A DNA stretch of 64,000 nucleotides from Clostridia bacterium (GTDB taxonomy: Bacteria; Bacillota; Clostridia; Oscillospirales; UBA644): the NCBI GenBank assembly GCA_017934975.1, contig JAGBIM010000027.1, positions 62,001-126,000 on the forward strand, given 5' to 3'. Below, piece by piece: positions 1 through 64,000 of this stretch (position 1 is the first letter of the stretch; the number at the start of each line of letters is the position of its first letter). The position numbers and the translations under genes were made by a program. The notes under the pieces were generated by a model. It was not told where the DNA came from. It saw only the letters and a list, made by a program, of their open reading frames with translations, and ran no database searches.

Positions 1-696
1 AAACAGTACGTCAAGATTCCAGTATTCCTGAGGAACGAAGGCGTCGATCTCCCGTTCGCGGTCCACCACCCAGCGGGTAGCCACCGACTGAACGCGGCCG
101 GCGGAAAGGCCGTATTTTACCTTATGCCACAGGAAGGGGGAGAGCTTGTAGCCTACGATGCGGTCCAGAACGCGGCGGGTCTGTTGGGATGCCACCAGGT
201 CCTTGTCGATCATCCGAGGTTTTTTGACGCCTTCGGTGACGGCCTTACGGGTGATTTCGTTGAAGGTGACGCGGTTTGCCGCCGTTTCGTCCAGCTCCAG
301 CATCTGTGCCAGATGCCACGCGATGGCTTCTCCTTCCCGGTCAGGGTCGGTTGCCAGGAAGACGGCCTTGCTGTTCTTTGCGGCTGCCTTCAGTTCTTTG
401 AGAAGTGCGGCTTTCCCGTCCTTGCGGGGAACGATATATTCGGGGGTAAAGCCGTTTTCAATGTCCACACCCAGACGGGAAGCGGGCAGGTCGCGGATAT
501 GCCCCTTGGAGGACATGACCTCGTATTTGCTGCCCAGATATTTTTTGATGGTCTTGGCCTTGGAGGGAGATTCCACAATCAAGAGGTTTTTGGAGGGTTT
601 TTTTGCGGCGGTCTTTTTTGCGGCAGGCTTTTTCGTTGCCGTCTTTTTAACCGTCTTTTTTGCATTTTCTGCGGTGTTGGTGGATTTGGTTGCCAT
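1..696 (-). CDS. topA: DNA topoisomerase I, N-terminal part (runs off the window)
   Basis: Type IA topoisomerase, which relaxes negative supercoils through a transient 5'-phosphotyrosine break. Only about 231 residues are present because the gene continues past base 1. Residues 2-36 are a Lys/Ala-rich basic tail. The TOPRIM domain follows, with the [13 protein letters not shown] motif (catalytic Glu in IVESP) and the acidic [13 protein letters not shown] motif. Further on, [16 protein letters not shown] is the conserved start of the next domain. The active-site tyrosine lies outside the window. The start is ATG at 696, with AAGGAG eight bases upstream. It is the last visible gene of a leftward operon with dprA, 34 bases away, an order common in Firmicutes. 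The basic N-terminal tail is longer than in many homologues. Confidence 0.95.
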
Positions 697-730
697 GGAT
701 GTTTCTCCTTTATTTCAGGTCATTATTTAC

Positions 731-1918
731 TTATTTGAGGCGGAACAGAGAGCTGGGGAGAGCTTCTACGTGTCCCGCAAGCTCCAATCCCTGAAGGATC
801 GGTAAAACGCGGTGGAAGGGAATGCCGGTGCGTTGGCTGATTTCGTCGGCCGACAGATTTTCGTCCCCGTGGAAAGCGTTATAGACCGACTCCTCGTCTC
901 CGCAAAGGGATGGCTTTTGCTTTGGGGCGGGAGCGGGGGCTTCTTGTTTCGGTTTCGGCTTCGGGGAGGAGGTTTTTTTCGGGTTTTCCGCCGTTTGTTC
1001 CGACGGTTTTTGGACCGATTCCAGCCAGACCACGGTGGGGGTGATGCGATCTCCGTAAAGGGGCGTGAATTCCCGCATTACGTCGGTGGGGTCGGTGCAG
1101 AACACCGCGCCCTTTTTGATCAGCTCGCCGGTGCCCGTGTTGACGTGGTCGTTGGGTGCGGCGGGAATGGCGAACAGGGTTCGGTTTTGCTCAACGGCAA
1201 AGCGGGCGGTGCTCATGGATCCGCTTTTCGGCGGACACTCCACCACCAGAACGCCGTCGGAAAGGCCGCTGATGATGCGGTTTCGACGGGGAAAATTTCC
1301 GGCGAAGGGAATGGTGCCGGGCGGATATTCGGAGATCAACCCTCCGTGTTCCTTGAGAATATCGTATAACGTTTGGTTCTGCTTCGGATAAACCACGTCC
1401 ACGCCGCAACCCAGCACGGCAAAGGAGGGGTATCCTTTTACCAGAGGCCCTTTGTGTACGTAGGTGTCCACGCCGTTTGCCATGCCGCTGACAATCTGAA
1501 ATCCCGAAAGGGCCAACGAGCAGGAAAAGGTTGCGGCCAGCCCTGCGGCGGCGGTGGAGCATTTGCGGGTGCCCACGATGCCCAGGGTGGGCATCCGTTG
1601 CTCGGGGAGATTCCCGTAATAAAACAACGCGGCGGGCGGATCTTCAATCTCCCGCAGTTTTTCGGGATAAATCGCATCGTGAAAGGCGGCGATCCGAATT
1701 CCTTTGTCCTTGCAGGTCTGCAGAACCTTCATGGCGGGAGCAAGATCCTTGTTGAAAAAGGGTTTTGCGTCCTTTTCGCCCAGCAGAGCGATCAACTCCT
1801 CCTCCGAGGCGTGATAGGCCTTTTCGGGGAGCATGGCACGGAGCAGGGCGCAGGTTTTGCGCGTTCCCGGTTTTCCCGTAAGGAGAAGCCAGAGGGTATA
1901 GAGGGTCTGATCTGCCAT
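731..1918 (-). CDS. dprA: DNA-processing protein DprA (Smf)
   Basis: DprA binds incoming single-stranded DNA and loads RecA during transformation. The 395 residues have the usual three parts: an N-terminal helical region, the Rossmann-like core (GTRKCSTAAAG, IVSGMANGVD, VLGCGVDVVYPKQN, ISEYPPGT, FPRRNRIISGLSD) and a C-terminal winged-helix segment (residues about 335-395) behind a Pro/Lys-rich linker. In many genomes the gene stands beside topA whether or not the strain is competent, so competence should not be inferred from it. The gene upstream starts 21 bases away. AAGGAG lies upstream of the ATG at 1918. Confidence 0.95.
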   Translation of the reverse strand: MADQTLYTLWLLLTGKPGTRKTCALLRAMLPEKAYHASEEELIALLGEKDAKPFFNKDLAPAMKVLQTCKDKGIRIAAFHDAIYPEKLREIEDPPAALFYYGNLPEQRMPTLGIVGTRKCSTAAAGLAATFSCSLALSGFQIVSGMANGVDTYVHKGPLVKGYPSFAVLGCGVDVVYPKQNQTLYDILKEHGGLISEYPPGTIPFAGNFPRRNRIISGLSDGVLVVECPPKSGSMSTARFAVEQNRTLFAIPAAPNDHVNTGTGELIKKGAVFCTDPTDVMREFTPLYGDRITPTVVWLESVQKPSEQTAENPKKTSSPKPKPKQEAPAPAPKQKPSLCGDEESVYNAFHGDENLSADEISQRTGIPFHRVLPILQGLELAGHVEALPSSLFRLK

Positions 1919-1939
1919 GGGGTTCTCCTTTCGTTGCGT

Positions 1940-2677
1940 TTATTTCAGCGCGTAGATCATAATGGACGCGGCGGATGCGGCGTTCAGGGAATTGATGGGG
2001 TTCTGCATGGGGATAAACACCGTTTGATCGGCATTCTTGAGCACTTCGGGGGAAACGCCCTTTCCCTCGCTGCCGATGATGACCGCCCGATTTTCGCCGA
2101 AGGAAATCTCTTCGGGGGGAACGGCGGTGGGATCAAGGGCGGTGGCGAAGACCGAAAAGCCATCGGCTTTCAATTCCTGCAAAAACGCAAGGGGATCCTG
2201 CGTCGATTCAATATGGCAGGACCGAAAAGCCCCTGCGGTGGACATCAGCGTTTTGGGGCTCCAGGGGTTTGCGCATCCGGGGAAGAGCACCACGCCGAAT
2301 CCGAAGGCGTAGGCGGTGCGGATGACCGTGCCCACGTTGCCCGGGTCCTGCACTCCGTCCAGCAAGACCAGCTTGTGGGGGCGTTTCGTGGGGATGCGTC
2401 GGACGGTGCAGGCGATGGTCTGATCGGAGACGGCGGAGCAAAGCTTTTTCATGGCCGCCGCCGAAAGGTAATAGACCGTCCGCTCCTTGGGGAGGGTCTT
2501 CAGAAACGCTTCGTGCTTTTTCGGATCGGAGGTATAGACCTCCAGAACGCAGTCAACGGGCAATTCCTCCACGAAGCGGGTTCCTTCCAGAAAGAAGCAA
2601 TCCGCCGAGGGGGATTTGACCTTCTTGCAGAGCTCCTTTAAGGTGGGATTGTTCACCGATTCGATGACACGGATCAT
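1940..2677 (-). CDS. SPOUT (TrmH/SpoU) family RNA 2'-O-methyltransferase
   Basis: Predicted SAM-dependent ribose methyltransferase of the knotted SPOUT fold, acting on rRNA or tRNA. It has 245 residues. The N-terminal substrate-binding part contains EGTRFVEEL. The three SPOUT motifs follow: LDGVQDPGNVGTVIRTA (motif 1), IIGSEGKGVS (motif 2) and IPMQNPINSLNAASAASI (motif 3, with the conserved Asn that shapes the knot). It resembles RlmB/TrmH relatives such as YsgA, which cannot be separated by eye, so no symbol is given. Its start overlaps the ktrA stop by four bases (ATGA), which implies translational coupling. Confidence 0.9.
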   Translation of the reverse strand: MIRVIESVNNPTLKELCKKVKSPSADCFFLEGTRFVEELPVDCVLEVYTSDPKKHEAFLKTLPKERTVYYLSAAAMKKLCSAVSDQTIACTVRRIPTKRPHKLVLLDGVQDPGNVGTVIRTAYAFGFGVVLFPGCANPWSPKTLMSTAGAFRSCHIESTQDPLAFLQELKADGFSVFATALDPTAVPPEEISFGENRAVIIGSEGKGVSPEVLKNADQTVFIPMQNPINSLNAASAASIMIYALK

Positions 2678-3318
2678 CGCAGGGCCCTCGCGATGTGCTC
2701 CGATTTTCCGATTACCATCAGCGTGTCGTGTTCCGAAAAACGGTAATCGGGGGAGAGATTGGTATCAAGATATTCCGTTCCGGGGTGGCGCAGACCGATG
2801 ACGTTGATGCCGAAGTTGGCCCGTACGCTCAGTTCCCGCAAGGATTTTCCCACCCAGGAGGCGGGAATATTCACCTCCGCAATGGATTGGTCGCCGCTCA
2901 GGGGAATAAAATCCAGCAGGTCGGCAGAGAATTTTCGCGCGATGCGGTCGCCCATATCCACCTCGGGGCAGACCACGTAGTCGGCACCGATGCGGGAAAG
3001 CAGGCGGGAATGCTTTTGATCGTAGGATTGGCAGATAATGTGCTTTGCGCCCATTTCCTTGACCAACGTAGTGACCAGAGCGCTGGTCTGGATGTCTTCG
3101 GAGATGGCCACGATTACGTGGTCGAAATCGGGGACGGACAGCTCTTCCAGAACCTTTTCCTGCAGGCAGTCTCCCTGACGGGCGTCTACCTCGTCGGCGA
3201 TCAGATCCACCTTGCTCATGTCAATATCAATGGCAAGGACCTCTTCGCCCAGACGGACCAGCTTACGGGCGGCCTCCCGTCCGAACTGGCTCAGGCCGAT
3301 AATGAGAAAGGAATGCAT
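2674..3318 (-). CDS. ktrA: Potassium uptake regulatory subunit KtrA/TrkA (RCK)
   Basis: Cytosolic RCK ring subunit that gates the KtrB potassium channel-transporter in response to nucleotides (ATP/ADP, NAD) and, in the RCK_C domain of many Firmicutes, c-di-AMP. The 214 residues match the KtrA length. The Rossmann N-domain begins with FLIIGLSQFGREAARKL and has the acidic VLAIDIDMSK strand end. RCK_C covers roughly residues 135-214. It lies 15 bases downstream of ktrB, so the two are co-transcribed. No riboswitch-sized leader precedes the pair. Confidence 0.93.
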   Translation of the reverse strand: MHSFLIIGLSQFGREAARKLVRLGEEVLAIDIDMSKVDLIADEVDARQGDCLQEKVLEELSVPDFDHVIVAISEDIQTSALVTTLVKEMGAKHIICQSYDQKHSRLLSRIGADYVVCPEVDMGDRIARKFSADLLDFIPLSGDQSIAEVNIPASWVGKSLRELSVRANFGINVIGLRHPGTEYLDTNLSPDYRFSEHDTLMVIGKSEHIARALR

Positions 3319-3333
3319 AAACGAAATCCTCCT

Positions 3334-4701
3334 TTAACCGATGAGAATGTTTCCTTCGGGATAGCGAAGGGAGTTTTGTCGCTTGCGGCGGTCGGTGAGC
3401 AGGGAATAGGAGATGGTCAGCATCCCTACCCGTCCCGCAAACATCAGAACGATCAGAACGATTTTGGAAAACAGGGTCAGCGTGGGGGTGACCGAAAGGG
3501 AAAGCCCCACCGTGGCGAAGGCCGAGGTGCATTCGTAAAGGGCCTCCAAAAACGATACGTCGGGTTCCGCCAGATTGAGCAGAAACGTGCCGATCAGAAT
3601 CAGAAACAGAGGGAAGCACACCAGTGCAAAGGCGCGGTAGACCGTTTCGTGGGAGATGCGGCGCTTCATCAGAGTGGTTTCCTTTTGTCCGAAGAGAACC
3701 GATTTGACGGCGGCGGCAAGGACGGCGACGGTGGTGATCTTCACCCCGCCCCCCGTAGAGCCCGAGGATGCGCCGACGAACATCAGAAGCACCGTCAGCA
3801 CCGTGGTGGCCTGGGTCATGGCCGTCAGATCCACCGTGTTCATGCCTGCGGTACGAGGCGATATGGACTGGAAAAACGAGGCCAGAAGTTTATCCCCGAA
3901 GGAAAGGGAACCCAGCGTTGCGGGATTGTCGTATTCCAGGGCGAAAATCGAAAGGGCGCCGAACAGAATCAGAAAGGCGGTTCCGGCAAGGACGGTTTTG
4001 GTGAACAGAGAAAACTTTTTCCAGGATCGTTTCGTATAAAGGTCCTCCCAGACCAAAAAGCCCAAGCCGCCCAAAACGATGAGCACCATGACGGTGAGGT
4101 TTACCACAACGTCTCCCGCATACGCAGTCAGGGAGGAGAAGGGATTTTCCGCGCCCAAAAGATCGAATCCCGCGTTGCAAAAGGCAGAGATCGAAACAAA
4201 CACGCCCTTCCAAAGTCCTTGTCCGAGCCCGAAACGAGGGATGAATCGGGCGGCGAGAAGCAGCGCTCCCGCTCCTTCCAGGGTGAAGGTTCCGATGATC
4301 ACGTGCTTCATTAGCCGAGCGGCGGAATGATAGTCCGAGGTGTTCAGCGATTCGGCGATTTGTTTTCGGTTCGATACGTTCGCTCCCCGCAAAAACAGGA
4401 TCAGCGCCGAGCCCAAGGTCATGAATCCCAATCCTCCCACCTGAATCATGGTCAGAATGACGGCTTGGCCGAAGGTTGACCAATAGGAGGCGGTGTCGTA
4501 GACCACCAGTCCCGTAATGCAGGTGGAGGAGGTTGCGGTGAACAGAGCGTCCCCGAAGGGGGTCCAGGTCCCGTTCCGGGAGGATACGGGCAGAGTCAGC
4601 AGCAGAGCGCCCGCGAGAATGATCAAAAGAAAGCCCACGGTCATCAGCCGATAGAGATTCGGTTTTCTTCGGTTTTTTTCCTTCGGAATCCGGAATTTCA
4701 T
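3334..4701 (-). CDS. ktrB: Potassium transporter KtrB/TrkH
   Basis: Membrane subunit of a Ktr/Trk potassium uptake system, which combines with KtrA. It has about 455 residues with four M1-P-M2 repeats. Selectivity-loop sequences can be read as ATSSTCITGL, SAFCNAGFD, GASSGSTGGG and SAFATVGLSLS, each with the key glycine region. The frame stays open to a TTG at 4722, but AGAGGTG lies ahead of the ATG at 4701 (protein MKFRIPKEK), so that start is chosen. It is the first gene of the leftward operon ktrB-ktrA-methylase-dprA-topA. Confidence 0.92.
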   Translation of the reverse strand: MKFRIPKEKNRRKPNLYRLMTVGFLLIILAGALLLTLPVSSRNGTWTPFGDALFTATSSTCITGLVVYDTASYWSTFGQAVILTMIQVGGLGFMTLGSALILFLRGANVSNRKQIAESLNTSDYHSAARLMKHVIIGTFTLEGAGALLLAARFIPRFGLGQGLWKGVFVSISAFCNAGFDLLGAENPFSSLTAYAGDVVVNLTVMVLIVLGGLGFLVWEDLYTKRSWKKFSLFTKTVLAGTAFLILFGALSIFALEYDNPATLGSLSFGDKLLASFFQSISPRTAGMNTVDLTAMTQATTVLTVLLMFVGASSGSTGGGVKITTVAVLAAAVKSVLFGQKETTLMKRRISHETVYRAFALVCFPLFLILIGTFLLNLAEPDVSFLEALYECTSAFATVGLSLSVTPTLTLFSKIVLIVLMFAGRVGMLTISYSLLTDRRKRQNSLRYPEGNILIG

Positions 4702-4737
4702 TCCCCTTGCACCTCTTTCCAAAAAATTAACTACTAT

Positions 4738-4766
4738 ATAATAGCATTATTTTCCCCATCTGTCAA
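4738..4766 (-). promoter_or_regulatory. Promoter of the ktrB operon
   Basis: On the minus strand TTGACA (4761-4766) and TATTAT (4738-4743) are separated by 17 bases. The 5' leader is about 30 bases, too short for the c-di-AMP riboswitch that often precedes ktr genes in Firmicutes. Confidence 0.75.
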
Positions 4767-4964
4767 GACCTTATTTTTTATCCCGCAAAATCTTACGCGA
4801 ATTTTGCAATTACGCAACAGTCTGTTTGCGAAAAAGTCGGAGATTTTTCCCGATTTCCCCCGAAGACAGGATGCAGTTTTTTTTATTGTGACATTTGCGT
4901 CAAAAAAATGTGCGATTATTATGGTAGAATAGACCATATGCCTTTGGCATGAGGGAGGTTTGTC

Positions 4965-6134
4965 ATGGTACAAATCAAAGAAGTGAAAACGAAAGGGGAT
5001 CTGCGCCGCTTTGCGGACTATCCCAACCGTCTTTACGGGGACGTGAAGGCTTTTGTTCCGCCCCTGTTGTCCGACGATCTGGCCGACTGGGATCGGAAGA
5101 AAAATCCCGCCTTTGAGTATTGCGACGCCAAGTGTTGGCTGGCTTATCGGGACGGGGAAATCGTCGGGCGCATCGGAGCCATTCTCAGCCGCAAGGCCAA
5201 CGAGAAGTGGGGAACCTCCCGTATGCGGTTTACGCAGGTGGATTTTATCGACGATCCCGAGGTGTCCGAGGCCTTGTTCGCTACCGTAGAAGAATACGCG
5301 CGTGCGTGCGGGTGCGATCAGGTGCACGGTCCTTTGGGGTTCACGGACCTGGATCGGGAAGGCCTTCTGGTGGAGGGCTTTGACCGCCGCAATATGTTCA
5401 TTACCTACTACAACGCCCCTTATTATAACGATCATCTTACCCGTCTGGGCTACGCCAAGGACGTGGACTGGATCGAATTTTACATCACCGTTCCCGAGGA
5501 GGACGCTCCTGCCATTCAGCGGGTGAAAAAGGTTGCCAAATACGTAACCCGCAACGGAAAATATCGGGTGGTGCAGGTGCGCAGCCGCAAGGATTACGGC
5601 CCGTATATCCGAAAGGTTTTCAATCTGGTCAACGAGGCCTACGCCCATCTTTACGGCACGGTGGATCTGTCCGAAAAGCAGATTGTCCGTTATGCGGATA
5701 AATTTATTCCCATGGTGGACCCGGAATACGTCTGCTTCGTGGAGGACGACCGAGGCGAGCTTGTGGCCTTCGGAATCACGGCTCCCTCCCTTGCTGACGC
5801 CTTCAAGAAATGCAGGGGACGCCTTTTCCCCTTCGGATGGATGGGTGTGCTGAAGGCCTTGAAGAAGAACGATGCCGCCGATCTGTTTTTGATCGCCGTC
5901 CGCCCCGACCTGCAGGGAAAAGGGCTGAACGCGGTGATTTTGGACTATCTCTACGGGCTTTACCGCAAAAACGGCATCCGCGTCATCGAAACGGGCCCCC
6001 AGCTGGAGACCAATCAAAAGGTGCAGAGCCAATGGGACGGCTTCGATAAGGAATTGCACAAGCGTCGCCGCTGCTATATCAAAGACCTGCAGCCCGTCGC
6101 GCAAAAAACCGAAAAGGAACCGGCAACGGTGTGA
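4965..6134 (+). CDS. GNAT-like N-acetyltransferase family protein (YghO-like), substrate unknown
   Basis: A 389-residue soluble protein of unknown role. The N-terminal third (VQIKEVKTKGDLRRFADYP, PPLLSDDLADWDRKKNP) and a C-terminal acyltransferase-like segment (LIAVRPDLQGKGLNAVILDYL, then ETGPQLETNQKVQSQW) match what I recall of large two-lobed GNAT relatives in many anaerobes. QGKG is the likely acetyl-CoA pyrophosphate loop. GAGGGAGG stands ahead of the ATG at 4965. It appears monocistronic, because a terminator follows at 6145. The fold assignment is reasonable, but no substrate can be proposed. Confidence 0.7.
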   Translation: MVQIKEVKTKGDLRRFADYPNRLYGDVKAFVPPLLSDDLADWDRKKNPAFEYCDAKCWLAYRDGEIVGRIGAILSRKANEKWGTSRMRFTQVDFIDDPEVSEALFATVEEYARACGCDQVHGPLGFTDLDREGLLVEGFDRRNMFITYYNAPYYNDHLTRLGYAKDVDWIEFYITVPEEDAPAIQRVKKVAKYVTRNGKYRVVQVRSRKDYGPYIRKVFNLVNEAYAHLYGTVDLSEKQIVRYADKFIPMVDPEYVCFVEDDRGELVAFGITAPSLADAFKKCRGRLFPFGWMGVLKALKKNDAADLFLIAVRPDLQGKGLNAVILDYLYGLYRKNGIRVIETGPQLETNQKVQSQWDGFDKELHKRRRCYIKDLQPVAQKTEKEPATV

Positions 6135-6144
6135 AATAAAAAAT

Positions 6145-6178
6145 AAGATCGGAGAGCAAAACGCTTTCCGATCTTTTT
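6145..6178 (+). terminator. Rho-independent terminator after the GNAT-like gene
   Basis: The arms AAGATCGGAGAGC and GCTTTCCGATCTT (one G-U pair) close a five-base loop and run into a T tract. Confidence 0.85.
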
Positions 6179-6237
6179 ATGTCCGTTTTATGGGACTCTT
6201 CTTTTGGTATGATAGAATTACGAAAGGAGGGATTTCC

Positions 6238-6699
6238 ATGAAATTTGAAATCGTGCAGACCCCGCTTTTGTCTCTTTCGGCGGAGGCGGTGGTGAATCGG
6301 GCCAATATTGGCCTGCAATACGCATCGGGACTGTGCGGAGAAATCTTCGACGCCGCAGGAAAAATCCCCCTGCAACGGGCCTTGTGTGCCATCGGGACCT
6401 GCTCCGTGGGCCACGCGGTGGTGACCTCGGGGTTCTCCCTTCCCTCCCGCTTTATCATTCACGCGGTGCCCCCCTGCTGGTGCGGCGGAAAACACGGGGA
6501 GGACAAAATCCTCGCCCAATGCTATCGCAACGTGCTCGCCCTTGCAGAGCGGCTGAAGGTGCACTCTCTTGCTCTTCCGTTGCTTTCCCGGGATCGGTTC
6601 GGATATCCCGAGGAACTGGATTTGCAGATCGCAAAGCAGGAAATCGCCGCCTATCCCTTTGCGGAGGATATGCAGATCTATCTTTCCCTTGCAGGGTGA
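6238..6699 (+). CDS. Divergent macro-domain protein
   Basis: A 153-residue single-domain protein with the macro-domain layout (ADP-ribose binding or hydrolysis in the family). EAVVNRAN replaces the usual AIVNAAN, IFDAAG follows, and CSVGHAVVTSGFSLPSRFIIHAVPP matches the CPTGEA...YVIHTVGP stretch. LLSRDRFGYP sits where the phosphate-binding STGxxGYP loop is expected. The N-terminal GDIT and the glycine-rich GGGGV loop are not recognisable, so catalytic activity is uncertain. AAAGGAGG lies upstream of the ATG at 6238. The frame extends further upstream without a ribosome-binding site. It has its own terminator. Confidence 0.8.
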   Translation: MKFEIVQTPLLSLSAEAVVNRANIGLQYASGLCGEIFDAAGKIPLQRALCAIGTCSVGHAVVTSGFSLPSRFIIHAVPPCWCGGKHGEDKILAQCYRNVLALAERLKVHSLALPLLSRDRFGYPEELDLQIAKQEIAAYPFAEDMQIYLSLAG

Positions 6700-6717
6700 T
6701 GCAAAAAGTACCGAAAA

Positions 6718-6757
6718 AGGACAGAGAAATTTTACGTTCTCTGTCCTCTTGTTTTTT
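6718..6757. terminator. Bidirectional terminator between the macro-domain gene and metA
   Basis: The arms AGGACAGAGAA (6718-6728) and TTCTCTGTCCT (6737-6747) have T tracts on both strands, so the hairpin can end both converging transcripts. Confidence 0.85.
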
Positions 6758-6761
6758 ACAA

Positions 6762-7679
6762 TCACCCGATGGTGGTAATGTCGTAGGGGGTGGTCTGATA
6801 GACGAAGTAGTTGAGCCAGTTGGAATAGAGCAGGTTTGCGTGGCTCCGCCAACGGACGACGGGATCCTTCGTCGGATCGTCGTCGGGGAAATAGTTCTTG
6901 GGTATGTTGGGGTTGATTCCCGCGTTCAGATCCCGCAGATACTCGTTTTTCAGGGTTTCCGCATCGTATTCCGAATGTCCCGTGATGAAGATCTGCTTCC
7001 CGTTGGGGGTGGTCACCGCGTAGATACCCGCCTCTTGCGAGGAGGCAAGAATTCGCAGGTTCGGCACCTTTTCAATATCCTCCCGTGCCACGGTGGTGTT
7101 GCGGGAATGGGGCACCCAGAATTTATCGTCGAAGCCCCGCAGGAGAATGGAGCGGGGATAGTCCTTGATATGCTCAAAGACCCCCGACATTTTTTCGGGC
7201 AGGGGGATTTTGGGAACGCCGTAGTGATAGTACAACCCCGCCTGGGCCCCCCAACAGATGTGGAAGGTGCTGGTGACGTGGGTTTTGGACCATTCCATGA
7301 TCTCGCACAACTCTTCCCAGTAGTCCACCTCTTCGAAGGGCATATTCTCCACGGGAGCGCCCGTGATGATCATGCCGTCGAATTTCTGATGCTTCACGTC
7401 GTCGAAGTGCTTGTAGAACTCCGCCAGATGGCTGGCGGCGGTATTTTTGGACTGATGGGATTTGGTGTGGATCAGCTCCAGCTCCACCTGCAGAGGCGAG
7501 TTGCCCAAAAGGCGGGAGATCTGGGTCTCCGTGGCGATCTTCGTGGGCATCAGGTTCAGCAGGAGAATCTTGAGAGGACGGATGTCCTGGGTAATGGCGC
7601 GGGTCTCGGTCATGACGAAGATGTTTTCATCCTCCAAAGTTTTGACCGCAGGAAGTTTATTGGGAATGCGAATGGGCAT
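6762..7679 (-). CDS. metA: Homoserine O-acetyltransferase (MetA type)
   Basis: Acylates homoserine in the first committed step of methionine synthesis. The 305 residues are of usual length. The catalytic Cys is residue 142 in [10 protein letters not shown], and the His/Glu pair lies in [11 protein letters not shown]. Residue 111 is Glu (ITGAPVEN). From published work on Bacillus cereus MetA, Glu at this position gives acetyl-CoA rather than succinyl-CoA specificity, so acetyltransferase is inferred. The partner immediately upstream is metY, which uses O-acetylhomoserine and supports this reading. The gap to metY is 21 bases with a GGAGG site. Confidence 0.95.
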
Positions 7680-7700
7680 TTTGTTCCTCCGTAAAAAGGG

Positions 7701-8987
7701 TTAATCAATGGCGTCGAGGGCCTGGGCCAGATCTTCGATGAGATCCTGCGCATCCTCCAGACCGCAGGAATAGCGGACCAGATCGGGGGAGACGCCGGCG
7801 GCCAAAAGCTGTTCGTCGTTCATCTGACGGTGGGTTGCGGACGCGGGATGCAGGCAGCAGGTGCGGGCGTCGGCCACGTGGGTTTCGATAGCGGCGATCT
7901 TCAGATGCTTCATAAAGGCTTCCGCTGCTTTGCGGCCGCCCTTCACGCCGAAGGAGACCACGCCGCAGGTGCCGTCGGGCATATATTTCTTCGCCAGCTC
8001 GTAGTCCACGTCGCCCTCCAATTCGGGGAAGCGGACCCAGGTGATCTTTTCGTGATTCTGCAGGAATTTTGCGACGGCAAGGCCGTTTTCCGCGTGCCGC
8101 TTCATGCGTACGTGCAGGCTTTCCAGACCGAGATTCAACAGGAAGGCGCTCTGGGGAGCGGGGGTTGCACCCAGGTCCCGCATGAGCTGTGCGGTGGCCT
8201 TGGTGATATAGGCGCCGCCCTGACCGAAGCGTTCCGCGTAGGTGATGCCGTGGTAGCTTTCGTCGGGGGTGCACAGGCCGGGATATTTGTCCGCGTGGGC
8301 CATCCAGTCAAATTTTCCGCTGTCCACGATGCATCCGCCCACGGCGGCTCCGTGCCCGTCCATATACTTGGTGGTGGAGTGGGTCACGATGTCTGCCCCC
8401 CATTCAAAGGGACGGCAATGGGCGGGGGTGGCAAAGGTATTGTCGATGATCAGCGGTACTCCGTGGGCGTGGGCGGCGGCGGCAAAGCGCTCGATGTCCA
8501 GGACCCGAAGGGCGGGATTGGCGATGGTTTCCCCGAAAACTGCTTTGGTGTTGGGGCGGAAAGCCTTTTCCAGCTCTTCTTCGGAGCAGTCGGGGGCAAC
8601 GAAGGTAAATTCAATGCCCATCTTGGCCATGGTTACGGCAAAGAGGTTGAAGGTGCCTCCGTAAATGGCCGAGGAGGCCACGATATGGTCTCCCGCCGTG
8701 GCGAGATTGAATACGGCAAAGAAGTTTGCGGACTGACCGGAGCAGGTCAGCATGGCCGCAGAGCCTCCCTCCAGCTCGCAGATCTTGGCCGCCACCGTGT
8801 CGCAGGTGGGGTTCTGCAGGCGGGAATAAAAGTAACCGCTGGCTTCCAGATCAAAAAGCTTGCCCATCTCTTCGCTGGTGGCGTATTTGAAGGTGGTGCT
8901 CTGAATAATGGGGATCTGGCGGGGTTCGCCGTTTCCGGGGGTGTAGCCCCCCTGGACGCACTTGGTGCCGATGCGTTTTTCGTTCAT
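7701..8987 (-). CDS. metY: O-acetylhomoserine sulfhydrylase (MetY)
   Basis: PLP enzyme that makes homocysteine from O-acetylhomoserine and sulfide. It has 428 residues, typical of the MetY branch of the Cys/Met metabolism family. The N-terminal GTKCVQGGYTPGNGEPRQIP and STTFKYATSEEMGKLF are family signatures. The PLP lysine lies in THSTTKYMDGHG, and the aspartate that contacts the cofactor ring is in LIIDNTFATP. It sits between an AEC transporter gene upstream (25 bases) and metA downstream. No S-box or T-box leader precedes the operon. Confidence 0.95.
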   Translation of the reverse strand: MNEKRIGTKCVQGGYTPGNGEPRQIPIIQSTTFKYATSEEMGKLFDLEASGYFYSRLQNPTCDTVAAKICELEGGSAAMLTCSGQSANFFAVFNLATAGDHIVASSAIYGGTFNLFAVTMAKMGIEFTFVAPDCSEEELEKAFRPNTKAVFGETIANPALRVLDIERFAAAAHAHGVPLIIDNTFATPAHCRPFEWGADIVTHSTTKYMDGHGAAVGGCIVDSGKFDWMAHADKYPGLCTPDESYHGITYAERFGQGGAYITKATAQLMRDLGATPAPQSAFLLNLGLESLHVRMKRHAENGLAVAKFLQNHEKITWVRFPELEGDVDYELAKKYMPDGTCGVVSFGVKGGRKAAEAFMKHLKIAAIETHVADARTCCLHPASATHRQMNDEQLLAAGVSPDLVRYSCGLEDAQDLIEDLAQALDAID

Positions 8988-9012
8988 ATTACGTACCTCC
9001 TAAAGGGTAATT

Positions 9013-9945
9013 TCAAAAAATTAAGGGTAAAAGAAGTTCCGACATAATGGGGACGGTGATCACGCACAGAATCGTGGAGATCAGAACCGTGTTCGCCGCT
9101 TGTTTCTGTCCGTGACCGATCAGTTCCGAGAGGGATTGGATCATGCTGGCGCAGGGGCAGGCGGCCAGAAGCACCACCGAGGCCCGTACGTAGGGCTCTA
9201 CGGGGAGCAGGAGCATAACGCCCAGGGTGATGACGGGGAAAACGACCATTTTGGCAAGGGAGGCCAGCACCGACCGCCAGTCGGTCAGCAGAGCCTTCAG
9301 CTTCACCGTGGCAAGGCGCATGCCGAGGATGATCATGCAAAGGGGGGTGGACATGCGGCCCAACAGGATGATGCCCTCCTCCACAACCGGCGGAAAACTC
9401 CACCCGAACAAAAACATGGGATAGGCCAGAAGCATGGCCAGAAACAGGGGGACGGTGAGAATCTTTTTCGGCCGCATATAGCTTTTGTCGCCCGAAATCA
9501 GGAAGAGGCCGAGGGTCCACGCCACCAGATTCATGGTCAGAGAAAAAATCTGGGAAAAGACGGGTGCAAAGGGATATTGGGGAAGAAAATGCTCCAACAG
9601 GGGGATTCCGAAAAATCCCACGTTTCCCAGGGCGGTGGAGACGGTGAAAACCCGCCAGCGCACGTCCTCCTTGCGGCGGTGCAGGATCAGCCAAAAGCCC
9701 AGGATCACCACCAAAAGCAGCCCCAACGTGGCTCCGAAGCAGAGCCAGATCATCTTGTTCAGCTCGGGGGAGTAGGTGGCCCGCGAAAAAGAATAGAGGG
9801 AAAGACAGGGGGAGCAGACGTACAAAAGCAGTTTTGCAAAGGCGGGAATGGAGTCGGGCTTGATCGTTTTCGTTTTGATGAACAGAAAGCCGGGGATGGC
9901 GTAGGCCAACAGGGTGACCACGCGGACGAGGGTGTCTAAAAACAT
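9013..9945 (-). CDS. AEC-family permease (auxin efflux carrier type)
   Basis: An integral membrane carrier of 310 residues with about ten hydrophobic segments in the two five-helix halves typical of the AEC family (for example residues 4-22, 62-88, 127-150, 285-310). Bacterial members move small organic anions or amino acids. Lying directly ahead of metY-metA, it may handle a methionine-pathway metabolite, but this is context only. One base separates it from the HAD gene upstream, so the two are surely co-transcribed. Confidence 0.85.
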   Translation of the reverse strand: MFLDTLVRVVTLLAYAIPGFLFIKTKTIKPDSIPAFAKLLLYVCSPCLSLYSFSRATYSPELNKMIWLCFGATLGLLLVVILGFWLILHRRKEDVRWRVFTVSTALGNVGFFGIPLLEHFLPQYPFAPVFSQIFSLTMNLVAWTLGLFLISGDKSYMRPKKILTVPLFLAMLLAYPMFLFGWSFPPVVEEGIILLGRMSTPLCMIILGMRLATVKLKALLTDWRSVLASLAKMVVFPVITLGVMLLLPVEPYVRASVVLLAACPCASMIQSLSELIGHGQKQAANTVLISTILCVITVPIMSELLLPLIF

Positions 9946-9946
9946 C

Positions 9947-10594
9947 TCAAGCCTCCCAATTCTTCAGCAGGTCCAAGGGATGATCCAAAAACAGATCGGG
10001 CTTGCATTTCATCAAATCTTCCTTGTCCCGAAAACCCCAGCCTGCCGCCAGAAAGGCGATGCCGGCGTTGTGGGCCGTCTGTCCGTCCACTTCCGAATCT
10101 CCCATCAGGGCCGTCGATTCGTAGGATGCGCCCAGTTCCTTCAGGGCATAGTCTACCCCGTCGGTGCAGGGCTTGCGACGCAGACCTTCCTTTTCGCCGA
10201 GGGCAAAGGAGATCTGCGGAAAATGCTGCTTTGCCAGAGCCTTAACCTGCACGTCACCCTTGTTGGACAGTACGGCGGTTTTGACTCCCCGACGGTGCAA
10301 TTCGTCGATCAGCTCCAAAATCCCTTGATAGGGAGCGGTGTTGTCGTTGGCGTGGAGATTATAATAAGCCAGATATTCCTTCAGACACCGATCCACGGTT
10401 TTTTCGTCGCATCCCGCGGGCAGGGATTTCTCCACCAGGTTGCGAGCGCCGTTCCCCAGAAAGCTGCGAATCTCCCGTTCCGTACGCAGAGGATATCCGT
10501 GCTCTTTCAGCATGTGATTGATGGAAATCGTCAAATCGGTCAAGGTATTCAAGAGGGTTCCGTCCAGATCGAAAAGGACTGCTTTAAATTTCAT
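9947..10594 (-). CDS. HAD-superfamily phosphatase, phosphoglycolate phosphatase-like
   Basis: A 215-residue HAD subfamily IA hydrolase. Motif I is FDLDGTLLNT (nucleophile Asp and acid Asp both present), motif II is VLSNKG, the lysine of motif III lies in LRRKPCTDG, and motif IV is MGDSEVDGQTAHNAG. The helical cap between motifs I and II is of the Gph type. Family members clear phosphoglycolate, a product of DNA repair, but substrate cannot be read from sequence. It is the first gene of the operon that runs into AEC-metY-metA. Confidence 0.85.
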   Translation of the reverse strand: MKFKAVLFDLDGTLLNTLTDLTISINHMLKEHGYPLRTEREIRSFLGNGARNLVEKSLPAGCDEKTVDRCLKEYLAYYNLHANDNTAPYQGILELIDELHRRGVKTAVLSNKGDVQVKALAKQHFPQISFALGEKEGLRRKPCTDGVDYALKELGASYESTALMGDSEVDGQTAHNAGIAFLAAGWGFRDKEDLMKCKPDLFLDHPLDLLKNWEA

Positions 10595-10633
10595 TTTTTT
10601 TGCTCCGAAATTGAAATAGCATATACATTAGTA

Positions 10634-10663
10634 AGTATACCACATTTTTTGCATATTTGTCAA
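10634..10663 (-). promoter_or_regulatory. Promoter of the HAD-AEC-metY-metA operon
   Basis: On the minus strand TTGACA (10658-10663) and TATACT (10634-10639) have an 18-base spacer. The leader of about 35 bases leaves no room for a SAM riboswitch. Confidence 0.8.
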
Positions 10664-10817
10664 GGGTGCGTTTTTTACGGCTTTGGATATTTTGAACGAT
10701 ATTTCCCGTTGATTTTTATGCAATCTGCCGAAAATGAGAAAAAAAAGAGGAAAGGCAGAAAAATCTTCGTATTTGTATATAGAGAAAGCAAAAAATGTCG
10801 AGAGGAGAGGAATTTTT

Positions 10818-12614
10818 ATGGCACAGTTCTTCGGAGAAGAATTTTTGAACGAATTGCGCAGCCGTCTGGATATCGTGCAGATCGTGGAACAGTACGTGAC
10901 GCTGAAGAAATCTTCCTCGTCCTCTTACGTGGGGCTTTGCCCCTTCCATAACGAAAAAACGCCCTCCTTCCACGTGAATGCGGACCGCAAGTTTTTCCAT
11001 TGCTTCGGCTGCAACGCAGGGGGCGACGCCATCACCTTCGTGATGAAGATGCAGAATCTCTCCTTTCACGATGCCGTCACCACCCTGGCGGAATCGGTGG
11101 GAATGAAGGTTCCCACGCGGGACACCTTCGACAGCGAGGTGACCCAGTTGCGGAAAACCGTTCTGGAGATCAACAAAAAAGCGGCGCGGTATTATCACGA
11201 ATGTCTCTTTTCCCCGGAAGGAAAAAAGGCTTTGGAGTATATGTACGGCCGCGGTTACACGCGCAATTCCCTTATCCGCTTCGGCGTGGGATACGCTCCC
11301 GCAGGCTGGACCAACGTCTACTATAAAATGCGGGAATACGGCTATACCGACGAGCAGATCAAGGCCGCACAGTTGGTTCTTGCTCCGAAAAACGAAGGGA
11401 AAAGTTACCGTCTTTTCGACTTTTTCCGCGATCGGGTCATGCTTCCTATTATCGACGCCAACGGCAACGTCATCGGCTTCGGCGGGCGCACCCTGGATCC
11501 CGAAGAAAAAGCCCGGAAATATATGAACACCTCCGATTCCTTCGTCTTCCGCAAGGGGAACAACCTCTACGGAATGAATTACGCCAAGAGCACCAAAAAG
11601 GATCATCTGATCCTCTGCGAAGGGAACCTGGACGTGATTGCCATGCATCAAGCGGGCTTTGACAACGCCGTGGCAGGTCTCGGAACGGCGCTGACCCCCG
11701 AGCAGGGGCGGCTTTTGAAGAAATATACCGACCGCGTGGTTCTCTGTTACGACAACGACGAGGCGGGACGGAAGGCCACCCAGCGTGCCATGCAGGTTCT
11801 GTCGTCGCTGGATCTGAACGTGCGGGTTTTGACCCTTCGTGGGGGCAAAGACCCCGACGAGATCATCAAAAAAGAGGGAAGAGAGTTTTTCCAATCCCTC
11901 GTGGACGCCTCGGAAACGGGGGTGGATTTCCGCCTCAACGAGATCTTCCGACGGTACGATTTAGAGCAGGACCACGAGCGGGTTCAATGCTCCAAGGACG
12001 TGTTCGATCTGTTGGGCACCATTCGGCAGGACGCCCAACGGGAGATCTATTCCTCCCGTGCGGCCAAGCGGCTGAATCTTTCCGAGGAAACGGTAAAGCG
12101 GGAAGTGAACCGCCGTCTTAAGCGCATGGAATCTTTGCGTAAAAAACAGCAGGAGAAGGACGAGAATAACCGCTTGCGGGGCGTGGGGGACAAGATCAAT
12201 CCCCAGCGCATGACCAATCTGAAGGCGGCGCGGGCGGAGGAGGATATTTTGTCGGTGCTTCTGGCCTTCCCCGACAAGGCACAGATTATCTCCGAGCAGG
12301 TTTCCCCCGAGGATTTCGTCACCGATTTCAACCGACGGGTCTATATGGCCCTTCTGGAGCAGATTCGAAACAATCCCACGGCCTCCGAGCCGGGGCTGCT
12401 TCTGTCCCAGTATTTCCAGCCCGACGAGATGGGACGGATCATCGGCTTTATTTCCTCCTGCGAGGCCATCAACGCCGACGAAAAAATGATTCAACAGGCC
12501 GTCTCGGTCTTGAAAGAAGAAAAAAACAGAATTGCCCGTATTTCCGCAGGGGGCGACGAAGCCTTCGCCGCCAATCTGCAACGGTTGCGGGATAAGCGCA
12601 AGCAAAAGGAGTAA
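10818..12614 (+). CDS. dnaG: DNA primase DnaG
   Basis: Makes RNA primers at the replication fork. The 598 residues contain, in order, the CHC2 zinc finger (LCPFHNEKTPSFHV...FHCFGCNAGGD, residues about 38-68), the RNA polymerase core with TOPRIM (HLILCEGNLDVIAMHQAG, VLCYDNDEAGRKA) and a C-terminal DnaB-binding helical region from about residue 440. The ATG at 10818 (protein MAQFFGEEF) has GAGAGGAG upstream. The frame is open from 10734, but the extra N-terminus is not family-like. It is followed six bases later by sigA. No convincing promoter was found in 10664-10817. Confidence 0.96.
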   Translation: MAQFFGEEFLNELRSRLDIVQIVEQYVTLKKSSSSSYVGLCPFHNEKTPSFHVNADRKFFHCFGCNAGGDAITFVMKMQNLSFHDAVTTLAESVGMKVPTRDTFDSEVTQLRKTVLEINKKAARYYHECLFSPEGKKALEYMYGRGYTRNSLIRFGVGYAPAGWTNVYYKMREYGYTDEQIKAAQLVLAPKNEGKSYRLFDFFRDRVMLPIIDANGNVIGFGGRTLDPEEKARKYMNTSDSFVFRKGNNLYGMNYAKSTKKDHLILCEGNLDVIAMHQAGFDNAVAGLGTALTPEQGRLLKKYTDRVVLCYDNDEAGRKATQRAMQVLSSLDLNVRVLTLRGGKDPDEIIKKEGREFFQSLVDASETGVDFRLNEIFRRYDLEQDHERVQCSKDVFDLLGTIRQDAQREIYSSRAAKRLNLSEETVKREVNRRLKRMESLRKKQQEKDENNRLRGVGDKINPQRMTNLKAARAEEDILSVLLAFPDKAQIISEQVSPEDFVTDFNRRVYMALLEQIRNNPTASEPGLLLSQYFQPDEMGRIIGFISSCEAINADEKMIQQAVSVLKEEKNRIARISAGGDEAFAANLQRLRDKRKQKE

Positions 12615-12620
12615 ACGGAT

Positions 12621-13751
12621 ATGGAAGAAATGCAGAACACGATTCCCCAGAACGAATCCGAAGCCAAAGTGATCCTGCGGGATCTGCTGGAAAAGGCCAA
12701 GGAGCGGGAAGGGAATCTGACCGAAAACGAAGTGCGTGACGCCCTGCGTCCCACGGGGATGAGCAAGGATCAGGTCAATTCCATTATCGACGATCTGCGT
12801 ATCGGCGGAATCGAGATTGAAGAAGATATTGACCCCGAGGAACTGGGCGAGCTGGAAGAAGAGGTCAGCCTTCTTCCCGTGGACCCGGAGGATATGGAAG
12901 CCATGCTTCAGTCCGAAGGAATTACCATTGACGACCCCGTGAAGGTGTATCTCCACGATATCGGTCGCGTTCCTCTGCTTACCTCGGAAGAGGAAAGCGA
13001 ACTTGCCCAGCGCATCTCCGAAGGGGATCTGGAAGCCAAACAACGGCTCAACGAAGCGAACCTTCGTCTGGTGGTCAGCATCGCCAAGCGTTACGTGGGC
13101 CGCAATCTGCTGTTTTTGGATCTGATTCAGGAAGGAAACCTGGGTCTGATCAAGGCCGTGGACAAGTTCGATGCCACGAAGGGATATAAATTCTCCACCT
13201 ACGCTACCTGGTGGATCCGCCAGGCCATTACCCGCGCCATTGCCGATCAGGCCCGCACCATCCGCATTCCCGTCCACATGGTGGAGACCATCAACCGTCT
13301 TTCCAAGGTGGAAAAGATGCTGACCCAGGAATACGGCCGTCAGCCTCAGGTGGAGGAGATTGCCGCGGAAATGGGGATGCCTCTGGAACGGGTTCGTGAG
13401 ATCATGAAGGTGGCCCAGGACCCCGTTTCGCTGGAATCTCCCGTCGGGGAAGAGGAAGACTCCCATCTGGGCGACTTTATCGCCGACGACGACGTGCCTT
13501 CTCCCTCCGACGTGGCCGCACAGACCATGCTTAAGGGAGAATTGAACGAGGTTCTGAAGACCCTTTCCGACCGGGAAGCGCGGGTTTTGCGGTTGCGTTT
13601 CGGTCTGGACGACGGACGGACCCGCACCCTGGAAGAGGTGGGAAAAGAGTTCAACGTAACCCGTGAGCGTATCCGTCAGATCGAAGCGAAGGCCCTGCGT
13701 AAACTGCGTCATCCCAGCCGGATCAAGTTGTTGAAAGACTACATGGATTAA
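12621..13751 (+). CDS. sigA: Primary RNA polymerase sigma factor (SigA/RpoD)
   Basis: Vegetative sigma-70 factor of 376 residues, the compact Firmicutes form. Visible parts are region 1.1 (residues about 15-65), region 1.2 ([16 protein letters not shown]), region 2 ([35 protein letters not shown] and [19 protein letters not shown] for -10 recognition and melting), region 3 ([14 protein letters not shown]) and region 4 ([20 protein letters not shown] for -35 binding). It follows dnaG by six bases; rpsU is absent from this version of the macromolecular synthesis operon. The canonical regions 2.4 and 4.2 fit the TTGACA/TATAAT sites seen here. Confidence 0.97.
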
Positions 13752-13768
13752 TTCGGGAGGATCGGATC

Positions 13769-14572
13769 GTGGCACATAAGGTTTCCTTTGATTTGGAACG
13801 GATCAAGGCCAAAAAAGGCTTTATCTGTGATATGGACGGCGTGATCTATCACGGGAATAAATTGCTTCCCGGCGTCAAGGAATTCGTGGAATGGCTGACG
13901 GCGGAAAACAAGCGGTTTTTGTTCCTTACCAACAGCAGTGAGCGCTCTCCCCGGGAGCTTTCCCAGAAGCTGGCCCGCCTCGGGCTGACCGTTTCGGAGG
14001 ATCATTTTTATACCTCCGCCATGGCAACCGCGGCCTTTTTGGCTTCCCAGAAGCCCGACGGCTCCGCTTACGTCATCGGCGAGCCGGGTTTGATCAACGC
14101 CCTGTACGACGCGGGCTTTTCCATGAACGATATTAACCCCGACTACGTGGTGGTGGGGGAGACCTCTTCCTATAATTGGGAGAAAATTGAAAAAGCCACT
14201 CTGCTGGTCAACGCAGGGGCCAAACTGATCGGGGCCAATCCCGACCTGTCCGCCCCCTCCGAGCGGGGCATCGTTCCCGCCACGGGCTCTATGGTGGCGC
14301 CCATCGCCCAGGCATCGGGAAAGCGGGCTTATTTCGTAGGAAAACCCAATCCTCTGATGATGCGTCACGCCATCCGTCTGCTGCAGGTGGAGGTGGAGGA
14401 CGCCATGATCATCGGCGACCGCATGGATACGGATATCATTGCGGGCATTGAGAGTGAAATCGACACCACGCTGGTGTTGAGCGGGGTCACCACACTGGAT
14501 CTCATCCGAGAGTTCCCCTATCGCCCCACTTATATCATGAACGGCGTCTGCGATTTTACGGCAAAAGAATAA
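13769..14572 (+). CDS. HAD-IIA phosphatase (NagD/AraL-like)
   Basis: A 267-residue HAD hydrolase with the C2 cap of the NagD group. Motif I is CDMDGVIYHGN, motif II is FLTNSSERSP, the motif III lysine lies in YFVGKPNPLMM and motif IV is MIIGDRMDTDIIAG. Relatives hydrolyse nucleotide monophosphates or sugar phosphates; which one is not apparent. The start is GTG at 13769, with GGGAGG eight bases ahead. It follows sigA by 17 bases and ends the transcript at the 14581 terminator. Confidence 0.9.
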   Translation: MAHKVSFDLERIKAKKGFICDMDGVIYHGNKLLPGVKEFVEWLTAENKRFLFLTNSSERSPRELSQKLARLGLTVSEDHFYTSAMATAAFLASQKPDGSAYVIGEPGLINALYDAGFSMNDINPDYVVVGETSSYNWEKIEKATLLVNAGAKLIGANPDLSAPSERGIVPATGSMVAPIAQASGKRAYFVGKPNPLMMRHAIRLLQVEVEDAMIIGDRMDTDIIAGIESEIDTTLVLSGVTTLDLIREFPYRPTYIMNGVCDFTAKE

Positions 14573-14580
14573 ACCGTCTG

Positions 14581-14619
14581 CGGAAAGTCTCCGAAAAAAA
14601 GGGAGGCTTTCCGTTTTTG
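14581..14619 (+). terminator. Terminator of the dnaG-sigA-HAD operon
   Basis: The hairpin CGGAAAGTCTCC / GGAGGCTTTCCG (one G-U pair) is followed by TTTTTG. Confidence 0.85.
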
Positions 14620-14653
14620 TCCGAATCCGATAAAGAAATGACGCTTTTTTCTA

Positions 14654-14683
14654 TTGACGGTTTCTTTCCTTCTTTGTTAAAAT
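14654..14683 (+). promoter_or_regulatory. Promoter of the exported repeat protein gene
   Basis: TTGACG (14654-14659) and TAAAAT (14678-14683) are spaced by 18 bases, about 60 bases ahead of the start codon. Confidence 0.6.
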
Positions 14684-14741
14684 AACAGTATATACGTGCG
14701 GCATAAAAAACCGCGACGAAAAAAAGAGAGGAGTCCTTTTT

Positions 14742-16856
14742 ATGCGAAAGATTGCAGGTCTCGTTGCAATACTTCTGTTGATTACGGTTGCGGTATTAGC
14801 GTTTTCCCTTTCGGGATCCGCCGCAGGAACCCCCTGCGCGGAGGTTAAAATCGGGACCACAACTCTGAATGCGTCCAACAAAACCTTATCTGCAGGCGGA
14901 GGAACCGCTTCCTTCGATCCTGCCACGGGAACGTTGACGCTGAATAACGTGCAGGGAATCGACCAGATTTCTTCCGTGGAGGGGGATCTGACGATCCTTG
15001 CCGTCGGAACAAACACGTTGTCCACGACGAAAAGCTTCGTCGTGAATACGGATCTTGGAAATCTGACCTTCGGCGGTACGGGGTCTTTGTCCATGACGGG
15101 AACTACTTACGGCATTTACGCGAAGCGGGGAACGATGACCTTTCAGGACGGCGTTACGGTTTCCGTCAAAACGGGAAGTACGTACGTTCTTGGAAACAGC
15201 GGAGAGAACGACATCGTCTTTAAAGGATCTTCCAAAGTGACCCTGGAGGGTACGGGAGATAAGCTCATATTCCACAACAACGTCGGTTCCAACAAGGTTT
15301 CCGTTCAGCAAACCGCACAGGTGACGGTAAAAGCTCCCTCCTGCACGGCGGGCAACGTCTTATCCATTGCGGATCTGGAGGTCCTTGGAGGCACTCTGAA
15401 CGTAACCATGGAGAAACTTTCCGCCTACGGAATCAGCTGCAAGGCCTTCCGGCAAACGGCGGGAACCGTAACCCTGAAGACCGTGAACGCGGGTGCCGAC
15501 GCCATGTACTGCACGGCCTTTGAAAAGAGCGGCGGCGATATGAGCGTTGAGGTGAACGGCAATGCCTCCGTTACCAAGATTCAGGGGATTTTCGTTGCGG
15601 GTAACGACGACACCGTTGCCACCTTTGGGGGCGGAACGATGACCTTTACCATGAATTCCGTCAATCCCGCTGCGTCGCACCTGCACGCACTGTATTTCCA
15701 TCATTTGAAAATGGCGAACTTCTCGGGCACGGAATTTACTTTTAATATCAACACTCCGAACGCGGGTACCTTTTCTTCCGCCATTCTGACGGGTTGGTCT
15801 CAGGAGATTTCCATGACGGGAGGCAAAATCGTTGCCAATCTCAACGATAAGACCACGGGGCTGATCTGTCCCCGATATGCTACGGACGATTTCGTTCTCA
15901 ACGTCAGCGGCGGTACGGTTACGGGCACGGCTCCCAGCCTTTTGAACACCCATACGGGCACGGACGGTACCGGAGTGACCACCTCCGTGGCCGTGAATAT
16001 CAAGGACGGAGCAAAAATCAAGCTTTCAACTCCCGGCGGCGTATTTTCCTCCGCAAATAAATATACGGTGGTTACGAGCGGTTCCAACGCCTCCTTTGCC
16101 GACGGGTGCGGTCTTTCCTCCGCGGGACAATGGCTGATCACGGCCAATATGTTTTCTTCCGGTAATTATCTGACCGGGGTTCAGATTACCGACGCAAAGG
16201 GTACGGTTACGTTGAATTACGGAACTCGCGTTTATCACGGAACGGTGGGACGTATCGTTTTGGATCCGGATGCGAAAACCCTTCTCTTGGATGGTGTCGT
16301 GGGGCCGAAATCGGTTTCCGTTCCCGGAGACGCTACGGTGACGGTTTGGGGAACCAATGAGATCGGGGGAGGCGCTACGGCGCTTTCTTCCGACGGAAAT
16401 CTCACGGTGAACGGGACGGGGACTCTGGAATTGACCGGCTCTTCCAAGGTTCTTTCCGCAAAAAATCTGACCGTCAACGGTCCTTCTCTGTACGTGGCGG
16501 CCTCTTCCGGGACGGCGCTGGATGCAACCTCCTTAACGGGGACGGGGACTTCCAGGTTGCGCTTCCTTTCCGAAAGGGGCAACGCCGTAACGGTTTCGTC
16601 GGTTCGTCTGAGCGACTCCGTTAAGGTGAAAATCTACGCCGATCAGGGTGAAGGGATTTCTCTTACGGATTTGACCCTCTCCGACGGAGCGGAATTGACC
16701 GTCGACGCCAAGGGGACCGGCGTTTCCGCAACGGGAACGATAGACCTTTCGGGAAATGCCTGGATTCGGATCTATTCCGAAGGAACGGGGCTGGATGCGA
16801 AGGATTCTTCGGTTCGCAAATCGGGGAACGCCACCTTGACCGTTTTGAAAGACTGA
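14742..16856 (+). CDS. Exported beta-strand repeat protein, unknown function
   Basis: A 704-residue secreted protein. Residues 1-27 form a signal peptide (MRKIAGLVAI start, hydrophobic core, cut after a small-residue stretch near GSAAG). The rest is Gly/Thr/Ser/Val-rich with many short strands, as in right-handed beta-helix or carbohydrate-binding surface proteins. It looks like two related halves. FDPATGTLTLNNVQG, then LTFGGTGSLSMTG, in the first half resemble LDPDAKTLLLDGVVG, then LTVNGTGTLELTG, near residues 505-570. There is no LPXTG, lipobox, SLH or C-terminal membrane anchor. GAGAGGAG precedes the ATG. It is 24 bases ahead of the esterase lipoprotein gene, so both are probably displayed and used together. 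Confidence 0.75.
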   Translation: MRKIAGLVAILLLITVAVLAFSLSGSAAGTPCAEVKIGTTTLNASNKTLSAGGGTASFDPATGTLTLNNVQGIDQISSVEGDLTILAVGTNTLSTTKSFVVNTDLGNLTFGGTGSLSMTGTTYGIYAKRGTMTFQDGVTVSVKTGSTYVLGNSGENDIVFKGSSKVTLEGTGDKLIFHNNVGSNKVSVQQTAQVTVKAPSCTAGNVLSIADLEVLGGTLNVTMEKLSAYGISCKAFRQTAGTVTLKTVNAGADAMYCTAFEKSGGDMSVEVNGNASVTKIQGIFVAGNDDTVATFGGGTMTFTMNSVNPAASHLHALYFHHLKMANFSGTEFTFNINTPNAGTFSSAILTGWSQEISMTGGKIVANLNDKTTGLICPRYATDDFVLNVSGGTVTGTAPSLLNTHTGTDGTGVTTSVAVNIKDGAKIKLSTPGGVFSSANKYTVVTSGSNASFADGCGLSSAGQWLITANMFSSGNYLTGVQITDAKGTVTLNYGTRVYHGTVGRIVLDPDAKTLLLDGVVGPKSVSVPGDATVTVWGTNEIGGGATALSSDGNLTVNGTGTLELTGSSKVLSAKNLTVNGPSLYVAASSGTALDATSLTGTGTSRLRFLSERGNAVTVSSVRLSDSVKVKIYADQGEGISLTDLTLSDGAELTVDAKGTGVSATGTIDLSGNAWIRIYSEGTGLDAKDSSVRKSGNATLTVLKD

Positions 16857-16880
16857 TTTTTGGAAAGGAAGAACGACGTG

Positions 16881-18437
16881 ATGAAAAAAATATTGGCTCT
16901 TATACTTTGTTTGGTTCTTGCTTTTTCGCTGATTTCCTGCTCTTCCGGATCCGATGAGGAGATGGGGACGGATACGGCGGGGCTGACGGGAACGTCGAGT
17001 CTGTTTTCGGAGGGAGAATCGGAAAAAAACACCGATTCGCAAACCGACTTGACCGACGGGTCTCAAGGGGAGACCGATCTTCCGTCCTCGGATACGGACG
17101 GTTCCGGTTCCGACTTAACGACTTCGACGAATACGCCGACCCCTCCTCCGCCCGTTGAGGATACGGCAGGAGAGGATAAAACGGAAGGAACGGTGGATGA
17201 ACCCGTGAATTTGACTTTGAAATACGACGATCGTTATACCTTTGCCGACGCCATTGAAAACATTGAAACTCTGTCCGTGACTTCCAAGGTTGCGGGTACT
17301 GACAAAGCGGACGGAGCCGTTTTGAAAAAGAAGAGCAATCTTCACCGGGACGTAGGCATCGCCTGCGGCGTGGGTACGGCGCGGGTAACTCTGAAGAACG
17401 GAAGCGTTTATCTGGTCACCGTTACTCCCGCCCCCATTTCCGTGTTTCTGATGATCGGTCAAAGTAACACCGAAGGCTCCACGGTGGGCGGGGATGATCC
17501 TGCCGTTTGCAAGGCGGCACGGGATCAGTCCATCGTCTGCGAGGAAGGGCAAATTTATTCCACTTACGCATGGTCTACCACGGGGCACGCCACCTACGTT
17601 GCGGGGTTCTCTTCCTCCAACAAGCTGTCCGTAAGCAACGCCAAGAATTTCGTGGCCTCTTCTCTGACCTCCTCCGTTTCCCGCGGGGGGACGCAACTGG
17701 AATATCCCTTGAACTCCCTTTCTGCAGGCAAGAGAGGGAAGTCCGGTTACGACAGCGGTCTTGCCTGGAAATGGCACGAGCTGACGGGAGAAAAGGTCTG
17801 GGTGGTCAACTGCGGTGCGGGGAGCACCACCATTCAGGTCTGGCAGCCGGGGCAGGTTCGGTATGATAATTGCGTTGCCATTATGGATAACGTCCGTGCT
17901 ACCATGGATGCGGAGGTTGCGGCAGGGCACTATGAGTTGAAAAACTTCGCATATTTCTGGCTTCAAGGGGAAAGCAACAGCGTGAACAATGCGGATCTTC
18001 TGGATAAAGCCGGATATTTGGAGCAATTCGAAACGATGCACACCAATCTGAAAGAGGACGTGTATTTGACGAACAAAAAATTGGAGGGTTGCGGCATCAT
18101 TATGGTGCGTGCCTTTACCACCTCCAATCCCGCTACCGATACCAAAGATACGGGACCCCGTCTTGCTCAGAAGGAGGCCATTGCCGCCACCTCGGGCGTT
18201 TTTGCGGACGTTTTTGAGGCTTGTACCGAAAACGATAAATGGATCACCGTGAAGGGGGTCCGGGATTACTGGAACGAAAAATATCCCAATTCCGTTTATC
18301 CCTTCCGCGTCCATTCCCAGGCTTATACCAATCCTACCGCCATCGCCACGGTGCATACGGGCGTCCATTACCTGCAGCCGGGCTACAACGAAATCGGCAT
18401 CGTTGCCGCGACGAACGCGCTTGCGTATTTGCATTGA
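16881..18437 (+). CDS. Lipoprotein with SGNH (sialate O-acetylesterase-like) esterase domain
   Basis: A 518-residue lipoprotein. The lipobox is LISC with the lipidated Cys near residue 21. An acidic Ser/Thr/Asp/Glu linker (to about residue 95) with a PTPPPPVED patch follows, then a small Ig-like segment (residues about 110-185), then the esterase domain. That domain shows FLMIGQSNTEGS (block I with the nucleophile Ser), FWLQGESN (block III) and HYLQPGYNEIG (His block), as in the DUF303/SASA family that removes acetyl groups from glycans. The start is ATG at 16881 with GGAAAGG ahead; an in-frame TTG at 16860 has no such site. The target sugar is unknown. Confidence 0.88.
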   Translation: MKKILALILCLVLAFSLISCSSGSDEEMGTDTAGLTGTSSLFSEGESEKNTDSQTDLTDGSQGETDLPSSDTDGSGSDLTTSTNTPTPPPPVEDTAGEDKTEGTVDEPVNLTLKYDDRYTFADAIENIETLSVTSKVAGTDKADGAVLKKKSNLHRDVGIACGVGTARVTLKNGSVYLVTVTPAPISVFLMIGQSNTEGSTVGGDDPAVCKAARDQSIVCEEGQIYSTYAWSTTGHATYVAGFSSSNKLSVSNAKNFVASSLTSSVSRGGTQLEYPLNSLSAGKRGKSGYDSGLAWKWHELTGEKVWVVNCGAGSTTIQVWQPGQVRYDNCVAIMDNVRATMDAEVAAGHYELKNFAYFWLQGESNSVNNADLLDKAGYLEQFETMHTNLKEDVYLTNKKLEGCGIIMVRAFTTSNPATDTKDTGPRLAQKEAIAATSGVFADVFEACTENDKWITVKGVRDYWNEKYPNSVYPFRVHSQAYTNPTAIATVHTGVHYLQPGYNEIGIVAATNALAYLH

Positions 18438-18452
18438 GCGTAAGAAAATTTT

Positions 18453-18487
18453 ACCCCTCGGTCTTTCTTCGGACCGAGGGGTTTTTC
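18453..18487 (+). terminator. Terminator after the esterase lipoprotein gene
   Basis: ACCCCTCGGTC pairs with GACCGAGGGGT and a T run follows. It also lies just past the converging symporter gene. Confidence 0.85.
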
Positions 18488-18490
18488 GTG

Positions 18491-19759
18491 CTAAAGTTTC
18501 AAGTGGCGCACGGACTTCAGATCCTCCCGATAGGCCGTGAGGGCGGTCAGATTCAGAATCATCATACTGCCGTTGAGGATCTCCGCCGAGGCCCAAAGGG
18601 TGGTTTCGGATGCCACCAAAACGGCCACGGGGGAGAGAAGATACAACCATCGGAAGACCTTTGCAGAGCTTTTTCCGCAGAGCCATACGAAGCAGGTTTC
18701 TCCGTAGCAACTCCAGCTGAGCAGGGCGAGAAAGGCGAACAGAATCAGGCAAAGGGCGACCAATCCTTTTCCCACGGGGCCCAAAACCGCTTCTGCCGCC
18801 GCCAAGGGGTCCTCCGTGTCGGTGGTCAGAATCATCAGGGCCGATACGGTGGAGACCACGATCGTGTCGAAGAATACCTCGAATATCCCCCACAATCCCT
18901 GCGTTTTTGGATCTGCCCCGCAAGCGCCGTGGGCCAACCCCGCGCTTCCCAATCCCGCCTCGTGGGAAAACAGACCGTTTCCGACTCCGTGACGGAAGGC
19001 CAACGCAACCCCCGACCCCACGAATCCGCCCGAGGCCGACCGCACGGAAAAGGCTTCGGTAAAAATTCTGCGGAAAGCGGGGATCACGGCACCTCCCCGC
19101 AGGGCGATGACGAGCACTCCGATCAGCAAAAAAGCACCGCCCAAAAAGGGGAGGATCCGTTCCAGTGCGCCCGTGATTCTCCGTAATCCACCCGTCAGAA
19201 AAACCCCGAGACAGCCTGCAAAAATCAAGGGTAGAAGGGGTTGCGGCAGATTGATTGCGTCTCGGGCCGCGTCGGCGGCGGCTTTCGTCTGGATCATGCT
19301 TCCCATGGTCAGAGCGGAGCAGATGCCGAAAAAGGCAAACAACGCCGCGTAGCCCTTACTTTCCAGTCCGTTGCGTACGTATACCATGGGGGCGATTCCG
19401 TAGTGGGTCTCTTCCCGAGGCTGAACGCGCAAAGCAAGGTAGATTTCGAAATATTTCACCGTCATGCAAAGAAACGCGGAGATCCACATCCAGAACACCG
19501 CCCCCGCCCCGCCCAGAGCAACGGCGATTCCGACCCCCGTCATGTTGCCCACGCCGATGGTCCCCGCCAGAGAGGTGGCGAAGGCGCGGAAGGGGGAGAC
19601 GGTCCGATCCGAGGGCTCTCCCCGTCGGAGCTGTCGGAATACGGCGGGAAAAAACCGAAAGGCCGCCCCACGGGTGCTCACCGTGGCGTAAAGGCCGAAA
19701 AGCATCAGCATTCCTGCGGTAACAAGGCCGAATCCGTCGGCAAGTTGCGTCAACATCAT
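18491..19759 (-). CDS. Sodium:alanine/glycine symporter (AGCS family)
   Basis: Membrane carrier that takes up alanine or glycine with Na+. It has about 422 residues and about ten membrane segments. Family stretches include SLAGTIGVGNMTGVGIAVALGG, shortened here to its core GTIGVGNMTGVG, and the later FSHEAGLGSA motif. Two in-frame ATGs occur at 19759 and 19756. AAGGAAGTGAT upstream favours 19759 over the TTG at 19777. It is divergent from the small membrane protein gene at 19853 and monocistronic. Confidence 0.9.
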   Translation of the reverse strand: MMLTQLADGFGLVTAGMLMLFGLYATVSTRGAAFRFFPAVFRQLRRGEPSDRTVSPFRAFATSLAGTIGVGNMTGVGIAVALGGAGAVFWMWISAFLCMTVKYFEIYLALRVQPREETHYGIAPMVYVRNGLESKGYAALFAFFGICSALTMGSMIQTKAAADAARDAINLPQPLLPLIFAGCLGVFLTGGLRRITGALERILPFLGGAFLLIGVLVIALRGGAVIPAFRRIFTEAFSVRSASGGFVGSGVALAFRHGVGNGLFSHEAGLGSAGLAHGACGADPKTQGLWGIFEVFFDTIVVSTVSALMILTTDTEDPLAAAEAVLGPVGKGLVALCLILFAFLALLSWSCYGETCFVWLCGKSSAKVFRWLYLLSPVAVLVASETTLWASAEILNGSMMILNLTALTAYREDLKSVRHLKL

Positions 19760-19805
19760 ATCACTTCCTTGTCCCAACCTATGCGGAACTGGAAAATTTT
19801 ATGTC

Positions 19806-19834
19806 TTGACTTCCCCTTCTTTTTGTGTTATCCT
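19806..19834 (+). promoter_or_regulatory. Promoter of the 83-residue membrane protein gene
   Basis: TTGACT (19806-19811) and TATCCT (19829-19834) have a 17-base spacer, 18 bases before the start codon. Confidence 0.7.
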
Positions 19835-19852
19835 ATCCGTGAGGTGATTTGT

Positions 19853-20104
19853 ATGAAAAAAATTACGGATCGGATCTTCGGTTCGCCTCATTACTTACCA
19901 TCCCTGCTCTTTGCCGCCAAGGTTGCGGCGGCGGCTCAGTTTTTTGCGGCTTTGTTTTTTGCTTTTCTTTCTCAGCGGGGCGGTCCCCTCGGATGCCTTG
20001 AGGCGTCCCGAATTTTTTGGGAGGCGGGTGCGGTGACGTTGACCTTAGCGGCGACTTTTGAATTGACCGCGTTTTTTTTGCGGCGGATCGGGATCCGTTT
20101 TTGA
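19853..20104 (+). CDS. Small membrane protein, unknown
   Basis: An 83-residue protein with a basic N-terminus (MKKITDRIFGS), two hydrophobic stretches (residues about 17-41 and 53-76) joined by a short polar loop, and a basic end (RRIGIRF). It has no recognised family. Support comes from GAGGTG seven bases ahead of the ATG and a good promoter directly upstream. No clear terminator follows; 20105-20203 is AT-rich and holds nothing else that can be named. Confidence 0.65.
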   Translation: MKKITDRIFGSPHYLPSLLFAAKVAAAAQFFAALFFAFLSQRGGPLGCLEASRIFWEAGAVTLTLAATFELTAFFLRRIGIRF

Positions 20105-20203
20105 TGCGGTTTTATAAACCGTATCGGTTTAAATTTGAATAAAAAAGACGGGAGAAAAATTGCAAAAAATTCCTGTTTTAAGGAAAAAATAAAGCAAATA
20201 GCG

Positions 20204-20240
20204 GTATAAAAAAGACCTTCGGAATGTTCCGAAGGTCTTT
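20204..20240 (-). terminator. Terminator of the pheS-to-proA operon
   Basis: On the minus strand AAAGACCTTCGGAA pairs with TTCCGAAGGTCTTT, followed by TTTTTT. It ends the leftward operon just after proA. Confidence 0.85.
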
Positions 20241-20254
20241 CGTATGATTTTCGT

Positions 20255-21511
20255 TTATCGGATCTGTCCTTCTCCGCGGATAACGTACTTGTACGCCGTC
20301 ATTTCCGCAAGGCCCATGGGACCGCGAGCGTGAAGCTTTTGGGTGGAAATGCCCATTTCGCATCCCAGTCCGAACTCTCCGCCGTCGGTGAAGCGGGTGG
20401 AGGCGTTGAGGTACACGGCGGCGCTGTCCACCTCCCGCAGGAATTTTTCTCCTTCTTTTGGGGCTTGGGTGAGGATGGCCTCACTGTGTCCCGTGGAGTG
20501 GGCGGCAATGTGGGAAATGGCTTCCTCCGTGTTCTTTACCACGCGGATTGCCAGAATATAATCCAAAAATTCCGTGTCGAAATCCGATTCTCCCGCAACG
20601 GTTCCGTCAATTATTTCTGCCGCACGGGGGCAAAGACGTAATTGAACGGGCTGTTTTCCCTCTTTTTCCCGTTGATCAACCAGAATTTCTTTTACCTTGG
20701 GCAAAAATTCTTTTGCGATGGCCTCGTGGACCAAAAGCACTTCTGCCGCGTTGCAGACCGAGGGACGGGAGGTTTTTGCGTTGTTCAGAATCTTCAGGGC
20801 CTTGTCCTGATCGGCGGATGCTTCCACGTAAATATGGCAGATGCCCGTTCCCGTCTGAATGCAGGGAACCTTTGCGTTTTCCACGCAGGCACGGATCAGA
20901 CCCGCACCGCCACGGGGAATCAGAAGATCCACGTATCCCACGGCGGTCATCAGCTCGTGGGCGCTCTGGCGGGTGGTGTCCTGCACCAGCTGAACCAGAT
21001 CGGGATTCGCTCCGCAGGATTCCAGTCCCTTGCGCAGGGCAACGGTTACGGCGTTTGCGGAACGAAAGGCTTCCTTGCCTCCCCGCAGAACGCAGGCATT
21101 CCCCGATTTCAGGGTCAACGCCGCCGCGTCGGAGGTGACGTTGGGACGGCTTTCGTAGATAATGGCCACCACGCCCAGCGGAACGGTGACTTTTTCGATG
21201 ATAAGGCCGTTTGGGCGGGTTTCGGAAGAAAGAACCTTTCCTACGGGATCGGGCAGATTTGCCACCTGGCGGATTCCTTCCGCCATGCCCTCGATCCGAT
21301 CCTCCGAAAGACGAAGACGGTCGATCATAACGGGGGAGATTTTCCCCTCTGCGGCACGGACGTCTTCCTGATTTGCGGCAAGGATGGTTTCGGTTTCACG
21401 AATCAAACTGTCTGCCATGGCGAAAAGATAGCGGTTTTTGTCCTCCTCCGAAGCGGAGCGAAGGGCAGGAGCCGCCGCCTTTGCGCGGACGAGAATTTCT
21501 TGTGTGGTCAT
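20255..21511 (-). CDS. proA: Gamma-glutamyl phosphate reductase
   Basis: Second enzyme of proline synthesis: NADPH reduction of glutamyl-5-phosphate to the semialdehyde. The 418 residues are standard. The catalytic Cys lies in [14 protein letters not shown]. Other family stretches are [26 protein letters not shown] and the C-terminal [19 protein letters not shown]. It overlaps proB by four bases (ATGA). It is the last gene of the operon. proC is not in the window. Confidence 0.97.
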
Positions 21512-22284
21512 GCTTGTTTTCCTTTCGCACAGAAGCGGGTTCCCACGGGTTTTCCGTCAAACAGATCGTACAGGATCGTGGGATCGTTTCCGTTAAGAAT
21601 CACCGTATCGGTGCCGTCTTTTGTGGTGATCTGTGCGGCGTGAAGCTTGGTTGCCATGCCGCCCGTTCCCAGATCGGAGCCTTTCCCGCCGGCCAGAGCG
21701 ATGATTTCGGGGGTGATTTCATAGACTTCCGGAATCAGTTTTGCGTTGGGGTCCTTGTGAGGATCGGCGGTGCAAAGGCCGTCAATATCCGAGAGAATCA
21801 CCAGCACGTCCGCCTTACTGCAGACGGCGACGATGGCGCCCAAGGTGTCGTTGTCGCCGATGACGATTTCGTGGGTGGCGACGGTGTCGTTTTCGTTGAT
21901 GATGGGAATCACGCCCAGCTCCAGCAGGCGGGAGAGGGTGTTTTCAAAATTCTGTTTCCGGTCTTCGTGGTTCAGATCGTCCCCCGTGACCAGAATCTGC
22001 GCCACGGTGTGACGGTATTCGGAGAACAGTTTGTCGTAAGTATACATCAGCTCGCACTGACCTACCGCGGCGGCGGCCTGCTTGGTGGGAATATCCGTGG
22101 GACGGGCCTTCAGAGACAGTTTGCCTACGCCCATGCCGATGGCCCCCGAGGAGACCAGCAGAATCTCGTGCCCCGCGTTTTTCAGGTCGCTTACCACCTT
22201 GCAGAACTGCTCCATGCGGCGGATGTTCAGATGTCCTCCCTCGTGTGCCAGAGTGGAGGTGCCGATTTTAATGACGATTTTCAT
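21508..22284 (-). CDS. proB: Glutamate 5-kinase, short form without PUA domain
   Basis: Phosphorylates glutamate to start proline synthesis. The amino-acid kinase domain is complete: [53 protein letters not shown]-like [13 protein letters not shown] and [14 protein letters not shown]. At 258 residues it lacks the C-terminal PUA domain of the Escherichia coli enzyme, as do many Firmicutes forms. The start is six bases from the alr stop. Confidence 0.96.
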
Positions 22285-22290
22285 GATTTT

Positions 22291-23427
22291 TCAGTTTCCT
22301 TTGTTGGGATAGATTCGGGGAATCCGTTTGCCGATGCTGCAGAGAATTTCGTAATGAATGGTTCCTGCGCAGGCGGCAAGGTCCGCGGCGGTCAGAGTCA
22401 GATCTCCGCTCTTTCCGATGAGGGTCGCCACGTCTCCCGCTTTCGTTTCAATGCCCGTCACGTCCACGATGCACTGATCCATGCAGATGCGGCCGAGAAT
22501 TTTCGCCTTTTTGCCGTTGACCAGCAAATAGGCCTCTCCCGAAAGGGCGCGGTGCAATCCGTCCCCGTAGCCGATGCAGACCGTGGCCACGTCCATGGGT
22601 TTTTCCGCGCGGAAGGTGCGGTTGTAGCTGATGGCGTCCCCCGCTTCCAGATGATGGATCTGTGCGATATGGGCCTCCAGCTCCAGGGCAGGCTTCAGAC
22701 CGAAATCCTTGTCGGGATCGGGAAAATATCCGTAGAGAACGATGCCGGGACGAACCATGTCCAGATGCATCTCGGGATAATTAAAAATGGCTCCGCTGTT
22801 GGCACAGTGCCGCAGGGGGAAGGTAATATTTTTTTCCTTCAGCAGGGAAAGCAGGCTCATGAAAAGGGAGAACTGCTCCTCCGTATGGGGAAGATCTGCG
22901 TCCTCGGAAGAGGTGAAGTGGGTAAAGACCCCTTCGTAGTGCAGATTCGGTGTTTGGGGAATCAGATCTGCGATTTTTTCCGCGGTTTCTGCCACGGCCT
23001 TTTCGTCGTGGGCGTAGAATCCCAAACGGCTCATACCCGTGTCGATCTTCAGATGTACCTTCAATACGGTACCCACAGGCAATGCACTGTGAATTTCCCG
23101 TGCGTAGTCCGCGTCAAAGATGCATTGGGTCATGTTCCAGCGTACCAGCTTTTCCGTTTCCCGCGGGGAGGTGTAGCCCAGAATCAGAATAGGGGTTTCG
23201 ATGCCCTTCTCCCGCAGTTTCATCCCTTCGTCCAGGCAGGCCACGGCAAAATAGTCGCTTTCCTTCAGGGCATTTGCCACTTCAAAGGATCCGTGACCGT
23301 ATCCGTCTGCTTTTACCACGGACATGATTTTGCAGCCCTCCTGCAGACGGGATTTTACGGTATGAAAATTATGTTGTACGGCCGACAGGTCGACGGCCGC
23401 GTAGGTACGGTAGCGAGAACGCTCCAT
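22291..23427 (-). CDS. alr: Alanine racemase
   Basis: PLP enzyme that interconverts L- and D-alanine for peptidoglycan. In 378 residues it has the TIM-barrel PLP site MSVVKADGYGHGS (Lys39) and the second catalytic Tyr region in ISYNRTF and CIGYGDGLHR, followed by LGRICMDQCIVDVT, which is characteristic of the C-terminal domain. AAGGAG lies nine bases ahead of the ATG at 23427; the frame extends to 23460 but would overlap nnr. The nnr-alr order is common in Firmicutes. Confidence 0.96.
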   Translation of the reverse strand: MERSRYRTYAAVDLSAVQHNFHTVKSRLQEGCKIMSVVKADGYGHGSFEVANALKESDYFAVACLDEGMKLREKGIETPILILGYTSPRETEKLVRWNMTQCIFDADYAREIHSALPVGTVLKVHLKIDTGMSRLGFYAHDEKAVAETAEKIADLIPQTPNLHYEGVFTHFTSSEDADLPHTEEQFSLFMSLLSLLKEKNITFPLRHCANSGAIFNYPEMHLDMVRPGIVLYGYFPDPDKDFGLKPALELEAHIAQIHHLEAGDAISYNRTFRAEKPMDVATVCIGYGDGLHRALSGEAYLLVNGKKAKILGRICMDQCIVDVTGIETKAGDVATLIGKSGDLTLTAADLAACAGTIHYEILCSIGKRIPRIYPNKGN

Positions 23428-23443
23428 TTGCGGCAACTCCTTT

Positions 23444-24916
23444 TCAGGCAATGGTTTCAAAATCTTTCAGAATACGGGCCACGGCGAGGGGAAGATCCGA
23501 AGGCAACATCCCGTGCTCCGAGAAGGTTTCCTTCAGCTTGTCGGCCGCCGCTCCGTGCAGATACACGCCGCAGACCGCCGCGTCCAGGGGGGAATATCCT
23601 TGGGCCAGGAAGGACGCGATCATTCCGGCCAGCACGTCGCCGCTTCCTCCCTTGGAAAGCCCCGTGTTTCCCGTCAGGTTCATGAAAAGACGCTCGGAAT
23701 TCGCCACGAGGGTATGATGTCCCTTCAGCACCACCGTCACGTTCCATCGGTCCAGGCATTTGCGCATGGCACCCAGACGGTCGGCTTCAATGCGTGCGGG
23801 GGTGGTGTTCATCAGGCGGGCAAATTCCGCAGGATGGGGGGTGAGAATGACCTCACAGCCGGGGTTGTTTTTCAGAAAATCATCCAACAACTGCGGCTCC
23901 TTCGCCAAAAGGTTGATGGCGTCGGCGTCCAGAACCATGGAACATTTTTGCTCCATGGCAAAAAGCAAACTCTTTCGGTCTTCTCCCAAGCCGCAACCGC
24001 ATAATACGGCGTTTGCCTTGACGGCGCCCTTCCGTTCCAGAAAAACGGGCTCGGAGAGCTTGGTCTGCAAAATCGGCATAACCGAGGCGGGGAGAGCCAT
24101 TTTCAACAGTCCCACTCCGCACCGCAACGCGCCCATGGCGGACAGGGCGGCGGCTCCCGTCATCTCCTTGGATCCGCAGACGGTCAGAAGGGTTCCGAAG
24201 GTTCCTTTGTGGGAGTTTTCACTGCGGGGATGCAGGATGGAGCGGATGTAATCTCCATCGGGCAGATCCACGCCGGGCAACTGTTTTTCCAGGGCTTTCG
24301 GCGGCATTCCGATGTCTGCCAGCAGGACTTTCCCGCAGAATTCCTTTCCGGGATAGAGGAAAAAGCAGGGCTTGTAGGCGGCAAAGGTGACGGTCTTCCA
24401 GGCGCACAGAGCCCCGTCGCTGACCCGTCCGTCGTCGCAACCGACCCCCGAGGGAATATCGCAGGCGACGATTTTTTTGTTTTCCGTGGCGCGAAAAATC
24501 CGTTTTACGTTTTCGGGCAGATCTCCGCGGAAGCCCGTTCCGTAGACGCAGTCCACGATAAGGGCTGCCTTGGGAATGGCTGCGAGAATATCCGCTTCCT
24601 CTTCCAGAATCAGCGTTTCGGAGACCATGCGGAACATGACCGCCGCGTCGGGGGAAAATTCCCGTCCGCAGAGCAGGGCAACGGCAATAGAATAGCCCAT
24701 TTCCTTCATGATCCGTGCCGCGGCAAATCCGTCGCCTCCGTTGTTTCCTTTTCCGCAAAGGAAGAGGATGGGGCCGGGGGCGGGGACGGCCTTCGCACAT
24801 ACCTTGCTCAGGGCCAGAGCGGCCTTGCTCATGAGGGAAAGGGAGGAAATATTCAGTTTGTTTTCACAGTAAGCGTCCGCGCTTCGCATTTGCCGCGCGG
24901 TAAAAACCGATTGCAT
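23444..24916 (-). CDS. nnr: Bifunctional NAD(P)H-hydrate epimerase/dehydratase
   Basis: Repairs hydrated NADH and NADPH. The 490 residues fuse two enzymes. The N-terminal epimerase (YjeF_N, residues about 1-215) shows CGKGNNGGDGFAAAR and IVDCVYGTGF. The C-terminal ADP-dependent dehydratase (carbohydrate kinase type, residues about 225-490) shows LTPHPAEFARL and the catalytic GLSKGGSGDVLAGM with its Asp. The start is ATG at 24916. It is separated by 23 bases from the membrane protein gene upstream and is followed by alr. Confidence 0.95.
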   Translation of the reverse strand: MQSVFTARQMRSADAYCENKLNISSLSLMSKAALALSKVCAKAVPAPGPILFLCGKGNNGGDGFAAARIMKEMGYSIAVALLCGREFSPDAAVMFRMVSETLILEEEADILAAIPKAALIVDCVYGTGFRGDLPENVKRIFRATENKKIVACDIPSGVGCDDGRVSDGALCAWKTVTFAAYKPCFFLYPGKEFCGKVLLADIGMPPKALEKQLPGVDLPDGDYIRSILHPRSENSHKGTFGTLLTVCGSKEMTGAAALSAMGALRCGVGLLKMALPASVMPILQTKLSEPVFLERKGAVKANAVLCGCGLGEDRKSLLFAMEQKCSMVLDADAINLLAKEPQLLDDFLKNNPGCEVILTPHPAEFARLMNTTPARIEADRLGAMRKCLDRWNVTVVLKGHHTLVANSERLFMNLTGNTGLSKGGSGDVLAGMIASFLAQGYSPLDAAVCGVYLHGAAADKLKETFSEHGMLPSDLPLAVARILKDFETIA

Positions 24917-24939
24917 TCCGCAGATTCCTTTCCGTCAGA

Positions 24940-25467
24940 TCAGGCCTCAAAGGGAACCTGAACGCGACGCTTCATGTCGGTGAGAATTTCTTCTTTGGGT
25001 TCGAAAATCAGCAGGACGGTTCCGTAGTTCCGTTCTCGGGTGATCAAAAAGCAGATTACGTTGTCCGTGTCGTAGCCCGAGGTTACGTCGATGACCTTGT
25101 CGAAGGGCACGTTGCTCTTGACCGCGTCCCGATAGACGCCGAAGCGGGTCACGTTGGCCGCCTTCATGGACAGAAGACGCTTGCGGGTGGATTTTGCGGT
25201 AATGCGGTCGATGTCGATATCCCCGTTGAAATAAAGATATTCAAACTCCCGATCGAATTGCTGGAACCACTGATACTTATATGCAAAAAACACGAAGATC
25301 ATGGCCAGCATCAGGCCGAAAAATCCGCCCAGCTGACTGGGAATTGCGTTAAAAAACCAAATGATACCGGCCGTAAGGGCAAAGCATCCGATAAAAATCG
25401 CCGTTTGAAGCAGGATCTCCACGGGCGTCTTGCGCTTGCGGTAAAGTTGTTCGATATACAGATCCAT
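24940..25467 (-). CDS. Conserved-looking membrane protein, unknown
   Basis: A 175-residue protein with two membrane segments (residues about 19-39 and 46-65) near the N-terminus and a soluble cytoplasmic part of about 110 residues rich in beta-strand patterns (EFEYLYFNGDIDIDRI, RNYGTVLLIFEPKEE). The layout recalls PH-like or YcxB-like membrane proteins, but this is only a resemblance. It lies between ireB and nnr with short gaps (10 and 23 bases), so it is a member of the operon. Confidence 0.75.
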   Translation of the reverse strand: MDLYIEQLYRKRKTPVEILLQTAIFIGCFALTAGIIWFFNAIPSQLGGFFGLMLAMIFVFFAYKYQWFQQFDREFEYLYFNGDIDIDRITAKSTRKRLLSMKAANVTRFGVYRDAVKSNVPFDKVIDVTSGYDTDNVICFLITRERNYGTVLLIFEPKEEILTDMKRRVQVPFEA

Positions 25468-25477
25468 GATTTACCTC

Positions 25478-25729
25478 TTACCGAAGCCCCAGATAGGCCT
25501 TGACCAGCTGATGGAGCATTTCGTCCCGATCAAATTTGCGGATCAGGGAGCGGGCGCCGTTGTGGCTGGTGATGTAAGTGGGGTCCTCCGAGAGAAGGTA
25601 GCCCACGATCTGGTTCAGCGGATCGTATCCCTTTTCCACCAAAGCGTTGTATACCTCGGTAAGGGTGCGTTTCATTTCGTCGTCTTTCTGATTCTTCAGA
25701 GAGAAGGTTATGGTGTTGTGGTCTGCCAT
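25478..25729 (-). CDS. ireB: IreB-family regulatory phosphoprotein (UPF0297)
   Basis: An 83-residue protein that matches the IreB/YrzL family: [37 protein letters not shown] and [20 protein letters not shown]. In Enterococcus faecalis IreB is a substrate of the Ser/Thr kinase IreK and affects cephalosporin resistance. The N-terminal Thr residues (NTITF) are likely phospho-sites. In most Firmicutes it stands with alaS and ruvX; here it follows pheT by 28 bases instead. Confidence 0.93.
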
Positions 25730-25757
25730 GAAAATTCCGCCTTTCTGTTCTTTTTGG

Positions 25758-28142
25758 TTATTTTCGCAGGGTGATGCCGTCCTGCTCCAGAGCCTGAAGC
25801 ACGGCGTTTACTACGGGGTCGATATCGCTGTCGGTCAGCGTCTTTTCGGGGTTGCGAAGGGTCAGGGCGTAGGCAATGCTCTTCTTGTTTTCGCCCAGTG
25901 CCGCGCTGCGGTATACGTCGAAGGCACGGACGTCTTCCAAAAGATCTCCCGCAACGGCGCGGATCTTGGCTTCAATATCGCCCGAAAGAACCGCTTCGTC
26001 GCAGACCAGAGCAAGGTCGCGGGTGACGGCGGGGAATTTGGGAAGAGGCTCGTAGCCCTTCTGTGCATCCTTGCAGGCAAACAGGTTTGCCAGAGAGAAT
26101 TCCGCCGCGTATACTTCTCCGCCCATTTCAAAGTTCTTGACCACCGCGGGGTGGATCTGTCCGAACACGCCCAGGACCGTGTCGCCCTTCTTGATTTCGG
26201 CGGTGCGGCCGGGATGATAAGAGGGGTTTGTTTTGCAGGGGAGAACGGTGTAATCCGAAACGTTCAGTAGGGAAAGAAGCTCGTCCACGCGGCCCTTCAG
26301 ATCGTAGAAATCCATGCCGTCGCCGTAGGCGCCCAGGGTGACGATCTTGGGCTCGGCGGGCAGCTTGGTTTCGTCTGCGTCTTTTACGTAGACCGTGGCC
26401 ACCTCGTAAAGATGGGCGGCGGAAATGCGGTTGTTGTAGTTGGCCGCCAGCACTTCCAGCATGGAGGGCAGGGAAGAGGTCCGCATGACGGAGGTGTCCT
26501 CGCCCAGAGGATTCTTGATGGTCAGGCAGTTGCGCTTCGGATCGTTTTCGGGAAGGAGAATTTTATCCAAGCCCTTGGGAGAGACGAAGGAGTAGGTTTC
26601 GATTTCGCTCAGTCCCACGGCGCGCAGACCCTGACGCAGATTCTTTTCAAAGATCTGTTCCTCGGTAAGTCCGCCGGACTTGATGTCCGCGGAGAAGGGG
26701 AAGGAGGGAATGTTGTCGTATCCGTAGAAACGGGCAACCTCCTCGGAAATATCGTATTTATTTTCCACGTCGGAGCGGAAGGAGGGAACGGTGACGGTGC
26801 CTTCCTTCAGATCCACAACGTATCCTACCCGCTCCAGCAGTTCCTTCATGTCCTCGTCGGTGAGGTTTACGTTGACGTAATGACGGATCCAGTCGGCACA
26901 GAGGGGAATCTTGCGCAGTTCCTTGGAGCTGTAGTCCACGTCGATAACGTCGGGGGAAACCTTGCCGGCGCCCAGTTCTTCCACCAGCTGGCAGGCGCGG
27001 TCGAGGGCTTCCACGGTCATGCGGGGATCAATATTCTTTTCAAAGTGAGCGGAGGCTTCGGTGCGCATGCCCAGCTTTTTCGCCGTGCGACGGACGGAGG
27101 CCCCGAAGAAGTTGGCCGATTCGAAGACCACGGTGGTGGTTTCGTCGGTGATTTCACTGTTGGCGCCGCCCATAACACCGGCAACGGCAACGGGCTTTTT
27201 GTCGTCGGCAATCACCAGCATATCTCCGTCCAGCGCCCGATCCTGTTCGTCCAGAGTCTTCATCACTTCGCCCTGCTCCGCTTTGCGGACGGTGATGTGT
27301 CCCCCGTCCAGGCAGGCGTAATCAAAGGCGTGCATGGGTTGGCCGTATTCCATCATCACGTAGTTGGTAATATCCACGATGTTGTTGATGGCGCGGATTC
27401 CGCAGGCGCGCAGCCGTTCCACCATCCACATGGGGGAGGGGCCGATCTTCACGTCGGTGACGATGCGGGCGGAATAACGGGGACAGAGGTCCTTATCCTG
27501 AATGGTGACCTTCAGATAGTCTGCGGCTTTTGCGCCTTCGCCCTTCACGACGGGCTTTTTTACCGTCAGAGGGAGACGGAAGGTGCCCGCCGCTTCCCGT
27601 GCCACGCCGATCATGGAAAGGCAGTCGGGGCGGTTGGTCATAATGTCTGCTTCGAAAACCGTGTCGTCCAGCCCCAGCTGTTCGCTGATGCTGCGGCCGA
27701 TCACGCCCTCTTTGAGGATCAGAAGTCCGTCGGAGATGGCGTCGGGATAATCGTTGACCGTCAGGCCCAGTTCTTCCACGCCGCAGAACATCCCGTTGGA
27801 GACCACGCCGCGCAGCTTGCCCCGTTCGATTTTTGTGCCGTCGGGGAGGGTGGATTTATGTTTAGCAAGGGGAACCAGATCCCCTACCTTCATGTTCTTG
27901 GCTCCGGTGACGATCTGGAGAGGCTCCGCTTCGCCCGCGTCAACCATGCAGACTACCAGTTTGTCTGCGTTGGGGTGTTGTTCGATGGAAAGGATCTTGC
28001 AGACGACCACGTTGCTGATCCCTTCGTCCATGCGACGGTATCCCTTGATTTCGGTTCCCGTCATATTCAGTTCGTGGGCAACGGTCTTGTCCGCCGCATC
28101 CACGGGAGTATATTCTTTCAACCAACGATACGATACGTTCAT
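25758..28142 (-). CDS. pheT: Phenylalanyl-tRNA synthetase beta subunit
   Basis: The large subunit of the (alpha-beta)2 enzyme that charges tRNA-Phe. At 794 residues it has all usual modules: an EMAP-type tRNA-binding domain ([17 protein letters not shown], residues about 40-150), B3/B4 editing domain (residues about 210-380), B5 (residues about 400-470), the core (YSFVSP) and the C-terminal ferredoxin-fold anticodon-binding domain ([15 protein letters not shown]). It lies 24 bases downstream of pheS. Confidence 0.97.
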
Positions 28143-28166
28143 GTCATTTGTCCTTCTTTCGTCCGA

Positions 28167-29186
28167 TTAAAACATATTCAGGAAACGGACGTCGTTTTCG
28201 TAGAACATCCGAATGTCGTCCACGCCGTAGCGGCCCATTACCATACGCTCCAGACCCATGCCGAATGCAAAGCCGGAATATACTTCGGGATCAATGCCGC
28301 AATGCGCCAGAACCTTGGGGTTGACCATGCCGGCGCCGCCGATTTCGATCCAGCCTTCGTTCTTGCAGAACTTGCAGCCTTCGCCGCCGCACTTGAAGCA
28401 GGAAATGGAAATTTCCGCCGAGGGCTCGGTGAAGGGGAAGAAGTCGGGACGGATGCGGGTCTTGGTTTCGGGTCCGAAGAGCTTCTTGCAGATCAACTCC
28501 AGAGAACCCTTCAGATGCGCCATGGTGATACCTTTGTCCACCACGAGACCTTCGATTTGATGGAAGATGGGGGAGTGGGTGGCGTCCACCTCGTCAATGC
28601 GGAATACCCGTCCGGGGGAGATGACGCGGATGGGGGGTTGGGTCTTTTCCATCACGCGGACCTGTACGGAAGAGGTCTGGGTCCGCAGAAGCATTTCGGG
28701 GGAGAAATAGAAGGTGTCCTGGGTATCCCGTGCGGGGTGATCCTTTGGAATGTTCAGAGCCTCAAAATTATAGTAGTCATATTCTACCTCGGGACCGGAA
28801 GCGATGGAGAAGCCCATGCTGATGAAGGCATCCTTCACTTCGTCGAGGACCTTGTTCAGCGGATGCTGCTTGCCCACGGTTCTTGCTTTCCCGGGGAGGG
28901 TCACGTCCAGGGATTCCTTTTCCAGACGGCGGTTCAGCTCCGCCTGCTCCAGAACGGCCTTTTTTGCGCGGATGCCTGCGTCGATAAAGCCGCGGACCTC
29001 GTTTGCGATCTGGCCGATGACGGGGCGTTCCTCGGGGGAAAGCTTGCCCATCTGGGATAACAGAGCGGTCAGTTCGCCTTTTTTGCCCGCAAAGCGGACG
29101 CGGACGGCCTCCAGCTCTTCCGAGGTGGTTGCCAGATCCAGCGCTTCCTGCGCTCTTTGCTTGACTGCGTAGAGTTGTTCTTTCAT
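28167..29186 (-). CDS. pheS: Phenylalanyl-tRNA synthetase alpha subunit
   Basis: Catalytic class II subunit, 339 residues. It shows the N-terminal coiled-coil (to about residue 85), HPLNKVLDEVKDAFISMGF, the motif 2 arginine region (ISPGRVFRIDEVDATHSP), the phenylalanine pocket (FFPFTEPSAEISI) and motif 3 (FAFGMGLERMVMGRYG). An extra CFKCGGEGCKFCK zinc-ribbon-like insert is normal for many bacteria. ATG at 29186 has AAAGGTGA upstream; a GTG nine bases earlier (29195) is the alternative. It leads the eight-gene leftward operon, with no T-box leader. Confidence 0.96.
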   Translation of the reverse strand: MKEQLYAVKQRAQEALDLATTSEELEAVRVRFAGKKGELTALLSQMGKLSPEERPVIGQIANEVRGFIDAGIRAKKAVLEQAELNRRLEKESLDVTLPGKARTVGKQHPLNKVLDEVKDAFISMGFSIASGPEVEYDYYNFEALNIPKDHPARDTQDTFYFSPEMLLRTQTSSVQVRVMEKTQPPIRVISPGRVFRIDEVDATHSPIFHQIEGLVVDKGITMAHLKGSLELICKKLFGPETKTRIRPDFFPFTEPSAEISISCFKCGGEGCKFCKNEGWIEIGGAGMVNPKVLAHCGIDPEVYSGFAFGMGLERMVMGRYGVDDIRMFYENDVRFLNMF

Positions 29187-29242
29187 GTTCGTCACCTTTA
29201 TTTTCCTGCGCCGACGCGCGTTGTTTAACTAAATTACTATAT

Positions 29243-29271
29243 ATTATATCATAATTCCTCTCGGATTGCAA
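29243..29271 (-). promoter_or_regulatory. Promoter of the pheS operon
   Basis: On the minus strand TTGCAA (29266-29271) and TATAAT (29243-29248) have a 17-base spacer. The leader is about 50 bases. Confidence 0.8.
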
Positions 29272-29309
29272 GACGTAAGGCGGAAGATTTTATGACAAAA
29301 GGCGGAATT

Positions 29310-30074
29310 TTAAAGTAACGCCACGCCCATGGTGAGAAGTTTTTGCAGGTAAAAAGGGGATTCTTCCTCCTCCCGCAGCTCCAGTGCTTTGATTCCCCGA
29401 TCGGTCAGCCATTGCAAGGCGGTGCCCTCTGCGTCTCTGCAGGGGGAAAGGGAAACCGATGCAAAACGGGCGAGAAACCGTGCCTCCCGCACCTCCTCTT
29501 CCGTGGACTGCAGAGGGTAAAAAAGGCCCCGTTTCCCATGCCGCAAAATCAACGCCGCGTGGGGCGGATCTTTTCGCAGCAGCGAGGTAAGCGCCGCCAC
29601 CTCGCTCTCGCTTTCGGGGAAGGGGCCGCAATGAAATTTTCGGACGGGATCACGGTGCAATTTCATCCAATCCGACCCGAAGTTTCGGTATAAATCGACG
29701 CCGCGTCGATTATAAAAGATGTTTTCGGAAAATGCGTTTTTATCAATGTTTTTGGTTGAATCATTTATACCGTTTCGGTATATTTTGTCAAGATTGGGAT
29801 CAACCTTGGATATGAGGCGTATTTTGCCCTTCTTTTTTAAGGATTTCAGATCGAATCCGAGAAAGGAATCGCCCCGTTTTTCCGCGTGCTCAAGGTCGTG
29901 AATCCACGTCTCCGTTTCCTGCGAAAGAGCATGGTCCGCAGGGCAGAATCCGGTGATGAGAAGCAGGGATTTTTCGCCGCTCCAAAGACTGCGCTCGGTC
30001 AGGGGAAGACCTTCCGCGGTACGGCCGTAAAGGGTTGTGTTTTGCTCCACGGGGTCGGGGAAAAAATTCTGCAT
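29310..30074 (-). CDS. M14 carboxypeptidase-like protein with altered zinc ligands
   Basis: A 254-residue protein without signal peptide. Its order of motifs follows the M14 metallocarboxypeptidase fold: a strand then ITGFCPADH where the zinc motif HxxE is expected (Cys44, Asp47), RRGVDLYRNF where GVDLNRNF is expected, CGPFPESESEVAAL matching the GPxPFSEPET stretch, LILRHGKRGLFYP holding the third ligand His179, and IKALELREEEESPF where the catalytic Glu strand falls. The family match is my reading by eye. Activity with C/D/H ligands is uncertain. AGGAGG precedes the ATG at 30074; a GTG at 30083 lies within that site. Confidence 0.6.
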   Translation of the reverse strand: MQNFFPDPVEQNTTLYGRTAEGLPLTERSLWSGEKSLLLITGFCPADHALSQETETWIHDLEHAEKRGDSFLGFDLKSLKKKGKIRLISKVDPNLDKIYRNGINDSTKNIDKNAFSENIFYNRRGVDLYRNFGSDWMKLHRDPVRKFHCGPFPESESEVAALTSLLRKDPPHAALILRHGKRGLFYPLQSTEEEVREARFLARFASVSLSPCRDAEGTALQWLTDRGIKALELREEEESPFYLQKLLTMGVALL

Positions 30075-30131
30075 AAAAAGCACCTCCTGTGAAAAAATAG
30101 AATAAATTTTCGAAAAATTCCGAAAAACCCC

Positions 30132-30160
30132 TTTACAAAGGGCGGAATATGTGGTATAAT
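30132..30160 (+). promoter_or_regulatory. Promoter of the Nudix-lexA unit
   Basis: TTTACA (30132-30137) and TATAAT (30155-30160) have a 17-base spacer. No clear Firmicutes-type SOS box (CGAAC-N4-GTTCG) was seen near it. Confidence 0.75.
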
Positions 30161-30194
30161 GTTTTCAAAGATATGTCCGGAAAGGTGTGTTCCG

Positions 30195-30722
30195 ATGGAA
30201 TACCGCGTTTTGGAAAGTTCCCGCGTTTTTGAGGGGCGGATTCTGCGTGTCCGCGTGGATCGGGTGGAGGTTGCTCCCGGGGTGGTTGCGCCCCGCGAGG
30301 TGGTAGAGCACGCTCCCGGGGTCTGCGTGTTGCCCGTAGATGCGGAGGGAATGGTTTATCTCGTCCGACAATACCGTCACCCCTTTGCGGAGGAGCTTCT
30401 GGAGGCTCCCGCAGGGATGATGGAGGAGGGGGAAACACCCGTTTTCGCCGCCGCACGGGAGCTGCGGGAAGAGATCGGCGCCGAAGGCGAACTGATTTCT
30501 TTGGGCGAATTCTTGCCCACACCCGGGTACTGTGACGAGCAAATGTTTCTGTTTTTGGCCCGCGTTTCCCGTTTCGGGGAGACCGCTCCGGATGAAGATG
30601 AATTTTTACAAACCGTGTCCATGCCCTTTTCGGAATTTTATGAAAAAGCGTTGAACGGAGCCTTACGGGACGGTCGCGCCGCAGTGCTGGCCTTCCGTGC
30701 CGCACCGTACCTCAAGGATTGA
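30195..30722 (+). CDS. Nudix hydrolase, ADP-ribose pyrophosphatase-like
   Basis: Likely cleaves ADP-ribose or a related nucleoside diphosphate sugar. It has 175 residues. The Nudix box is complete: G-MMEEG-E, seven residues, then RELREEIGA (metal-binding Glu residues). The preceding VRQYRHPFAEELLEAPAG and the Pro in LPTPGYCDE downstream match the ADP-ribose branch, including NudF/YqkG. The ATG at 30195 has GGAAAGGTG ahead. It is 13 bases from lexA, an arrangement that suggests co-transcription. Confidence 0.92.
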   Translation: MEYRVLESSRVFEGRILRVRVDRVEVAPGVVAPREVVEHAPGVCVLPVDAEGMVYLVRQYRHPFAEELLEAPAGMMEEGETPVFAAARELREEIGAEGELISLGEFLPTPGYCDEQMFLFLARVSRFGETAPDEDEFLQTVSMPFSEFYEKALNGALRDGRAAVLAFRAAPYLKD

Positions 30723-30735
30723 AAGGAGAAAAATT

Positions 30736-31341
30736 ATGTCGAAACGCGATGAAAAACGAGCCCAGATTCTGGAATTCGTCACCGCAAAGGTTCAGGAGGA
30801 GGGGTACGTTCCTTCCGTTCGGGAAATCTGCAAGGCGGTGGACCTTTCTTCCCCCGCAACCGTGCATTACCATCTCAATCAGCTTTGCGAGGAAGGCTTG
30901 ATTACCAAGGAGCCCGGCAAAAAGCGTTTTCTTCGCCTTTCTTCCGCTTCTTCGGGCGGTTCCTTCGTGAAGGTTCCGGTGGTGGGCCGCGTTACGGCAG
31001 GGGTGCCGATTCTGGCACAGGAATGTATCGAAGACTATATCCAGGTTCCCGCCGATCAGATTCGCGGACGGGAGACCTTCGCCCTGACTGTGCGGGGGGA
31101 CAGCATGATCAACGCCGGAATTTTGGACGGGGACGTGATCGTGGTGCTCCGTACTCCCGTGGCAGAGGACGGGGAGATCGTGGTTGCGCTTTTGGGAGAC
31201 GAGGCAACGGTGAAGCGTTTCTATCGGGAAGGCCGCCGATTCCGTCTTCAGCCCGAAAACGACGCTTACGCTCCCATCTATGCGGACGAGGTGACCATCC
31301 TCGGAAAAGTGATCGCTCTTCACCGTTACGAAATCCGATAA
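30736..31341 (+). CDS. lexA: SOS repressor LexA
   Basis: Represses DNA-damage genes until RecA filaments trigger its self-cleavage. In 201 residues it has an N-terminal winged helix (YVPSVREICKAVDLSSPATVH region) and the C-terminal S24 peptidase domain. The cleavage site is Ala-Gly in GRVTAGVPI, the nucleophile Ser lies in VRGDSMINAGI and the Lys in DEATVKRFYR. AAAGGAG precedes the ATG at 30736. A strong terminator follows. Confidence 0.96.
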   Translation: MSKRDEKRAQILEFVTAKVQEEGYVPSVREICKAVDLSSPATVHYHLNQLCEEGLITKEPGKKRFLRLSSASSGGSFVKVPVVGRVTAGVPILAQECIEDYIQVPADQIRGRETFALTVRGDSMINAGILDGDVIVVLRTPVAEDGEIVVALLGDEATVKRFYREGRRFRLQPENDAYAPIYADEVTILGKVIALHRYEIR

Positions 31342-31350
31342 AAACGATTC

Positions 31351-31386
31351 CCTCCGAACCAACCTATGGCTTCGGAGGTTTTTTTA
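31351..31386 (+). terminator. Terminator after lexA
   Basis: CCTCCGAA pairs with TTCGGAGG and a seven-base T tract follows. Confidence 0.85.
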
Positions 31387-31461
31387 TGTAAATTTTCGCC
31401 TGCTCTGCCATATATTATATTATAATATTGCTGATTTCGCAATTATTTTACAAAATCACTC

Positions 31462-31490
31462 TTTACTTTCTGCGCGCGATGTGTTATAAT
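31462..31490 (+). promoter_or_regulatory. Promoter of the hydrogenase operon
   Basis: TTTACT (31462-31467) and TATAAT (31485-31490) have a 17-base spacer. No TTGTTAA-type Rex operator was recognised around it. Confidence 0.75.
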
Positions 31491-31497
31491 GGTATGC

Positions 31498-31520
31498 GGT
31501 GGATACTGCGTGCATCCGCC
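31498..31520 (+). other. 5' end stem-loop of the hydrogenase mRNA
   Basis: GGTGGAT and ATCCGCC can pair (seven pairs, one G-U) around a nine-base loop. This lies right at the predicted transcript start. It may protect the 5' end; no known riboswitch was recognised in the 60-base leader. Confidence 0.4.
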
Positions 31521-31554
31521 TTGCAAAAACTTTACCAAGAGAGGAAGTAACATT

Positions 31555-32052
31555 ATGGGTAAGACCACAATCTCAAAGATTCCCTTCAAGGGAACACCCG
31601 AACAGGAACGCGAACTGCGTGATATTCTTGCGTCCCTGAAAGATCAGCAGGGTGCCCTGATGCCCGCCATGCAGAAGGCACAGGACATTTACGGCTACCT
31701 CCCCATCGAAGTTCAGACTATTATTGCCGAAGTCTTGAACGTTCCCGTGGAGGAGGTTTACGGCGTTGCCACCTTCTACGCTCAGTTCGCTCTGAACCCC
31801 AAGGGTAAGTATACCATCGGCGTTTGCCTCGGTACCGCTTGCTACGTCAAGGGCTCTCAGGACATTTTTGACAAGTGCTCCGAGATCCTGAAGATCAAGG
31901 GCGGCGAAATCACCGAAGACGGTCTGTTCTCCCTGGAAGCGACCCGTTGCATCGGATGCTGCGGTCTTGCTCCCGTTATGACGGTGAACGATGACGTTTA
32001 CGGGAAAATCACCGCGAAGGACGTTCCCGATATTCTGAAGAAATACAACTGA
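31555..32052 (+). CDS. hydC: Bifurcating [FeFe] hydrogenase subunit HydC (NuoE-like)
   Basis: Thioredoxin-fold [2Fe-2S] subunit of the NADH/ferredoxin-dependent hydrogenase. It has 165 residues with the NuoE layout: an N-terminal helical part (LMPAMQKAQDIYGYLP, VYGVATFYAQF) and cluster ligands in CLGTACYVKG and ATRCIGCCGLAPV. AGAGGAAG lies ahead of the ATG at 31555. It is the first gene of the operon, while its partners hydB and hydA are the last two; seven other genes stand between them. Confidence 0.93.
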   Translation: MGKTTISKIPFKGTPEQERELRDILASLKDQQGALMPAMQKAQDIYGYLPIEVQTIIAEVLNVPVEEVYGVATFYAQFALNPKGKYTIGVCLGTACYVKGSQDIFDKCSEILKIKGGEITEDGLFSLEATRCIGCCGLAPVMTVNDDVYGKITAKDVPDILKKYN

Positions 32053-32107
32053 TTTCGCTTCGCGCATTCCCCTTCGGGATTGCCTTATCAGTTGGGAGGA
32101 AACATTG

Positions 32108-32464
32108 ATGAAAATCAGCACCATCGCAGATCTTCTCGAAGCCACCGTTCTGTGCGGGGAAGATCATCTGGAAAACGAGGTCCATTCCGCTTGCGGATCG
32201 GATATGATGAGCGACGTGCTTGCCTTCGTGAAGGATCAGGCCGTTCTTCTGACCGGTCTTGTGAATTTGCAGGTCGTACGCACCGCGGAAATGATGGATA
32301 TGCGCTGCATCGTCTTCGTTCGGGGGAAAAAGCCCTCTCAGGACGTAATCGATGCCGCGGATGAGGCGGGGATCGTCGTTCTTGCCACGTCCGAGCGGAT
32401 GTATCCTGCCTGCGGAAAGCTCTATGCTACGGGTCTGCAGGGGGGGAGCGTGTCCTCCTTATGA
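32108..32464 (+). CDS. DRTGG-domain protein 1
   Basis: A small soluble protein of 118 residues that looks like a stand-alone DRTGG domain, a fold also present in phosphotransacetylases and CBS-domain proteins and thought to bind a nucleotide or act as a sensor. Family-like stretches are SDMMSDVLAFVKDQAVLLTG and CIVFVRGKKPSQDVIDAA. GGGAGG lies ahead of the ATG at 32108 (TTG at 32105 is less likely). It overlaps the next gene by four bases. Related to the protein at 34225. Its role in the hydrogenase operon is unknown. Confidence 0.8.
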   Translation: MKISTIADLLEATVLCGEDHLENEVHSACGSDMMSDVLAFVKDQAVLLTGLVNLQVVRTAEMMDMRCIVFVRGKKPSQDVIDAADEAGIVVLATSERMYPACGKLYATGLQGGSVSSL

Positions 32465-32901
32465 GCGAACCCGTCAAGTTCCATTTCGATGTTGCGGGCG
32501 ATAATTTCGCCTCGGCGGGGGAAGCCTCCGTCAAGGTGAAAAAGCTGCTTCGCCAACTGAACATGGATCCCGAAACCATCCGTCGCGTGTCCATTGCCAT
32601 GTATGAAGGTGAAATCAACATGGTCATTCACGGGAACGGCGGCTCTGCGGACGTTTATCTGTACCCCGATCGGGTGAAGATCGTTCTTGCGGATACCGGC
32701 CCCGGTATTGCGGACGTTTCCCTTGCCATGCAGGAAGGGTTCTCCACCGCAAAGGACAACGTGCGGGCCCTGGGCTTCGGCGCAGGGATGGGATTGCCCA
32801 ATATGAAGCGTTATACCGACGTGATGGAAATTGAATCCGAAGTCGGAAAAGGAACTACCGTGACCATGGAGGTCTTTTTGCCCGGCAAAAAGCCTTGCTG
32901 A
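32461..32901 (+). CDS. GHKL ATPase, anti-sigma-factor-kinase-like (RsbW/SpoIIAB type)
   Basis: A 146-residue protein consisting of one HATPase_c domain, as in anti-sigma factor kinases. The N box is YEGEINMVIHGNGG, G1 is LADTGPGIAD, and the G2 lid shows GFGAGMGLPNMKRY, followed by GKGTTVTMEVF. It could phosphorylate a partner Ser or simply bind ATP. No anti-anti-sigma or sigma gene lies beside it. The start ATG overlaps the stop of the DRTGG gene. Confidence 0.85.
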   Translation: MSEPVKFHFDVAGDNFASAGEASVKVKKLLRQLNMDPETIRRVSIAMYEGEINMVIHGNGGSADVYLYPDRVKIVLADTGPGIADVSLAMQEGFSTAKDNVRALGFGAGMGLPNMKRYTDVMEIESEVGKGTTVTMEVFLPGKKPC

Positions 32902-32932
32902 CGCGGCTTCCTTGTGAAAGGAGGTTTTCCGT

Positions 32933-34228
32933 ATGCCGATTCATTCCGTGTCCCTTCTGCGGGACAAGTGTAAGGGTTGCACCGCTTGTCTGAAGCGTTG
33001 CCCCACTGAAGCGATCCGGATCCGTGACGGACACGCCGTCATCCGCTCCGAACGCTGTATCGACTGCGGGGAATGTATCCGTATCTGTCCCCACAAAGCA
33101 AAAAAAGCTACCTACGACGATTTTTCCGCGCTGGATCACTTCCGTTGGAAAATCGCCCTTCCCGCTCCGGCTCTTTACGGACAGTTCGACAACCTTGAGG
33201 ACGTGGACTTCGTTCTGACCGGGCTTCTGGGATGCGGCTTTGACGACGTGTTTGAAGTGGCCGCCGCCGCGGAACTGATCTCCGAATATACCCGTCGGTA
33301 TCTGCACCGACCGGATATTCCCAAGCCGGTTCTTTCTTCCGCCTGCCCCGCCATCGTGCGGATCATTGCGGCGCGCTTCCCCAGCCTTTGTCAAAACGTA
33401 ATGCCCGTCCTTCCTCCCGTGGAGTTGGCGGCGCGTATGGCAAGAGAGGAAGCGAAGAAAAACCATCCCGAATTGACCGACGAGGATATCGGCGTGTTCT
33501 TTATCTCCCCCTGTCCCGCAAAGGTCAGCTACGTCAGGAACCCCATCGGCGTGGAAAAGAGCGCCATAGACGGCGCCCTCTCCATGAGCGACGTTTATTT
33601 CCGTCTTCTTCCCGTGATGAAGAATATCGTCACGCCCAAGTCCCTCTCCCGTACGGGGTTGATCGGGATCAGTTGGGCGGGCTCGGGTGGAGAATCCTCC
33701 GCTCTGTTCAACGATAAGTATCTGGCCGCGGACGGAATGGAAAACGTCATTCAGGTTTTGGACGAAATCGAAAACGGCAATATCTCGGGTCTGGAATTCG
33801 TGGAGCTCAACGCCTGCAGCGGAGGCTGCGTGGGCGGCGCGTTGACGGTAGTGAATCCCTACATTTCAAAAGCACGGCTGCAGAGCCTGCGTCGGTATTT
33901 GCCCGTGTCCCAGAACCGTATCGGTTCCGCTCTGGACAAGGAGCAGACCGACGTTCCTGCCGATTATCAATGGAACGTTCCGTTGAAATACACCCCCATC
34001 CTTCAGCTGGACGAGGATATCACCGCCGCCATGCGGAAGATGTCTGAAATTCAGCGGATTCGCGGACAACTCCCCGACCTGGACTGCGGTGCCTGCGGTG
34101 CGCCCACCTGCCTTGCTCTGGCAGAGGACGTGGCCTGCGGCGACGCGGCGGAAGGTGATTGCATTATGAAATGGAAAGAAACCTTTCGGAATGCATACGC
34201 GGGATTGAAGGAGGAAGAATCGAAATGA
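32933..34228 (+). CDS. [FeFe] hydrogenase-like iron-sulfur protein, probable sensor type
   Basis: A 431-residue protein. Residues 13-53 carry two [4Fe-4S] ferredoxin motifs (CKGCTACLKRCP, CIDCGECIRICP). The hydrogenase-like domain follows with modified H-cluster motifs: SSACPAIV (Ala137 at the proton-relay position, Cys138), ISPCPAKV (Cys194) and ELNACSGGC (Cys295, Cys299). All four cubane ligands are therefore kept. At the C-terminus CGACGAPTC...C (Cys385, 388, 393, 410) is a separate [4Fe-4S] domain. The arrangement fits the sensory (group C-like) hydrogenases, but there is no PAS domain. It may relay H2 or redox state to the neighbouring ATPases. AAAGGAGG precedes the ATG. Confidence 0.85.
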   Translation: MPIHSVSLLRDKCKGCTACLKRCPTEAIRIRDGHAVIRSERCIDCGECIRICPHKAKKATYDDFSALDHFRWKIALPAPALYGQFDNLEDVDFVLTGLLGCGFDDVFEVAAAAELISEYTRRYLHRPDIPKPVLSSACPAIVRIIAARFPSLCQNVMPVLPPVELAARMAREEAKKNHPELTDEDIGVFFISPCPAKVSYVRNPIGVEKSAIDGALSMSDVYFRLLPVMKNIVTPKSLSRTGLIGISWAGSGGESSALFNDKYLAADGMENVIQVLDEIENGNISGLEFVELNACSGGCVGGALTVVNPYISKARLQSLRRYLPVSQNRIGSALDKEQTDVPADYQWNVPLKYTPILQLDEDITAAMRKMSEIQRIRGQLPDLDCGACGAPTCLALAEDVACGDAAEGDCIMKWKETFRNAYAGLKEEESK

Positions 34229-34557
34229 CCGCAACGCAACTTCGTGAAGCCCTCTCCCTGCAGATTCTGGCCGAGCCGGATCCGCAACGGGACGTGACGG
34301 GCGGTTATGCGGGAGACCTGCTCAGTTGGGTTATGGGTCGCGCCCAAAGCGGAGACGCCTGGGTGACCATCATGACCAACCGCAACATCCTTGCGGTGGC
34401 CTCCCTCGCCGATACTGCCTGCATTGTCGTGGCGGAAGATTCCGCCGTGGAAGAGGACGTGGTCGCACTGGCGACGGAAAAGGGGATCAATCTCTATCGC
34501 AGTCCTCTTGCCACCTTTGATCTGTGTTGCCGCATCGGTTCTTTGTTGGGCGTATGA
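34225..34557 (+). CDS. DRTGG-domain protein 2
   Basis: A 110-residue paralogue of the protein at 32108, with the VTGGYAGDLLSWVMGRAQSG stretch that matches the DRTGG motif region (here VTGG) and a C-terminal part of CIVVAEDSAVEEDVVALA type. The ATG at 34225 overlaps the stop of the iron-sulfur gene by four bases, and its own stop overlaps the next start, so translation of genes 34225 to 35839 is chained. Function unknown. Confidence 0.8.
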   Translation: MTATQLREALSLQILAEPDPQRDVTGGYAGDLLSWVMGRAQSGDAWVTIMTNRNILAVASLADTACIVVAEDSAVEEDVVALATEKGINLYRSPLATFDLCCRIGSLLGV

Positions 34558-35282
34558 GCCGTTATTATTACGATTTACACATTCACTCCTGCTTGTCTCC
34601 CTGCGCGGATGACGATATGACCCCCGCCAACATCGCGGGTATGGCGTCTTTGAAGGGGCTGACTCTGTTGGCTCTGACCGATCACAATTCCTGCCGCAAC
34701 TGCCCCGCTTTTTTTGAAGCGTGCAAGGCCTTCGGCATCGTGCCCGTTCCCGGAATGGAACTGACCACGGCGGAGGATATCCATCTCGTGGTTCTTTTTC
34801 CCACTTTGGAGCAGGCTATGGAGTTTGATCGGGAGATCCACGGTCATATTCTTCCCATTCGCAACCGTCCGGATATTTTCGGAAACCAACGGATCGTGGA
34901 CAGCGACGACAATCTTCTGGAAGAGGAGGATCTGTTGCTGATCAACGCCACGGATCTGGACGTGGATTCCGCCATCGCCCTGGTTCGCCGATACGGCGGT
35001 GCTCTGTATCCGGCCCATATTGACCGTCCCTCCAACGGCATGATTGCCATTCTGGGAACCGTTCCTGCGGAATACGGGTTTTCCTGCGTGGAATTCAACG
35101 ATATTTCCCATCGGGACGCCATCCTGGCGGAGCACGGACTGCAGCGTTGCAAAACCCTGTGCAGCTCCGACGCCCACGATCTGGGACGGATTAACGAAGC
35201 GGAGCATTTTATTGAGTTGGAGGATGAGCCCTATTCTTCCGCCCTCGTCCGTCGGCGGTTGATTGAGCACTTAACCTTATGA
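34554..35282 (+). CDS. PHP-domain phosphoesterase
   Basis: A 242-residue metal-dependent phosphoesterase of the PHP family. Motifs: YDLHIHSCLSPCADDDMTP (metal His pair and Asp), LLALTDHNSCRN, a Glu in VPGMELTTAED, AHIDRPSNG and CSSDAHDLGRI with the last His. Relatives hydrolyse nucleotide or sugar phosphates; substrate unknown. It carries the same start/stop overlap (ATGA) with both neighbours. A PHP enzyme next to kinase-like ATPases suggests a phosphorylation or second-messenger circuit, which is inference. Confidence 0.88.
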   Translation: MSRYYYDLHIHSCLSPCADDDMTPANIAGMASLKGLTLLALTDHNSCRNCPAFFEACKAFGIVPVPGMELTTAEDIHLVVLFPTLEQAMEFDREIHGHILPIRNRPDIFGNQRIVDSDDNLLEEEDLLLINATDLDVDSAIALVRRYGGALYPAHIDRPSNGMIAILGTVPAEYGFSCVEFNDISHRDAILAEHGLQRCKTLCSSDAHDLGRINEAEHFIELEDEPYSSALVRRRLIEHLTL

Positions 35283-35839
35283 AAGAATTGTCTTTGAACA
35301 TTCTCGACATTGCGCAGAATTCCGTTTCTGCCGGTGCAAAGAACGTGACCGTTTCCCTCAACGAGGATGAGAAGGGGATCCTGACGCTTTCCATTCTGGA
35401 CGACGGAAAGGGAATGTCTCCCGAAATGGTCCGCACCGTAACGGATCCCTTCTGCACCACCCGTACCACCCGTAAGGTTGGCATGGGAATCCCCCTGCTG
35501 AAGATGGCAAGCGAACAGGCGGGCGGAAGTCTTTCCATCGTTTCCGTGTCCCGGGAAACCGATCCCGAGCATTGCGGAACGGCCGTCACCGCCACCTTCG
35601 ACACCAACAGCATCGATTTTACGCCCCTTGGGGACGTGGTCGATTCCATGGTGGTTTTAATTCAGGGGCATCCGGAGATTGATTATCTCTTTCTCCACAC
35701 CACACCCAACGGTGAAGTCCGTCTCGATACCAAAGAGCTGCGGGCGGTCTTGGGTGAGGAAATTTCCCTCGGAGAATTTGAGATCCTTGCGTGGATCCGC
35801 GATTCTTTGGAGGAACAGTACCAAGCATTAAAAAAATGA
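35279..35839 (+). CDS. GHKL ATPase, histidine-kinase-like ATP-binding domain protein
   Basis: A 186-residue protein with a HATPase_c fold at residues 1-115: the N box LNILDIAQNSVSAGAK, DDGKGMSPE (G1), TDPFCTTRTTRKVGMGIPLL (F and G2 boxes), then a partly separate C-terminal part (residues about 130-186). There is no dimerisation domain or H box, so it is not a full histidine kinase. Its DxFxTT box is of the CheA/sporulation kinase style. Role in the hydrogenase module unknown. Confidence 0.82.
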   Translation: MKELSLNILDIAQNSVSAGAKNVTVSLNEDEKGILTLSILDDGKGMSPEMVRTVTDPFCTTRTTRKVGMGIPLLKMASEQAGGSLSIVSVSRETDPEHCGTAVTATFDTNSIDFTPLGDVVDSMVVLIQGHPEIDYLFLHTTPNGEVRLDTKELRAVLGEEISLGEFEILAWIRDSLEEQYQALKK

Positions 35840-35864
35840 ATCATAAAAATGGAGGCGTAAACTC

Positions 35865-36230
35865 ATGAAAACTCTTGCGGAACTCGAAGCCATCAGAGAA
35901 AAGATGAGAGGGAAGGTTGCCGTGCGCGAAGCATCCGACAACACTACCCGTATCGTCGTCGGTATGGCCACTTGCGGTATTGCCGCCGGTGCCCGTCCCG
36001 TCCTGAACACCATCGTTGAGGAAGTTTCCAAAATGGGACTTTCCGAAACCGTCACCGTCACCCAGACCGGTTGTATCGGCCTTTGCCAGTACGAACCCAT
36101 CGTGGAAGTGTACCAGACCGGCAAGGACAAGGTTACCTACGTGAAGATGGATTCCGAAAAGGCCAAGAAGGTCCTGGAAGAACACATCAAGGGCGGCAAG
36201 GTCGTGTCCGATTACACCATTAAACTCTAA
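35865..36230 (+). CDS. Thioredoxin-like [2Fe-2S] ferredoxin protein
   Basis: A 121-residue protein with the stand-alone thioredoxin-like [2Fe-2S] fold. Ligands lie in GMATCGIAAGARP and VTQTGCIGLCQYEP, the same pattern as the N-terminus of HydB just downstream. An N-terminal helical part (residues 1-30) precedes it. It probably passes electrons to or from HydB. The spacing to hydB is 17 bases. GGAGG precedes the ATG. Confidence 0.88.
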   Translation: MKTLAELEAIREKMRGKVAVREASDNTTRIVVGMATCGIAAGARPVLNTIVEEVSKMGLSETVTVTQTGCIGLCQYEPIVEVYQTGKDKVTYVKMDSEKAKKVLEEHIKGGKVVSDYTIKL

Positions 36231-36247
36231 TAAGGAGGAAGATCGCA

Positions 36248-38074
36248 ATGTTTCGTACTCACGTTATGATTTGCGGCGGTACCGGTTGTACGTCCTCCGG
36301 CAGCAATCGCCTGCATACGAAGCTCGAAGAAGAGCTTAAGGCAAAAGGCCTGGAAAATGAAGTCAAGGTCGTTCAGACCGGCTGCTTCGGTCTTTGTGCC
36401 CTCGGTCCCGTTATGATCGTGTATCCCGACGGTACCTTCTACAGCATGGTCAAAGAAGAAGACCTTCCCGAAATCGTGGAAGAACACCTTCTCAAGGGCC
36501 GTCCCGTCGACCGTCTCGTCTATAAAGACAGCGCCGAGGAAGTGGTTGCGGAAGAGCTGGAAAAGACCTATTCTCTGAACGATACCGCTTTCTACAAGAA
36601 GCAGATGCGTATCGCTCTGCGTAACTGCGGTGTAATCGACCCCGAAATTATTGACGAATACATCGCCATGGACGGTTACAAAGCCCTCGGTAAGGTTTTG
36701 ACCGAAATGACTCCCGAAGAAGTGATTCAGCTGATGCTGGACTCCGGTCTTCGCGGCCGCGGCGGCGCAGGCTTCCCCACCGGTATGAAGTGGAAATTTG
36801 CCCGTGCTTCTCAGGGTGAAAAGAAATACGTCTGCTGTAACGCCGACGAAGGGGACCCCGGTGCTTTCATGGACCGTTCCGTTCTGGAAGGTGACCCCCA
36901 CGCCGTCATCGAAGCTATGGCCATCGCCGCCTACGCTATCGGTGCCGATCAAGGTTACGTGTACATCCGTGCCGAATACCCCATCGCTGTAAAGCGTCTT
37001 TCCATCGCCATCGAACAGGCCCGCGAATACGGCCTTCTGGGCGAAAATATCTTCGGAACCGGCTTTAACTTCAATCTGGACATCCGTTTGGGTGCCGGCG
37101 CATTCGTCTGCGGCGAAGAAACCGCTCTGATGACCTCCATCGAGGGTAAGCGCGGCGAACCCAGACCCCGTCCTCCCTTCCCCGCCGTCAAGGGTCTGTT
37201 TGCAAAGCCCACCGTTCTGAACAACGTGGAAACCTACGCCAACATTCCTCAGATCATCCTGAAGGGTGTGGATTGGTTCCGTTCTATCGGTACCGAAAAG
37301 TCCAAGGGCACCAAGGTCTTCGCTCTGGGCGGTAAGATCACCAATACCGGTCTTGTGGAAGTTCCCATGGGTACCCCCCTGCGTACCATCATCGAAGAAA
37401 TCGGTGGCGGTATCCCCAACGGGAAGAAGTTCAAGGCTGCTCAGACCGGCGGTCCTTCCGGCGGTTGTATCCCCGCTTCTCACCTGGACGTTCCCATCGA
37501 CTACGACAACCTGATCGCCATCGGCTCCATGATGGGCTCCGGCGGATTGATCGTTATGGACGAAGACAACTGTATGGTTGACATTGCCAAGTTCTTCCTG
37601 GAATTCACCGTGGATGAATCCTGCGGGAAATGTACTCCCTGCCGTATCGGTACCCGCCGTCTGCTGGAAATGCTGACCAAGATCACCGACGGTAAGGCTA
37701 CGCTGGAAGATCTGGACAAGATGGAAGAGCTCTGCTATTATATTAAGGAAAACTCCCTCTGCGGTCTCGGCCAGACGGCTCCCAACCCCGTTCTTTCCAC
37801 TCTGCAGTATTTCCGTGATGAATACGTTGCTCACATCGTGGACAAAAAATGTCCCGCCGGCGTCTGCAAGAACCTGCTGAAATACAGCGTCATTTCCGAT
37901 AAGTGCTTCGGTTGCGGCATGTGTATGCGTGCCTGCCCCGCCAACGCCATCTACGTTACCGACTACACCGCTCCCGGTAAGAAGAAGCCCGCCGTGGCCA
38001 TCGACACCGATAAGTGCGTGAAGTGCGGTGCTTGTATCGGTACCTGTAAGTTCAGTGCCATCGAAAAGAAATAA
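36248..38074 (+). CDS. hydB: Bifurcating [FeFe] hydrogenase subunit HydB (NuoF-like, FMN/NAD)
   Basis: The flavin subunit where NADH oxidation and electron bifurcation are centred. The 608 residues hold an N-terminal [2Fe-2S] thioredoxin-like domain (CGGTGCTSSGSN, VVQTGCFGLCALGP), the NADH/FMN-binding NuoF core (GLRGRGGAGFPTGMKW, CNADEGDPGAFMDR, AYIYIRAEYP-like VYIRAEYPIAV, GAGAFVCGEETALM), the SLBB and [4Fe-4S] part (ESCGKCTPCRIG) and two C-terminal ferredoxin clusters (CFGCGMCMRACP, CVKCGACIGTC). Full length for the family. Confidence 0.96.
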   Translation: MFRTHVMICGGTGCTSSGSNRLHTKLEEELKAKGLENEVKVVQTGCFGLCALGPVMIVYPDGTFYSMVKEEDLPEIVEEHLLKGRPVDRLVYKDSAEEVVAEELEKTYSLNDTAFYKKQMRIALRNCGVIDPEIIDEYIAMDGYKALGKVLTEMTPEEVIQLMLDSGLRGRGGAGFPTGMKWKFARASQGEKKYVCCNADEGDPGAFMDRSVLEGDPHAVIEAMAIAAYAIGADQGYVYIRAEYPIAVKRLSIAIEQAREYGLLGENIFGTGFNFNLDIRLGAGAFVCGEETALMTSIEGKRGEPRPRPPFPAVKGLFAKPTVLNNVETYANIPQIILKGVDWFRSIGTEKSKGTKVFALGGKITNTGLVEVPMGTPLRTIIEEIGGGIPNGKKFKAAQTGGPSGGCIPASHLDVPIDYDNLIAIGSMMGSGGLIVMDEDNCMVDIAKFFLEFTVDESCGKCTPCRIGTRRLLEMLTKITDGKATLEDLDKMEELCYYIKENSLCGLGQTAPNPVLSTLQYFRDEYVAHIVDKKCPAGVCKNLLKYSVISDKCFGCGMCMRACPANAIYVTDYTAPGKKKPAVAIDTDKCVKCGACIGTCKFSAIEKK

Positions 38075-38087
38075 GGAGGTACCTGAA

Positions 38088-39827
38088 ATGGCTGATGTGA
38101 ATTTGAAAATCAACGGCATTGAGGTTACCGTTCCTGCGGGAACCACCATCCTCGAAGCCGCGAACGTTGCAGGGGTTAAAATTCCTACCCTGTGCTTCTT
38201 GAAAGATATCAATGCGATCGGCGCTTGCCGTATCTGCATCGTTGAGGTGAAGGGCGCCCGCGCTCTCGCCGCCGCTTGCGTATATCCCGTAAACGAAGGG
38301 ATGGAAGTTTTCACCGATACCCCCAAGGTTATCGCTTCCCGCAAGACCACCCTCGAACTGATCCTCTCCAACCACAATATGAAGTGTCTGTCCTGCCCCC
38401 GCAGCCAGAACTGCGAACTGCAGAAGCTGGCTCTGGAATACGGCGTGGATTGCGACCGCTTCCAGGGTGCCGTGACTCCCTCCGAAGTGGAAAACACCAA
38501 CCCCTATCTGGTTCGTGACAACAGCAAATGTATTCTTTGCCGCCGTTGCTCCGCCGTCTGCCGTGCCAACCAGGGCGTGGGCGTCATCGGTGCCAACGAA
38601 CGCGGATTCAACACCCATATCGGATGCGCCTTCGATCAGGATCTGACCGACGTTGCTTGTATCGGATGCGGTCAGTGTACCGTGGTTTGTCCCACCGCCG
38701 CTCTGACGGAAAAGGACGACACCGATCCCGTCTTCAAGGCCATTGCCGATCCCACCAAGCACGTGGTGGTTGCTCCCGCTCCCTCCGTTCGCGTTCAGAT
38801 CGCCGAAGAATTCGGTGCTCCCATCGGAACCAACGCGGAAGGCAAGATGGTTGCCGCTCTGCGCCGTCTGGGCTTCGACGCCGTCGTTGACGTTGACGTT
38901 GCCGCTGACGTTACCATCATCGAAGAAGGTACCGAATTTATCAACCGCGTTCAGAACGGTGGTGCTCTGCCTCTGATCACCTCCTGCTCTCCCGGTTGGG
39001 TCAAGTACTGCGAACATTACTATCCCGAATTCATCCCCAACCTTTCCTCCTGCAAATCTCCTCAGGGTATGTACGGCGCTCTCATGAAGTCCTACTACGC
39101 CGAGAAGATGGGCTGGGATCCCAAGGACGTCTTCGTGGTCAGCATTATGCCCTGCACCGCCAAGAAGTTTGAACGCACCCGCGAAGGCTACAAGGTGGAC
39201 GGTCTCAACGACATCGACGCCGCTCTGACCACCCGCGAACTGGCCAAGATGATCCGCAAGGTGGGTCTGATCTGGGAAAAACTCCCCGATGAAGAATTCG
39301 ATCCTCTCTTCGGTATCGCTACCGGTGCGGGCCACATCTTCGGTGCTTCCGGCGGTGTTATGGAAGCCGCTCTGCGTACCGTGGTGGAAAAACTGGAAGG
39401 CAAAGAGCTTGATTCCGTTGATTTCACCGACGTTCGCGGCATGGAAGGTGTGAAGGAGGCTACCTACAACGTAGCCGGTATGGAAGTCAAAGTTGCCGTC
39501 GTCAGCGGTACTGCCAACGCAGGCCGTCTGCTTGATAAGATCAAGTCCGGCGAAGCCAACTACCACTTCATCGAAATCATGGCTTGCCCCGGCGGCTGTG
39601 TCAACGGTGGCGGTCAGCCCATCCATGACGCTTACACCCGCGCCAACGTGGATATCCGCGGTCTGCGCGCCAAGGGTCTGTACAATCAGGATGCCGCTTG
39701 TGCCGTTCGTAAGTCCCACGAGTCTCCCATCGTGAAGGAACTCTACGCCAACTACCTGGGCGAACCCGGCGGACACAAGGCTCACCACCTGCTCCACACC
39801 ACCTACGAAAAGCGTAAGAAGTATTGA
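38088..39827 (+). CDS. hydA: Bifurcating [FeFe] hydrogenase catalytic subunit HydA
   Basis: Catalyses H2 formation or oxidation at the H-cluster. It has 579 residues. In order: an N-terminal [2Fe-2S] domain (Cys36, 47, 50, 64), the His-Cys [4Fe-4S] site (His96, Cys100, 103, 109), two ferredoxin [4Fe-4S] clusters (Cys148-158 and Cys191-201), the H-domain (ITSCSPGWV, IMPCTAKKFE, IMACPGGCVNGGG) and a short C-terminal tail. Ser301 stands where TSCCPxW normally has its second Cys. The start ATG at 38088 has AAGGAGG upstream; the frame is open earlier but would overlap hydB. A terminator follows. Confidence 0.96.
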   Translation: MADVNLKINGIEVTVPAGTTILEAANVAGVKIPTLCFLKDINAIGACRICIVEVKGARALAAACVYPVNEGMEVFTDTPKVIASRKTTLELILSNHNMKCLSCPRSQNCELQKLALEYGVDCDRFQGAVTPSEVENTNPYLVRDNSKCILCRRCSAVCRANQGVGVIGANERGFNTHIGCAFDQDLTDVACIGCGQCTVVCPTAALTEKDDTDPVFKAIADPTKHVVVAPAPSVRVQIAEEFGAPIGTNAEGKMVAALRRLGFDAVVDVDVAADVTIIEEGTEFINRVQNGGALPLITSCSPGWVKYCEHYYPEFIPNLSSCKSPQGMYGALMKSYYAEKMGWDPKDVFVVSIMPCTAKKFERTREGYKVDGLNDIDAALTTRELAKMIRKVGLIWEKLPDEEFDPLFGIATGAGHIFGASGGVMEAALRTVVEKLEGKELDSVDFTDVRGMEGVKEATYNVAGMEVKVAVVSGTANAGRLLDKIKSGEANYHFIEIMACPGGCVNGGGQPIHDAYTRANVDIRGLRAKGLYNQDAACAVRKSHESPIVKELYANYLGEPGGHKAHHLLHTTYEKRKKY

Positions 39828-39846
39828 GTTTACTCCCTATAACGCA

Positions 39847-39876
39847 AAGACCACCCGAGCAATCGGGTGGTCTTAA
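39847..39876 (+). terminator. Terminator of the hydrogenase operon
   Basis: AAGACCACCCGA and TCGGGTGGTCTT pair around GCAA, followed by AATTTA, a weak T tract. Confidence 0.75.
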
Positions 39877-39896
39877 TTTATTGATAAAATTCAAAG

Positions 39897-40094
39897 CAAT
39901 CCCCTCAGCCACGGCGGTTGAACACGCCGTGCCAGCTCCCCTTGCTAAGGGGAGCCTGATCTTAGGTGCACGTTTCATCGTTTGTTCATCATTTGAAAGT
40001 GACTCTTGAAAACTGTAAAAACATTGAGAATTGCACAAAAATTAAGCCTCCCCTTAGTAAGGGGAGGTGGCGCCGCAGGCGACGGAAGGGATTG
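39897..40094. repeat. Palindromic non-coding element of about 198 bases (MITE/REP-like)
   Basis: The ends are inverted: CAATCCCCTC at the left, GAAGGGATTG at the right. Inside are three stem-loops: CACGGCG/CGCCGTG, GCTCCCCTT/AAGGGGAGC and CCTCCCCTT/AAGGGGAGG. The last two are further inverted copies of each other. The central 60-70 bases carry no gene. From memory, CTCCCCTT...AAGGGGAG elements with CAATCCCT-like ends are abundant in gut Oscillospirales genomes. No transposase and no obvious direct target repeat was seen. Only one copy lies in this window. Confidence 0.7.
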
Positions 40095-40134
40095 TTTCTT
40101 GTTGGATGAAGAGAAGAACCAAGAGAACGAAAAG

Positions 40135-40171
40135 AAAATCCCGACGGATAAAATCCGTCGGGAGATTTTTT
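40135..40171. terminator. Bidirectional terminator, end of the leftward carbohydrate operon
   Basis: TCCCGACGGAT and ATCCGTCGGGA pair around a three-base loop, with T tracts on both strands. It lies just beyond the 40182 stop. Confidence 0.8.
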
Positions 40172-40181
40172 GTTTTTAAGA

Positions 40182-42107
40182 TCAATACAGTTCAAATCCC
40201 GCAAATTCGTAGGGGTACAGAACAGAGGAGAGGGTGACCCGATCGCCTTCCAGTTTGCCTTCGCAGTTGATGAACCGGATGGACTTGTAGTCCCCGTTGA
40301 TCTTTACCGTCAGGTCGTGGATCTTGTCTTCGAACAGATTCCAAAGACCTACGGCAAGGGAATCCTCTCCCTTCTTGACCAGGGTGTAAAGGGTGGGGTG
40401 ATTTCCCTCCGCATACGCATCCAAAGGCTTGCGGTTCAGCCATTCTGCCTGCTTTGTAAGCATGCGCCGCAGGGCGTAGCCGTTGAGATAGCCCGCGTAT
40501 TTCATGTCCTTGCCCTGCAACCGCTTTGCGTCAAAGGGGAAGATCAAAAATCGCGGACCTGCCTCGTTTTCGTATCGCGTCCAGCCGGGGAGCTTGTATT
40601 CGCCCGAGACGAATTCCGACAGGACTTCCGCCTTCGGGTCAAAGCTCAGTTGCTCGGGCAGCGCGGCTCCGCTGACGCGAACGGGGCAGTTTTCTTCGAT
40701 ATACCGCTGAACGGCACCGCCCAGATAGGTTGTGGGGAAGGGGATATTTTCCGTCTTTTCTCGGATCCCCACGTCCACGCCCCGCTGTTGCAGAATTTTC
40801 GCGGCGGGATAGTCCAAAATGCAACCGTATTGCAGGTCTTCCAAGGGAATATGCCGCGCGTTTTCCCCAAACAGAATCCGCGCCCCCGTGCCCTCGTAGG
40901 CGGTGGGCAGATTGTTCCAAAGGGCAAATTCCGAGGTGGCGTTGTAGGTTCCGCCGGTAAACAGTCCCACTTTAAGGCCTTCCTCCGTCACTTCTTTTCC
41001 CAGATCTGCGGTAGCCAGAAGGTTCCGTGCCACGTAGGGAAGAACCCCCACGGCGGTCTTATCGCGGAAGATTTCGTCGATTTGCTTGTACAAGGGCAGA
41101 TTGCGTTCCCATGCGTCACAATAACCGGTTTCGTAGTCGGTGGGGGAGGCGTAGTCGGCGGAATATTTCAGAATCCCGCAGGCCTGCCCGTCTGCCCGTA
41201 AAATCTGATCGAAGCATTCCAGATAGGAGGCGGAGCAGTAGAAACGGGGACGGGGATAGGTATCGCCCTCGGAGACGAATTCGATATTCCAATTTTTGCA
41301 GTGGGAAAATTCCCAGCGCTCCAGCTCCAAAGAGGCACCAAGTTGCTTGGAGGTGCTGCGGAAGGAGTGATAGGGCGCGCCCCAGGTGCGCAGGAAGGGT
41401 TTCGTGCTTCCCGCAAGGATCCGCACCAGCCTTTCCGGGTCGGTTCCGTCCTCGTCCCACAGGGTGGAGGCACAGCAAAGCCCCATTCTTTGTTGGGGGT
41501 TGACTTTGTCTACCGCATCCCGCAGGGCGCGGGCCAGTTCGTATAAGGTTTCGCCCTGCACCTTCAGCCAAATATCCCGATAACGGTTTGGGCCACCGGT
41601 AAAGGCGCGGCGGAAAATTTCTTCTCCCGTCAGGTCTTCGCCCAATTCCCGATTTATCCAAGCCACGTGGGCGGGGCAGATGCAGCCTCCGTTGATGCGG
41701 TAATCGTCGTCCAGCATGATCAGATCGGGCTTCAGCTCCGCTACGGCAGTCATCCATTTGCACAGATCGGCCACGAATTTTTCATCCGTGGGGCAGAAGG
41801 ATGCCACCGTCCCTTTGCGGGGGAGCTTCATGTGGCGGTAAGGTTCTTCGCATCCTTCGGGGAATTGAGTCACCTGATCGTGTCCCAGAGTTTCCCCGAT
41901 CCAAACGGCGGTTTCAAAGCCCTTTTCTTTGAAAAATTCCAGCATTTCCTTCAGCCTCTCCAGGTTTGCGGGAGAGGTGAAGGTGTGTTCCGTTTCCCGA
42001 TTCAGGGCGAAGGCCACTCGGTTGACCTTGCAGCGTTGCAGGTCCTTCAACAATGCTTCTTTTTCAAAGGGAGTGTCTATGATAATGGGGACGGAAGTGG
42101 TGTACAT
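40182..42107 (-). CDS. Large intracellular TIM-barrel-like protein, probable glycoside hydrolase
   Basis: A 641-residue protein with no signal peptide. The first half looks like a TIM barrel of the glycosidase kind: FETAVWIGETLGHD, ELKPDLIMLDDDYRINGG with CICPAHVAW, VNPQQRMGLCCASTLWDED and FLRTWGAPYHSF. The middle holds KVGLFTGGTYNATSE and RILFGENARHIPLEDLQYG, resembling the flavodoxin-like second domain of GH42-style enzymes, and the end has beta-sandwich character. Catalytic residues cannot be assigned. One base separates it from the beta-helix gene upstream. Its neighbours support work on sugars; the family is not recognised. Confidence 0.65.
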   Translation of the reverse strand: MYTTSVPIIIDTPFEKEALLKDLQRCKVNRVAFALNRETEHTFTSPANLERLKEMLEFFKEKGFETAVWIGETLGHDQVTQFPEGCEEPYRHMKLPRKGTVASFCPTDEKFVADLCKWMTAVAELKPDLIMLDDDYRINGGCICPAHVAWINRELGEDLTGEEIFRRAFTGGPNRYRDIWLKVQGETLYELARALRDAVDKVNPQQRMGLCCASTLWDEDGTDPERLVRILAGSTKPFLRTWGAPYHSFRSTSKQLGASLELERWEFSHCKNWNIEFVSEGDTYPRPRFYCSASYLECFDQILRADGQACGILKYSADYASPTDYETGYCDAWERNLPLYKQIDEIFRDKTAVGVLPYVARNLLATADLGKEVTEEGLKVGLFTGGTYNATSEFALWNNLPTAYEGTGARILFGENARHIPLEDLQYGCILDYPAAKILQQRGVDVGIREKTENIPFPTTYLGGAVQRYIEENCPVRVSGAALPEQLSFDPKAEVLSEFVSGEYKLPGWTRYENEAGPRFLIFPFDAKRLQGKDMKYAGYLNGYALRRMLTKQAEWLNRKPLDAYAEGNHPTLYTLVKKGEDSLAVGLWNLFEDKIHDLTVKINGDYKSIRFINCEGKLEGDRVTLSSVLYPYEFAGFELY

Positions 42108-42108
42108 A

Positions 42109-43122
42109 TCAAAACAGATCCTTTACTTTGTTGTGCATGCCGCCCCGCAGATGGGCTTCGTGGGTCTTGTCGGAGACCAGATGCAGAGGTGCGATAACCC
42201 GTTCAAAGATTCCCGGACCGCCTGCCTGTCCTTCCTGCAAAACGATATTGTTGGTCTGTCCTTCCTTGAAACCGATCTTGAAATCCGTGACGATGGAGCG
42301 GAAAATTCCGTCGGCCTTGAAGGCGGTGTGGCGCGCGCCCTTGGGGGAGTACCACATACAGTAGCAGCTGTTGTAAATGCTGTGGATATCGTTGCTTTCC
42401 CGATAGCCAAAGCAGAAATTATCACTGTAACAGACGTTGTACCAGTTGGTGCCCCGATCGTCGAAAAAGCCGCAGCTTCCTTCGAAATCGTTGAAATCCA
42501 GAGTGAACAGGGGATGGACGTTGCGCAGAATGTTCCCCGCGGAATGGATCACCACCCCTTGGTAAATGTTGGCAATGCGCAGATTGGTCAACGTGTTGTC
42601 AAAGCCCTCCACCAAAACGCCGATGGCTTCCTTCGTGCCGTTTCCCACGATATTTACGTTGGTGATATCCGCATCGGAGGAGCCGTTGTTGGCGCCGAAT
42701 TTGATGTGCAGGCCCACGGTGGTGTTCTTAATAGAAACGTTTTTGATGGCCGTTTCCCGCCCGCCGTCAATGGAAACGCCCTTCGCCTTGCCCATGCCGT
42801 CGAGGATTCCGCCCGTGAGGGAATAATTGCTTCCGACGGTTTCGATGTCGTTGGTCTGATGGGTAGCCCCCAGGCGAATCATAGCCTCGTCGCTGTCGTA
42901 CGCCGCGGTGGGACGGACGATGGCGTAATTGGACAGTTGCAGATCCACGCTCTTTGTGGGGTCTGCGGGGGTCAGAATGGGCTTGTCCAGCAGATATTCT
43001 CCGTCGGGGAAGTAGATGGTTCGGTTGGGGTTTTCGTCAATCACCTTCTGGATGATGTTCGACACGTCCCCTTCGTGACCGTTTGGGATGAAATCCGCCA
43101 GATTGATGTTTCCGTAAATCAT
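42109..43122 (-). CDS. Pectate-lyase-type right-handed beta-helix protein
   Basis: A 337-residue protein with no signal peptide. The N-terminal NLADFIPNGHEGDVSNIIQK and IYFPDGEYLLDKP are typical of the pectate lyase superfamily (pfam12708-like). Repeated strands such as VSIKNTTVGLHIKF and ITNVNIVGNGTKEAIGVL build the helix. Residues of active lyases or GH28 were not recognised. The start is ATG at 43122, with GAGGTG eight bases ahead; the frame is open to 43347. It has its own promoter and is coupled to the 40182 gene. Confidence 0.78.
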   Translation of the reverse strand: MIYGNINLADFIPNGHEGDVSNIIQKVIDENPNRTIYFPDGEYLLDKPILTPADPTKSVDLQLSNYAIVRPTAAYDSDEAMIRLGATHQTNDIETVGSNYSLTGGILDGMGKAKGVSIDGGRETAIKNVSIKNTTVGLHIKFGANNGSSDADITNVNIVGNGTKEAIGVLVEGFDNTLTNLRIANIYQGVVIHSAGNILRNVHPLFTLDFNDFEGSCGFFDDRGTNWYNVCYSDNFCFGYRESNDIHSIYNSCYCMWYSPKGARHTAFKADGIFRSIVTDFKIGFKEGQTNNIVLQEGQAGGPGIFERVIAPLHLVSDKTHEAHLRGGMHNKVKDLF

Positions 43123-43150
43123 GGTACAGCACCTCGTGGGTTTTTTCTTT

Positions 43151-43179
43151 ATTATAGCACAAATGAAGAGGAGTGTCAA
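43151..43179 (-). promoter_or_regulatory. Promoter of the beta-helix/TIM-barrel pair
   Basis: On the minus strand TTGACA (43174-43179) and TATAAT (43151-43156) have a 17-base spacer, a consensus-quality site. Confidence 0.85.
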
Positions 43180-43201
43180 TCGAACGGGCGGACAGAAAGT
43201 A

Positions 43202-43780
43202 TCATTTTTGCGAAAAATCTTGCTTAGTTTTTGCTTCCCACTCTTCGCGCAAGATGCCCCAAAAGGAGATGTCGAGAAATTCGCCCCAGGATGCTTTGAA
43301 AGATTCCCGTTTGACGCCCTCGTGCCGCATCCCGCACTTTTCCGCAACGCGGCCCGAAGCGGGATTCCGGACGGCGTGTTCGATGCAGACCCGATGAACG
43401 CCCACTTGGGAGAAGAAAAAGTCGATAACGGCCTCTGCCGCCTCGGTCATCAGTCCCTTGCCCCAGAAATCGTGCCCCATGCAATAGCCCAGCTCCGCCC
43501 ATTCGTCCCGCTCCTGCAGACGCACCGCGCTGATGGCGCCGATGGGACGGCCCTCGTATTCCATGCACCATTGATAATAGTCGTCTTGTTCGTAGCTTTT
43601 TTCCCATTCTTCCAAAATTTTGCGGCATCCCTCGGGGCTTTTGTACGGAGGCCAGGTGAGATATTTCGTCACCCTCGGGTCCTTCGCCCAGGTTTCGTAC
43701 ATGGCCAAGGCGTCGTCGGGGGAGAACTTCCGCAGGGTCAGCCGCTCGGTAATGATGGTTTTCGTTCCTTGATGTGTCAT
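43202..43780 (-). CDS. GNAT acetyltransferase, RimJ/RimL type
   Basis: A 192-residue acetyltransferase of the RimJ/RimL/Acetyltransf_3 group. Stretches: IITERLTLRKFSPDDA (N-terminal strand), RPIGAISAVRLQERDEWAELGY, the acetyl-CoA loop GHDFWGKGLMTEAA, and HRVCIEHAVRNPASGRVAEKCGMRHEG (the classic end of the family). Substrates in the group range from ribosomal protein N-termini to antibiotics. It lies 16 bases downstream of a strong hairpin with a T tract, with only a ribosome-binding site (AAAGGATGAAAAGAA) between, so it can be reached only by read-through. See the leader ORF at 43860. Confidence 0.9.
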   Translation of the reverse strand: MTHQGTKTIITERLTLRKFSPDDALAMYETWAKDPRVTKYLTWPPYKSPEGCRKILEEWEKSYEQDDYYQWCMEYEGRPIGAISAVRLQERDEWAELGYCMGHDFWGKGLMTEAAEAVIDFFFSQVGVHRVCIEHAVRNPASGRVAEKCGMRHEGVKRESFKASWGEFLDISFWGILREEWEAKTKQDFSQK

Positions 43781-43796
43781 TTCTTTTCATCCTTTC

Positions 43797-43850
43797 TGAA
43801 ATAAAAAAAGAGCAAGTCCTTCGCGTTTGGAAGGGCTTGCTCCGTGTTTT
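43797..43850. terminator. Terminator between the leader ORF and the GNAT gene
   Basis: GAGCAAGTCCTTC (43810-43822) and GAAGGGCTTGCTC (43830-43842) pair with one G-U, with T tracts on both sides. On the minus strand it ends the transcript before the GNAT gene. Confidence 0.85.
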
Positions 43851-43859
43851 TTCCGAGGT

Positions 43860-43952
43860 TTACGTTCGGTTTTTGCACGACGACGAAAGCCCTGATCCAC
43901 ACATGGACACGGCTACTACGTTATCGGAATTCATGGCAAAAATCCGTTTCAT
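43860..43952 (-). CDS. Putative 30-residue leader peptide ahead of the GNAT gene
   Basis: On the minus strand, ATG at 43952 opens a 30-residue frame, beginning MKRIFAMNSDNVV and ending LSSSCKNRT before TAA. CGGAG lies nine bases ahead. Four of its residues from 22 on are Ser-rich (SGLSSSC). It lies between a strong promoter (43984-44012) and the terminator at 43810-43842. Bases 43887-43893 in it (AGGGCTT as read) are complementary to AAGCCCT in the first arm of the terminator. This resembles attenuation, but the peptide could also be incidental. Confidence 0.5.
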   Translation of the reverse strand: MKRIFAMNSDNVVAVSMCGSGLSSSCKNRT

Positions 43953-43983
43953 AAAATCGTTCTCCGAAAAAATAATTGTGCCT

Positions 43984-44012
43984 ATTATACTCCCGCAAGG
44001 GGGATTTGTCAA
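43984..44012 (-). promoter_or_regulatory. Strong promoter ahead of the leader ORF
   Basis: On the minus strand TTGACA (44007-44012) and TATAAT (43984-43989) have a 17-base spacer. It drives a predicted transcript of about 175 bases that ends at the hairpin before the GNAT gene. Confidence 0.85.
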
Positions 44013-44047
44013 GAGGGGAGGGGTAGATTTCACACTTTTGTAATAAT

Positions 44048-47000
44048 TTACTTCAAAGAAATCGTCTGAATTGCCTGCTGGGAGAAGTCTACGGTTCTTT
44101 CTTCGGTCTTGCCGTTGCGGGCAATCGTTACGGTGGTACTTCCGTATCCCTGCAGGGTAATTTCCTCCTCCGAAAGGGCGATCACGTCGTTTTCCCAATC
44201 GTTGCACCAGACGGCAATTCCGTCTTTGACCACGGCCTTGATGGGAGAGCCCAAGGGGGCGGGGACGGAATAACGGTGTCTGTTCACGATCAGGGTTCCT
44301 TCCCGAAGGGAAGCCGGATCGTTGTACCAGTCGGTGGCCATGAAGTAAACGTGTTTTCCGCCGTCTTCCTGATTATAGACCGCAACCTGAACGTCCCGAT
44401 CTCCTTCGGCATAGATTTCTTCTTTTGCAAGAATTGCGGGAAGAACCCGATCGAAAATTTCCTTATATGCTTGAGATACTCCCTCGTTTCCGGCATATTC
44501 CTTTGTGTTGACAAGGATTGCCTCCCCCTCTCCGATCCGAAGGGAATAGGCGAGTATTTTGCCCGAATCGGTGTAAAGCATCGGTTCGGCGTTTGCGGGT
44601 ACCGGGCCGAGGGTAACGGGATATCCCCGATAGGCGTCCGCTTCAAAGGTTCCGTCGGGGGCAACGGCGTGGCGGAAGGGGTGATCCAGATAGGTGTGAT
44701 TCAGGCTTACCACGTCGGCGCGATTTGTGGTGACCGAGCATTGCGCGCGTCCCAGAATCAGCGTTCCGCCTTGCTCCGTATAAGCCTGCAATTTGTCGAA
44801 ATCCGCAACCGTTGCTTTGTTGTATCCCAATGCAACCAGGAGGGAATACGTGGAATAATTTTCTTGCTCAATGGGGATCACGTCCACGTTCCCGTGGGGG
44901 GTTCCGCTGTAATATCCCACGCTCTCGTTGGGGCAGGGGTGGCGATAAACCGCGCGGTTTTCGTTACGGGGATAGAAATATTTTAAGGTGTCCCATCCTT
45001 GTTCCGGTTCGGAAAAGACCATGGTAGGCCGTCCCCATACGGTGCTTCGGCAGAAGCAATCCCAGCCGTCGAACCGCCCGTGCAGGAATGCCACGGGGGT
45101 ATGGAAGCTGCCCGTACGGGAGTGGGTCTGCACGTAACGGTAAAAGTCCTTTTGTTGTTTTTGATGCTTCTTGCAGGCTTCGGAGAAGCGGTTAAATCCT
45201 GCGTACAGTTCTTCGATGTGCCAAAGGCCTTCTTCCGTGTTGATGTCGTGAACGCCCTGCAGCCACGTGCCGAACAGTCCCAGGCGGTAGCGATAATTCT
45301 TTTCCTCCGAATCGTGGGGAGAGGAGGACCACTGTACTGCGTGGTGCGCCCCCACTGTGGGGCGGCCGTAGCCCTTCGATGCACCTCGGATTGCGGCACA
45401 GACCGTTTCCTGGTTGCCGTACATCAACTCCGCACCGGTCCATTCGTATCCGGCCTGATAGAAATATCTGAACAGCACCGAAGGTCCGGTATGTCGGGTA
45501 ATATTCCCCTCTCCGTCTCTCAGAAGCTCCAGCATTTTTACGGCGGCGTTGCTTGCCTCTTCCATATCGTCGGCCACGAAAGGTTCCCGGTACAGCGTGC
45601 GTTTTCCCTTCGCTTCCACGACGTTTTTATCCGTATGCCAGGGAGGCATATGATATCCGTGTTTTTTTGCTCGGCGGAGGATCAAGTCCCGATAATTGCA
45701 TTCCATGGGGTCGTTCGTGAAATCGGTGTACCTCCAATAGGAGACGCCTCCGTCCAGCTCGTGTCCCTGCCGTCCGAGGAAGTGTTCTCCCTTCAAGGCT
45801 TCTTGCGAGGGATTTGCATCGCACCCGGGCAATTCCCGACCGTCCATCATATGGGCGTACTTCATTCCTGCTTTGTTCAGGAATTTTGCGGTCTTGGCCC
45901 AAAGGGCTTCGTCCAACGTGCGGGTCCCGCTCCATCGGTAGGTAGGACGGATCGTGATAAAGTTGCCCACTTGATTTTCAAAATACCATTTCAGATATAC
46001 CTTCATGGCCTGTTCTTCGTTTGGGACGTAAACCATATCTCCCGTCCCGGTCAGCACGCCGTCGTCGGGGCGGAAGACGCACCGCTCGATCGTGCAGCGT
46101 TCGGTTTTTCCGTTGTATTCCAGCGAAAATTCCACGTTGTTTGCAAGGACGTCACATTGCAACAGAAGGGCGTTCAGCCCCTCTTCTTCGCAGGTAAGAT
46201 CTACGGCCTTGACCGACTCCGAATCCAGGCGGAACGCGGCGTTTTTCGGTGCGTCCACGATGACGGCAAAGGGTTTGCCTGCCGTCACCACCTTGGGACA
46301 GGCGATGAGAAACGTGTCGTCTTCACAAAGAACGGCAACGTCGTAAAGGTTATAGGCCAGAGGGTCCCGATAACGGGAAGTGACGGTAAAGGTCAGTTCA
46401 TTTTTGCCGGGGAGAATTTTTGCGCCGTTCAGGGGAATTTCTCCTTCGGATCTGCGGTGGCAACGCTCAAAAATTTCGCCCGAATAGAAAACGGTTCCGT
46501 TCAGGGCCACGGTAAGTCCGACCCATTCCTTGCGGGAAAGATTCACGCCCGTCCACGTGAACTGGGGGCGCTCGGCGGAGGAGGGGGCAAATTCCGGGGC
46601 CAAGTTCCAGCCGGTTTCGGATAAGAACCGAGGAGCTTCCGCAAAGACCGTGCCCGTGTATCCTTCTCCCTCCAGATAGAGGCAGAGGGAGGCCGTGCCG
46701 TTCGTGTCAAATTCGATTTCCCGCTTCAATTCCTGCCAACCGTAGGTCCCCTCCGGCAGATCGATGTCGAAGACCTCGTCCGGCTCGGGCTTGGTGAAGC
46801 GGGGGTCGATCCCCTCTTTTTTATAGCGAATCTCGGCTCGGAAGCGCAGATAAGCACCTTCGGGAACGGAGACGTTTTCCCCCTTGACCGAGATCCCCAG
46901 AGTCCAGCGGTTGGTATAGTCTTTCGTGTACAGGTAGGATAATTTCGGGGGAAAGGTCTGTTTGTGATAGGCTATCAGCGGATAGGTGCCGTCGGATTCC

Positions 47001-47239
47001 ATTTTCAGACAATATTGATCCTTCCACGCTTCTGCGGAAGACAGGCTGTCGTCAATGCGGCGGTAGAGCATGGGGTGGTCCGGTTCGTTTTTCCATTGAT
47101 AAAACTGTGCCGTTTCCCCGGTGAAGTGGATCCGTGCGGCGTTGGGCATATCCTTGCCGTCAAAGGTTATCGCAGCGCTTTTCCCCGGCTTGATGTGCAG
47201 AGGTTCTTTTGCGGTACGGACGGGAAAATACTGTTCCAT
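44048..47239 (-). CDS. Very large uncharacterised protein, probable intracellular carbohydrate enzyme
   Basis: A 1063-residue protein with no signal peptide or anchor. The first part (residues about 15-380) has beta-sandwich-like pieces (RIHFTGETAQFYQWKNEP, WKDQYCLKMESDG) typical of carbohydrate-binding modules. The central part (about 420-790) looks like a TIM-barrel glycosidase: TIRPTYRWSG, FYQAGYEWTGAELMYG and TVGAHHAVQW. Then comes DFDKLQAYTEQGGTLILGRAQ, like the GATase-type domain of GH42 relatives, and a final beta domain. No family assigned. The ATG at 47239 has GGAGG ahead; the frame runs back to 47278. Own promoter; no terminator of its own was found after 44048. Confidence 0.65.
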   Translation of the reverse strand: MEQYFPVRTAKEPLHIKPGKSAAITFDGKDMPNAARIHFTGETAQFYQWKNEPDHPMLYRRIDDSLSSAEAWKDQYCLKMESDGTYPLIAYHKQTFPPKLSYLYTKDYTNRWTLGISVKGENVSVPEGAYLRFRAEIRYKKEGIDPRFTKPEPDEVFDIDLPEGTYGWQELKREIEFDTNGTASLCLYLEGEGYTGTVFAEAPRFLSETGWNLAPEFAPSSAERPQFTWTGVNLSRKEWVGLTVALNGTVFYSGEIFERCHRRSEGEIPLNGAKILPGKNELTFTVTSRYRDPLAYNLYDVAVLCEDDTFLIACPKVVTAGKPFAVIVDAPKNAAFRLDSESVKAVDLTCEEEGLNALLLQCDVLANNVEFSLEYNGKTERCTIERCVFRPDDGVLTGTGDMVYVPNEEQAMKVYLKWYFENQVGNFITIRPTYRWSGTRTLDEALWAKTAKFLNKAGMKYAHMMDGRELPGCDANPSQEALKGEHFLGRQGHELDGGVSYWRYTDFTNDPMECNYRDLILRRAKKHGYHMPPWHTDKNVVEAKGKRTLYREPFVADDMEEASNAAVKMLELLRDGEGNITRHTGPSVLFRYFYQAGYEWTGAELMYGNQETVCAAIRGASKGYGRPTVGAHHAVQWSSSPHDSEEKNYRYRLGLFGTWLQGVHDINTEEGLWHIEELYAGFNRFSEACKKHQKQQKDFYRYVQTHSRTGSFHTPVAFLHGRFDGWDCFCRSTVWGRPTMVFSEPEQGWDTLKYFYPRNENRAVYRHPCPNESVGYYSGTPHGNVDVIPIEQENYSTYSLLVALGYNKATVADFDKLQAYTEQGGTLILGRAQCSVTTNRADVVSLNHTYLDHPFRHAVAPDGTFEADAYRGYPVTLGPVPANAEPMLYTDSGKILAYSLRIGEGEAILVNTKEYAGNEGVSQAYKEIFDRVLPAILAKEEIYAEGDRDVQVAVYNQEDGGKHVYFMATDWYNDPASLREGTLIVNRHRYSVPAPLGSPIKAVVKDGIAVWCNDWENDVIALSEEEITLQGYGSTTVTIARNGKTEERTVDFSQQAIQTISLK

Positions 47240-47266
47240 AATCGGCCTCCGAAGGGTTTTTCTTTT

Positions 47267-47295
47267 ATTATAGGACATTTCCCGTTCCGTTGCAA
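47267..47295 (-). promoter_or_regulatory. Promoter of the 1063-residue protein gene
   Basis: On the minus strand TTGCAA (47290-47295) and TATAAT (47267-47272) have a 17-base spacer. Confidence 0.75.
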
Positions 47296-47352
47296 GAGAC
47301 GAAGAAAAAAGTTCCGTTTTTTGTCTCTTTTTTCGACCTTTTCAAAAAGGGC

Positions 47353-47381
47353 TTGATTTTTTCCCGAATGTGTGCTATAAT
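47353..47381 (+). promoter_or_regulatory. Promoter of the DtxR-type regulator and SPFH genes
   Basis: TTGATT (47353-47358) and TATAAT (47376-47381) have a 17-base spacer. It is divergent from the promoter at 47267-47295. Confidence 0.75.
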
Positions 47382-47412
47382 AAAAAAAGAAAGAATATGT
47401 TGAGGTGTTTGT

Positions 47413-47790
47413 ATGCGGCTTCAGGAATCGGGGGAAATGTATCTGGAAACCATTCTCAGCCTTTCCCGTCAGCAAAATCGCGTTCGTTCCATTGACGTGG
47501 CGGAGGCTCTTTGCGTGACCAAACCCAGCGTCAGTCGCGCGGTGGGCTTGCTGAAGCAGGGCGGATATTTAACGGCGGACCGAGACGGGTTTCTGTTCCT
47601 GACGGACAACGGTCGGGAGGTTGCGGAACGGACTCTGGAGCGCCACCACGTGCTGACGGAGTTTTTCCTCTCTTTGGGGGTTTCTCCGGAGGTTGCGGAT
47701 TCCGACGCCTGTAAGATTGAGCACGACATCAGCGACGAAAGCTTTGAGGCCATCAAGCGTCGCGTGGAAACCGTAAAAAAAGAGGTTTGA
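47413..47790 (+). CDS. DtxR/MntR-family metal-dependent regulator
   Basis: A 125-residue regulator with an N-terminal winged helix (SIDVAEALCVTKPSVSRAVG, RDGFLFLTDNGREVAERTLERH) and a helical dimerisation part with metal-site residues (EHDISDESFEAI). It lacks an SH3 domain, like MntR. Metal ligand candidates are the early Glu (ESGEMYLE), the His pair (ERHHVLTEFF) and Cys/Glu/His in ACKIEHD. The Cys variant is more like IdeR/DtxR than MntR. Targets are unknown; no metal transporter gene is in the window. Confidence 0.88.
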   Translation: MRLQESGEMYLETILSLSRQQNRVRSIDVAEALCVTKPSVSRAVGLLKQGGYLTADRDGFLFLTDNGREVAERTLERHHVLTEFFLSLGVSPEVADSDACKIEHDISDESFEAIKRRVETVKKEV

Positions 47791-47830
47791 CTCTTTTGAA
47801 TATTTTATTTTCCCACAAGGAGGATTTGTT

Positions 47831-48802
47831 ATGGAGTATATCATTGGCGGAATCGTAATTTTTCTCATTCTTTTGCTTTCCTGCATCCGCATCGTGCCCC
47901 AGGCCAAGGAGTACGTGCTGGAGTTTTTGGGAAAATACAAGACCACCTGGAGTGCGGGGATCCATTTTAAGATTCCCTTGTTGGAGCAGATTTCCAGCAA
48001 AGTCACCCTGAAGGAGCAGGTTCTGGACTCTCCTCCCCAGCCCGTTATTACCAAGGATAACGTCACCATGCAGATTGATACGGTGGTGTTCTTCCGCATT
48101 TTCGATGCGAAAATGTACACCTACGGCGTGGTCAACCCCGTCAACGCCCTTTCCAATCTGACGGCCACCACCCTGCGTAATATCATCGGGGAATTGGATC
48201 TGGACGCAACGCTGACCTCCCGCGATACCATCAACGGAAAACTGACCTCCATTCTGGACGACGCTACCGACCAGTGGGGGATCAAGATCACCCGTGTGGA
48301 GCTGAAGAATATTATTCCTCCCTCCGCCATTCAGTCTGCCATGGAAAAACAGATGAAGGCAGAGCGCGACCGCCGCGAGACGCTGTTGCAGGCGGAAGGA
48401 CACAAGGATGCGGCCATCACCCGCGCAGAAGGGGATAAGCAGGCCATGATCCTTGCGGCAGAAGGGGAACGGGACGCTCGGATTGCCCGTGCGGAAGGGG
48501 AAGCGAGAGCCATTTATCTTGCCAAAAAAGCCGAAGCCGACGGGTTGCGCGCTTTGATGGAAGCGGGGATCGACGGCACCGTGCTGGAGTTGAAAAAATA
48601 CGAAGCCTTGGCCAACGTGGCAAACGGCCGTGCTGCCAAATTGATTATTCCCTCCGACGTGGTGGATACCGTGAAGAAGAACGTAATCTTCAGTGAAACC
48701 TCGGGCCTCGGATCCCAGACCGTTGCGGCTACGGACCCCGCTCCCGCAAAACGGGTGGACGCCTGCTGCGATCCCGACGCAAAGGAACCCTGGGAACGGT
48801 AA
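47831..48802 (+). CDS. SPFH/band 7 membrane protein (stomatin-like)
   Basis: A 323-residue protein with an N-terminal membrane helix (residues about 2-20), the band 7 domain (residues about 20-175: VLEFLGKYKTTWSAG, QIDTVVFFRIFDAK) and a coiled-coil with RAEGE repeats (AEGHKDAAITRAEG, RAEGEARAIYL). QmcA-type relatives form membrane scaffolds and often recruit proteases. It follows the regulator by 40 bases and probably shares its transcript. A terminator follows. Confidence 0.93.
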   Translation: MEYIIGGIVIFLILLLSCIRIVPQAKEYVLEFLGKYKTTWSAGIHFKIPLLEQISSKVTLKEQVLDSPPQPVITKDNVTMQIDTVVFFRIFDAKMYTYGVVNPVNALSNLTATTLRNIIGELDLDATLTSRDTINGKLTSILDDATDQWGIKITRVELKNIIPPSAIQSAMEKQMKAERDRRETLLQAEGHKDAAITRAEGDKQAMILAAEGERDARIARAEGEARAIYLAKKAEADGLRALMEAGIDGTVLELKKYEALANVANGRAAKLIIPSDVVDTVKKNVIFSETSGLGSQTVAATDPAPAKRVDACCDPDAKEPWER

Positions 48803-48814
48803 AAGAACGATTTT

Positions 48815-48850
48815 GGGAAGCGGAACGAACCTGTTCCGTTTCCCTTTTTT
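48815..48850 (+). terminator. Terminator after the SPFH gene
   Basis: The hairpin GGGAAGCGGAAC / GTTCCGTTTCCC is followed by TTTTTT. Confidence 0.85.
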
Positions 48851-48875
48851 ATACAAAAAAGGAGTTTGAATTGTT

Positions 48876-51680
48876 TTGAGAAAAATGCGGAAGTACGGAG
48901 CGTTTTTGTTTCTGTTCGGAGTTTCGGTTTCCCTCTTTCTGCTCTTCGGGGGAGTTTTGTCCCGCGCGGAAGGGGAAATTTTGATCGGATCGGCGTCGGA
49001 GTTGCGCAAGATCGGAACGGAGAACGCCTATCCTCTGGACGGAAATTACCGCTTGACGGCGGATATTGACCTTTCCAAGGATACCTGGACCGGGATCGGC
49101 GGAAAAACGGGCTTCAGCGGAACCTTTGACGGAGACGGTCACGTGATTAACGGGATGCACGCCGGATCGGAAAAATTTGCTTATTCCCTGAAAGACAACC
49201 ACGCCTGGGGGCTTTTCCCCATTCTGAACGAAGGGGCAACGGTGAAAAATCTGATCTTTCGGAACGTACATTACAATGGGGTATGCACCGAAACCAACAC
49301 CGCCGTGGGAACCGTTGCGGGATATACGAATCAAAACAACGTAACCATCGAAAACGTGGCGGTTCTTTCGGGGACCCTCAACGCCTCCTGCGTGCGGCAG
49401 ACCCGCGTGGGCGGGATTATCGGCGTGGCACGCAGCTCCGACGGGACACTGATCCGCAATTGCTATAACGGTGCCCTCGTGCAAGGCGACTATACCTCCG
49501 ATGCGGGGAATTGTTATCTTTCTTTGGGTGGAATTGCGGGCTTTTACAGCAGTACCTCCGTTAAAACGGGTATCCGCAGTTGTTTTAACGCGGGGAAAAT
49601 TATTGCGAAGAAAACATCGGGGACGGATAATTTCTCTTCCGTGGGCGCCATTGCCGCCTATGCCAACACGGTGTCGAAGCCATTTGGAGACATTGCCGTT
49701 ATTTCCAACTGCTATACGTTAGTAGATTCTTTGGAATATGCCGTTTTTGACTCTGAGCGGATTCAACGGTTTGCTTCGGAACTGAATCCGAAAAAGGTGA
49801 AGGAGATTCCCGCACCCATCGGGGGGATTCCTTCTTTGTACGAAGGCTTTCTTGCCGCCTCCAACGATGCCTGGACGGTTTCGGAGGGATATCTTCCCAT
49901 GCTTACGCCCTACGCCTCGCACGCCGTCTCCGTTGCAGGGAGTATGGAGGTCGAGGAGTACGGAAATGCGGTTTTGCGGGAACGGGTCTACGTCAGTTCT
50001 TTTCTGAAGGAAGAAGACGTAAAGAACGCCGTTATGCAAGGGCTTGGTTCGCTCTTTGCCGTAAATTCCTGTACGCTAGAGCTTTCCGCTTCGTCCTATC
50101 GGATGCAGGTATCCTTTACCGACGGGAAGAAGACCTACTCCGCTTTGCGGGAAGGCAGCCTTCAGCTTCCCACCCTTTCCTATCAATTTGATCGGGAGGA
50201 AAAGGGGATCGGCGAAGGGACGGTTACCGTGACCGACGGACAGTACGTGGAAAACGCGTCCTACGCACTGTGCTGGGGGACGGAAAACGGGCCTCTTACG
50301 GGGTATATCCCCCTTGCCGGACAGGAGTTTGGGTTCGGGGACCTGCTCGTGAAAGACCCTGCCACGGGGACTCTGGTCTACAAAACACCCGAAAGCCTTC
50401 TGATTCCGCCTGCCGCTACCCATTTGTGGTTGACGGAAAGCGGAAACTCTCTCGTTTCTTACGAAATCCCCGCGGAAAGACGGTTGACGGAGACCAAGCC
50501 TCTTTACACCTTCGGCCTGGTTTCCGATACCCATTTCGGCAGTGAATACGCGCCTGCAGGGTTCAAGGCCGCCATGGACGTGTTTCAATCCACCGCATCC
50601 TTCGTTATGATCTGCGGCGATATTACCGAAGGCGGGTCGGCCGCCCAATATAAGGTGTATACCGACCTTTACACGAAAAACAAATACACGCTTCCCGTCT
50701 GGGTTACGCTGGGCAACCACGATATTCTGGCGTGGAATCTGGCAAAAAGCAACGGAAAGCTGGCCGTCAAGCCCAAGCAGGCCTACGAGAACGTCAAGAA
50801 AGCCTTCCCCACCTTTTCCAATCCCGATTACGCCGACGACGCCTTTCAGGTGACGGTGGGCAACACGGAAACGACGAAGGGTTGCGAGAATTATCAGATG
50901 GACTATACTATGTCCTACGGGGACGATCTGTATATTTTCCTTTGCGTGGGACCCCAACAGTTCCCCAACGAGCAGACCAGCCCCAAGCAGCCCGAGGCCC
51001 TGAGCACCACCCAGATCGTCTGGCTGAACAAGACTCTCAACGATTATTACAACGTGCAGAAGAAGACGGGCCGGGTTTTCCTTCTGTTCCACTATTACAT
51101 TGCGGAAACGGGCATGGATATGTCCGAGGGGTTTGCAAAATGGGACGCGGTGTCGTCCTCCAATCTTCACGGAACGCTGAGCAAATATCCCAACGTGATC
51201 CACTTCGGCGGCCACAATCACCTGCTCTTTGACGACGATGAAAATATTTACGACGATACCTATACTTCGGTGCACGTGCCCACGTTGACCAAGGGCGCGC
51301 AGGGTCACTACGAAGGTTATCTCGTGGAACGGTACGCAGACAGCGTGATGATCAAGGGATATGATTTTGCCACCAAGCAATACGTGCCCCAGGCCATGTT
51401 TTTGATTCCCCAAAAGCAGATCGAATCCACACCTTCCACGGATTCTTCTGACGCCACCGATCCTACCACCGATTCTGTTTCGGATTCCGTTACGGATCCT
51501 GCGACGGATCCTGCGACGGAATCGGGGTCGACCTCCGTTTTGCAGGGCGACGGGAACGGAGGGGAGGCATCCTCCTCTTTGGGCTGGATCCTCGGAATCG
51601 TCTTCGGTGTCTTGCTCTTGGGCGCAGGAGGCGTTGCTTATTACCGGTTCGCGTGGAAGAAAAAGAAGACGAAAGAATAA
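48876..51680 (+). CDS. Membrane-anchored, exported metallophosphoesterase with GLUG-type repeats
   Basis: A 934-residue exported protein. Signal peptide at residues 1-32. A GLUG-like beta-solenoid follows (residues about 40-290: YRLTADIDLSKDTWTGIGG, FDGDGHVING). The calcineurin-type phosphoesterase lies in the second half: GLVSDTHFG, MICGDITEGG, WVTLGNHDI, LFHYYI and HFGGHNHL supply the metal ligands. A Ser/Thr/Asp linker with DPATDPATES repeats and a C-terminal membrane helix plus KKKKTKE end complete it. The start is the TTG at 48876, 11 bases after GGAG; ATG at 48885 is too far from it. The substrate is unknown; it faces outward. Confidence 0.85.
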   Translation: MRKMRKYGAFLFLFGVSVSLFLLFGGVLSRAEGEILIGSASELRKIGTENAYPLDGNYRLTADIDLSKDTWTGIGGKTGFSGTFDGDGHVINGMHAGSEKFAYSLKDNHAWGLFPILNEGATVKNLIFRNVHYNGVCTETNTAVGTVAGYTNQNNVTIENVAVLSGTLNASCVRQTRVGGIIGVARSSDGTLIRNCYNGALVQGDYTSDAGNCYLSLGGIAGFYSSTSVKTGIRSCFNAGKIIAKKTSGTDNFSSVGAIAAYANTVSKPFGDIAVISNCYTLVDSLEYAVFDSERIQRFASELNPKKVKEIPAPIGGIPSLYEGFLAASNDAWTVSEGYLPMLTPYASHAVSVAGSMEVEEYGNAVLRERVYVSSFLKEEDVKNAVMQGLGSLFAVNSCTLELSASSYRMQVSFTDGKKTYSALREGSLQLPTLSYQFDREEKGIGEGTVTVTDGQYVENASYALCWGTENGPLTGYIPLAGQEFGFGDLLVKDPATGTLVYKTPESLLIPPAATHLWLTESGNSLVSYEIPAERRLTETKPLYTFGLVSDTHFGSEYAPAGFKAAMDVFQSTASFVMICGDITEGGSAAQYKVYTDLYTKNKYTLPVWVTLGNHDILAWNLAKSNGKLAVKPKQAYENVKKAFPTFSNPDYADDAFQVTVGNTETTKGCENYQMDYTMSYGDDLYIFLCVGPQQFPNEQTSPKQPEALSTTQIVWLNKTLNDYYNVQKKTGRVFLLFHYYIAETGMDMSEGFAKWDAVSSSNLHGTLSKYPNVIHFGGHNHLLFDDDENIYDDTYTSVHVPTLTKGAQGHYEGYLVERYADSVMIKGYDFATKQYVPQAMFLIPQKQIESTPSTDSSDATDPTTDSVSDSVTDPATDPATESGSTSVLQGDGNGGEASSSLGWILGIVFGVLLLGAGGVAYYRFAWKKKKTKE

Positions 51681-51687
51681 ATCCGAC

Positions 51688-51726
51688 AAAAAAATCCCTT
51701 CCGTTTGAAGACGGAAGGGATTTTCG
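51688..51726. terminator. Bidirectional terminator between the phosphoesterase and the beta-helix lipoprotein genes
   Basis: AAAATCCCTTCCGT and ACGGAAGGGATTTT pair, with T tracts on both strands. Confidence 0.85.
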
Positions 51727-51734
51727 TCGAGGCG

Positions 51735-53978
51735 TTATTTTTTGAAAAGGACTTTATAAGCAGACGTGCTTCCCACGGAGACGTTCGACGAAACCGAGCC
51801 GCCCGAAGAGGTGGTGATCTTGTCGAACTGATATCCGCTGTCCGGAGTCAGATTTACCGTCAGATTTCCTGCTTGATCGGCGGTGACGGAACCGACCGAA
51901 CCGCCTGCGCTCAGCTCCAGCGACAGGGTCAGGGTTGCCGTTGCGGTGAAGGTATGTTGCTTCGCTCCGCACTTGACGGTAATGCTTCGGGAGGAGTTTT
52001 TCGCGGAAATCGTCAGGGTTCTTTGGGCGGTATCGCTAACGGTGTTGATCACCTGCCCGTTGTTCCCTTGCGTAAAGGAAACGCCGCTTGCCGTTTCGAT
52101 CTGATTCCCCGTGAAGGTCAGCCCGTAAATGGGAGCCAGATTCAGGTACCAGTCGCTGTAGGTGGGTTTTCCCGTGAAGCGGACGGTGTTGTTGGAGAAG
52201 GAAATATCGGATGCGTAGTTGGTCACCGGGCGGTATCCGTTGAGGGAATAGGTGTTGCCCAGATAAGAATCCTGGCGGGATCCCGAGAGATAAACGGCAC
52301 CGGGCTTCATGCCCACGTTGATATATCGCATGACCTTTTTGTCCGAGCCTTGGGCAATTTCAAAGGTGTTGTTTTCAATGCGGATATTGTGCAACCCCGC
52401 CTGCTCTTCGGCGGCGGCGCGAATCACGGTGTTGCCGTTTTGATTCGTGTAAGAGGTTCTTCCGTTGTGGTGATAGAATTGGATGAAGGCAGGCTCCACT
52501 GCCTCGGCATATTTGGTCTGATTGTTTTTGTAAGCCGAGGTGGAACGGAAGGTGTTTCCCGTGATTTCCACGTCCACCAGGTTGTTGTAGCGGATGGCGG
52601 CGTAGATGCATTCGTCAAAGACGTTGTTGGTGATCTTGAAATTCGTTACGTTCGCACCGCCCACCTGAGAGTGGTGTCCGACGGCCATCAGCGGGGCTCC
52701 CGCTTTATCGCTTTTCCCGAAATAGCAGTCGGTAATCGTAATGTTCTCGGGGAGGAAGTATTCTCCTTCCCCAAAGGTTATGGGAGCCGTTGCCGCCGAT
52801 CCCGTAGCGCCGGGGGTGGAGGGCTCCACCTGGATGATTTCGCGGGTAAAGGCGGATCCGCAAAGGAAGCCTGCAAACATACAGTTCTTCACCGTGGCGT
52901 TGACGCAACCCGTCAGCTGGATCATGTGTTCGTTCTGAATATCTTTGAACAGAACGTTTTCAACGGTGATGTTTTTCGCATTTCCGAAGATGAACGCGGA
53001 ACGGGCCTTCAGGTTGGAGTCGATGGCGCCGCCGATGATCTTGAAGTTGCTGCTTCCGTTCCGTCCGGGAGTATTGTTTTTTACGTTCAGTACGCGGGTC
53101 CCTACCAGAATCGCGATCCGCTTGTTGACGAAATCCTTTGCAAATTCTTTGGTGTATCCCGTCTTCGCATCGGTCATGGTGGTATACATCTGCAGCGTAA
53201 CCCCTTCGGGCATGGTCAGAAGCGATACGGGATAGCGACCCGGGTAGACGTAAACGGTTTGACCGGGTTTTGCCGAATCAAGGGCTTTCTGGAAGGCCTG
53301 CGTATCGTCGGTGGAGCCGTTGCCTTTTGCACCGAAGTCCATGCAAACCTCAATAAAGTCGGGAAGATCCTTGGGGGTACAGGTCATTTTTTTTGCGGAA
53401 GCGTCTGCCGTAACTTCGATTTTCGCCGTGAATCCGAAGTAATCGGTGACGGTAATCGTTGCCGTCCCCGTGGAATAGGCGTAAATCGTTACGACCCCGG
53501 TTTGCGCTTTGCAATCCGCCACGTCGGGATTGGAGCTTTCCGCTTTTTCGCCTTTCAGGCCCAACTTCCCGTACGCAATCGTTTCCTGAACGAAATATTT
53601 CGTGGAGGGCGGGGGCGTGGTGTTCGTGTCCGTGGTGGTGCCTCCCTGATCCGAGGATGCGGGAAGGTCCGTGTCGCCGTTTTCTTCTTCGTCTTCCGAT
53701 TCGTCCGAAGAAACGTCTTCCGTGGTCGGAGCTCCGTGGTCGGAGCCGACTTCGCCGTTCGTGTCCGAAGCCTCATCCGAATTCGTTGCGGAATCGGATT
53801 CCTCTCCCTCTGACGTGAGGACGTCCTCTTCGGAGGGAGGGAACAGGCCGACGGATTCCGTGTCGGAGGTTTCAGTGGAGCTTGAGTCTGCCGTTCCGCA
53901 AGCGGTGAAAAGGGTGAATGCGAAAAGAGCGGTCAGTGCAAGAGAACAAATGCGAAGAAATGGATTATTGCGTTGCAT
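51735..53978 (-). CDS. Lipoprotein with right-handed beta-helix (pectate-lyase-like) domain
   Basis: A 747-residue lipoprotein with lipobox LFTAC (Cys near residue 27), then an Asp/Glu/Ser/Thr-rich linker of about 95 residues with a TPPPST patch, a BIG2-like Ig domain (AESSNPDVADC, YSTGTATITVTDYFG; residues about 130-200), then a beta helix of the polygalacturonase/pectate lyase type that begins with CMDFGAKGNGSTDDTQAFQK and VYVYPGRYPV. The C-terminal 100 residues form a further beta domain. The start is ATG at 53978, with AGGAGAAG ahead. It has its own promoter. Catalytic residues are not evident. Confidence 0.85.
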   Translation of the reverse strand: MQRNNPFLRICSLALTALFAFTLFTACGTADSSSTETSDTESVGLFPPSEEDVLTSEGEESDSATNSDEASDTNGEVGSDHGAPTTEDVSSDESEDEEENGDTDLPASSDQGGTTTDTNTTPPPSTKYFVQETIAYGKLGLKGEKAESSNPDVADCKAQTGVVTIYAYSTGTATITVTDYFGFTAKIEVTADASAKKMTCTPKDLPDFIEVCMDFGAKGNGSTDDTQAFQKALDSAKPGQTVYVYPGRYPVSLLTMPEGVTLQMYTTMTDAKTGYTKEFAKDFVNKRIAILVGTRVLNVKNNTPGRNGSSNFKIIGGAIDSNLKARSAFIFGNAKNITVENVLFKDIQNEHMIQLTGCVNATVKNCMFAGFLCGSAFTREIIQVEPSTPGATGSAATAPITFGEGEYFLPENITITDCYFGKSDKAGAPLMAVGHHSQVGGANVTNFKITNNVFDECIYAAIRYNNLVDVEITGNTFRSTSAYKNNQTKYAEAVEPAFIQFYHHNGRTSYTNQNGNTVIRAAAEEQAGLHNIRIENNTFEIAQGSDKKVMRYINVGMKPGAVYLSGSRQDSYLGNTYSLNGYRPVTNYASDISFSNNTVRFTGKPTYSDWYLNLAPIYGLTFTGNQIETASGVSFTQGNNGQVINTVSDTAQRTLTISAKNSSRSITVKCGAKQHTFTATATLTLSLELSAGGSVGSVTADQAGNLTVNLTPDSGYQFDKITTSSGGSVSSNVSVGSTSAYKVLFKK

Positions 53979-54009
53979 GGAGACTTCTCCTATTCTGCTT
54001 ATTTTTTTT

Positions 54010-54038
54010 ATTATAGCACGAACCGCCCTCCGTTTCAA
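54010..54038 (-). promoter_or_regulatory. Promoter of the beta-helix lipoprotein gene
   Basis: On the minus strand TTGAAA (54033-54038) and TATAAT (54010-54015) have a 17-base spacer. Confidence 0.75.
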
Positions 54039-54055
54039 GAGGGCGGCGGGAAAGT

Positions 54056-54325
54056 TCAAAAAAGATTTGCGGACAAATACCATATGGCAAGTGCGTTGAG
54101 GAGCAGGCAAAGGGGGATGCCCAGAAGGAATTTCAGTTTCTTCGTTTTGTGGCGAAAAATCTGCATCCCCGCCATGGCGCCGAGGCTTCCGCCCAGCAGG
54201 GCAATTCCCAATAAAACCTTTTCGGGAATGCGATATCGGTTCTGTTTCGCCCGTGCTTTGTCGCTTCCGTAGAGAAAAAACGCAATCAGGCTGGTGACGC
54301 CGATCCAAAGTAATAGCCATTTCAT
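54056..54325 (-). CDS. DUF1294-type small membrane protein
   Basis: An 89-residue protein with three hydrophobic stretches (residues about 2-18, 36-58, 68-85). The motif FFLYGSDKARAKQNRYRIPE followed by GGSLGAMAGMQIFRHKTKK is the DUF1294 signature. Function unknown across the family. AAAGGAGG precedes the ATG at 54325. It lies upstream of the lipoprotein promoter and has a promoter of its own. Confidence 0.88.
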   Translation of the reverse strand: MKWLLLWIGVTSLIAFFLYGSDKARAKQNRYRIPEKVLLGIALLGGSLGAMAGMQIFRHKTKKLKFLLGIPLCLLLNALAIWYLSANLF

Positions 54326-54346
54326 GGAATCCCCTCCTTTTTCCAT

Positions 54347-54375
54347 AGAATACCACAAAAGAGTAAAACTGTCAA
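54347..54375 (-). promoter_or_regulatory. Promoter of the DUF1294 gene
   Basis: On the minus strand TTGACA (54370-54375) and TATTCT (54347-54352) have a 17-base spacer. Confidence 0.7.
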
Positions 54376-54440
54376 GACGAAATGGAAAATTATACCGTTT
54401 TGGTTTACAAAAGGTTTCCGATATTGGAAATTTTTTGCCC

Positions 54441-54469
54441 TTGCTTGTGCAGGCTTCCTGTGGTAAAAT
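54441..54469 (+). promoter_or_regulatory. Promoter of the SH3/C39-like gene
   Basis: TTGCTT (54441-54446) and TAAAAT (54464-54469) have a 17-base spacer. Confidence 0.55.
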
Positions 54470-54491
54470 AGACGGGAAAGGAGTGATCTGT

Positions 54492-55463
54492 ATGAAAAAA
54501 TGGATCCTTTTTTCGCTGTTTGCCCTTAGTTTTGTCCTTTTTACGGGGTTTGCAAGACCTTCCGCCGCGGCCGAGACGCCTCAGGCGGGAATCGTGCGAA
54601 CCGCATCCACCCGTCTGAACGTCCGTTCTTCTCCCTCCACGTCGGGGGCGATCGTTACGGGGTTGAGCAAGGGCAGTTACGTCACGTTGGTTTCCAAGAA
54701 CGGCTCCTGGTGGCAGGTGGAATACGCTTCCGGTCGTTACGGCTGGTGCCACGGGGATTACATCGAAACGGTCTCTTTGCGCTCCGCTACGGTTTCCGCC
54801 GACGGATACCGTCTGAATATCCGAAGCGGTCCTGGAACCTCTTACGGGGTTGCGTCCCAATTTTCCGACGGTGCTTCCGTAAAGGTTTTGTCCTCCTCCT
54901 CGGGATGGGCAAAGGTGCTTTACGCTGGCAGTAAGGTGGGGTACGTGTCGGAAGAGTATCTTCGATACGGAACCGCTTCTGCGCCCTCGGCTCTGAAGTC
55001 CGTCACCCTCTCCGTTCCCCGTTACGCCCAGAACGATTCCCGTTGGGCCAACGTACGGCTGGGGAATACCCGCTACACCATCGGTCAGATCGGATGTACC
55101 ACTTCCGCCATGGCTATGGTGGAAACTTACGTGCGGGGCTATACCGTGACGCCTGCGACCATGGCCAAAGAGTTGAGTTATTCTTCCTCCGGCTCCCTCT
55201 ATTGGCCTTCGGTTTATTCTGCCTACAACGGGAAGGATTATCTGTCGGTCATCTACCGTCAGCTGCAGGCGGGCAGACCCGTCATGATCGGAGGCTTTAC
55301 TCCTTCGGGCGCCCAACACTGGGTGGTGGTGTACGGCTTTGACGGAGATACCCTGTCTGCGGAAAACTTCCTCATCCGCGACCCCGGTACCTCCGCCCGC
55401 ACCACTCTGGCCTCCTTCCAATCCAAGTACAGTGTGTTTTATAAAATCATGATTCGAAAATAA
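54492..55463 (+). CDS. Exported C39-like cysteine peptidase with two SH3b repeats
   Basis: A 323-residue secreted protein with a signal peptide (residues 1-27, ending in PSAAAE). Two bacterial SH3 domains follow: STRLNVRSSPSTSGAIVTGL to YGWCHGDYIE, then YRLNIRSGPGTSYGV to VGYVSEEYL. The C-terminal peptidase of the C39-like type has its Cys in IGQIGCTTSAMAM, its His in GAQHWVVVYGF and Asp in LIRDPGTS. It may cut cell-wall peptides or self-linked substrates; SH3b domains point to peptidoglycan. AAAGGAG precedes the ATG. It is monocistronic with a terminator following. Confidence 0.9.
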   Translation: MKKWILFSLFALSFVLFTGFARPSAAAETPQAGIVRTASTRLNVRSSPSTSGAIVTGLSKGSYVTLVSKNGSWWQVEYASGRYGWCHGDYIETVSLRSATVSADGYRLNIRSGPGTSYGVASQFSDGASVKVLSSSSGWAKVLYAGSKVGYVSEEYLRYGTASAPSALKSVTLSVPRYAQNDSRWANVRLGNTRYTIGQIGCTTSAMAMVETYVRGYTVTPATMAKELSYSSSGSLYWPSVYSAYNGKDYLSVIYRQLQAGRPVMIGGFTPSGAQHWVVVYGFDGDTLSAENFLIRDPGTSARTTLASFQSKYSVFYKIMIRK

Positions 55464-55498
55464 ACGCCCGAAAACATAGCAAACAGCGATAAAAACGG

Positions 55499-55532
55499 AA
55501 GATCCGCATTATTTGCGGATCTTTTGTTTTTT
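55499..55532 (+). terminator. Terminator after the C39-like peptidase gene
   Basis: AAGATCCGCA and TGCGGATCTT pair around TTATT, followed by a T-rich tract. Confidence 0.85.
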
Positions 55533-55549
55533 CTGTAACACTTTTGTCC

Positions 55550-55578
55550 TTGCAATATTTTCCGATTTCTGTTATAAT
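55550..55578 (+). promoter_or_regulatory. Promoter of dut and the genes after it
   Basis: TTGCAA (55550-55555) and TATAAT (55573-55578) have a 17-base spacer. Confidence 0.75.
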
Positions 55579-55608
55579 AAAAAGAAAGATATTTTTTCGG
55601 AGGCTTTT

Positions 55609-56052
55609 ATGGCGGTTACGGTGCGTTTTAAGAAGTTGGATTCCCGGGCAAAGGTTCCCTCTTACGGGTCTTTGTCTGCCGCAGGCGCGGATCTTTACGC
55701 TTTGTGCGAGGGGGATCTTTTTATCCTTCCCGGCGAGACGGCGTTGGTGCATACCGGGATTGCCGTAGAACTTCCCGAAGGATACGCGGGGCTGATCTAC
55801 GCCCGCAGCGGCCTTGCCACCAAGCGGGGTCTTGCTCCCGCCAACAAGGTGGGGGTCGTGGATGCGGACTACCGCGGCGAAATCATGGTGGCCCTGCACA
55901 ATCATTCTGCCGAAACGCAGAAAATCGCTTCGGAAGAGCGAATCGCCCAGTTGGTCGTCACGCCCTTCCTTCGGGTGGAATTTGAAGAGACCGACGACCT
56001 GTCCGACACCCAACGGGGCGCGGGCGGATTCGGATCGACGGGGACACGATAA
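55609..56052 (+). CDS. dut: dUTP pyrophosphatase
   Basis: Trimeric dUTPase that turns dUTP into dUMP and keeps uracil out of DNA. The 147 residues have all five motifs: AGADLYAL (1), YARSGLATKRGL (2), GVVDADYRGEIMV (3, with the catalytic Asp and uracil-pocket loop), ERIAQLVV (4) and RGAGGFGSTG (5, the C-terminal arm). ATG at 55609 with TTCGGAGG ahead; the frame is open earlier without a site. Confidence 0.96.
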   Translation: MAVTVRFKKLDSRAKVPSYGSLSAAGADLYALCEGDLFILPGETALVHTGIAVELPEGYAGLIYARSGLATKRGLAPANKVGVVDADYRGEIMVALHNHSAETQKIASEERIAQLVVTPFLRVEFEETDDLSDTQRGAGGFGSTGTR

Positions 56053-56074
56053 CATATAAAAAAGGAGATCCGTC

Positions 56075-56707
56075 ATGCGCTCGGAAACCAAAACCATTCG
56101 TTGTAATTCCTGTGAAAAGGAATTTTCTGCGCGGGTGATTCTTCAGATTGACTGCGCGAAGGCCGCCGATCGGAGCATCGATCTTTCGGAGGGAGAACCC
56201 TTCCTCTTCACCTGCCCCCATTGCGGCGCCAAAATGCATCTGAATCATTTTCTGCTCTGGGTGGATGAGCAACACACCGTCGCTCTGTGCAATCTTGCCG
56301 ACGAGGGGGAGCTTTCCGCCGTGGAGGAGGCCCTTTCCGCCTTGGTTTCGTTTGGGAAAGCCGCTTCGATCCGCCGCCGATATCTTTCGTCGCCCGCTCA
56401 ACTTTGGGAGAAGATCTCCATCTTTGAGGCGGGGCTGGATGACCGTACCGTGGAAATCGTGAAGCTGTATATGGCCGAAGAGGTTCGCCGTGCCTATCCT
56501 CAAAAGACCCTGACCGACGTGTTGTTCGTTTGCAAGGAAGGCCTTTTCGGCTTCTTGTTCCGTTGTCCCGACGGGGACTTGACGGTGGAAATCTCCAAAG
56601 AGAAGTTGGATGCGGTTTCGGCGCAATTTGCCTTCTCTGAGCCCTCTCCCCAGCGGGTGGACGCGGCCTGGGCGTTGCAGTTTCTGACGGGAGGAAAATC
56701 ATGCTGA
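56075..56707 (+). CDS. CpXC-domain protein
   Basis: A 210-residue protein whose N-terminus has two CpxC-type pairs, IRCNSCEKEF and FTCPHCGAKM, a probable zinc site that defines the CpXC domain. The rest is alpha/beta (LWEKISIFEAGLDD, TDVLFVCKEGLFGFLF). Function unknown. GGAGAT precedes the ATG at 56075. Its stop overlaps the start of mnmM by seven bases, so the two are translated together. Confidence 0.8.
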   Translation: MRSETKTIRCNSCEKEFSARVILQIDCAKAADRSIDLSEGEPFLFTCPHCGAKMHLNHFLLWVDEQHTVALCNLADEGELSAVEEALSALVSFGKAASIRRRYLSSPAQLWEKISIFEAGLDDRTVEIVKLYMAEEVRRAYPQKTLTDVLFVCKEGLFGFLFRCPDGDLTVEISKEKLDAVSAQFAFSEPSPQRVDAAWALQFLTGGKSC

Positions 56708-57255
56708 ACCTGCGGGAAACGGAGAAAAATTTTCTTGCTCCTCACGTGACGGAGGGTGGCGTTGCCGTGGATTTTACCATGGGCAACGGGTACGATACCC
56801 TCTGGCTCTCCAAAATGGTGGGGCAAACCGGTACGGTATACGCCTTTGATATTCAGCCCGAGGCAATTTCCCGCACGGCGGAACGGTTGCGGAGCGAAGG
56901 GGCGTACGAAAATTATAAACTGATCTGTGCCTCCCATCATACCGCTTCGGAGTATATTTCCGAGCCTATTTGTGCGGGAATCTTCAATCTGGGCTTTCTG
57001 CCCGGCGGCGATAAGGGCATTACCACCCTGCGGGAGACCACTCTTCCCGCCGTGCGGTGGGCCGTTTCCGCTCTGGCACCCAAAGGGGCTCTTCTGATTG
57101 CCGTTTATCCCGGTCACGAGGAGGGGCGGCTGGAAGGAGAGATGCTGCAAGGGGAGTTGTCCCTTCTTTCCCCCAAGGAATACAGCGTCAGCCTTCTGAA
57201 GCTGATCAATGCGCCCGATTGCCCTTTCTTTTATCTGATTGAGAAAAACAAATAA
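56701..57255 (+). CDS. mnmM: tRNA mnm5s2U34 methyltransferase MnmM (YtqB)
   Basis: A SAM-dependent methyltransferase that completes the wobble modification mnm5s2U in Gram-positive bacteria (family knowledge). It has 184 residues and the class I fold: motif I DFTMGNGYDTLWLSKM, motif II VYAFDIQPEAISRT, and the family-specific FNLGFLPGGDKGITTLRETT and AVYPGHEEG. It overlaps the CpXC gene and lies 20 bases before the HAD gene. Confidence 0.92.
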   Translation: MLNLRETEKNFLAPHVTEGGVAVDFTMGNGYDTLWLSKMVGQTGTVYAFDIQPEAISRTAERLRSEGAYENYKLICASHHTASEYISEPICAGIFNLGFLPGGDKGITTLRETTLPAVRWAVSALAPKGALLIAVYPGHEEGRLEGEMLQGELSLLSPKEYSVSLLKLINAPDCPFFYLIEKNK

Positions 57256-57275
57256 GCCTTGAGAGGACCCGTATT

Positions 57276-57878
57276 ATGATCAGGAATGTTCTGTTTGACT
57301 GTGCCGACACCCTGCTTCGCTTTCACGCCAAGGCAGATCTTGCCGCACAACTGAACTCCCCCGAACGGGCGGAGGTCATCCACAACGCCTTTTTCAAAAG
57401 CGAAATTTGGGGAAAATACGATAACGGAGTCGTTTCCGACGACGAGGTGAAGAATGCCGTTCTGCCTTTACTTGCAGAGGAGGATCGGAAGATCGCGGAA
57501 GAATATTTCCACGGATTCGTTCGTCATTTCACCCCCTTTGACGGGATCGAGCAAACCTTGAAGGAACTGAAGGAAAAGGGCTATTCCCTTTACTTGGTTT
57601 CGGATTTTCCCCACGTGTTCCCCTATCTTTGGGATAAATTCGATTTGTTCCGTCTCTTTGACGGACGCGCCATCTCCTTTGAAGCGAAGGGTTCCAAGCG
57701 GGATCTGCGCCTGTTTTCGTACGTGCTGGACACCTACGGACTGAATCCCGAAGAGAGCCTTTTCTTTGACGACGTGCCGTCTTTGATTGAAAATGCGGGT
57801 CGGTGCGGCATCAAGGGGCACGTCTTCCGCGGTGTGGAGGACCTGCGGGCTTATTTGAAAGAATTGTCCGTTTTGTGA
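57276..57878 (+). CDS. HAD-like hydrolase with Ala at the acid/base position
   Basis: A 200-residue HAD protein with a helical cap (residues about 15-85). Motif I is VLFDCADTLLRF: the nucleophile Asp is present, but the residue two positions later, which is Asp in phosphatases, is Ala. Motif II is LVSDFP, motif III has Lys in FEAKGSKRD and motif IV is FFDDVPSLIENAG. The Ala recalls dehalogenase-like and YihX-like members, and its activity is uncertain. Confidence 0.85.
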   Translation: MIRNVLFDCADTLLRFHAKADLAAQLNSPERAEVIHNAFFKSEIWGKYDNGVVSDDEVKNAVLPLLAEEDRKIAEEYFHGFVRHFTPFDGIEQTLKELKEKGYSLYLVSDFPHVFPYLWDKFDLFRLFDGRAISFEAKGSKRDLRLFSYVLDTYGLNPEESLFFDDVPSLIENAGRCGIKGHVFRGVEDLRAYLKELSVL

Positions 57879-57895
57879 AAATAAAGGAATAAATC

Positions 57896-59050
57896 ATGAC
57901 CGAAAAATTATACGATACCGACGCCTATCTTGCCACCTTTTCCGCCACGGTTCTGGATTGCATCCCCGTGGACGGGGGGTATGACGTGATCCTGGACCGC
58001 ACCGCCTTTTTCCCCGAAGGGGGCGGTCAGTACGGAGACACGGGAAAACTGAACGAAATTTCCGTCACCGATACTCAAATCCGCGACGGCATCGTTTCTC
58101 ACCGCACGAATCAGCCCCTCGCCGTGGGACAGACCGTGGAAGGGACCTTGCATTGGGCGGAACGCTTCCGTCGCATGCAGAACCATTCGGGAGAGCATAT
58201 CGTTTCGGGTATCGTCCACAGCACCTTCGGGTACGACAACGTGGGCTTTCACCTGTCCGACGAAGAAATGACCATGGATTACAGCGGAGAACTTTCCGCA
58301 GAGGACCTGCTCCGTGTGGAAGACGCCGCAAACCGTGCCGTGTGGGAGAATCGGGCCATTCGCTGTGAATATCCCTCGGCGGAGGAACTGGAAACCCTTT
58401 GGTACCGAAGCAAAAAGGAATTGACGGAAGCGGTTCGCATCGTCACGGTGGAGGGCGTGGACTGCTGTGCCTGTTGTGCGCCCCACGTGAAAAATACGGG
58501 GGAAATCGGCGGGATTTACATCGTGGACGCCATCAAATGGAAGGGCGGGACGCGCCTGACCGTTCGGTGCGGGGAAGATGCCTACGGGGAATATTCTCTG
58601 CTTCGGTCCGATGAAAAGGCTCTTTCTGCTCTGTTTTCCGCTCCCCGCGGACAGATTTTTGCCGCGGCGGAAAAGCTCCAAAGGGATTCTGCCGACCTGC
58701 GCCGTCAGCACAATCTTCTGCAGAAGGAATACGCCCTGTTGAAGTTGGAAAGTCAGCCCTTTACCGAGGGGAATCTGTGCTTTTCGTCCCCCTGTGCCGA
58801 GGCGGACGTCATGCGGACCGTGGCCAACGAAGGAATTAAAAAATGCACGGGTTGTTTCGTCTGTCTTGCAGGAGACGGAGAGGCGGGATATCGCTACGTG
58901 ATTGCCGCCGCAGGAAACCTGCGTGCCAAAGCAAATCAAATCAATACCGCTCTTTCGGGACGCGGTGGGGGAAGCGACACCATGATTCAAGGGTCTTTTT
59001 CCGCCACGGAAGAACGAATTCGAGAATTTTTTAAGGAGTTTAACATATGA
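57896..59050 (+). CDS. alaX: Alanyl-tRNA editing protein AlaX (long form)
   Basis: Stand-alone relative of the AlaRS editing domain that removes serine or glycine from mischarged tRNA-Ala. The 384 residues begin with an AlaRS-like barrel (DRTAFFPEGGGQYGDTG). The editing site zinc motifs are QNHSGEHIVSGI and the CCACCAPHVKNTG stretch. A C-terminal DHHA1-like domain follows (GCFVCLAG, GRGGGSDTMIQGSF), hence the long form. Its stop overlaps the start of the ABC-F gene by four bases. Confidence 0.93.
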   Translation: MTEKLYDTDAYLATFSATVLDCIPVDGGYDVILDRTAFFPEGGGQYGDTGKLNEISVTDTQIRDGIVSHRTNQPLAVGQTVEGTLHWAERFRRMQNHSGEHIVSGIVHSTFGYDNVGFHLSDEEMTMDYSGELSAEDLLRVEDAANRAVWENRAIRCEYPSAEELETLWYRSKKELTEAVRIVTVEGVDCCACCAPHVKNTGEIGGIYIVDAIKWKGGTRLTVRCGEDAYGEYSLLRSDEKALSALFSAPRGQIFAAAEKLQRDSADLRRQHNLLQKEYALLKLESQPFTEGNLCFSSPCAEADVMRTVANEGIKKCTGCFVCLAGDGEAGYRYVIAAAGNLRAKANQINTALSGRGGGSDTMIQGSFSATEERIREFFKEFNI

Positions 59051-60648
59051 TCAACGTCAACGATTTGAGCTTTAATTTCGGAGGTCAGCTGCTGTTCAAG
59101 CACGTGGACCTGCAGTTTACCCCCGGCAACTGTTACGGGGTCATCGGAGCCAACGGCGCGGGGAAATCCACCTTTTTGCGGATTCTGTGCGGGGAACTGG
59201 AGCCTTCTTCCGGGTCGGTATCCATCGCCCCCGACACCCGTATGTCGGTTCTGAAGCAGGACCACTTTGCCTACGACGCTTACACCGTTCTGGACACGGT
59301 CATCATGGGCAACGAAAAGCTTTACGAGGTTATGAAGGAAAAGGACGCCCTCTATATGAAAGAGGATTTCAACGACGAGGACGGGGTTCGCGCTTCGGAG
59401 CTGGAGGGCATTTTTGCGGAAATGAACGGTTGGGAGGCGGAATCCGACGCATCCCGCCTGATCCAGGGCCTCGGTTTGGACGAATCGGTGCTTTATACCC
59501 AGATGTCCGATCTGAACGAAAACGAGAAGATCAAGGTCCTGCTGGCGCAGGCTCTTTTCGGAAATCCCGATATTATCCTTCTGGACGAGCCTACCAACGG
59601 CTTGGATATTGACGCGGTTATGTGGTTGGAAGACTTTTTGAGCGATTATTTCGGCACCGTTCTGGTGGTTTCCCACGACCGACACTTCCTGAACGACGTG
59701 TGCACCAACATCGTGGATATCGACTTTACGGGCATCAAGATGTACGTGGGGAACTACGAATTCTGGTACGAATCCTCTCAGCTGATGCAGCGGCTCATTA
59801 AGCAGCAGAACAAGAAGAACGAAGAAAAAATCAAGGAATTGCAGGAATTTATTTCCCGCTTCTCCGCCAACAAATCCAAATCCCGTCAGGCCACTTCCCG
59901 CCGCAAATTGTTGGATAAGCTGACGGTGGAGGAGATTCCCGCATCCTCCCGCCGCTACCCCTTCATCGGCTTTGAGGCCGATCGGGAGGCAGGGAAGGAT
60001 ATTCTGGAGGTGACGGGCCTTTCCAAGTCCCTCAACGGGGCACCTTTGTTTGCCGACCTGGCTTTTACCCTTAACCGCAACGAAAAGGTCGCCGTTCTGG
60101 GCAACGAACTGGCGGTGACCGCCCTCTTTCGCATTCTGATGGAAGAAGATACCGCGGAAAGCGGGGAATTCAAGTGGGGACAGTCTATCACCACCTCCTA
60201 TTTCCCTCACGATAATACGGCCTATTTTGCCGATTGCAACGACAGCATCATCGACTGGATGCGGCAGTATTCCAAGGATCAGACCGAAAGCTATCTGCGT
60301 GGCTTTTTGGGGCGGATGCTCTTCTCGGGGGATTCGGTCTATAAGCCCGTTCACGTGCTTTCCGGGGGAGAGAAGGTGCGTTGTATGTTCTCCCGTATGA
60401 TGATGTTCGGCAGTAACTTCCTCATTCTGGACCAGCCCACCGACCATCTGGATCTGGAATCCATCACCGCCGTCAACGACGGGCTGAAGGCCTTCAAGGG
60501 CGGGATGCTTTTCACCACCCACGACTACGAAATGATCAACACCGTGGCCGACCGTATTATTGAAATCCGTCCCGATCGGGTGTTGGATTACGCGGGTCAC
60601 TACGAAGATTTCATCGCCTGGAAGAAAGAAAAGGGTATTCTTGACTAA
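59047..60648 (+). CDS. ABC-F ATPase (YbiT-like) with one degenerate ATP site
   Basis: A soluble ribosome-associated ABC-F protein, 533 residues, two nucleotide-binding domains and a linker near residues 240-300. NBD1 has a canonical Walker A (GANGAGKST) and Walker B with Glu (LLDEPTNGLD), but its signature reads LNENEKIKV rather than LSGGQ. NBD2 has an intact signature (LSGGEKVRC), but Walker A has lost the P-loop (LGNELAVTAL) and Walker B ends in Gln (LDQPTDHLD). By ABC logic, one composite site is complete and the other is dead. YbiT relatives belong to the E-site translation group; a resistance role cannot be ruled out. Confidence 0.9.
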   Translation: MINVNDLSFNFGGQLLFKHVDLQFTPGNCYGVIGANGAGKSTFLRILCGELEPSSGSVSIAPDTRMSVLKQDHFAYDAYTVLDTVIMGNEKLYEVMKEKDALYMKEDFNDEDGVRASELEGIFAEMNGWEAESDASRLIQGLGLDESVLYTQMSDLNENEKIKVLLAQALFGNPDIILLDEPTNGLDIDAVMWLEDFLSDYFGTVLVVSHDRHFLNDVCTNIVDIDFTGIKMYVGNYEFWYESSQLMQRLIKQQNKKNEEKIKELQEFISRFSANKSKSRQATSRRKLLDKLTVEEIPASSRRYPFIGFEADREAGKDILEVTGLSKSLNGAPLFADLAFTLNRNEKVAVLGNELAVTALFRILMEEDTAESGEFKWGQSITTSYFPHDNTAYFADCNDSIIDWMRQYSKDQTESYLRGFLGRMLFSGDSVYKPVHVLSGGEKVRCMFSRMMMFGSNFLILDQPTDHLDLESITAVNDGLKAFKGGMLFTTHDYEMINTVADRIIEIRPDRVLDYAGHYEDFIAWKKEKGILD

Positions 60649-60661
60649 AGAGGTGTTTGAT

Positions 60662-61492
60662 ATGAAAACCGCCGTGAATTTATCCTGTATTCCCGAGGTT
60701 CCTCGAAAGGAAATGATTCCTATCGTGAAGGCCGCAGGTTTTGACGGATGCTTTTTCGACGCCATGGGCGACCCTGCGGAAATTGGACAAATCGCACCGA
60801 AGATCCGTGAAGAAGGGCTGATTTTTCAATCGGTTCACGCGCCCTTCCGACGTATGAGCAAGATGTGGGAAGAGGGTGACGAAGGGGAAGAGGCTCTGAA
60901 AGAACTGATCGCCTGCGGAGAAGAAACTGCCAAGGCGCAGGTTCCCATTATGGTGGTTCACGCCTTCATCGGCTTTGGGGAAGAGCATCCCAACGCCCTT
61001 GGGGTGGAGCGGCTCGGACGGCTGGTGCGCCGCGCGGAGGAATTGGGATTGAAGATCGCCTTTGAAAACACCGAAGGGGAGAGCTATCTGCAGGCTCTTC
61101 GGGACGGGTTGTTTTCTTCCCCCGCCGCAGGATTTTGCATTGATACGGGGCACGAGATGTGCTACAACCGCAGTGCGGACATGATCGGAAAATACGGGCA
61201 GAACGGAAAACTGTTCTGCACCCATCTCAACGATAATATGGGAATTACGGGGCCCGAAATCTTCTGGCATGACGACGCCCACCTGCTGCCCTTTGACGGC
61301 ATCGCCGATTGGAAGGGCATCGCAAACCGCCTGGACGCCGTGGGGTACGACGGAATTCTGACCATGGAGCTGACGACCAAAAACAAGCCCAATCGGAATA
61401 CCCACGATCGTTATGCCCTTCTGTCCGCGTCGGAATATTTGTCTCTTGCCCACGAGCGGGTCCTTCGTTTTGCTGCTCTGCGTAAGGCGTGA
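60662..61492 (+). CDS. Sugar phosphate isomerase/epimerase-like TIM-barrel protein
   Basis: A 276-residue protein of the AP endonuclease-2-like xylose isomerase fold. Metal-ligand candidates are His and Glu in SVHAPFRRM, VVHAFIGF, IAFENTEGE, CIDTGHEM, CTHLNDN and LTMELTTKN. Substrate is not apparent. AGAGGTG lies ahead of the ATG at 60662, 14 bases after the ABC-F stop, so it may begin on that transcript. Confidence 0.88.
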   Translation: MKTAVNLSCIPEVPRKEMIPIVKAAGFDGCFFDAMGDPAEIGQIAPKIREEGLIFQSVHAPFRRMSKMWEEGDEGEEALKELIACGEETAKAQVPIMVVHAFIGFGEEHPNALGVERLGRLVRRAEELGLKIAFENTEGESYLQALRDGLFSSPAAGFCIDTGHEMCYNRSADMIGKYGQNGKLFCTHLNDNMGITGPEIFWHDDAHLLPFDGIADWKGIANRLDAVGYDGILTMELTTKNKPNRNTHDRYALLSASEYLSLAHERVLRFAALRKA

Positions 61493-61531
61493 TTACTGTC
61501 AGAAATCATAAATTCTCTGTCTGATTTGCTA

Positions 61532-61560
61532 TTGAATTACCCTTTTTTAAAGGCTATAAT
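61532..61560 (+). promoter_or_regulatory. Promoter of the GH109-like gene
   Basis: TTGAAT (61532-61537) and TATAAT (61555-61560) have a 17-base spacer. Confidence 0.75.
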
Positions 61561-61599
61561 GGATGTAGAATCAACCCGAACGGGTAGGAGGAAACCATC

Positions 61600-62853
61600 A
61601 TGAAGGATAAGATCAAGCTCGGTTATATCGGCGTGGGCCGTCGCGGCACCTGGGTGCTGCGGGAATGTTTTTCCCAGATGAAGGACGTGGAAGTGATTTA
61701 TATCAGCGACCTGGTTCCCGAACGGATGGAGCAGGCAAAACGGACCGTCATCGAAAACAGCGGCGTTACCCCTAAACTGGTAGCGGATTATCACGAGATT
61801 CTCGCCGATCCCCAAGTGGACGGCGTCATCGTTATGACCGGTTGGTCGGGCCGTCCTCAGATCGCCATGGAAGTGATGCGCGCGGGCAAATACGTGGGTA
61901 TTGAGGTGGGTTGTGCGGATAACCTGCAGGAATGCTACGATCTGGTCAAGGTTTCCGAGGAGACGGGCGTTCCCTGCATGATGCTGGAAAACTGCTGCTA
62001 CGGCCGTCGGGAACTTTTGGTCATGAATATGGTCAAGCAGGGACTGTTCGGGGAAGTGGTGCACTGTGCGGGCGCCTACGGCCACTACCTCAACGACGTG
62101 GAACTGTTCAAGGATATTGAAACCGAAACGCCGCCTCACTACCGCTTGCCCTTGTATATTGCCAAGAATCGGGAAAATTATCCCACCCACGAATTCGGCC
62201 CTATCTCCAAGCTTTTGGGCATTAACCGCGGGAATCGGATCGTGAGCCTTTCTTCCTTTGCCTCCAAATCCCGTTCTCTGAACCAATACGCCAAGGACCA
62301 TCTGGAAAATCCCAAGTGGGCCGAGGTGGAATATGCGCAAGGGGATATCGTTACCACCGTCATGACCTGTGCCAATGGGGAAACCGTGGTTCTGACTCTG
62401 GATACCACCGCCCCCCGCCCCTTCTACAGCCGCAGTTATACCGTTCGCGGAACCAAGGGCATGTCCTTTGAAGACGCCAAGGTTATTTATCTGGACGGCA
62501 TGGAGCACAAGATTCGCAACAACGAAGAAGAATTCTATGAAAAATACGATCACCCCCTCTACGTGGAATACCGTCAGATGGAAAGCCGCGGCGGTCACGG
62601 CGGGATCGACTGGCTGGTCTGCCGTGCCTTCGTGGAATCGGTGAAAAACGAAACCCAGCCCCCCATTGACGTGTACGATGCGGCGGCGTGGCTTGCCATC
62701 GGTCCTCTGTCCGAGGCTTCCATTCAGCAGGGCGGCGCACCCCAGGCTTTCCCCGACTTTACCAACGGAAAATGGGAAAATCGGGAACCCGTGGTCCGTT
62801 GCAAATATTGTCTGGACGAAATTTGCGAAGACAAAAACACGCCCATTTATTAA
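61600..62853 (+). CDS. Gfo/Idh/MocA oxidoreductase, GH109-like
   Basis: A 417-residue NAD-dependent Gfo/Idh/MocA protein. The Rossmann domain begins GYIGVGRRGTWVLRE. The C-terminal domain has stretches I associate with GH109 (NAD-dependent glycosidases such as alpha-N-acetylgalactosaminidase): MMLENCCYGRRELLVM, YPTHEFGPISKLLGINRG, FYSRSYTVRGTKG and PLSEASIQQGG. Those enzymes oxidise the sugar at C3, then eliminate. It is without a signal peptide. GTAGGAGG precedes the ATG. Plain dehydrogenase activity remains possible. Confidence 0.82.
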   Translation: MKDKIKLGYIGVGRRGTWVLRECFSQMKDVEVIYISDLVPERMEQAKRTVIENSGVTPKLVADYHEILADPQVDGVIVMTGWSGRPQIAMEVMRAGKYVGIEVGCADNLQECYDLVKVSEETGVPCMMLENCCYGRRELLVMNMVKQGLFGEVVHCAGAYGHYLNDVELFKDIETETPPHYRLPLYIAKNRENYPTHEFGPISKLLGINRGNRIVSLSSFASKSRSLNQYAKDHLENPKWAEVEYAQGDIVTTVMTCANGETVVLTLDTTAPRPFYSRSYTVRGTKGMSFEDAKVIYLDGMEHKIRNNEEEFYEKYDHPLYVEYRQMESRGGHGGIDWLVCRAFVESVKNETQPPIDVYDAAAWLAIGPLSEASIQQGGAPQAFPDFTNGKWENREPVVRCKYCLDEICEDKNTPIY

Positions 62854-62868
62854 GTCAAGATCTTGTGA

Positions 62869-62893
62869 GCAGTGCCGTTTTTTGCGGCACTGC
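62869..62893 (+). other. Intergenic stem-loop ahead of the last gene
   Basis: GCAGTGCCG and CGGCACTGC pair (nine pairs) around a seven-base T-rich loop. No T tract follows, so it may be an mRNA-processing or stabilising hairpin within the GH109-to-glycosidase transcript. Confidence 0.5.
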
Positions 62894-62912
62894 CCTTGTA
62901 TAGGAGGACCGT

Positions 62913-64000
62913 ATGCTCAAACCCATTAAACGAGCGGTGCATTTTGATTTTCATACCATGCCCGGTGTGGATGATTTCGGAGAAAACTTCGACGCATCCC
63001 TCTTTGCCCGACAGATGAAGGATGCCCACGTGGAATATATCAATTTCTTCGGCCGATGCAACATCGGTTGGTCTTATTATCCCACAAAAGTCGGATATCC
63101 TTATCCCGGCCTCAACGGAAAAAACATCCTCGGGGACGTGGTGCGAGAATGTCATAAATTGGGCATTCAGGTGACCGGTTATCTGAACGCCGGCGTGCAT
63201 CACGAGGCGTTGTTGCGGCATCCCGAATGGTCCAAGGTCAATATGAAAGGGGAGACGGTGGACCTGGATCCTCAAAAGCCTTTTAACGGAAATTTCTTTC
63301 GGATGCCCTGCTACAATACCGGTTACGCCGACCATCTTCTTGCGGAAATTCGGGAACTTCTGGATCTGGACGTGGATGGGATTTTTTGCGACTGTATGTT
63401 GCTTCGCCCCTGCCTTTGTCCCAACTGCACCAAAGAAATGCTGGCACGGGGAATGGATCTTTCCGATGAAAAGCAGGTCACCGATTTTGCGGAAGAACAG
63501 CGGAGGAAGATGATTCGCCGCATCCGGGAAACCGTGCCGGAGGATAAGTATCTTTTTATTAACAGCCTTCCCTGTCCGCTGACCAAGGACGTGGCAACCC
63601 ATGCGGAACTGGAGTGTTTGCCCACCGCCGACGGCTACGATCGGTTCGTGTCTCAGGTTGCCCTCGCCCGCCCTTTGTACGATACTGTAGTCTATATGAA
63701 CGGGCGCTTCCAGTGCTGTTGGGCGGATTTTGGGGGATATAAAGGCAAAGCCGCCATCGAAAACGATTTTTACGATGCCATCATGAACGGGGCGTCCACC
63801 TGCCTTGGGGATCATCTCCATCCCAATGGAATGCCCGAGGCGGATATTTATCGGGATTTAAAAGAAATTTACGCAAAAATCGAAGCCTATGAACCCTGGA
63901 CCGACGGCACCCGTTTTCAGCCGGAAATCGCCGTTCTTTCCACGGTTCCGAAGCTGAATCAGTCCCATTACGGTGTAGGGCGGATTCTGGGAGAATTGAA
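62913..64000 (+). CDS. Glycosidase-like TIM-barrel protein, partial (runs off the window)
   Basis: 362 codons of an open frame that continues past 64000. There is no signal peptide. The start (MLKPIKRAVHFDFHTMPG, AGGAGG ahead) enters a barrel: YINFFGRCNIGWSYYPTKVG, VTGYLNAGVHHEALLRHPEW, LDLDVDGIFCDCMLLRPC with CLCPNC, FINSLPC and TCLGDHLHPNGMPE. The style is that of GH29/GH151-like alpha-fucosidases and GH42-like enzymes. The rest of the protein is missing, so no firm family is given. The DGIFCDC region carries a candidate acidic nucleophile. Confidence 0.7.
   Translation, partial: MLKPIKRAVHFDFHTMPGVDDFGENFDASLFARQMKDAHVEYINFFGRCNIGWSYYPTKVGYPYPGLNGKNILGDVVRECHKLGIQVTGYLNAGVHHEALLRHPEWSKVNMKGETVDLDPQKPFNGNFFRMPCYNTGYADHLLAEIRELLDLDVDGIFCDCMLLRPCLCPNCTKEMLARGMDLSDEKQVTDFAEEQRRKMIRRIRETVPEDKYLFINSLPCPLTKDVATHAELECLPTADGYDRFVSQVALARPLYDTVVYMNGRFQCCWADFGGYKGKAAIENDFYDAIMNGASTCLGDHLHPNGMPEADIYRDLKEIYAKIEAYEPWTDGTRFQPEIAVLSTVPKLNQSHYGVGRILGEL

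Follow-up and report, generated by a model that had tools for sequence, protein, structure and literature searches.

A conserved six-gene block around a putative sensory [FeFe]-hydrogenase in a bifurcating hydrogenase operon of a Clostridia bacterium

In the regulatory [NiFe]-hydrogenase system HoxBC-HoxJ-HoxA, a slow hydrogenase serves as an H2 sensor feeding a kinase. This system differs from the gene block described here, whose hydrogenase fold is unrelated and which has no such PAS-containing histidine kinase or response regulator. The group C sensory systems, i.e., TmHydS, HfsB-HfsC of Thermoanaerobacterium and HydS of R. albus, resemble the block in having an H-domain sensor with a C-terminal FeS domain, whose gene has a catalytic hydrogenase and a kinase or Ser phosphatase encoded nearby. 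However, no PAS domain was found by Pfam in the HydS of our window (the whole 64,000-nucleotide stretch of DNA analysed), its phosphatase candidate is a PHP enzyme and not of the PP2C/SpoIIE type, and DRTGG proteins are present in its block. Group D genes had previously been seen in the vicinity of kinases and HydABC, and TTE0887 of group D is near the HydABC genes of T. tengcongensis (PMC3561251). TamHydS of T. mathranii, another group D protein, has a raised H2 affinity and shifts in secondary structure on H2 (PMC8163306, PMC13104023), and signal transduction by group D sensory hydrogenases was considered an open question (Land et al. 2020, PMC8163306). No description of the links to a DRTGG pair, PHP, a second GHKL protein, CBS domains or formate dehydrogenase was found in the accessible portions of the open-access literature.

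All genes of the operon are on the forward strand. It begins with hydC (31555..32052), coding for a NuoE-like subunit of the bifurcating hydrogenase (PF01257, E=6.5e-53), and ends with hydB (36248..38074), coding for the flavin/NAD subunit (PF01512, PF10589, SLBB and ferredoxin domains), and hydA (38088..39827). HydA scored 871.7 bits against NF040763, the model for NADH-dependent [FeFe] hydrogenase group A6 (cut-off 765), and together with HydB and HydC represents the electron-bifurcating group A6. Six open reading frames had been placed between hydC and hydB-hydA by the first-pass annotation, and all were confirmed: DRTA (32108..32464), a stand-alone DRTGG-domain protein; GHKA (32461..32901), a SpoIIAB-like GHKL ATPase/kinase candidate; HydS (32933..34228); DRTB (34225..34557), a second DRTGG-type protein; PHP (34554..35282), a PHP-family metal-dependent phosphoesterase; and GHKB (35279..35839), a histidine-kinase-type ATPase domain without DHp. 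The block starts 55 nt from hydC and ends 25 nt before TRX2 (35865..36230), a thioredoxin-like ferredoxin-fold protein. The latter had been called a [2Fe-2S] protein, but this is unproven because only three of the four expected cluster cysteines (Cys 37, 70 and 74) are conserved in its family, in which the CGIAAGAR motif lacks the second Cys; TRX2 scored 24.4 bits against PF01257, just under the cut-off of 24.8, and its nearest solved chains are HydB-type N-domains.

Overlaps or near-overlaps had also been claimed for five junctions. Four of the five internal junctions (DRTA/GHKA, HydS/DRTB, DRTB/PHP and PHP/GHKB) are indeed 4-nt ATGA overlaps, whereas GHKA and HydS are separated by a 31-nt gap. 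That the proteins are therefore made in fixed ratio was an over-reading, since gene overlaps do not imply stoichiometry. A sigma-A-like promoter, TTTACT-17-TATAAT, was located 5' of hydC (31462..31490, forward strand, consensus match only), and an intrinsic terminator with a 12-bp stem was located by pattern scan 3' of hydA (39847..39874, forward strand), making a single transcript plausible. In this lineage hydC leads the operon; in most families it lies between PHP and GHKB. By eye, a comparable hexamer pair is present at the promoter position in a near relative (L098).

HydS has the published sequence features of the group D (M2e) putative sensory [FeFe]-hydrogenases. It matched PF02906 (6.1e-27) and PF04060 (2e-9) in Pfam and consists of two [4Fe-4S] clusters with eight N-terminal cysteines, an H-domain and a C-terminal Cx2Cx4Cx16C FeS domain (C385-x2-C388-x4-C393-x16-C410); the cluster cysteines were all invariant in the homologue alignment. 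In the motif SSA137CPAI, A137 replaces the proton-transferring Cys (C299 of CpI), which in group D is mostly Ala, and in FISPC a Ser stands in place of M353, for which the group D criterion is Ser/Thr. When compared with published residue numbers, E254/E291/S251/D267 correspond to the group D proton path E252/E289/S249/D265 at a constant offset of 2. Judged by the published features of TamHydS (PMC8163306, PMC13104023, PMC10407848), the two proteins share the domain order, the 12 accessory-cluster and four H-domain cysteines, Ala for C299 and Ser for M353, as well as the proton path, E392/D393 and D378/D403. The TamHydS gene likewise has a group A bifurcating hydrogenase and a histidine-kinase-like ATPase as neighbours. 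On the other hand, K35 of TamHydS is His34 in HydS here, the M497 position is occupied by Asn rather than Leu, and TamHydS, unlike the HydS of the window, was reported to have an AraC regulator at its flank. HydF, HydG and Rex were not found by genome search in the metagenome-assembled genome containing the window, which is 71% complete, and therefore H-cluster assembly and Rex are only putative here.

Conservation was analysed in 60 neighbourhoods chosen solely for the presence of a HydS relative and in a second set of 80 further named loci; single loci of either kind are cited below by L numbers. As noted in the first-pass annotation, similar gene orders occur in other Clostridia: the contiguous DRTA-GHKA-HydS-DRTB-PHP core was present in 38/60 neighbourhoods and 68/80 named loci, PHP adjoined GHKB (with hydC between them allowed) in 43/60 and 73/80, respectively, and the block was kept across about 50 Clostridia-type families. 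Among 398 genomes, HydS occurred in 161 and PHP in 157, with both present in 150; HydS and GHKB were found together in 156 and PHP and GHKB in 155 (Fisher p<1e-82 for the pairings). In 16 of the 20 families polymorphic for HydS, PHP tracked HydS genome by genome. HydB was present in 159/161 HydS genomes, and HydS was absent from 140 of the 292 genomes with HydA. The module is thus an add-on, and this pattern is as expected of an optional regulator and not of an enzyme subunit.

Natural fusions were found between neighbouring members of the block, i.e., DRTA-GHKA in four loci (L057, L075, L076 and L077), GHKA-HydS in relatives, HydS-DRTB in L067 and PHP-GHKB in L059 and L094. However, genes that adjoin one another are more prone to fusion than distant ones, and the fusions are weaker evidence than they appear. 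Fused and unfused forms of PHP/GHKB and of HydS/DRTB aligned poorly together because MAFFT overlaid unrelated domains, and these alignments were dropped. Beside hydABC, an H-domain+FeS protein was fused to a complete PAS-HisKA-HATPase kinase in L067 and to a sigma-54 activator-HTH in L188, for which no -24/-12 promoter was found near the operon. These fusions indicate that HydS-type domains do act as signalling inputs.

Based on these results, the six genes probably signal to the cell whether its hydrogenase should be turned up or down. We assign a probability of roughly 0.45 to their being a cytosolic kinase/phosphoesterase switch, responsive to H2/redox and to adenine nucleotides, that tunes the bifurcating enzyme, here HydABC. 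The sense-and-respond circuit proposed earlier holds as the best reading, with an Fe-S sensor candidate at its centre, but it is not strictly tied to H2, as seen from the formate dehydrogenase lineages below. In such a switch HydS, as a slow group D H-cluster protein, would register H2 and the ferredoxin redox state, and a conformational signal would pass to its neighbours GHKA and DRTB, presumably within a complex. DRTA, joined in relatives by the CBS domains on GHKA, would allow the ATPase/kinase to read adenine-nucleotide status, in keeping with the resemblance of the DRTGG proteins to a nucleotide-regulated CBS-DRTGG pyrophosphatase. PHP and GHKB could be the output arm adjoining the enzyme genes, adding a phosphoryl group to a partner protein or removing it and thereby lowering or raising hydrogenase output, while in some relatives the NADH repressor Rex may exert a slower, parallel transcriptional control. 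The direction would be less hydrogenase at high H2; in T. tengcongensis, high H2 was reported to cut NADH-hydrogenase activity fourfold (cited in PMC3492117).

An assembly or repair module is the alternative that survives best, though we consider it unlikely. The GHKL proteins would then be ATP-driven chaperones, and HydS, TRX2, the DRTGG proteins and PHP would aid cluster or flavin insertion into HydB/HydA or FdhA. The block had been expected to stay with hydABC. In some relatives it is indeed separated from hydABC, but then as reproducible sub-blocks (PHP-GHKB with DRTGG genes, often beside rex) or in the company of a bifurcating formate dehydrogenase, which ties the module to bifurcating NAD/ferredoxin enzymes and not strictly to H2. 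In three loci (L188, L189 and L193), GHKB, TRX2 and one DRTGG gene are still beside the enzyme genes without HydS and PHP, as assembly factors might be. Two lineages lack both HydA and HydF; there the module is found with an electron-bifurcating formate dehydrogenase, and the proton-path glutamate of group D is gone from HydS while all Fe-S cysteines are kept. H2 is therefore not a universal input, and the persistence of the cysteines would also suit an assembly role. The same is true for the lack of a signal output protein: the conserved block contains neither a response regulator nor a STAS protein, sigma factor or DNA-binding protein. However, the 140 group A HydA genomes without HydS argue that the enzyme is assembled independently of it, and E254 was retained in 41/43 HydS sequences, its loss being confined to lineages without HydA and HydF, which suggests that H2 reactivity is under selection. 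Returning to the signalling switch, we tentatively extend it to bifurcating enzymes generally: DRTGG-GHKL-[HydS]-DRTGG-PHP-GHKL may be a previously undescribed complete signalling apparatus in which an H2/ferredoxin sensor is combined with adenine-nucleotide sensing by DRTGG/CBS, PHP takes the place of a PP2C phosphatase/response regulator, and HydS becomes an H2-blind Fe-S sensor where formate dehydrogenase replaces hydrogenase.

The DRTGG proteins and PHP could possibly belong to a second-messenger circuit instead, with PHP hydrolysing a nucleotide (e.g., pAp or a dinucleotide) sensed by DRTA, DRTB and CBS while HydS and the GHKL proteins control the enzyme. DRTA scored 35.0 bits against PF07085, over the gathering score of 25.2, and its D32, S35, L47, T49 and A60 were invariant. 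DRTB, at 22.3 bits, was under this score but is homologous to DRTA (hhalign 99.8%, E=5.7e-29), and its PDB profile matches were the HPr kinase N-domain, AF_1212 and the nucleotide-regulated CBS-DRTGG pyrophosphatase, which the DRTGG proteins resemble; both CBS and DRTGG have nucleotide-binding relatives. The metal site of PHP (PF02811, 1.6e-10) is complete, with the ligands HxH, TDH, E, H, H and DxH invariant or conserved in at least 90% of 30-31 homologues. H9, H11, C17, D43, H44, E69, E74, H77, H155, E180, D206 and H208 of PHP were invariant, and its profile matched EndoQ and other PHP enzymes, with resemblance to nucleoside 3',5'-bisphosphate phosphatase and EndoQ-type enzymes. However, the block contains no nucleotide synthase and PHP is missing from 11 HydS genomes, so that we regard this circuit as quite improbable.

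Both GHKL proteins, described earlier as kinase-like ATPases, are kinase candidates: N and G boxes stand in the HATPase domain of each, but no DHp/HisKA phospho-acceptor His domain was matched in either by Pfam. In GHKB (PF02518, 9e-13), residues ~4-106 matched solely histidine kinase catalytic domains, CheA and MutL-type ATPases in the profile search, N14, D41, G43, G45, G68 and G70 were invariant, and the C-terminal region of ~75 residues has no assigned fold. GHKA (PF13581, 1.4e-10) is, like the anti-sigma kinases SpoIIAB/RsbW, a short stand-alone GHKL protein with intact boxes (N-box E49/N53, G1 D78xGPGI, G2 GFGAGMGLPN), and anti-sigma F factors are its best named relatives (PDB match 6e-8). 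It might thus switch partners and free a sigma factor for hydrogenase transcription, but this is very unlikely, because its match to TIGR01925 (SpoIIAB; E=7.5e-18) reached only 64.7 bits, far under the cut-off of 135, neither a sigma factor nor a STAS antagonist or PP2C phosphatase is encoded in the window's block, and the conserved core of the relatives is contiguous, with no space for such partners; moreover, GHKA of some relatives is fused to DRTGG or occurs as CBS-CBS-GHKA (PF00571 ~1e-30). A larger HydABC holoenzyme with the accessory proteins as electron-transfer subunits is similarly improbable, although the genes sit within the enzyme operon and the enzyme purified from A. woodii contains HydD, a fourth, cofactor-less subunit of ~15 kDa (PMC6288185), because HydS is missing from almost half of the genomes with HydA, the bifurcating hydrogenases characterised in other hosts consist of HydABC alone, and the holoenzyme of the A. 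mobile NiFe-HydABCSL operon does not include the products of its hisK and hydD (PMC9304861).

For the favoured switch, the co-inherited and co-fused set names candidate partners of HydS and predicts which pairs touch, so that the question of the signalling route becomes directly testable. The formate dehydrogenase lineages are a natural experiment in which H2 sensing is separated from the remaining module. If true, the switch would account for the way in which Clostridia that ferment, among them species of the rumen and gut, match H2 production to H2 pressure, with a bearing on biohydrogen and methane.

The rex gene lay within the ~18.5-kb locus in 10/60 neighbourhoods from eight families (p~2e-11 if loci are independent) and was joined by an ATGA overlap in L057, L076 and L077 and, outside the 60, in L187. 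A Rex operator in the window was dropped as a candidate, since the best site 5' of hydC matched 11 of 14 positions, with one site of at least 11 found vs 1.5 expected by chance. In relatives, Rex-operator-like sites 5' of hydC were enriched, with at least 12 of 14 positions matched in 21/116 and a mean score of 10.0 vs 9.1 for shuffled sequences.

In the window, the six open reading frames placed by the first-pass annotation between hydC and hydB-hydA (32108-35839; DRTA, GHKA, HydS, DRTB, PHP and GHKB) were verified in both coordinates and gene order. Of the five junctions described as overlaps or near-overlaps, four are 4-nt ATGA overlaps, but the fifth is a 31-nt gap. The ten genes of the operon are bracketed by a plausible promoter 5' of hydC and a strong terminator 3' of hydA (encoding a group A6 HydA), and the gene directly 3' lies in the opposite orientation. 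Directly 5' of hydC is a lexA-like repressor gene (30739-31341) that has a terminator-like stem of its own, and nothing was seen to connect this gene to the module. HydG, HydF and Rex were not found in the window genome (a MAG, 71% complete), though HydA and HydS are present; a 99% complete relative (G377) has HydF and a Rex-like match.

The first-pass annotation mentioned similar gene orders in other Clostridia, and the search bore this out. Among 60 neighbourhoods from about 50 families, selected solely for the presence of a HydS relative, the core DRTA-GHKA-HydS-DRTB-PHP was contiguous in 38, usually with hydC-GHKB-TRX2-hydB-hydA next; in the remainder the contig ended, a gene was undetected or missing, or the block was split. 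The core was also contiguous in 68 of 80 named loci, chiefly from gut and rumen Clostridia, and 56 of the 80 share the hydC-first order of the window. In a set of 398 genomes from the phylum, HydS (161 genomes, E<1e-70), PHP (157) and GHKB (173) were nearly inseparable, and in 16 of the 20 families polymorphic for HydS, PHP tracked HydS in every genome. HydB occurred in 159 of the 161 HydS genomes; HydS was absent from 140 of the 292 genomes with HydA.

The block does separate from hydABC in some relatives, but the breakpoints are reproducible rather than free. In several families (loci L180-L185) the DRTGG genes, PHP and GHKB form one set, flanked by folC (usually with rex) on one side and maf/radC/mreB on the other; apart from rex, the gene names here were assigned by sequence recognition only. 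Where HydS and PHP are absent (L188, L189, L193), GHKB, TRX2 and one DRTGG gene still adjoin the enzyme. Four kinds of fusion were found (DRTA+GHKA, GHKA+HydS, HydS+DRTB and PHP+GHKB), and CBS pairs are fused to GHKA by sequence in L053, L069, L091, L181, L182, L194 and L195, four being confirmed by Pfam; L194 and L195 are from genomes without group D HydS.

DRTA scored over the Pfam DRTGG cut-off and DRTB under it; since DRTB is homologous to DRTA (99.8%, E=5.7e-29), the two are diverged paralogues. Among solved structures they come nearest to the HPr kinase N-domain, AF_1212 and the CBS-DRTGG pyrophosphatase. The closest relatives of GHKA are SpoIIAB-type kinases; its score is well under the SpoIIAB cut-off, and it conserves E49/N53 and both glycine boxes. 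GHKB has an HK-type ATPase domain (N-box D10/N14) without a phospho-acceptor domain, and its C-terminal region matched nothing. PHP (34554-35282) has an intact metal site and an invariant Cys17, in an LSPC motif immediately after the HxH metal motif. To our knowledge such a residue is unusual among PHP enzymes, and it is possibly redox-relevant. TRX2 (35865-36230), previously called a [2Fe-2S] protein, does resemble the HydB N-domain, but the second cluster Cys is absent family-wide (motif CGIAAGAR), and because only three Cys are conserved, all invariant, the cluster is unproven.

By its sequence, HydS of the window is a group D protein under the criteria published in PMC8163306, PMC10407848 and PMC13104023. 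It has a Cx2Cx4Cx16C tail, A137 where the proton-transfer Cys is expected, Ser where M353 is expected, and no PAS domain. E254, E291, S251 and D267 fall where the group-D-specific proton path runs, and C19, R29, R31, R41, K57, D384, C385, E398, D399 and D409 also match. Against TamHydS of Thermoanaerobacter mathranii, a single mismatch was noted (K35 versus H34 in the window); residues were matched by constant offsets and motif context rather than by direct alignment.

The most economical reading of the module is an ATPase/kinase-phosphoesterase switch, which would respond to H2 or redox state and to adenine nucleotides and act on or for the bifurcating enzyme. That the conserved block contains no DNA-binding or receiver protein, and that GHKB and TRX2 stay beside hydBC, somewhat favours a post-translational over a transcriptional output. 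Physiology in T. tengcongensis (cited in PMC3492117) agrees with hydrogenase falling at high H2, which may be tied to the module. Searches of open-access literature did not turn up a description of the DRTGG pair, PHP, the second GHKL protein, the CBS forms, the rex neighbourhood or the formate dehydrogenase association, and the module makes an explicit open question testable.

On this reading, Rex provides parallel transcriptional control in some relatives. The gene lies inside the locus in 10 of the 60 neighbourhoods (8 families; <1% expected per locus by chance) and shares an ATGA overlap with the module gene that follows it in L057, L076 and L077, as well as in L187, outside the 60. The Caldicellulosiruptor bescii Rex has a binding site 39 bp ahead of the five-gene Hyd unit that lies at Athe_1295 (PMC6391272). 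A group D gene, Athe_1292 (PMC3561251), precedes Athe_1295 by three genes, and from this numbering we infer that the unit is hydC-GHKB-TRX2-hydB-hydA. In L187 (5503-13173), where rex overlaps DRTA, HydS and PHP are fragments and DRTA, DRTB, GHKB, TRX2 and hydCBA are intact, as if sensor and phosphoesterase had decayed jointly.

A role of HydS-type domains as signalling inputs is independently supported by two proteins that resemble group C and adjoin hydABC, in L067 and L188. The former (12869-15172, minus strand, genome G070), 2.2 kb upstream of the module, is a complete single-chain sensor kinase of 767 aa (H-domain-FeS-PAS-HisKA-HATPase). The latter (14007-16253, plus strand, genome G121, which has no group D HydS) lies about 2 kb downstream of hydABC and joins, in 748 aa, a sensory-type [FeFe]-hydrogenase H-domain, an FeS domain, a sigma-54 AAA+ activator and a Fis-type HTH; it is a candidate one-component H2-responsive activator, and no -24/-12 site was found near the operon. 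In L075 the module is preceded by a hydrogenase-like open reading frame of 741 aa.

Group A HydA was not found at E<1e-100 in G205, its relative G157 or G048, nor HydF over the cut-off in G205 or G048 (each 99% complete). These lineages have, as their bifurcating enzyme, a formate dehydrogenase (TIGR01591, 687-692 bits) whose gene has an in-frame stop consistent with selenocysteine. The entire module is contiguous with it in G048 (L196); in G205 and G157 the two are about 7 kb apart, with the module on the opposite strand. HydS of G205 and G048 keeps all Fe-S Cys and lacks the L2 lysine, and these two alone of 43 HydS lack the proton-path glutamate E254. The correlation of lysine loss with HydA absence is not exclusive, because L080 HydS also lacks the lysine, yet its genome has HydA. 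TamHydS E252 variants are reported to retain <0.01% H2 oxidation. Hence HydS appears to be under selection for H2 reactivity where a hydrogenase exists, and the module can operate without that reactivity, both from a small sample of two independent lineages. In L178, L179, L193 and L196, the operons of electron-bifurcating formate dehydrogenases contain hydC-(GHKB)-TRX2-hydB, and their FdhA genes carry an in-frame stop consistent with selenocysteine.
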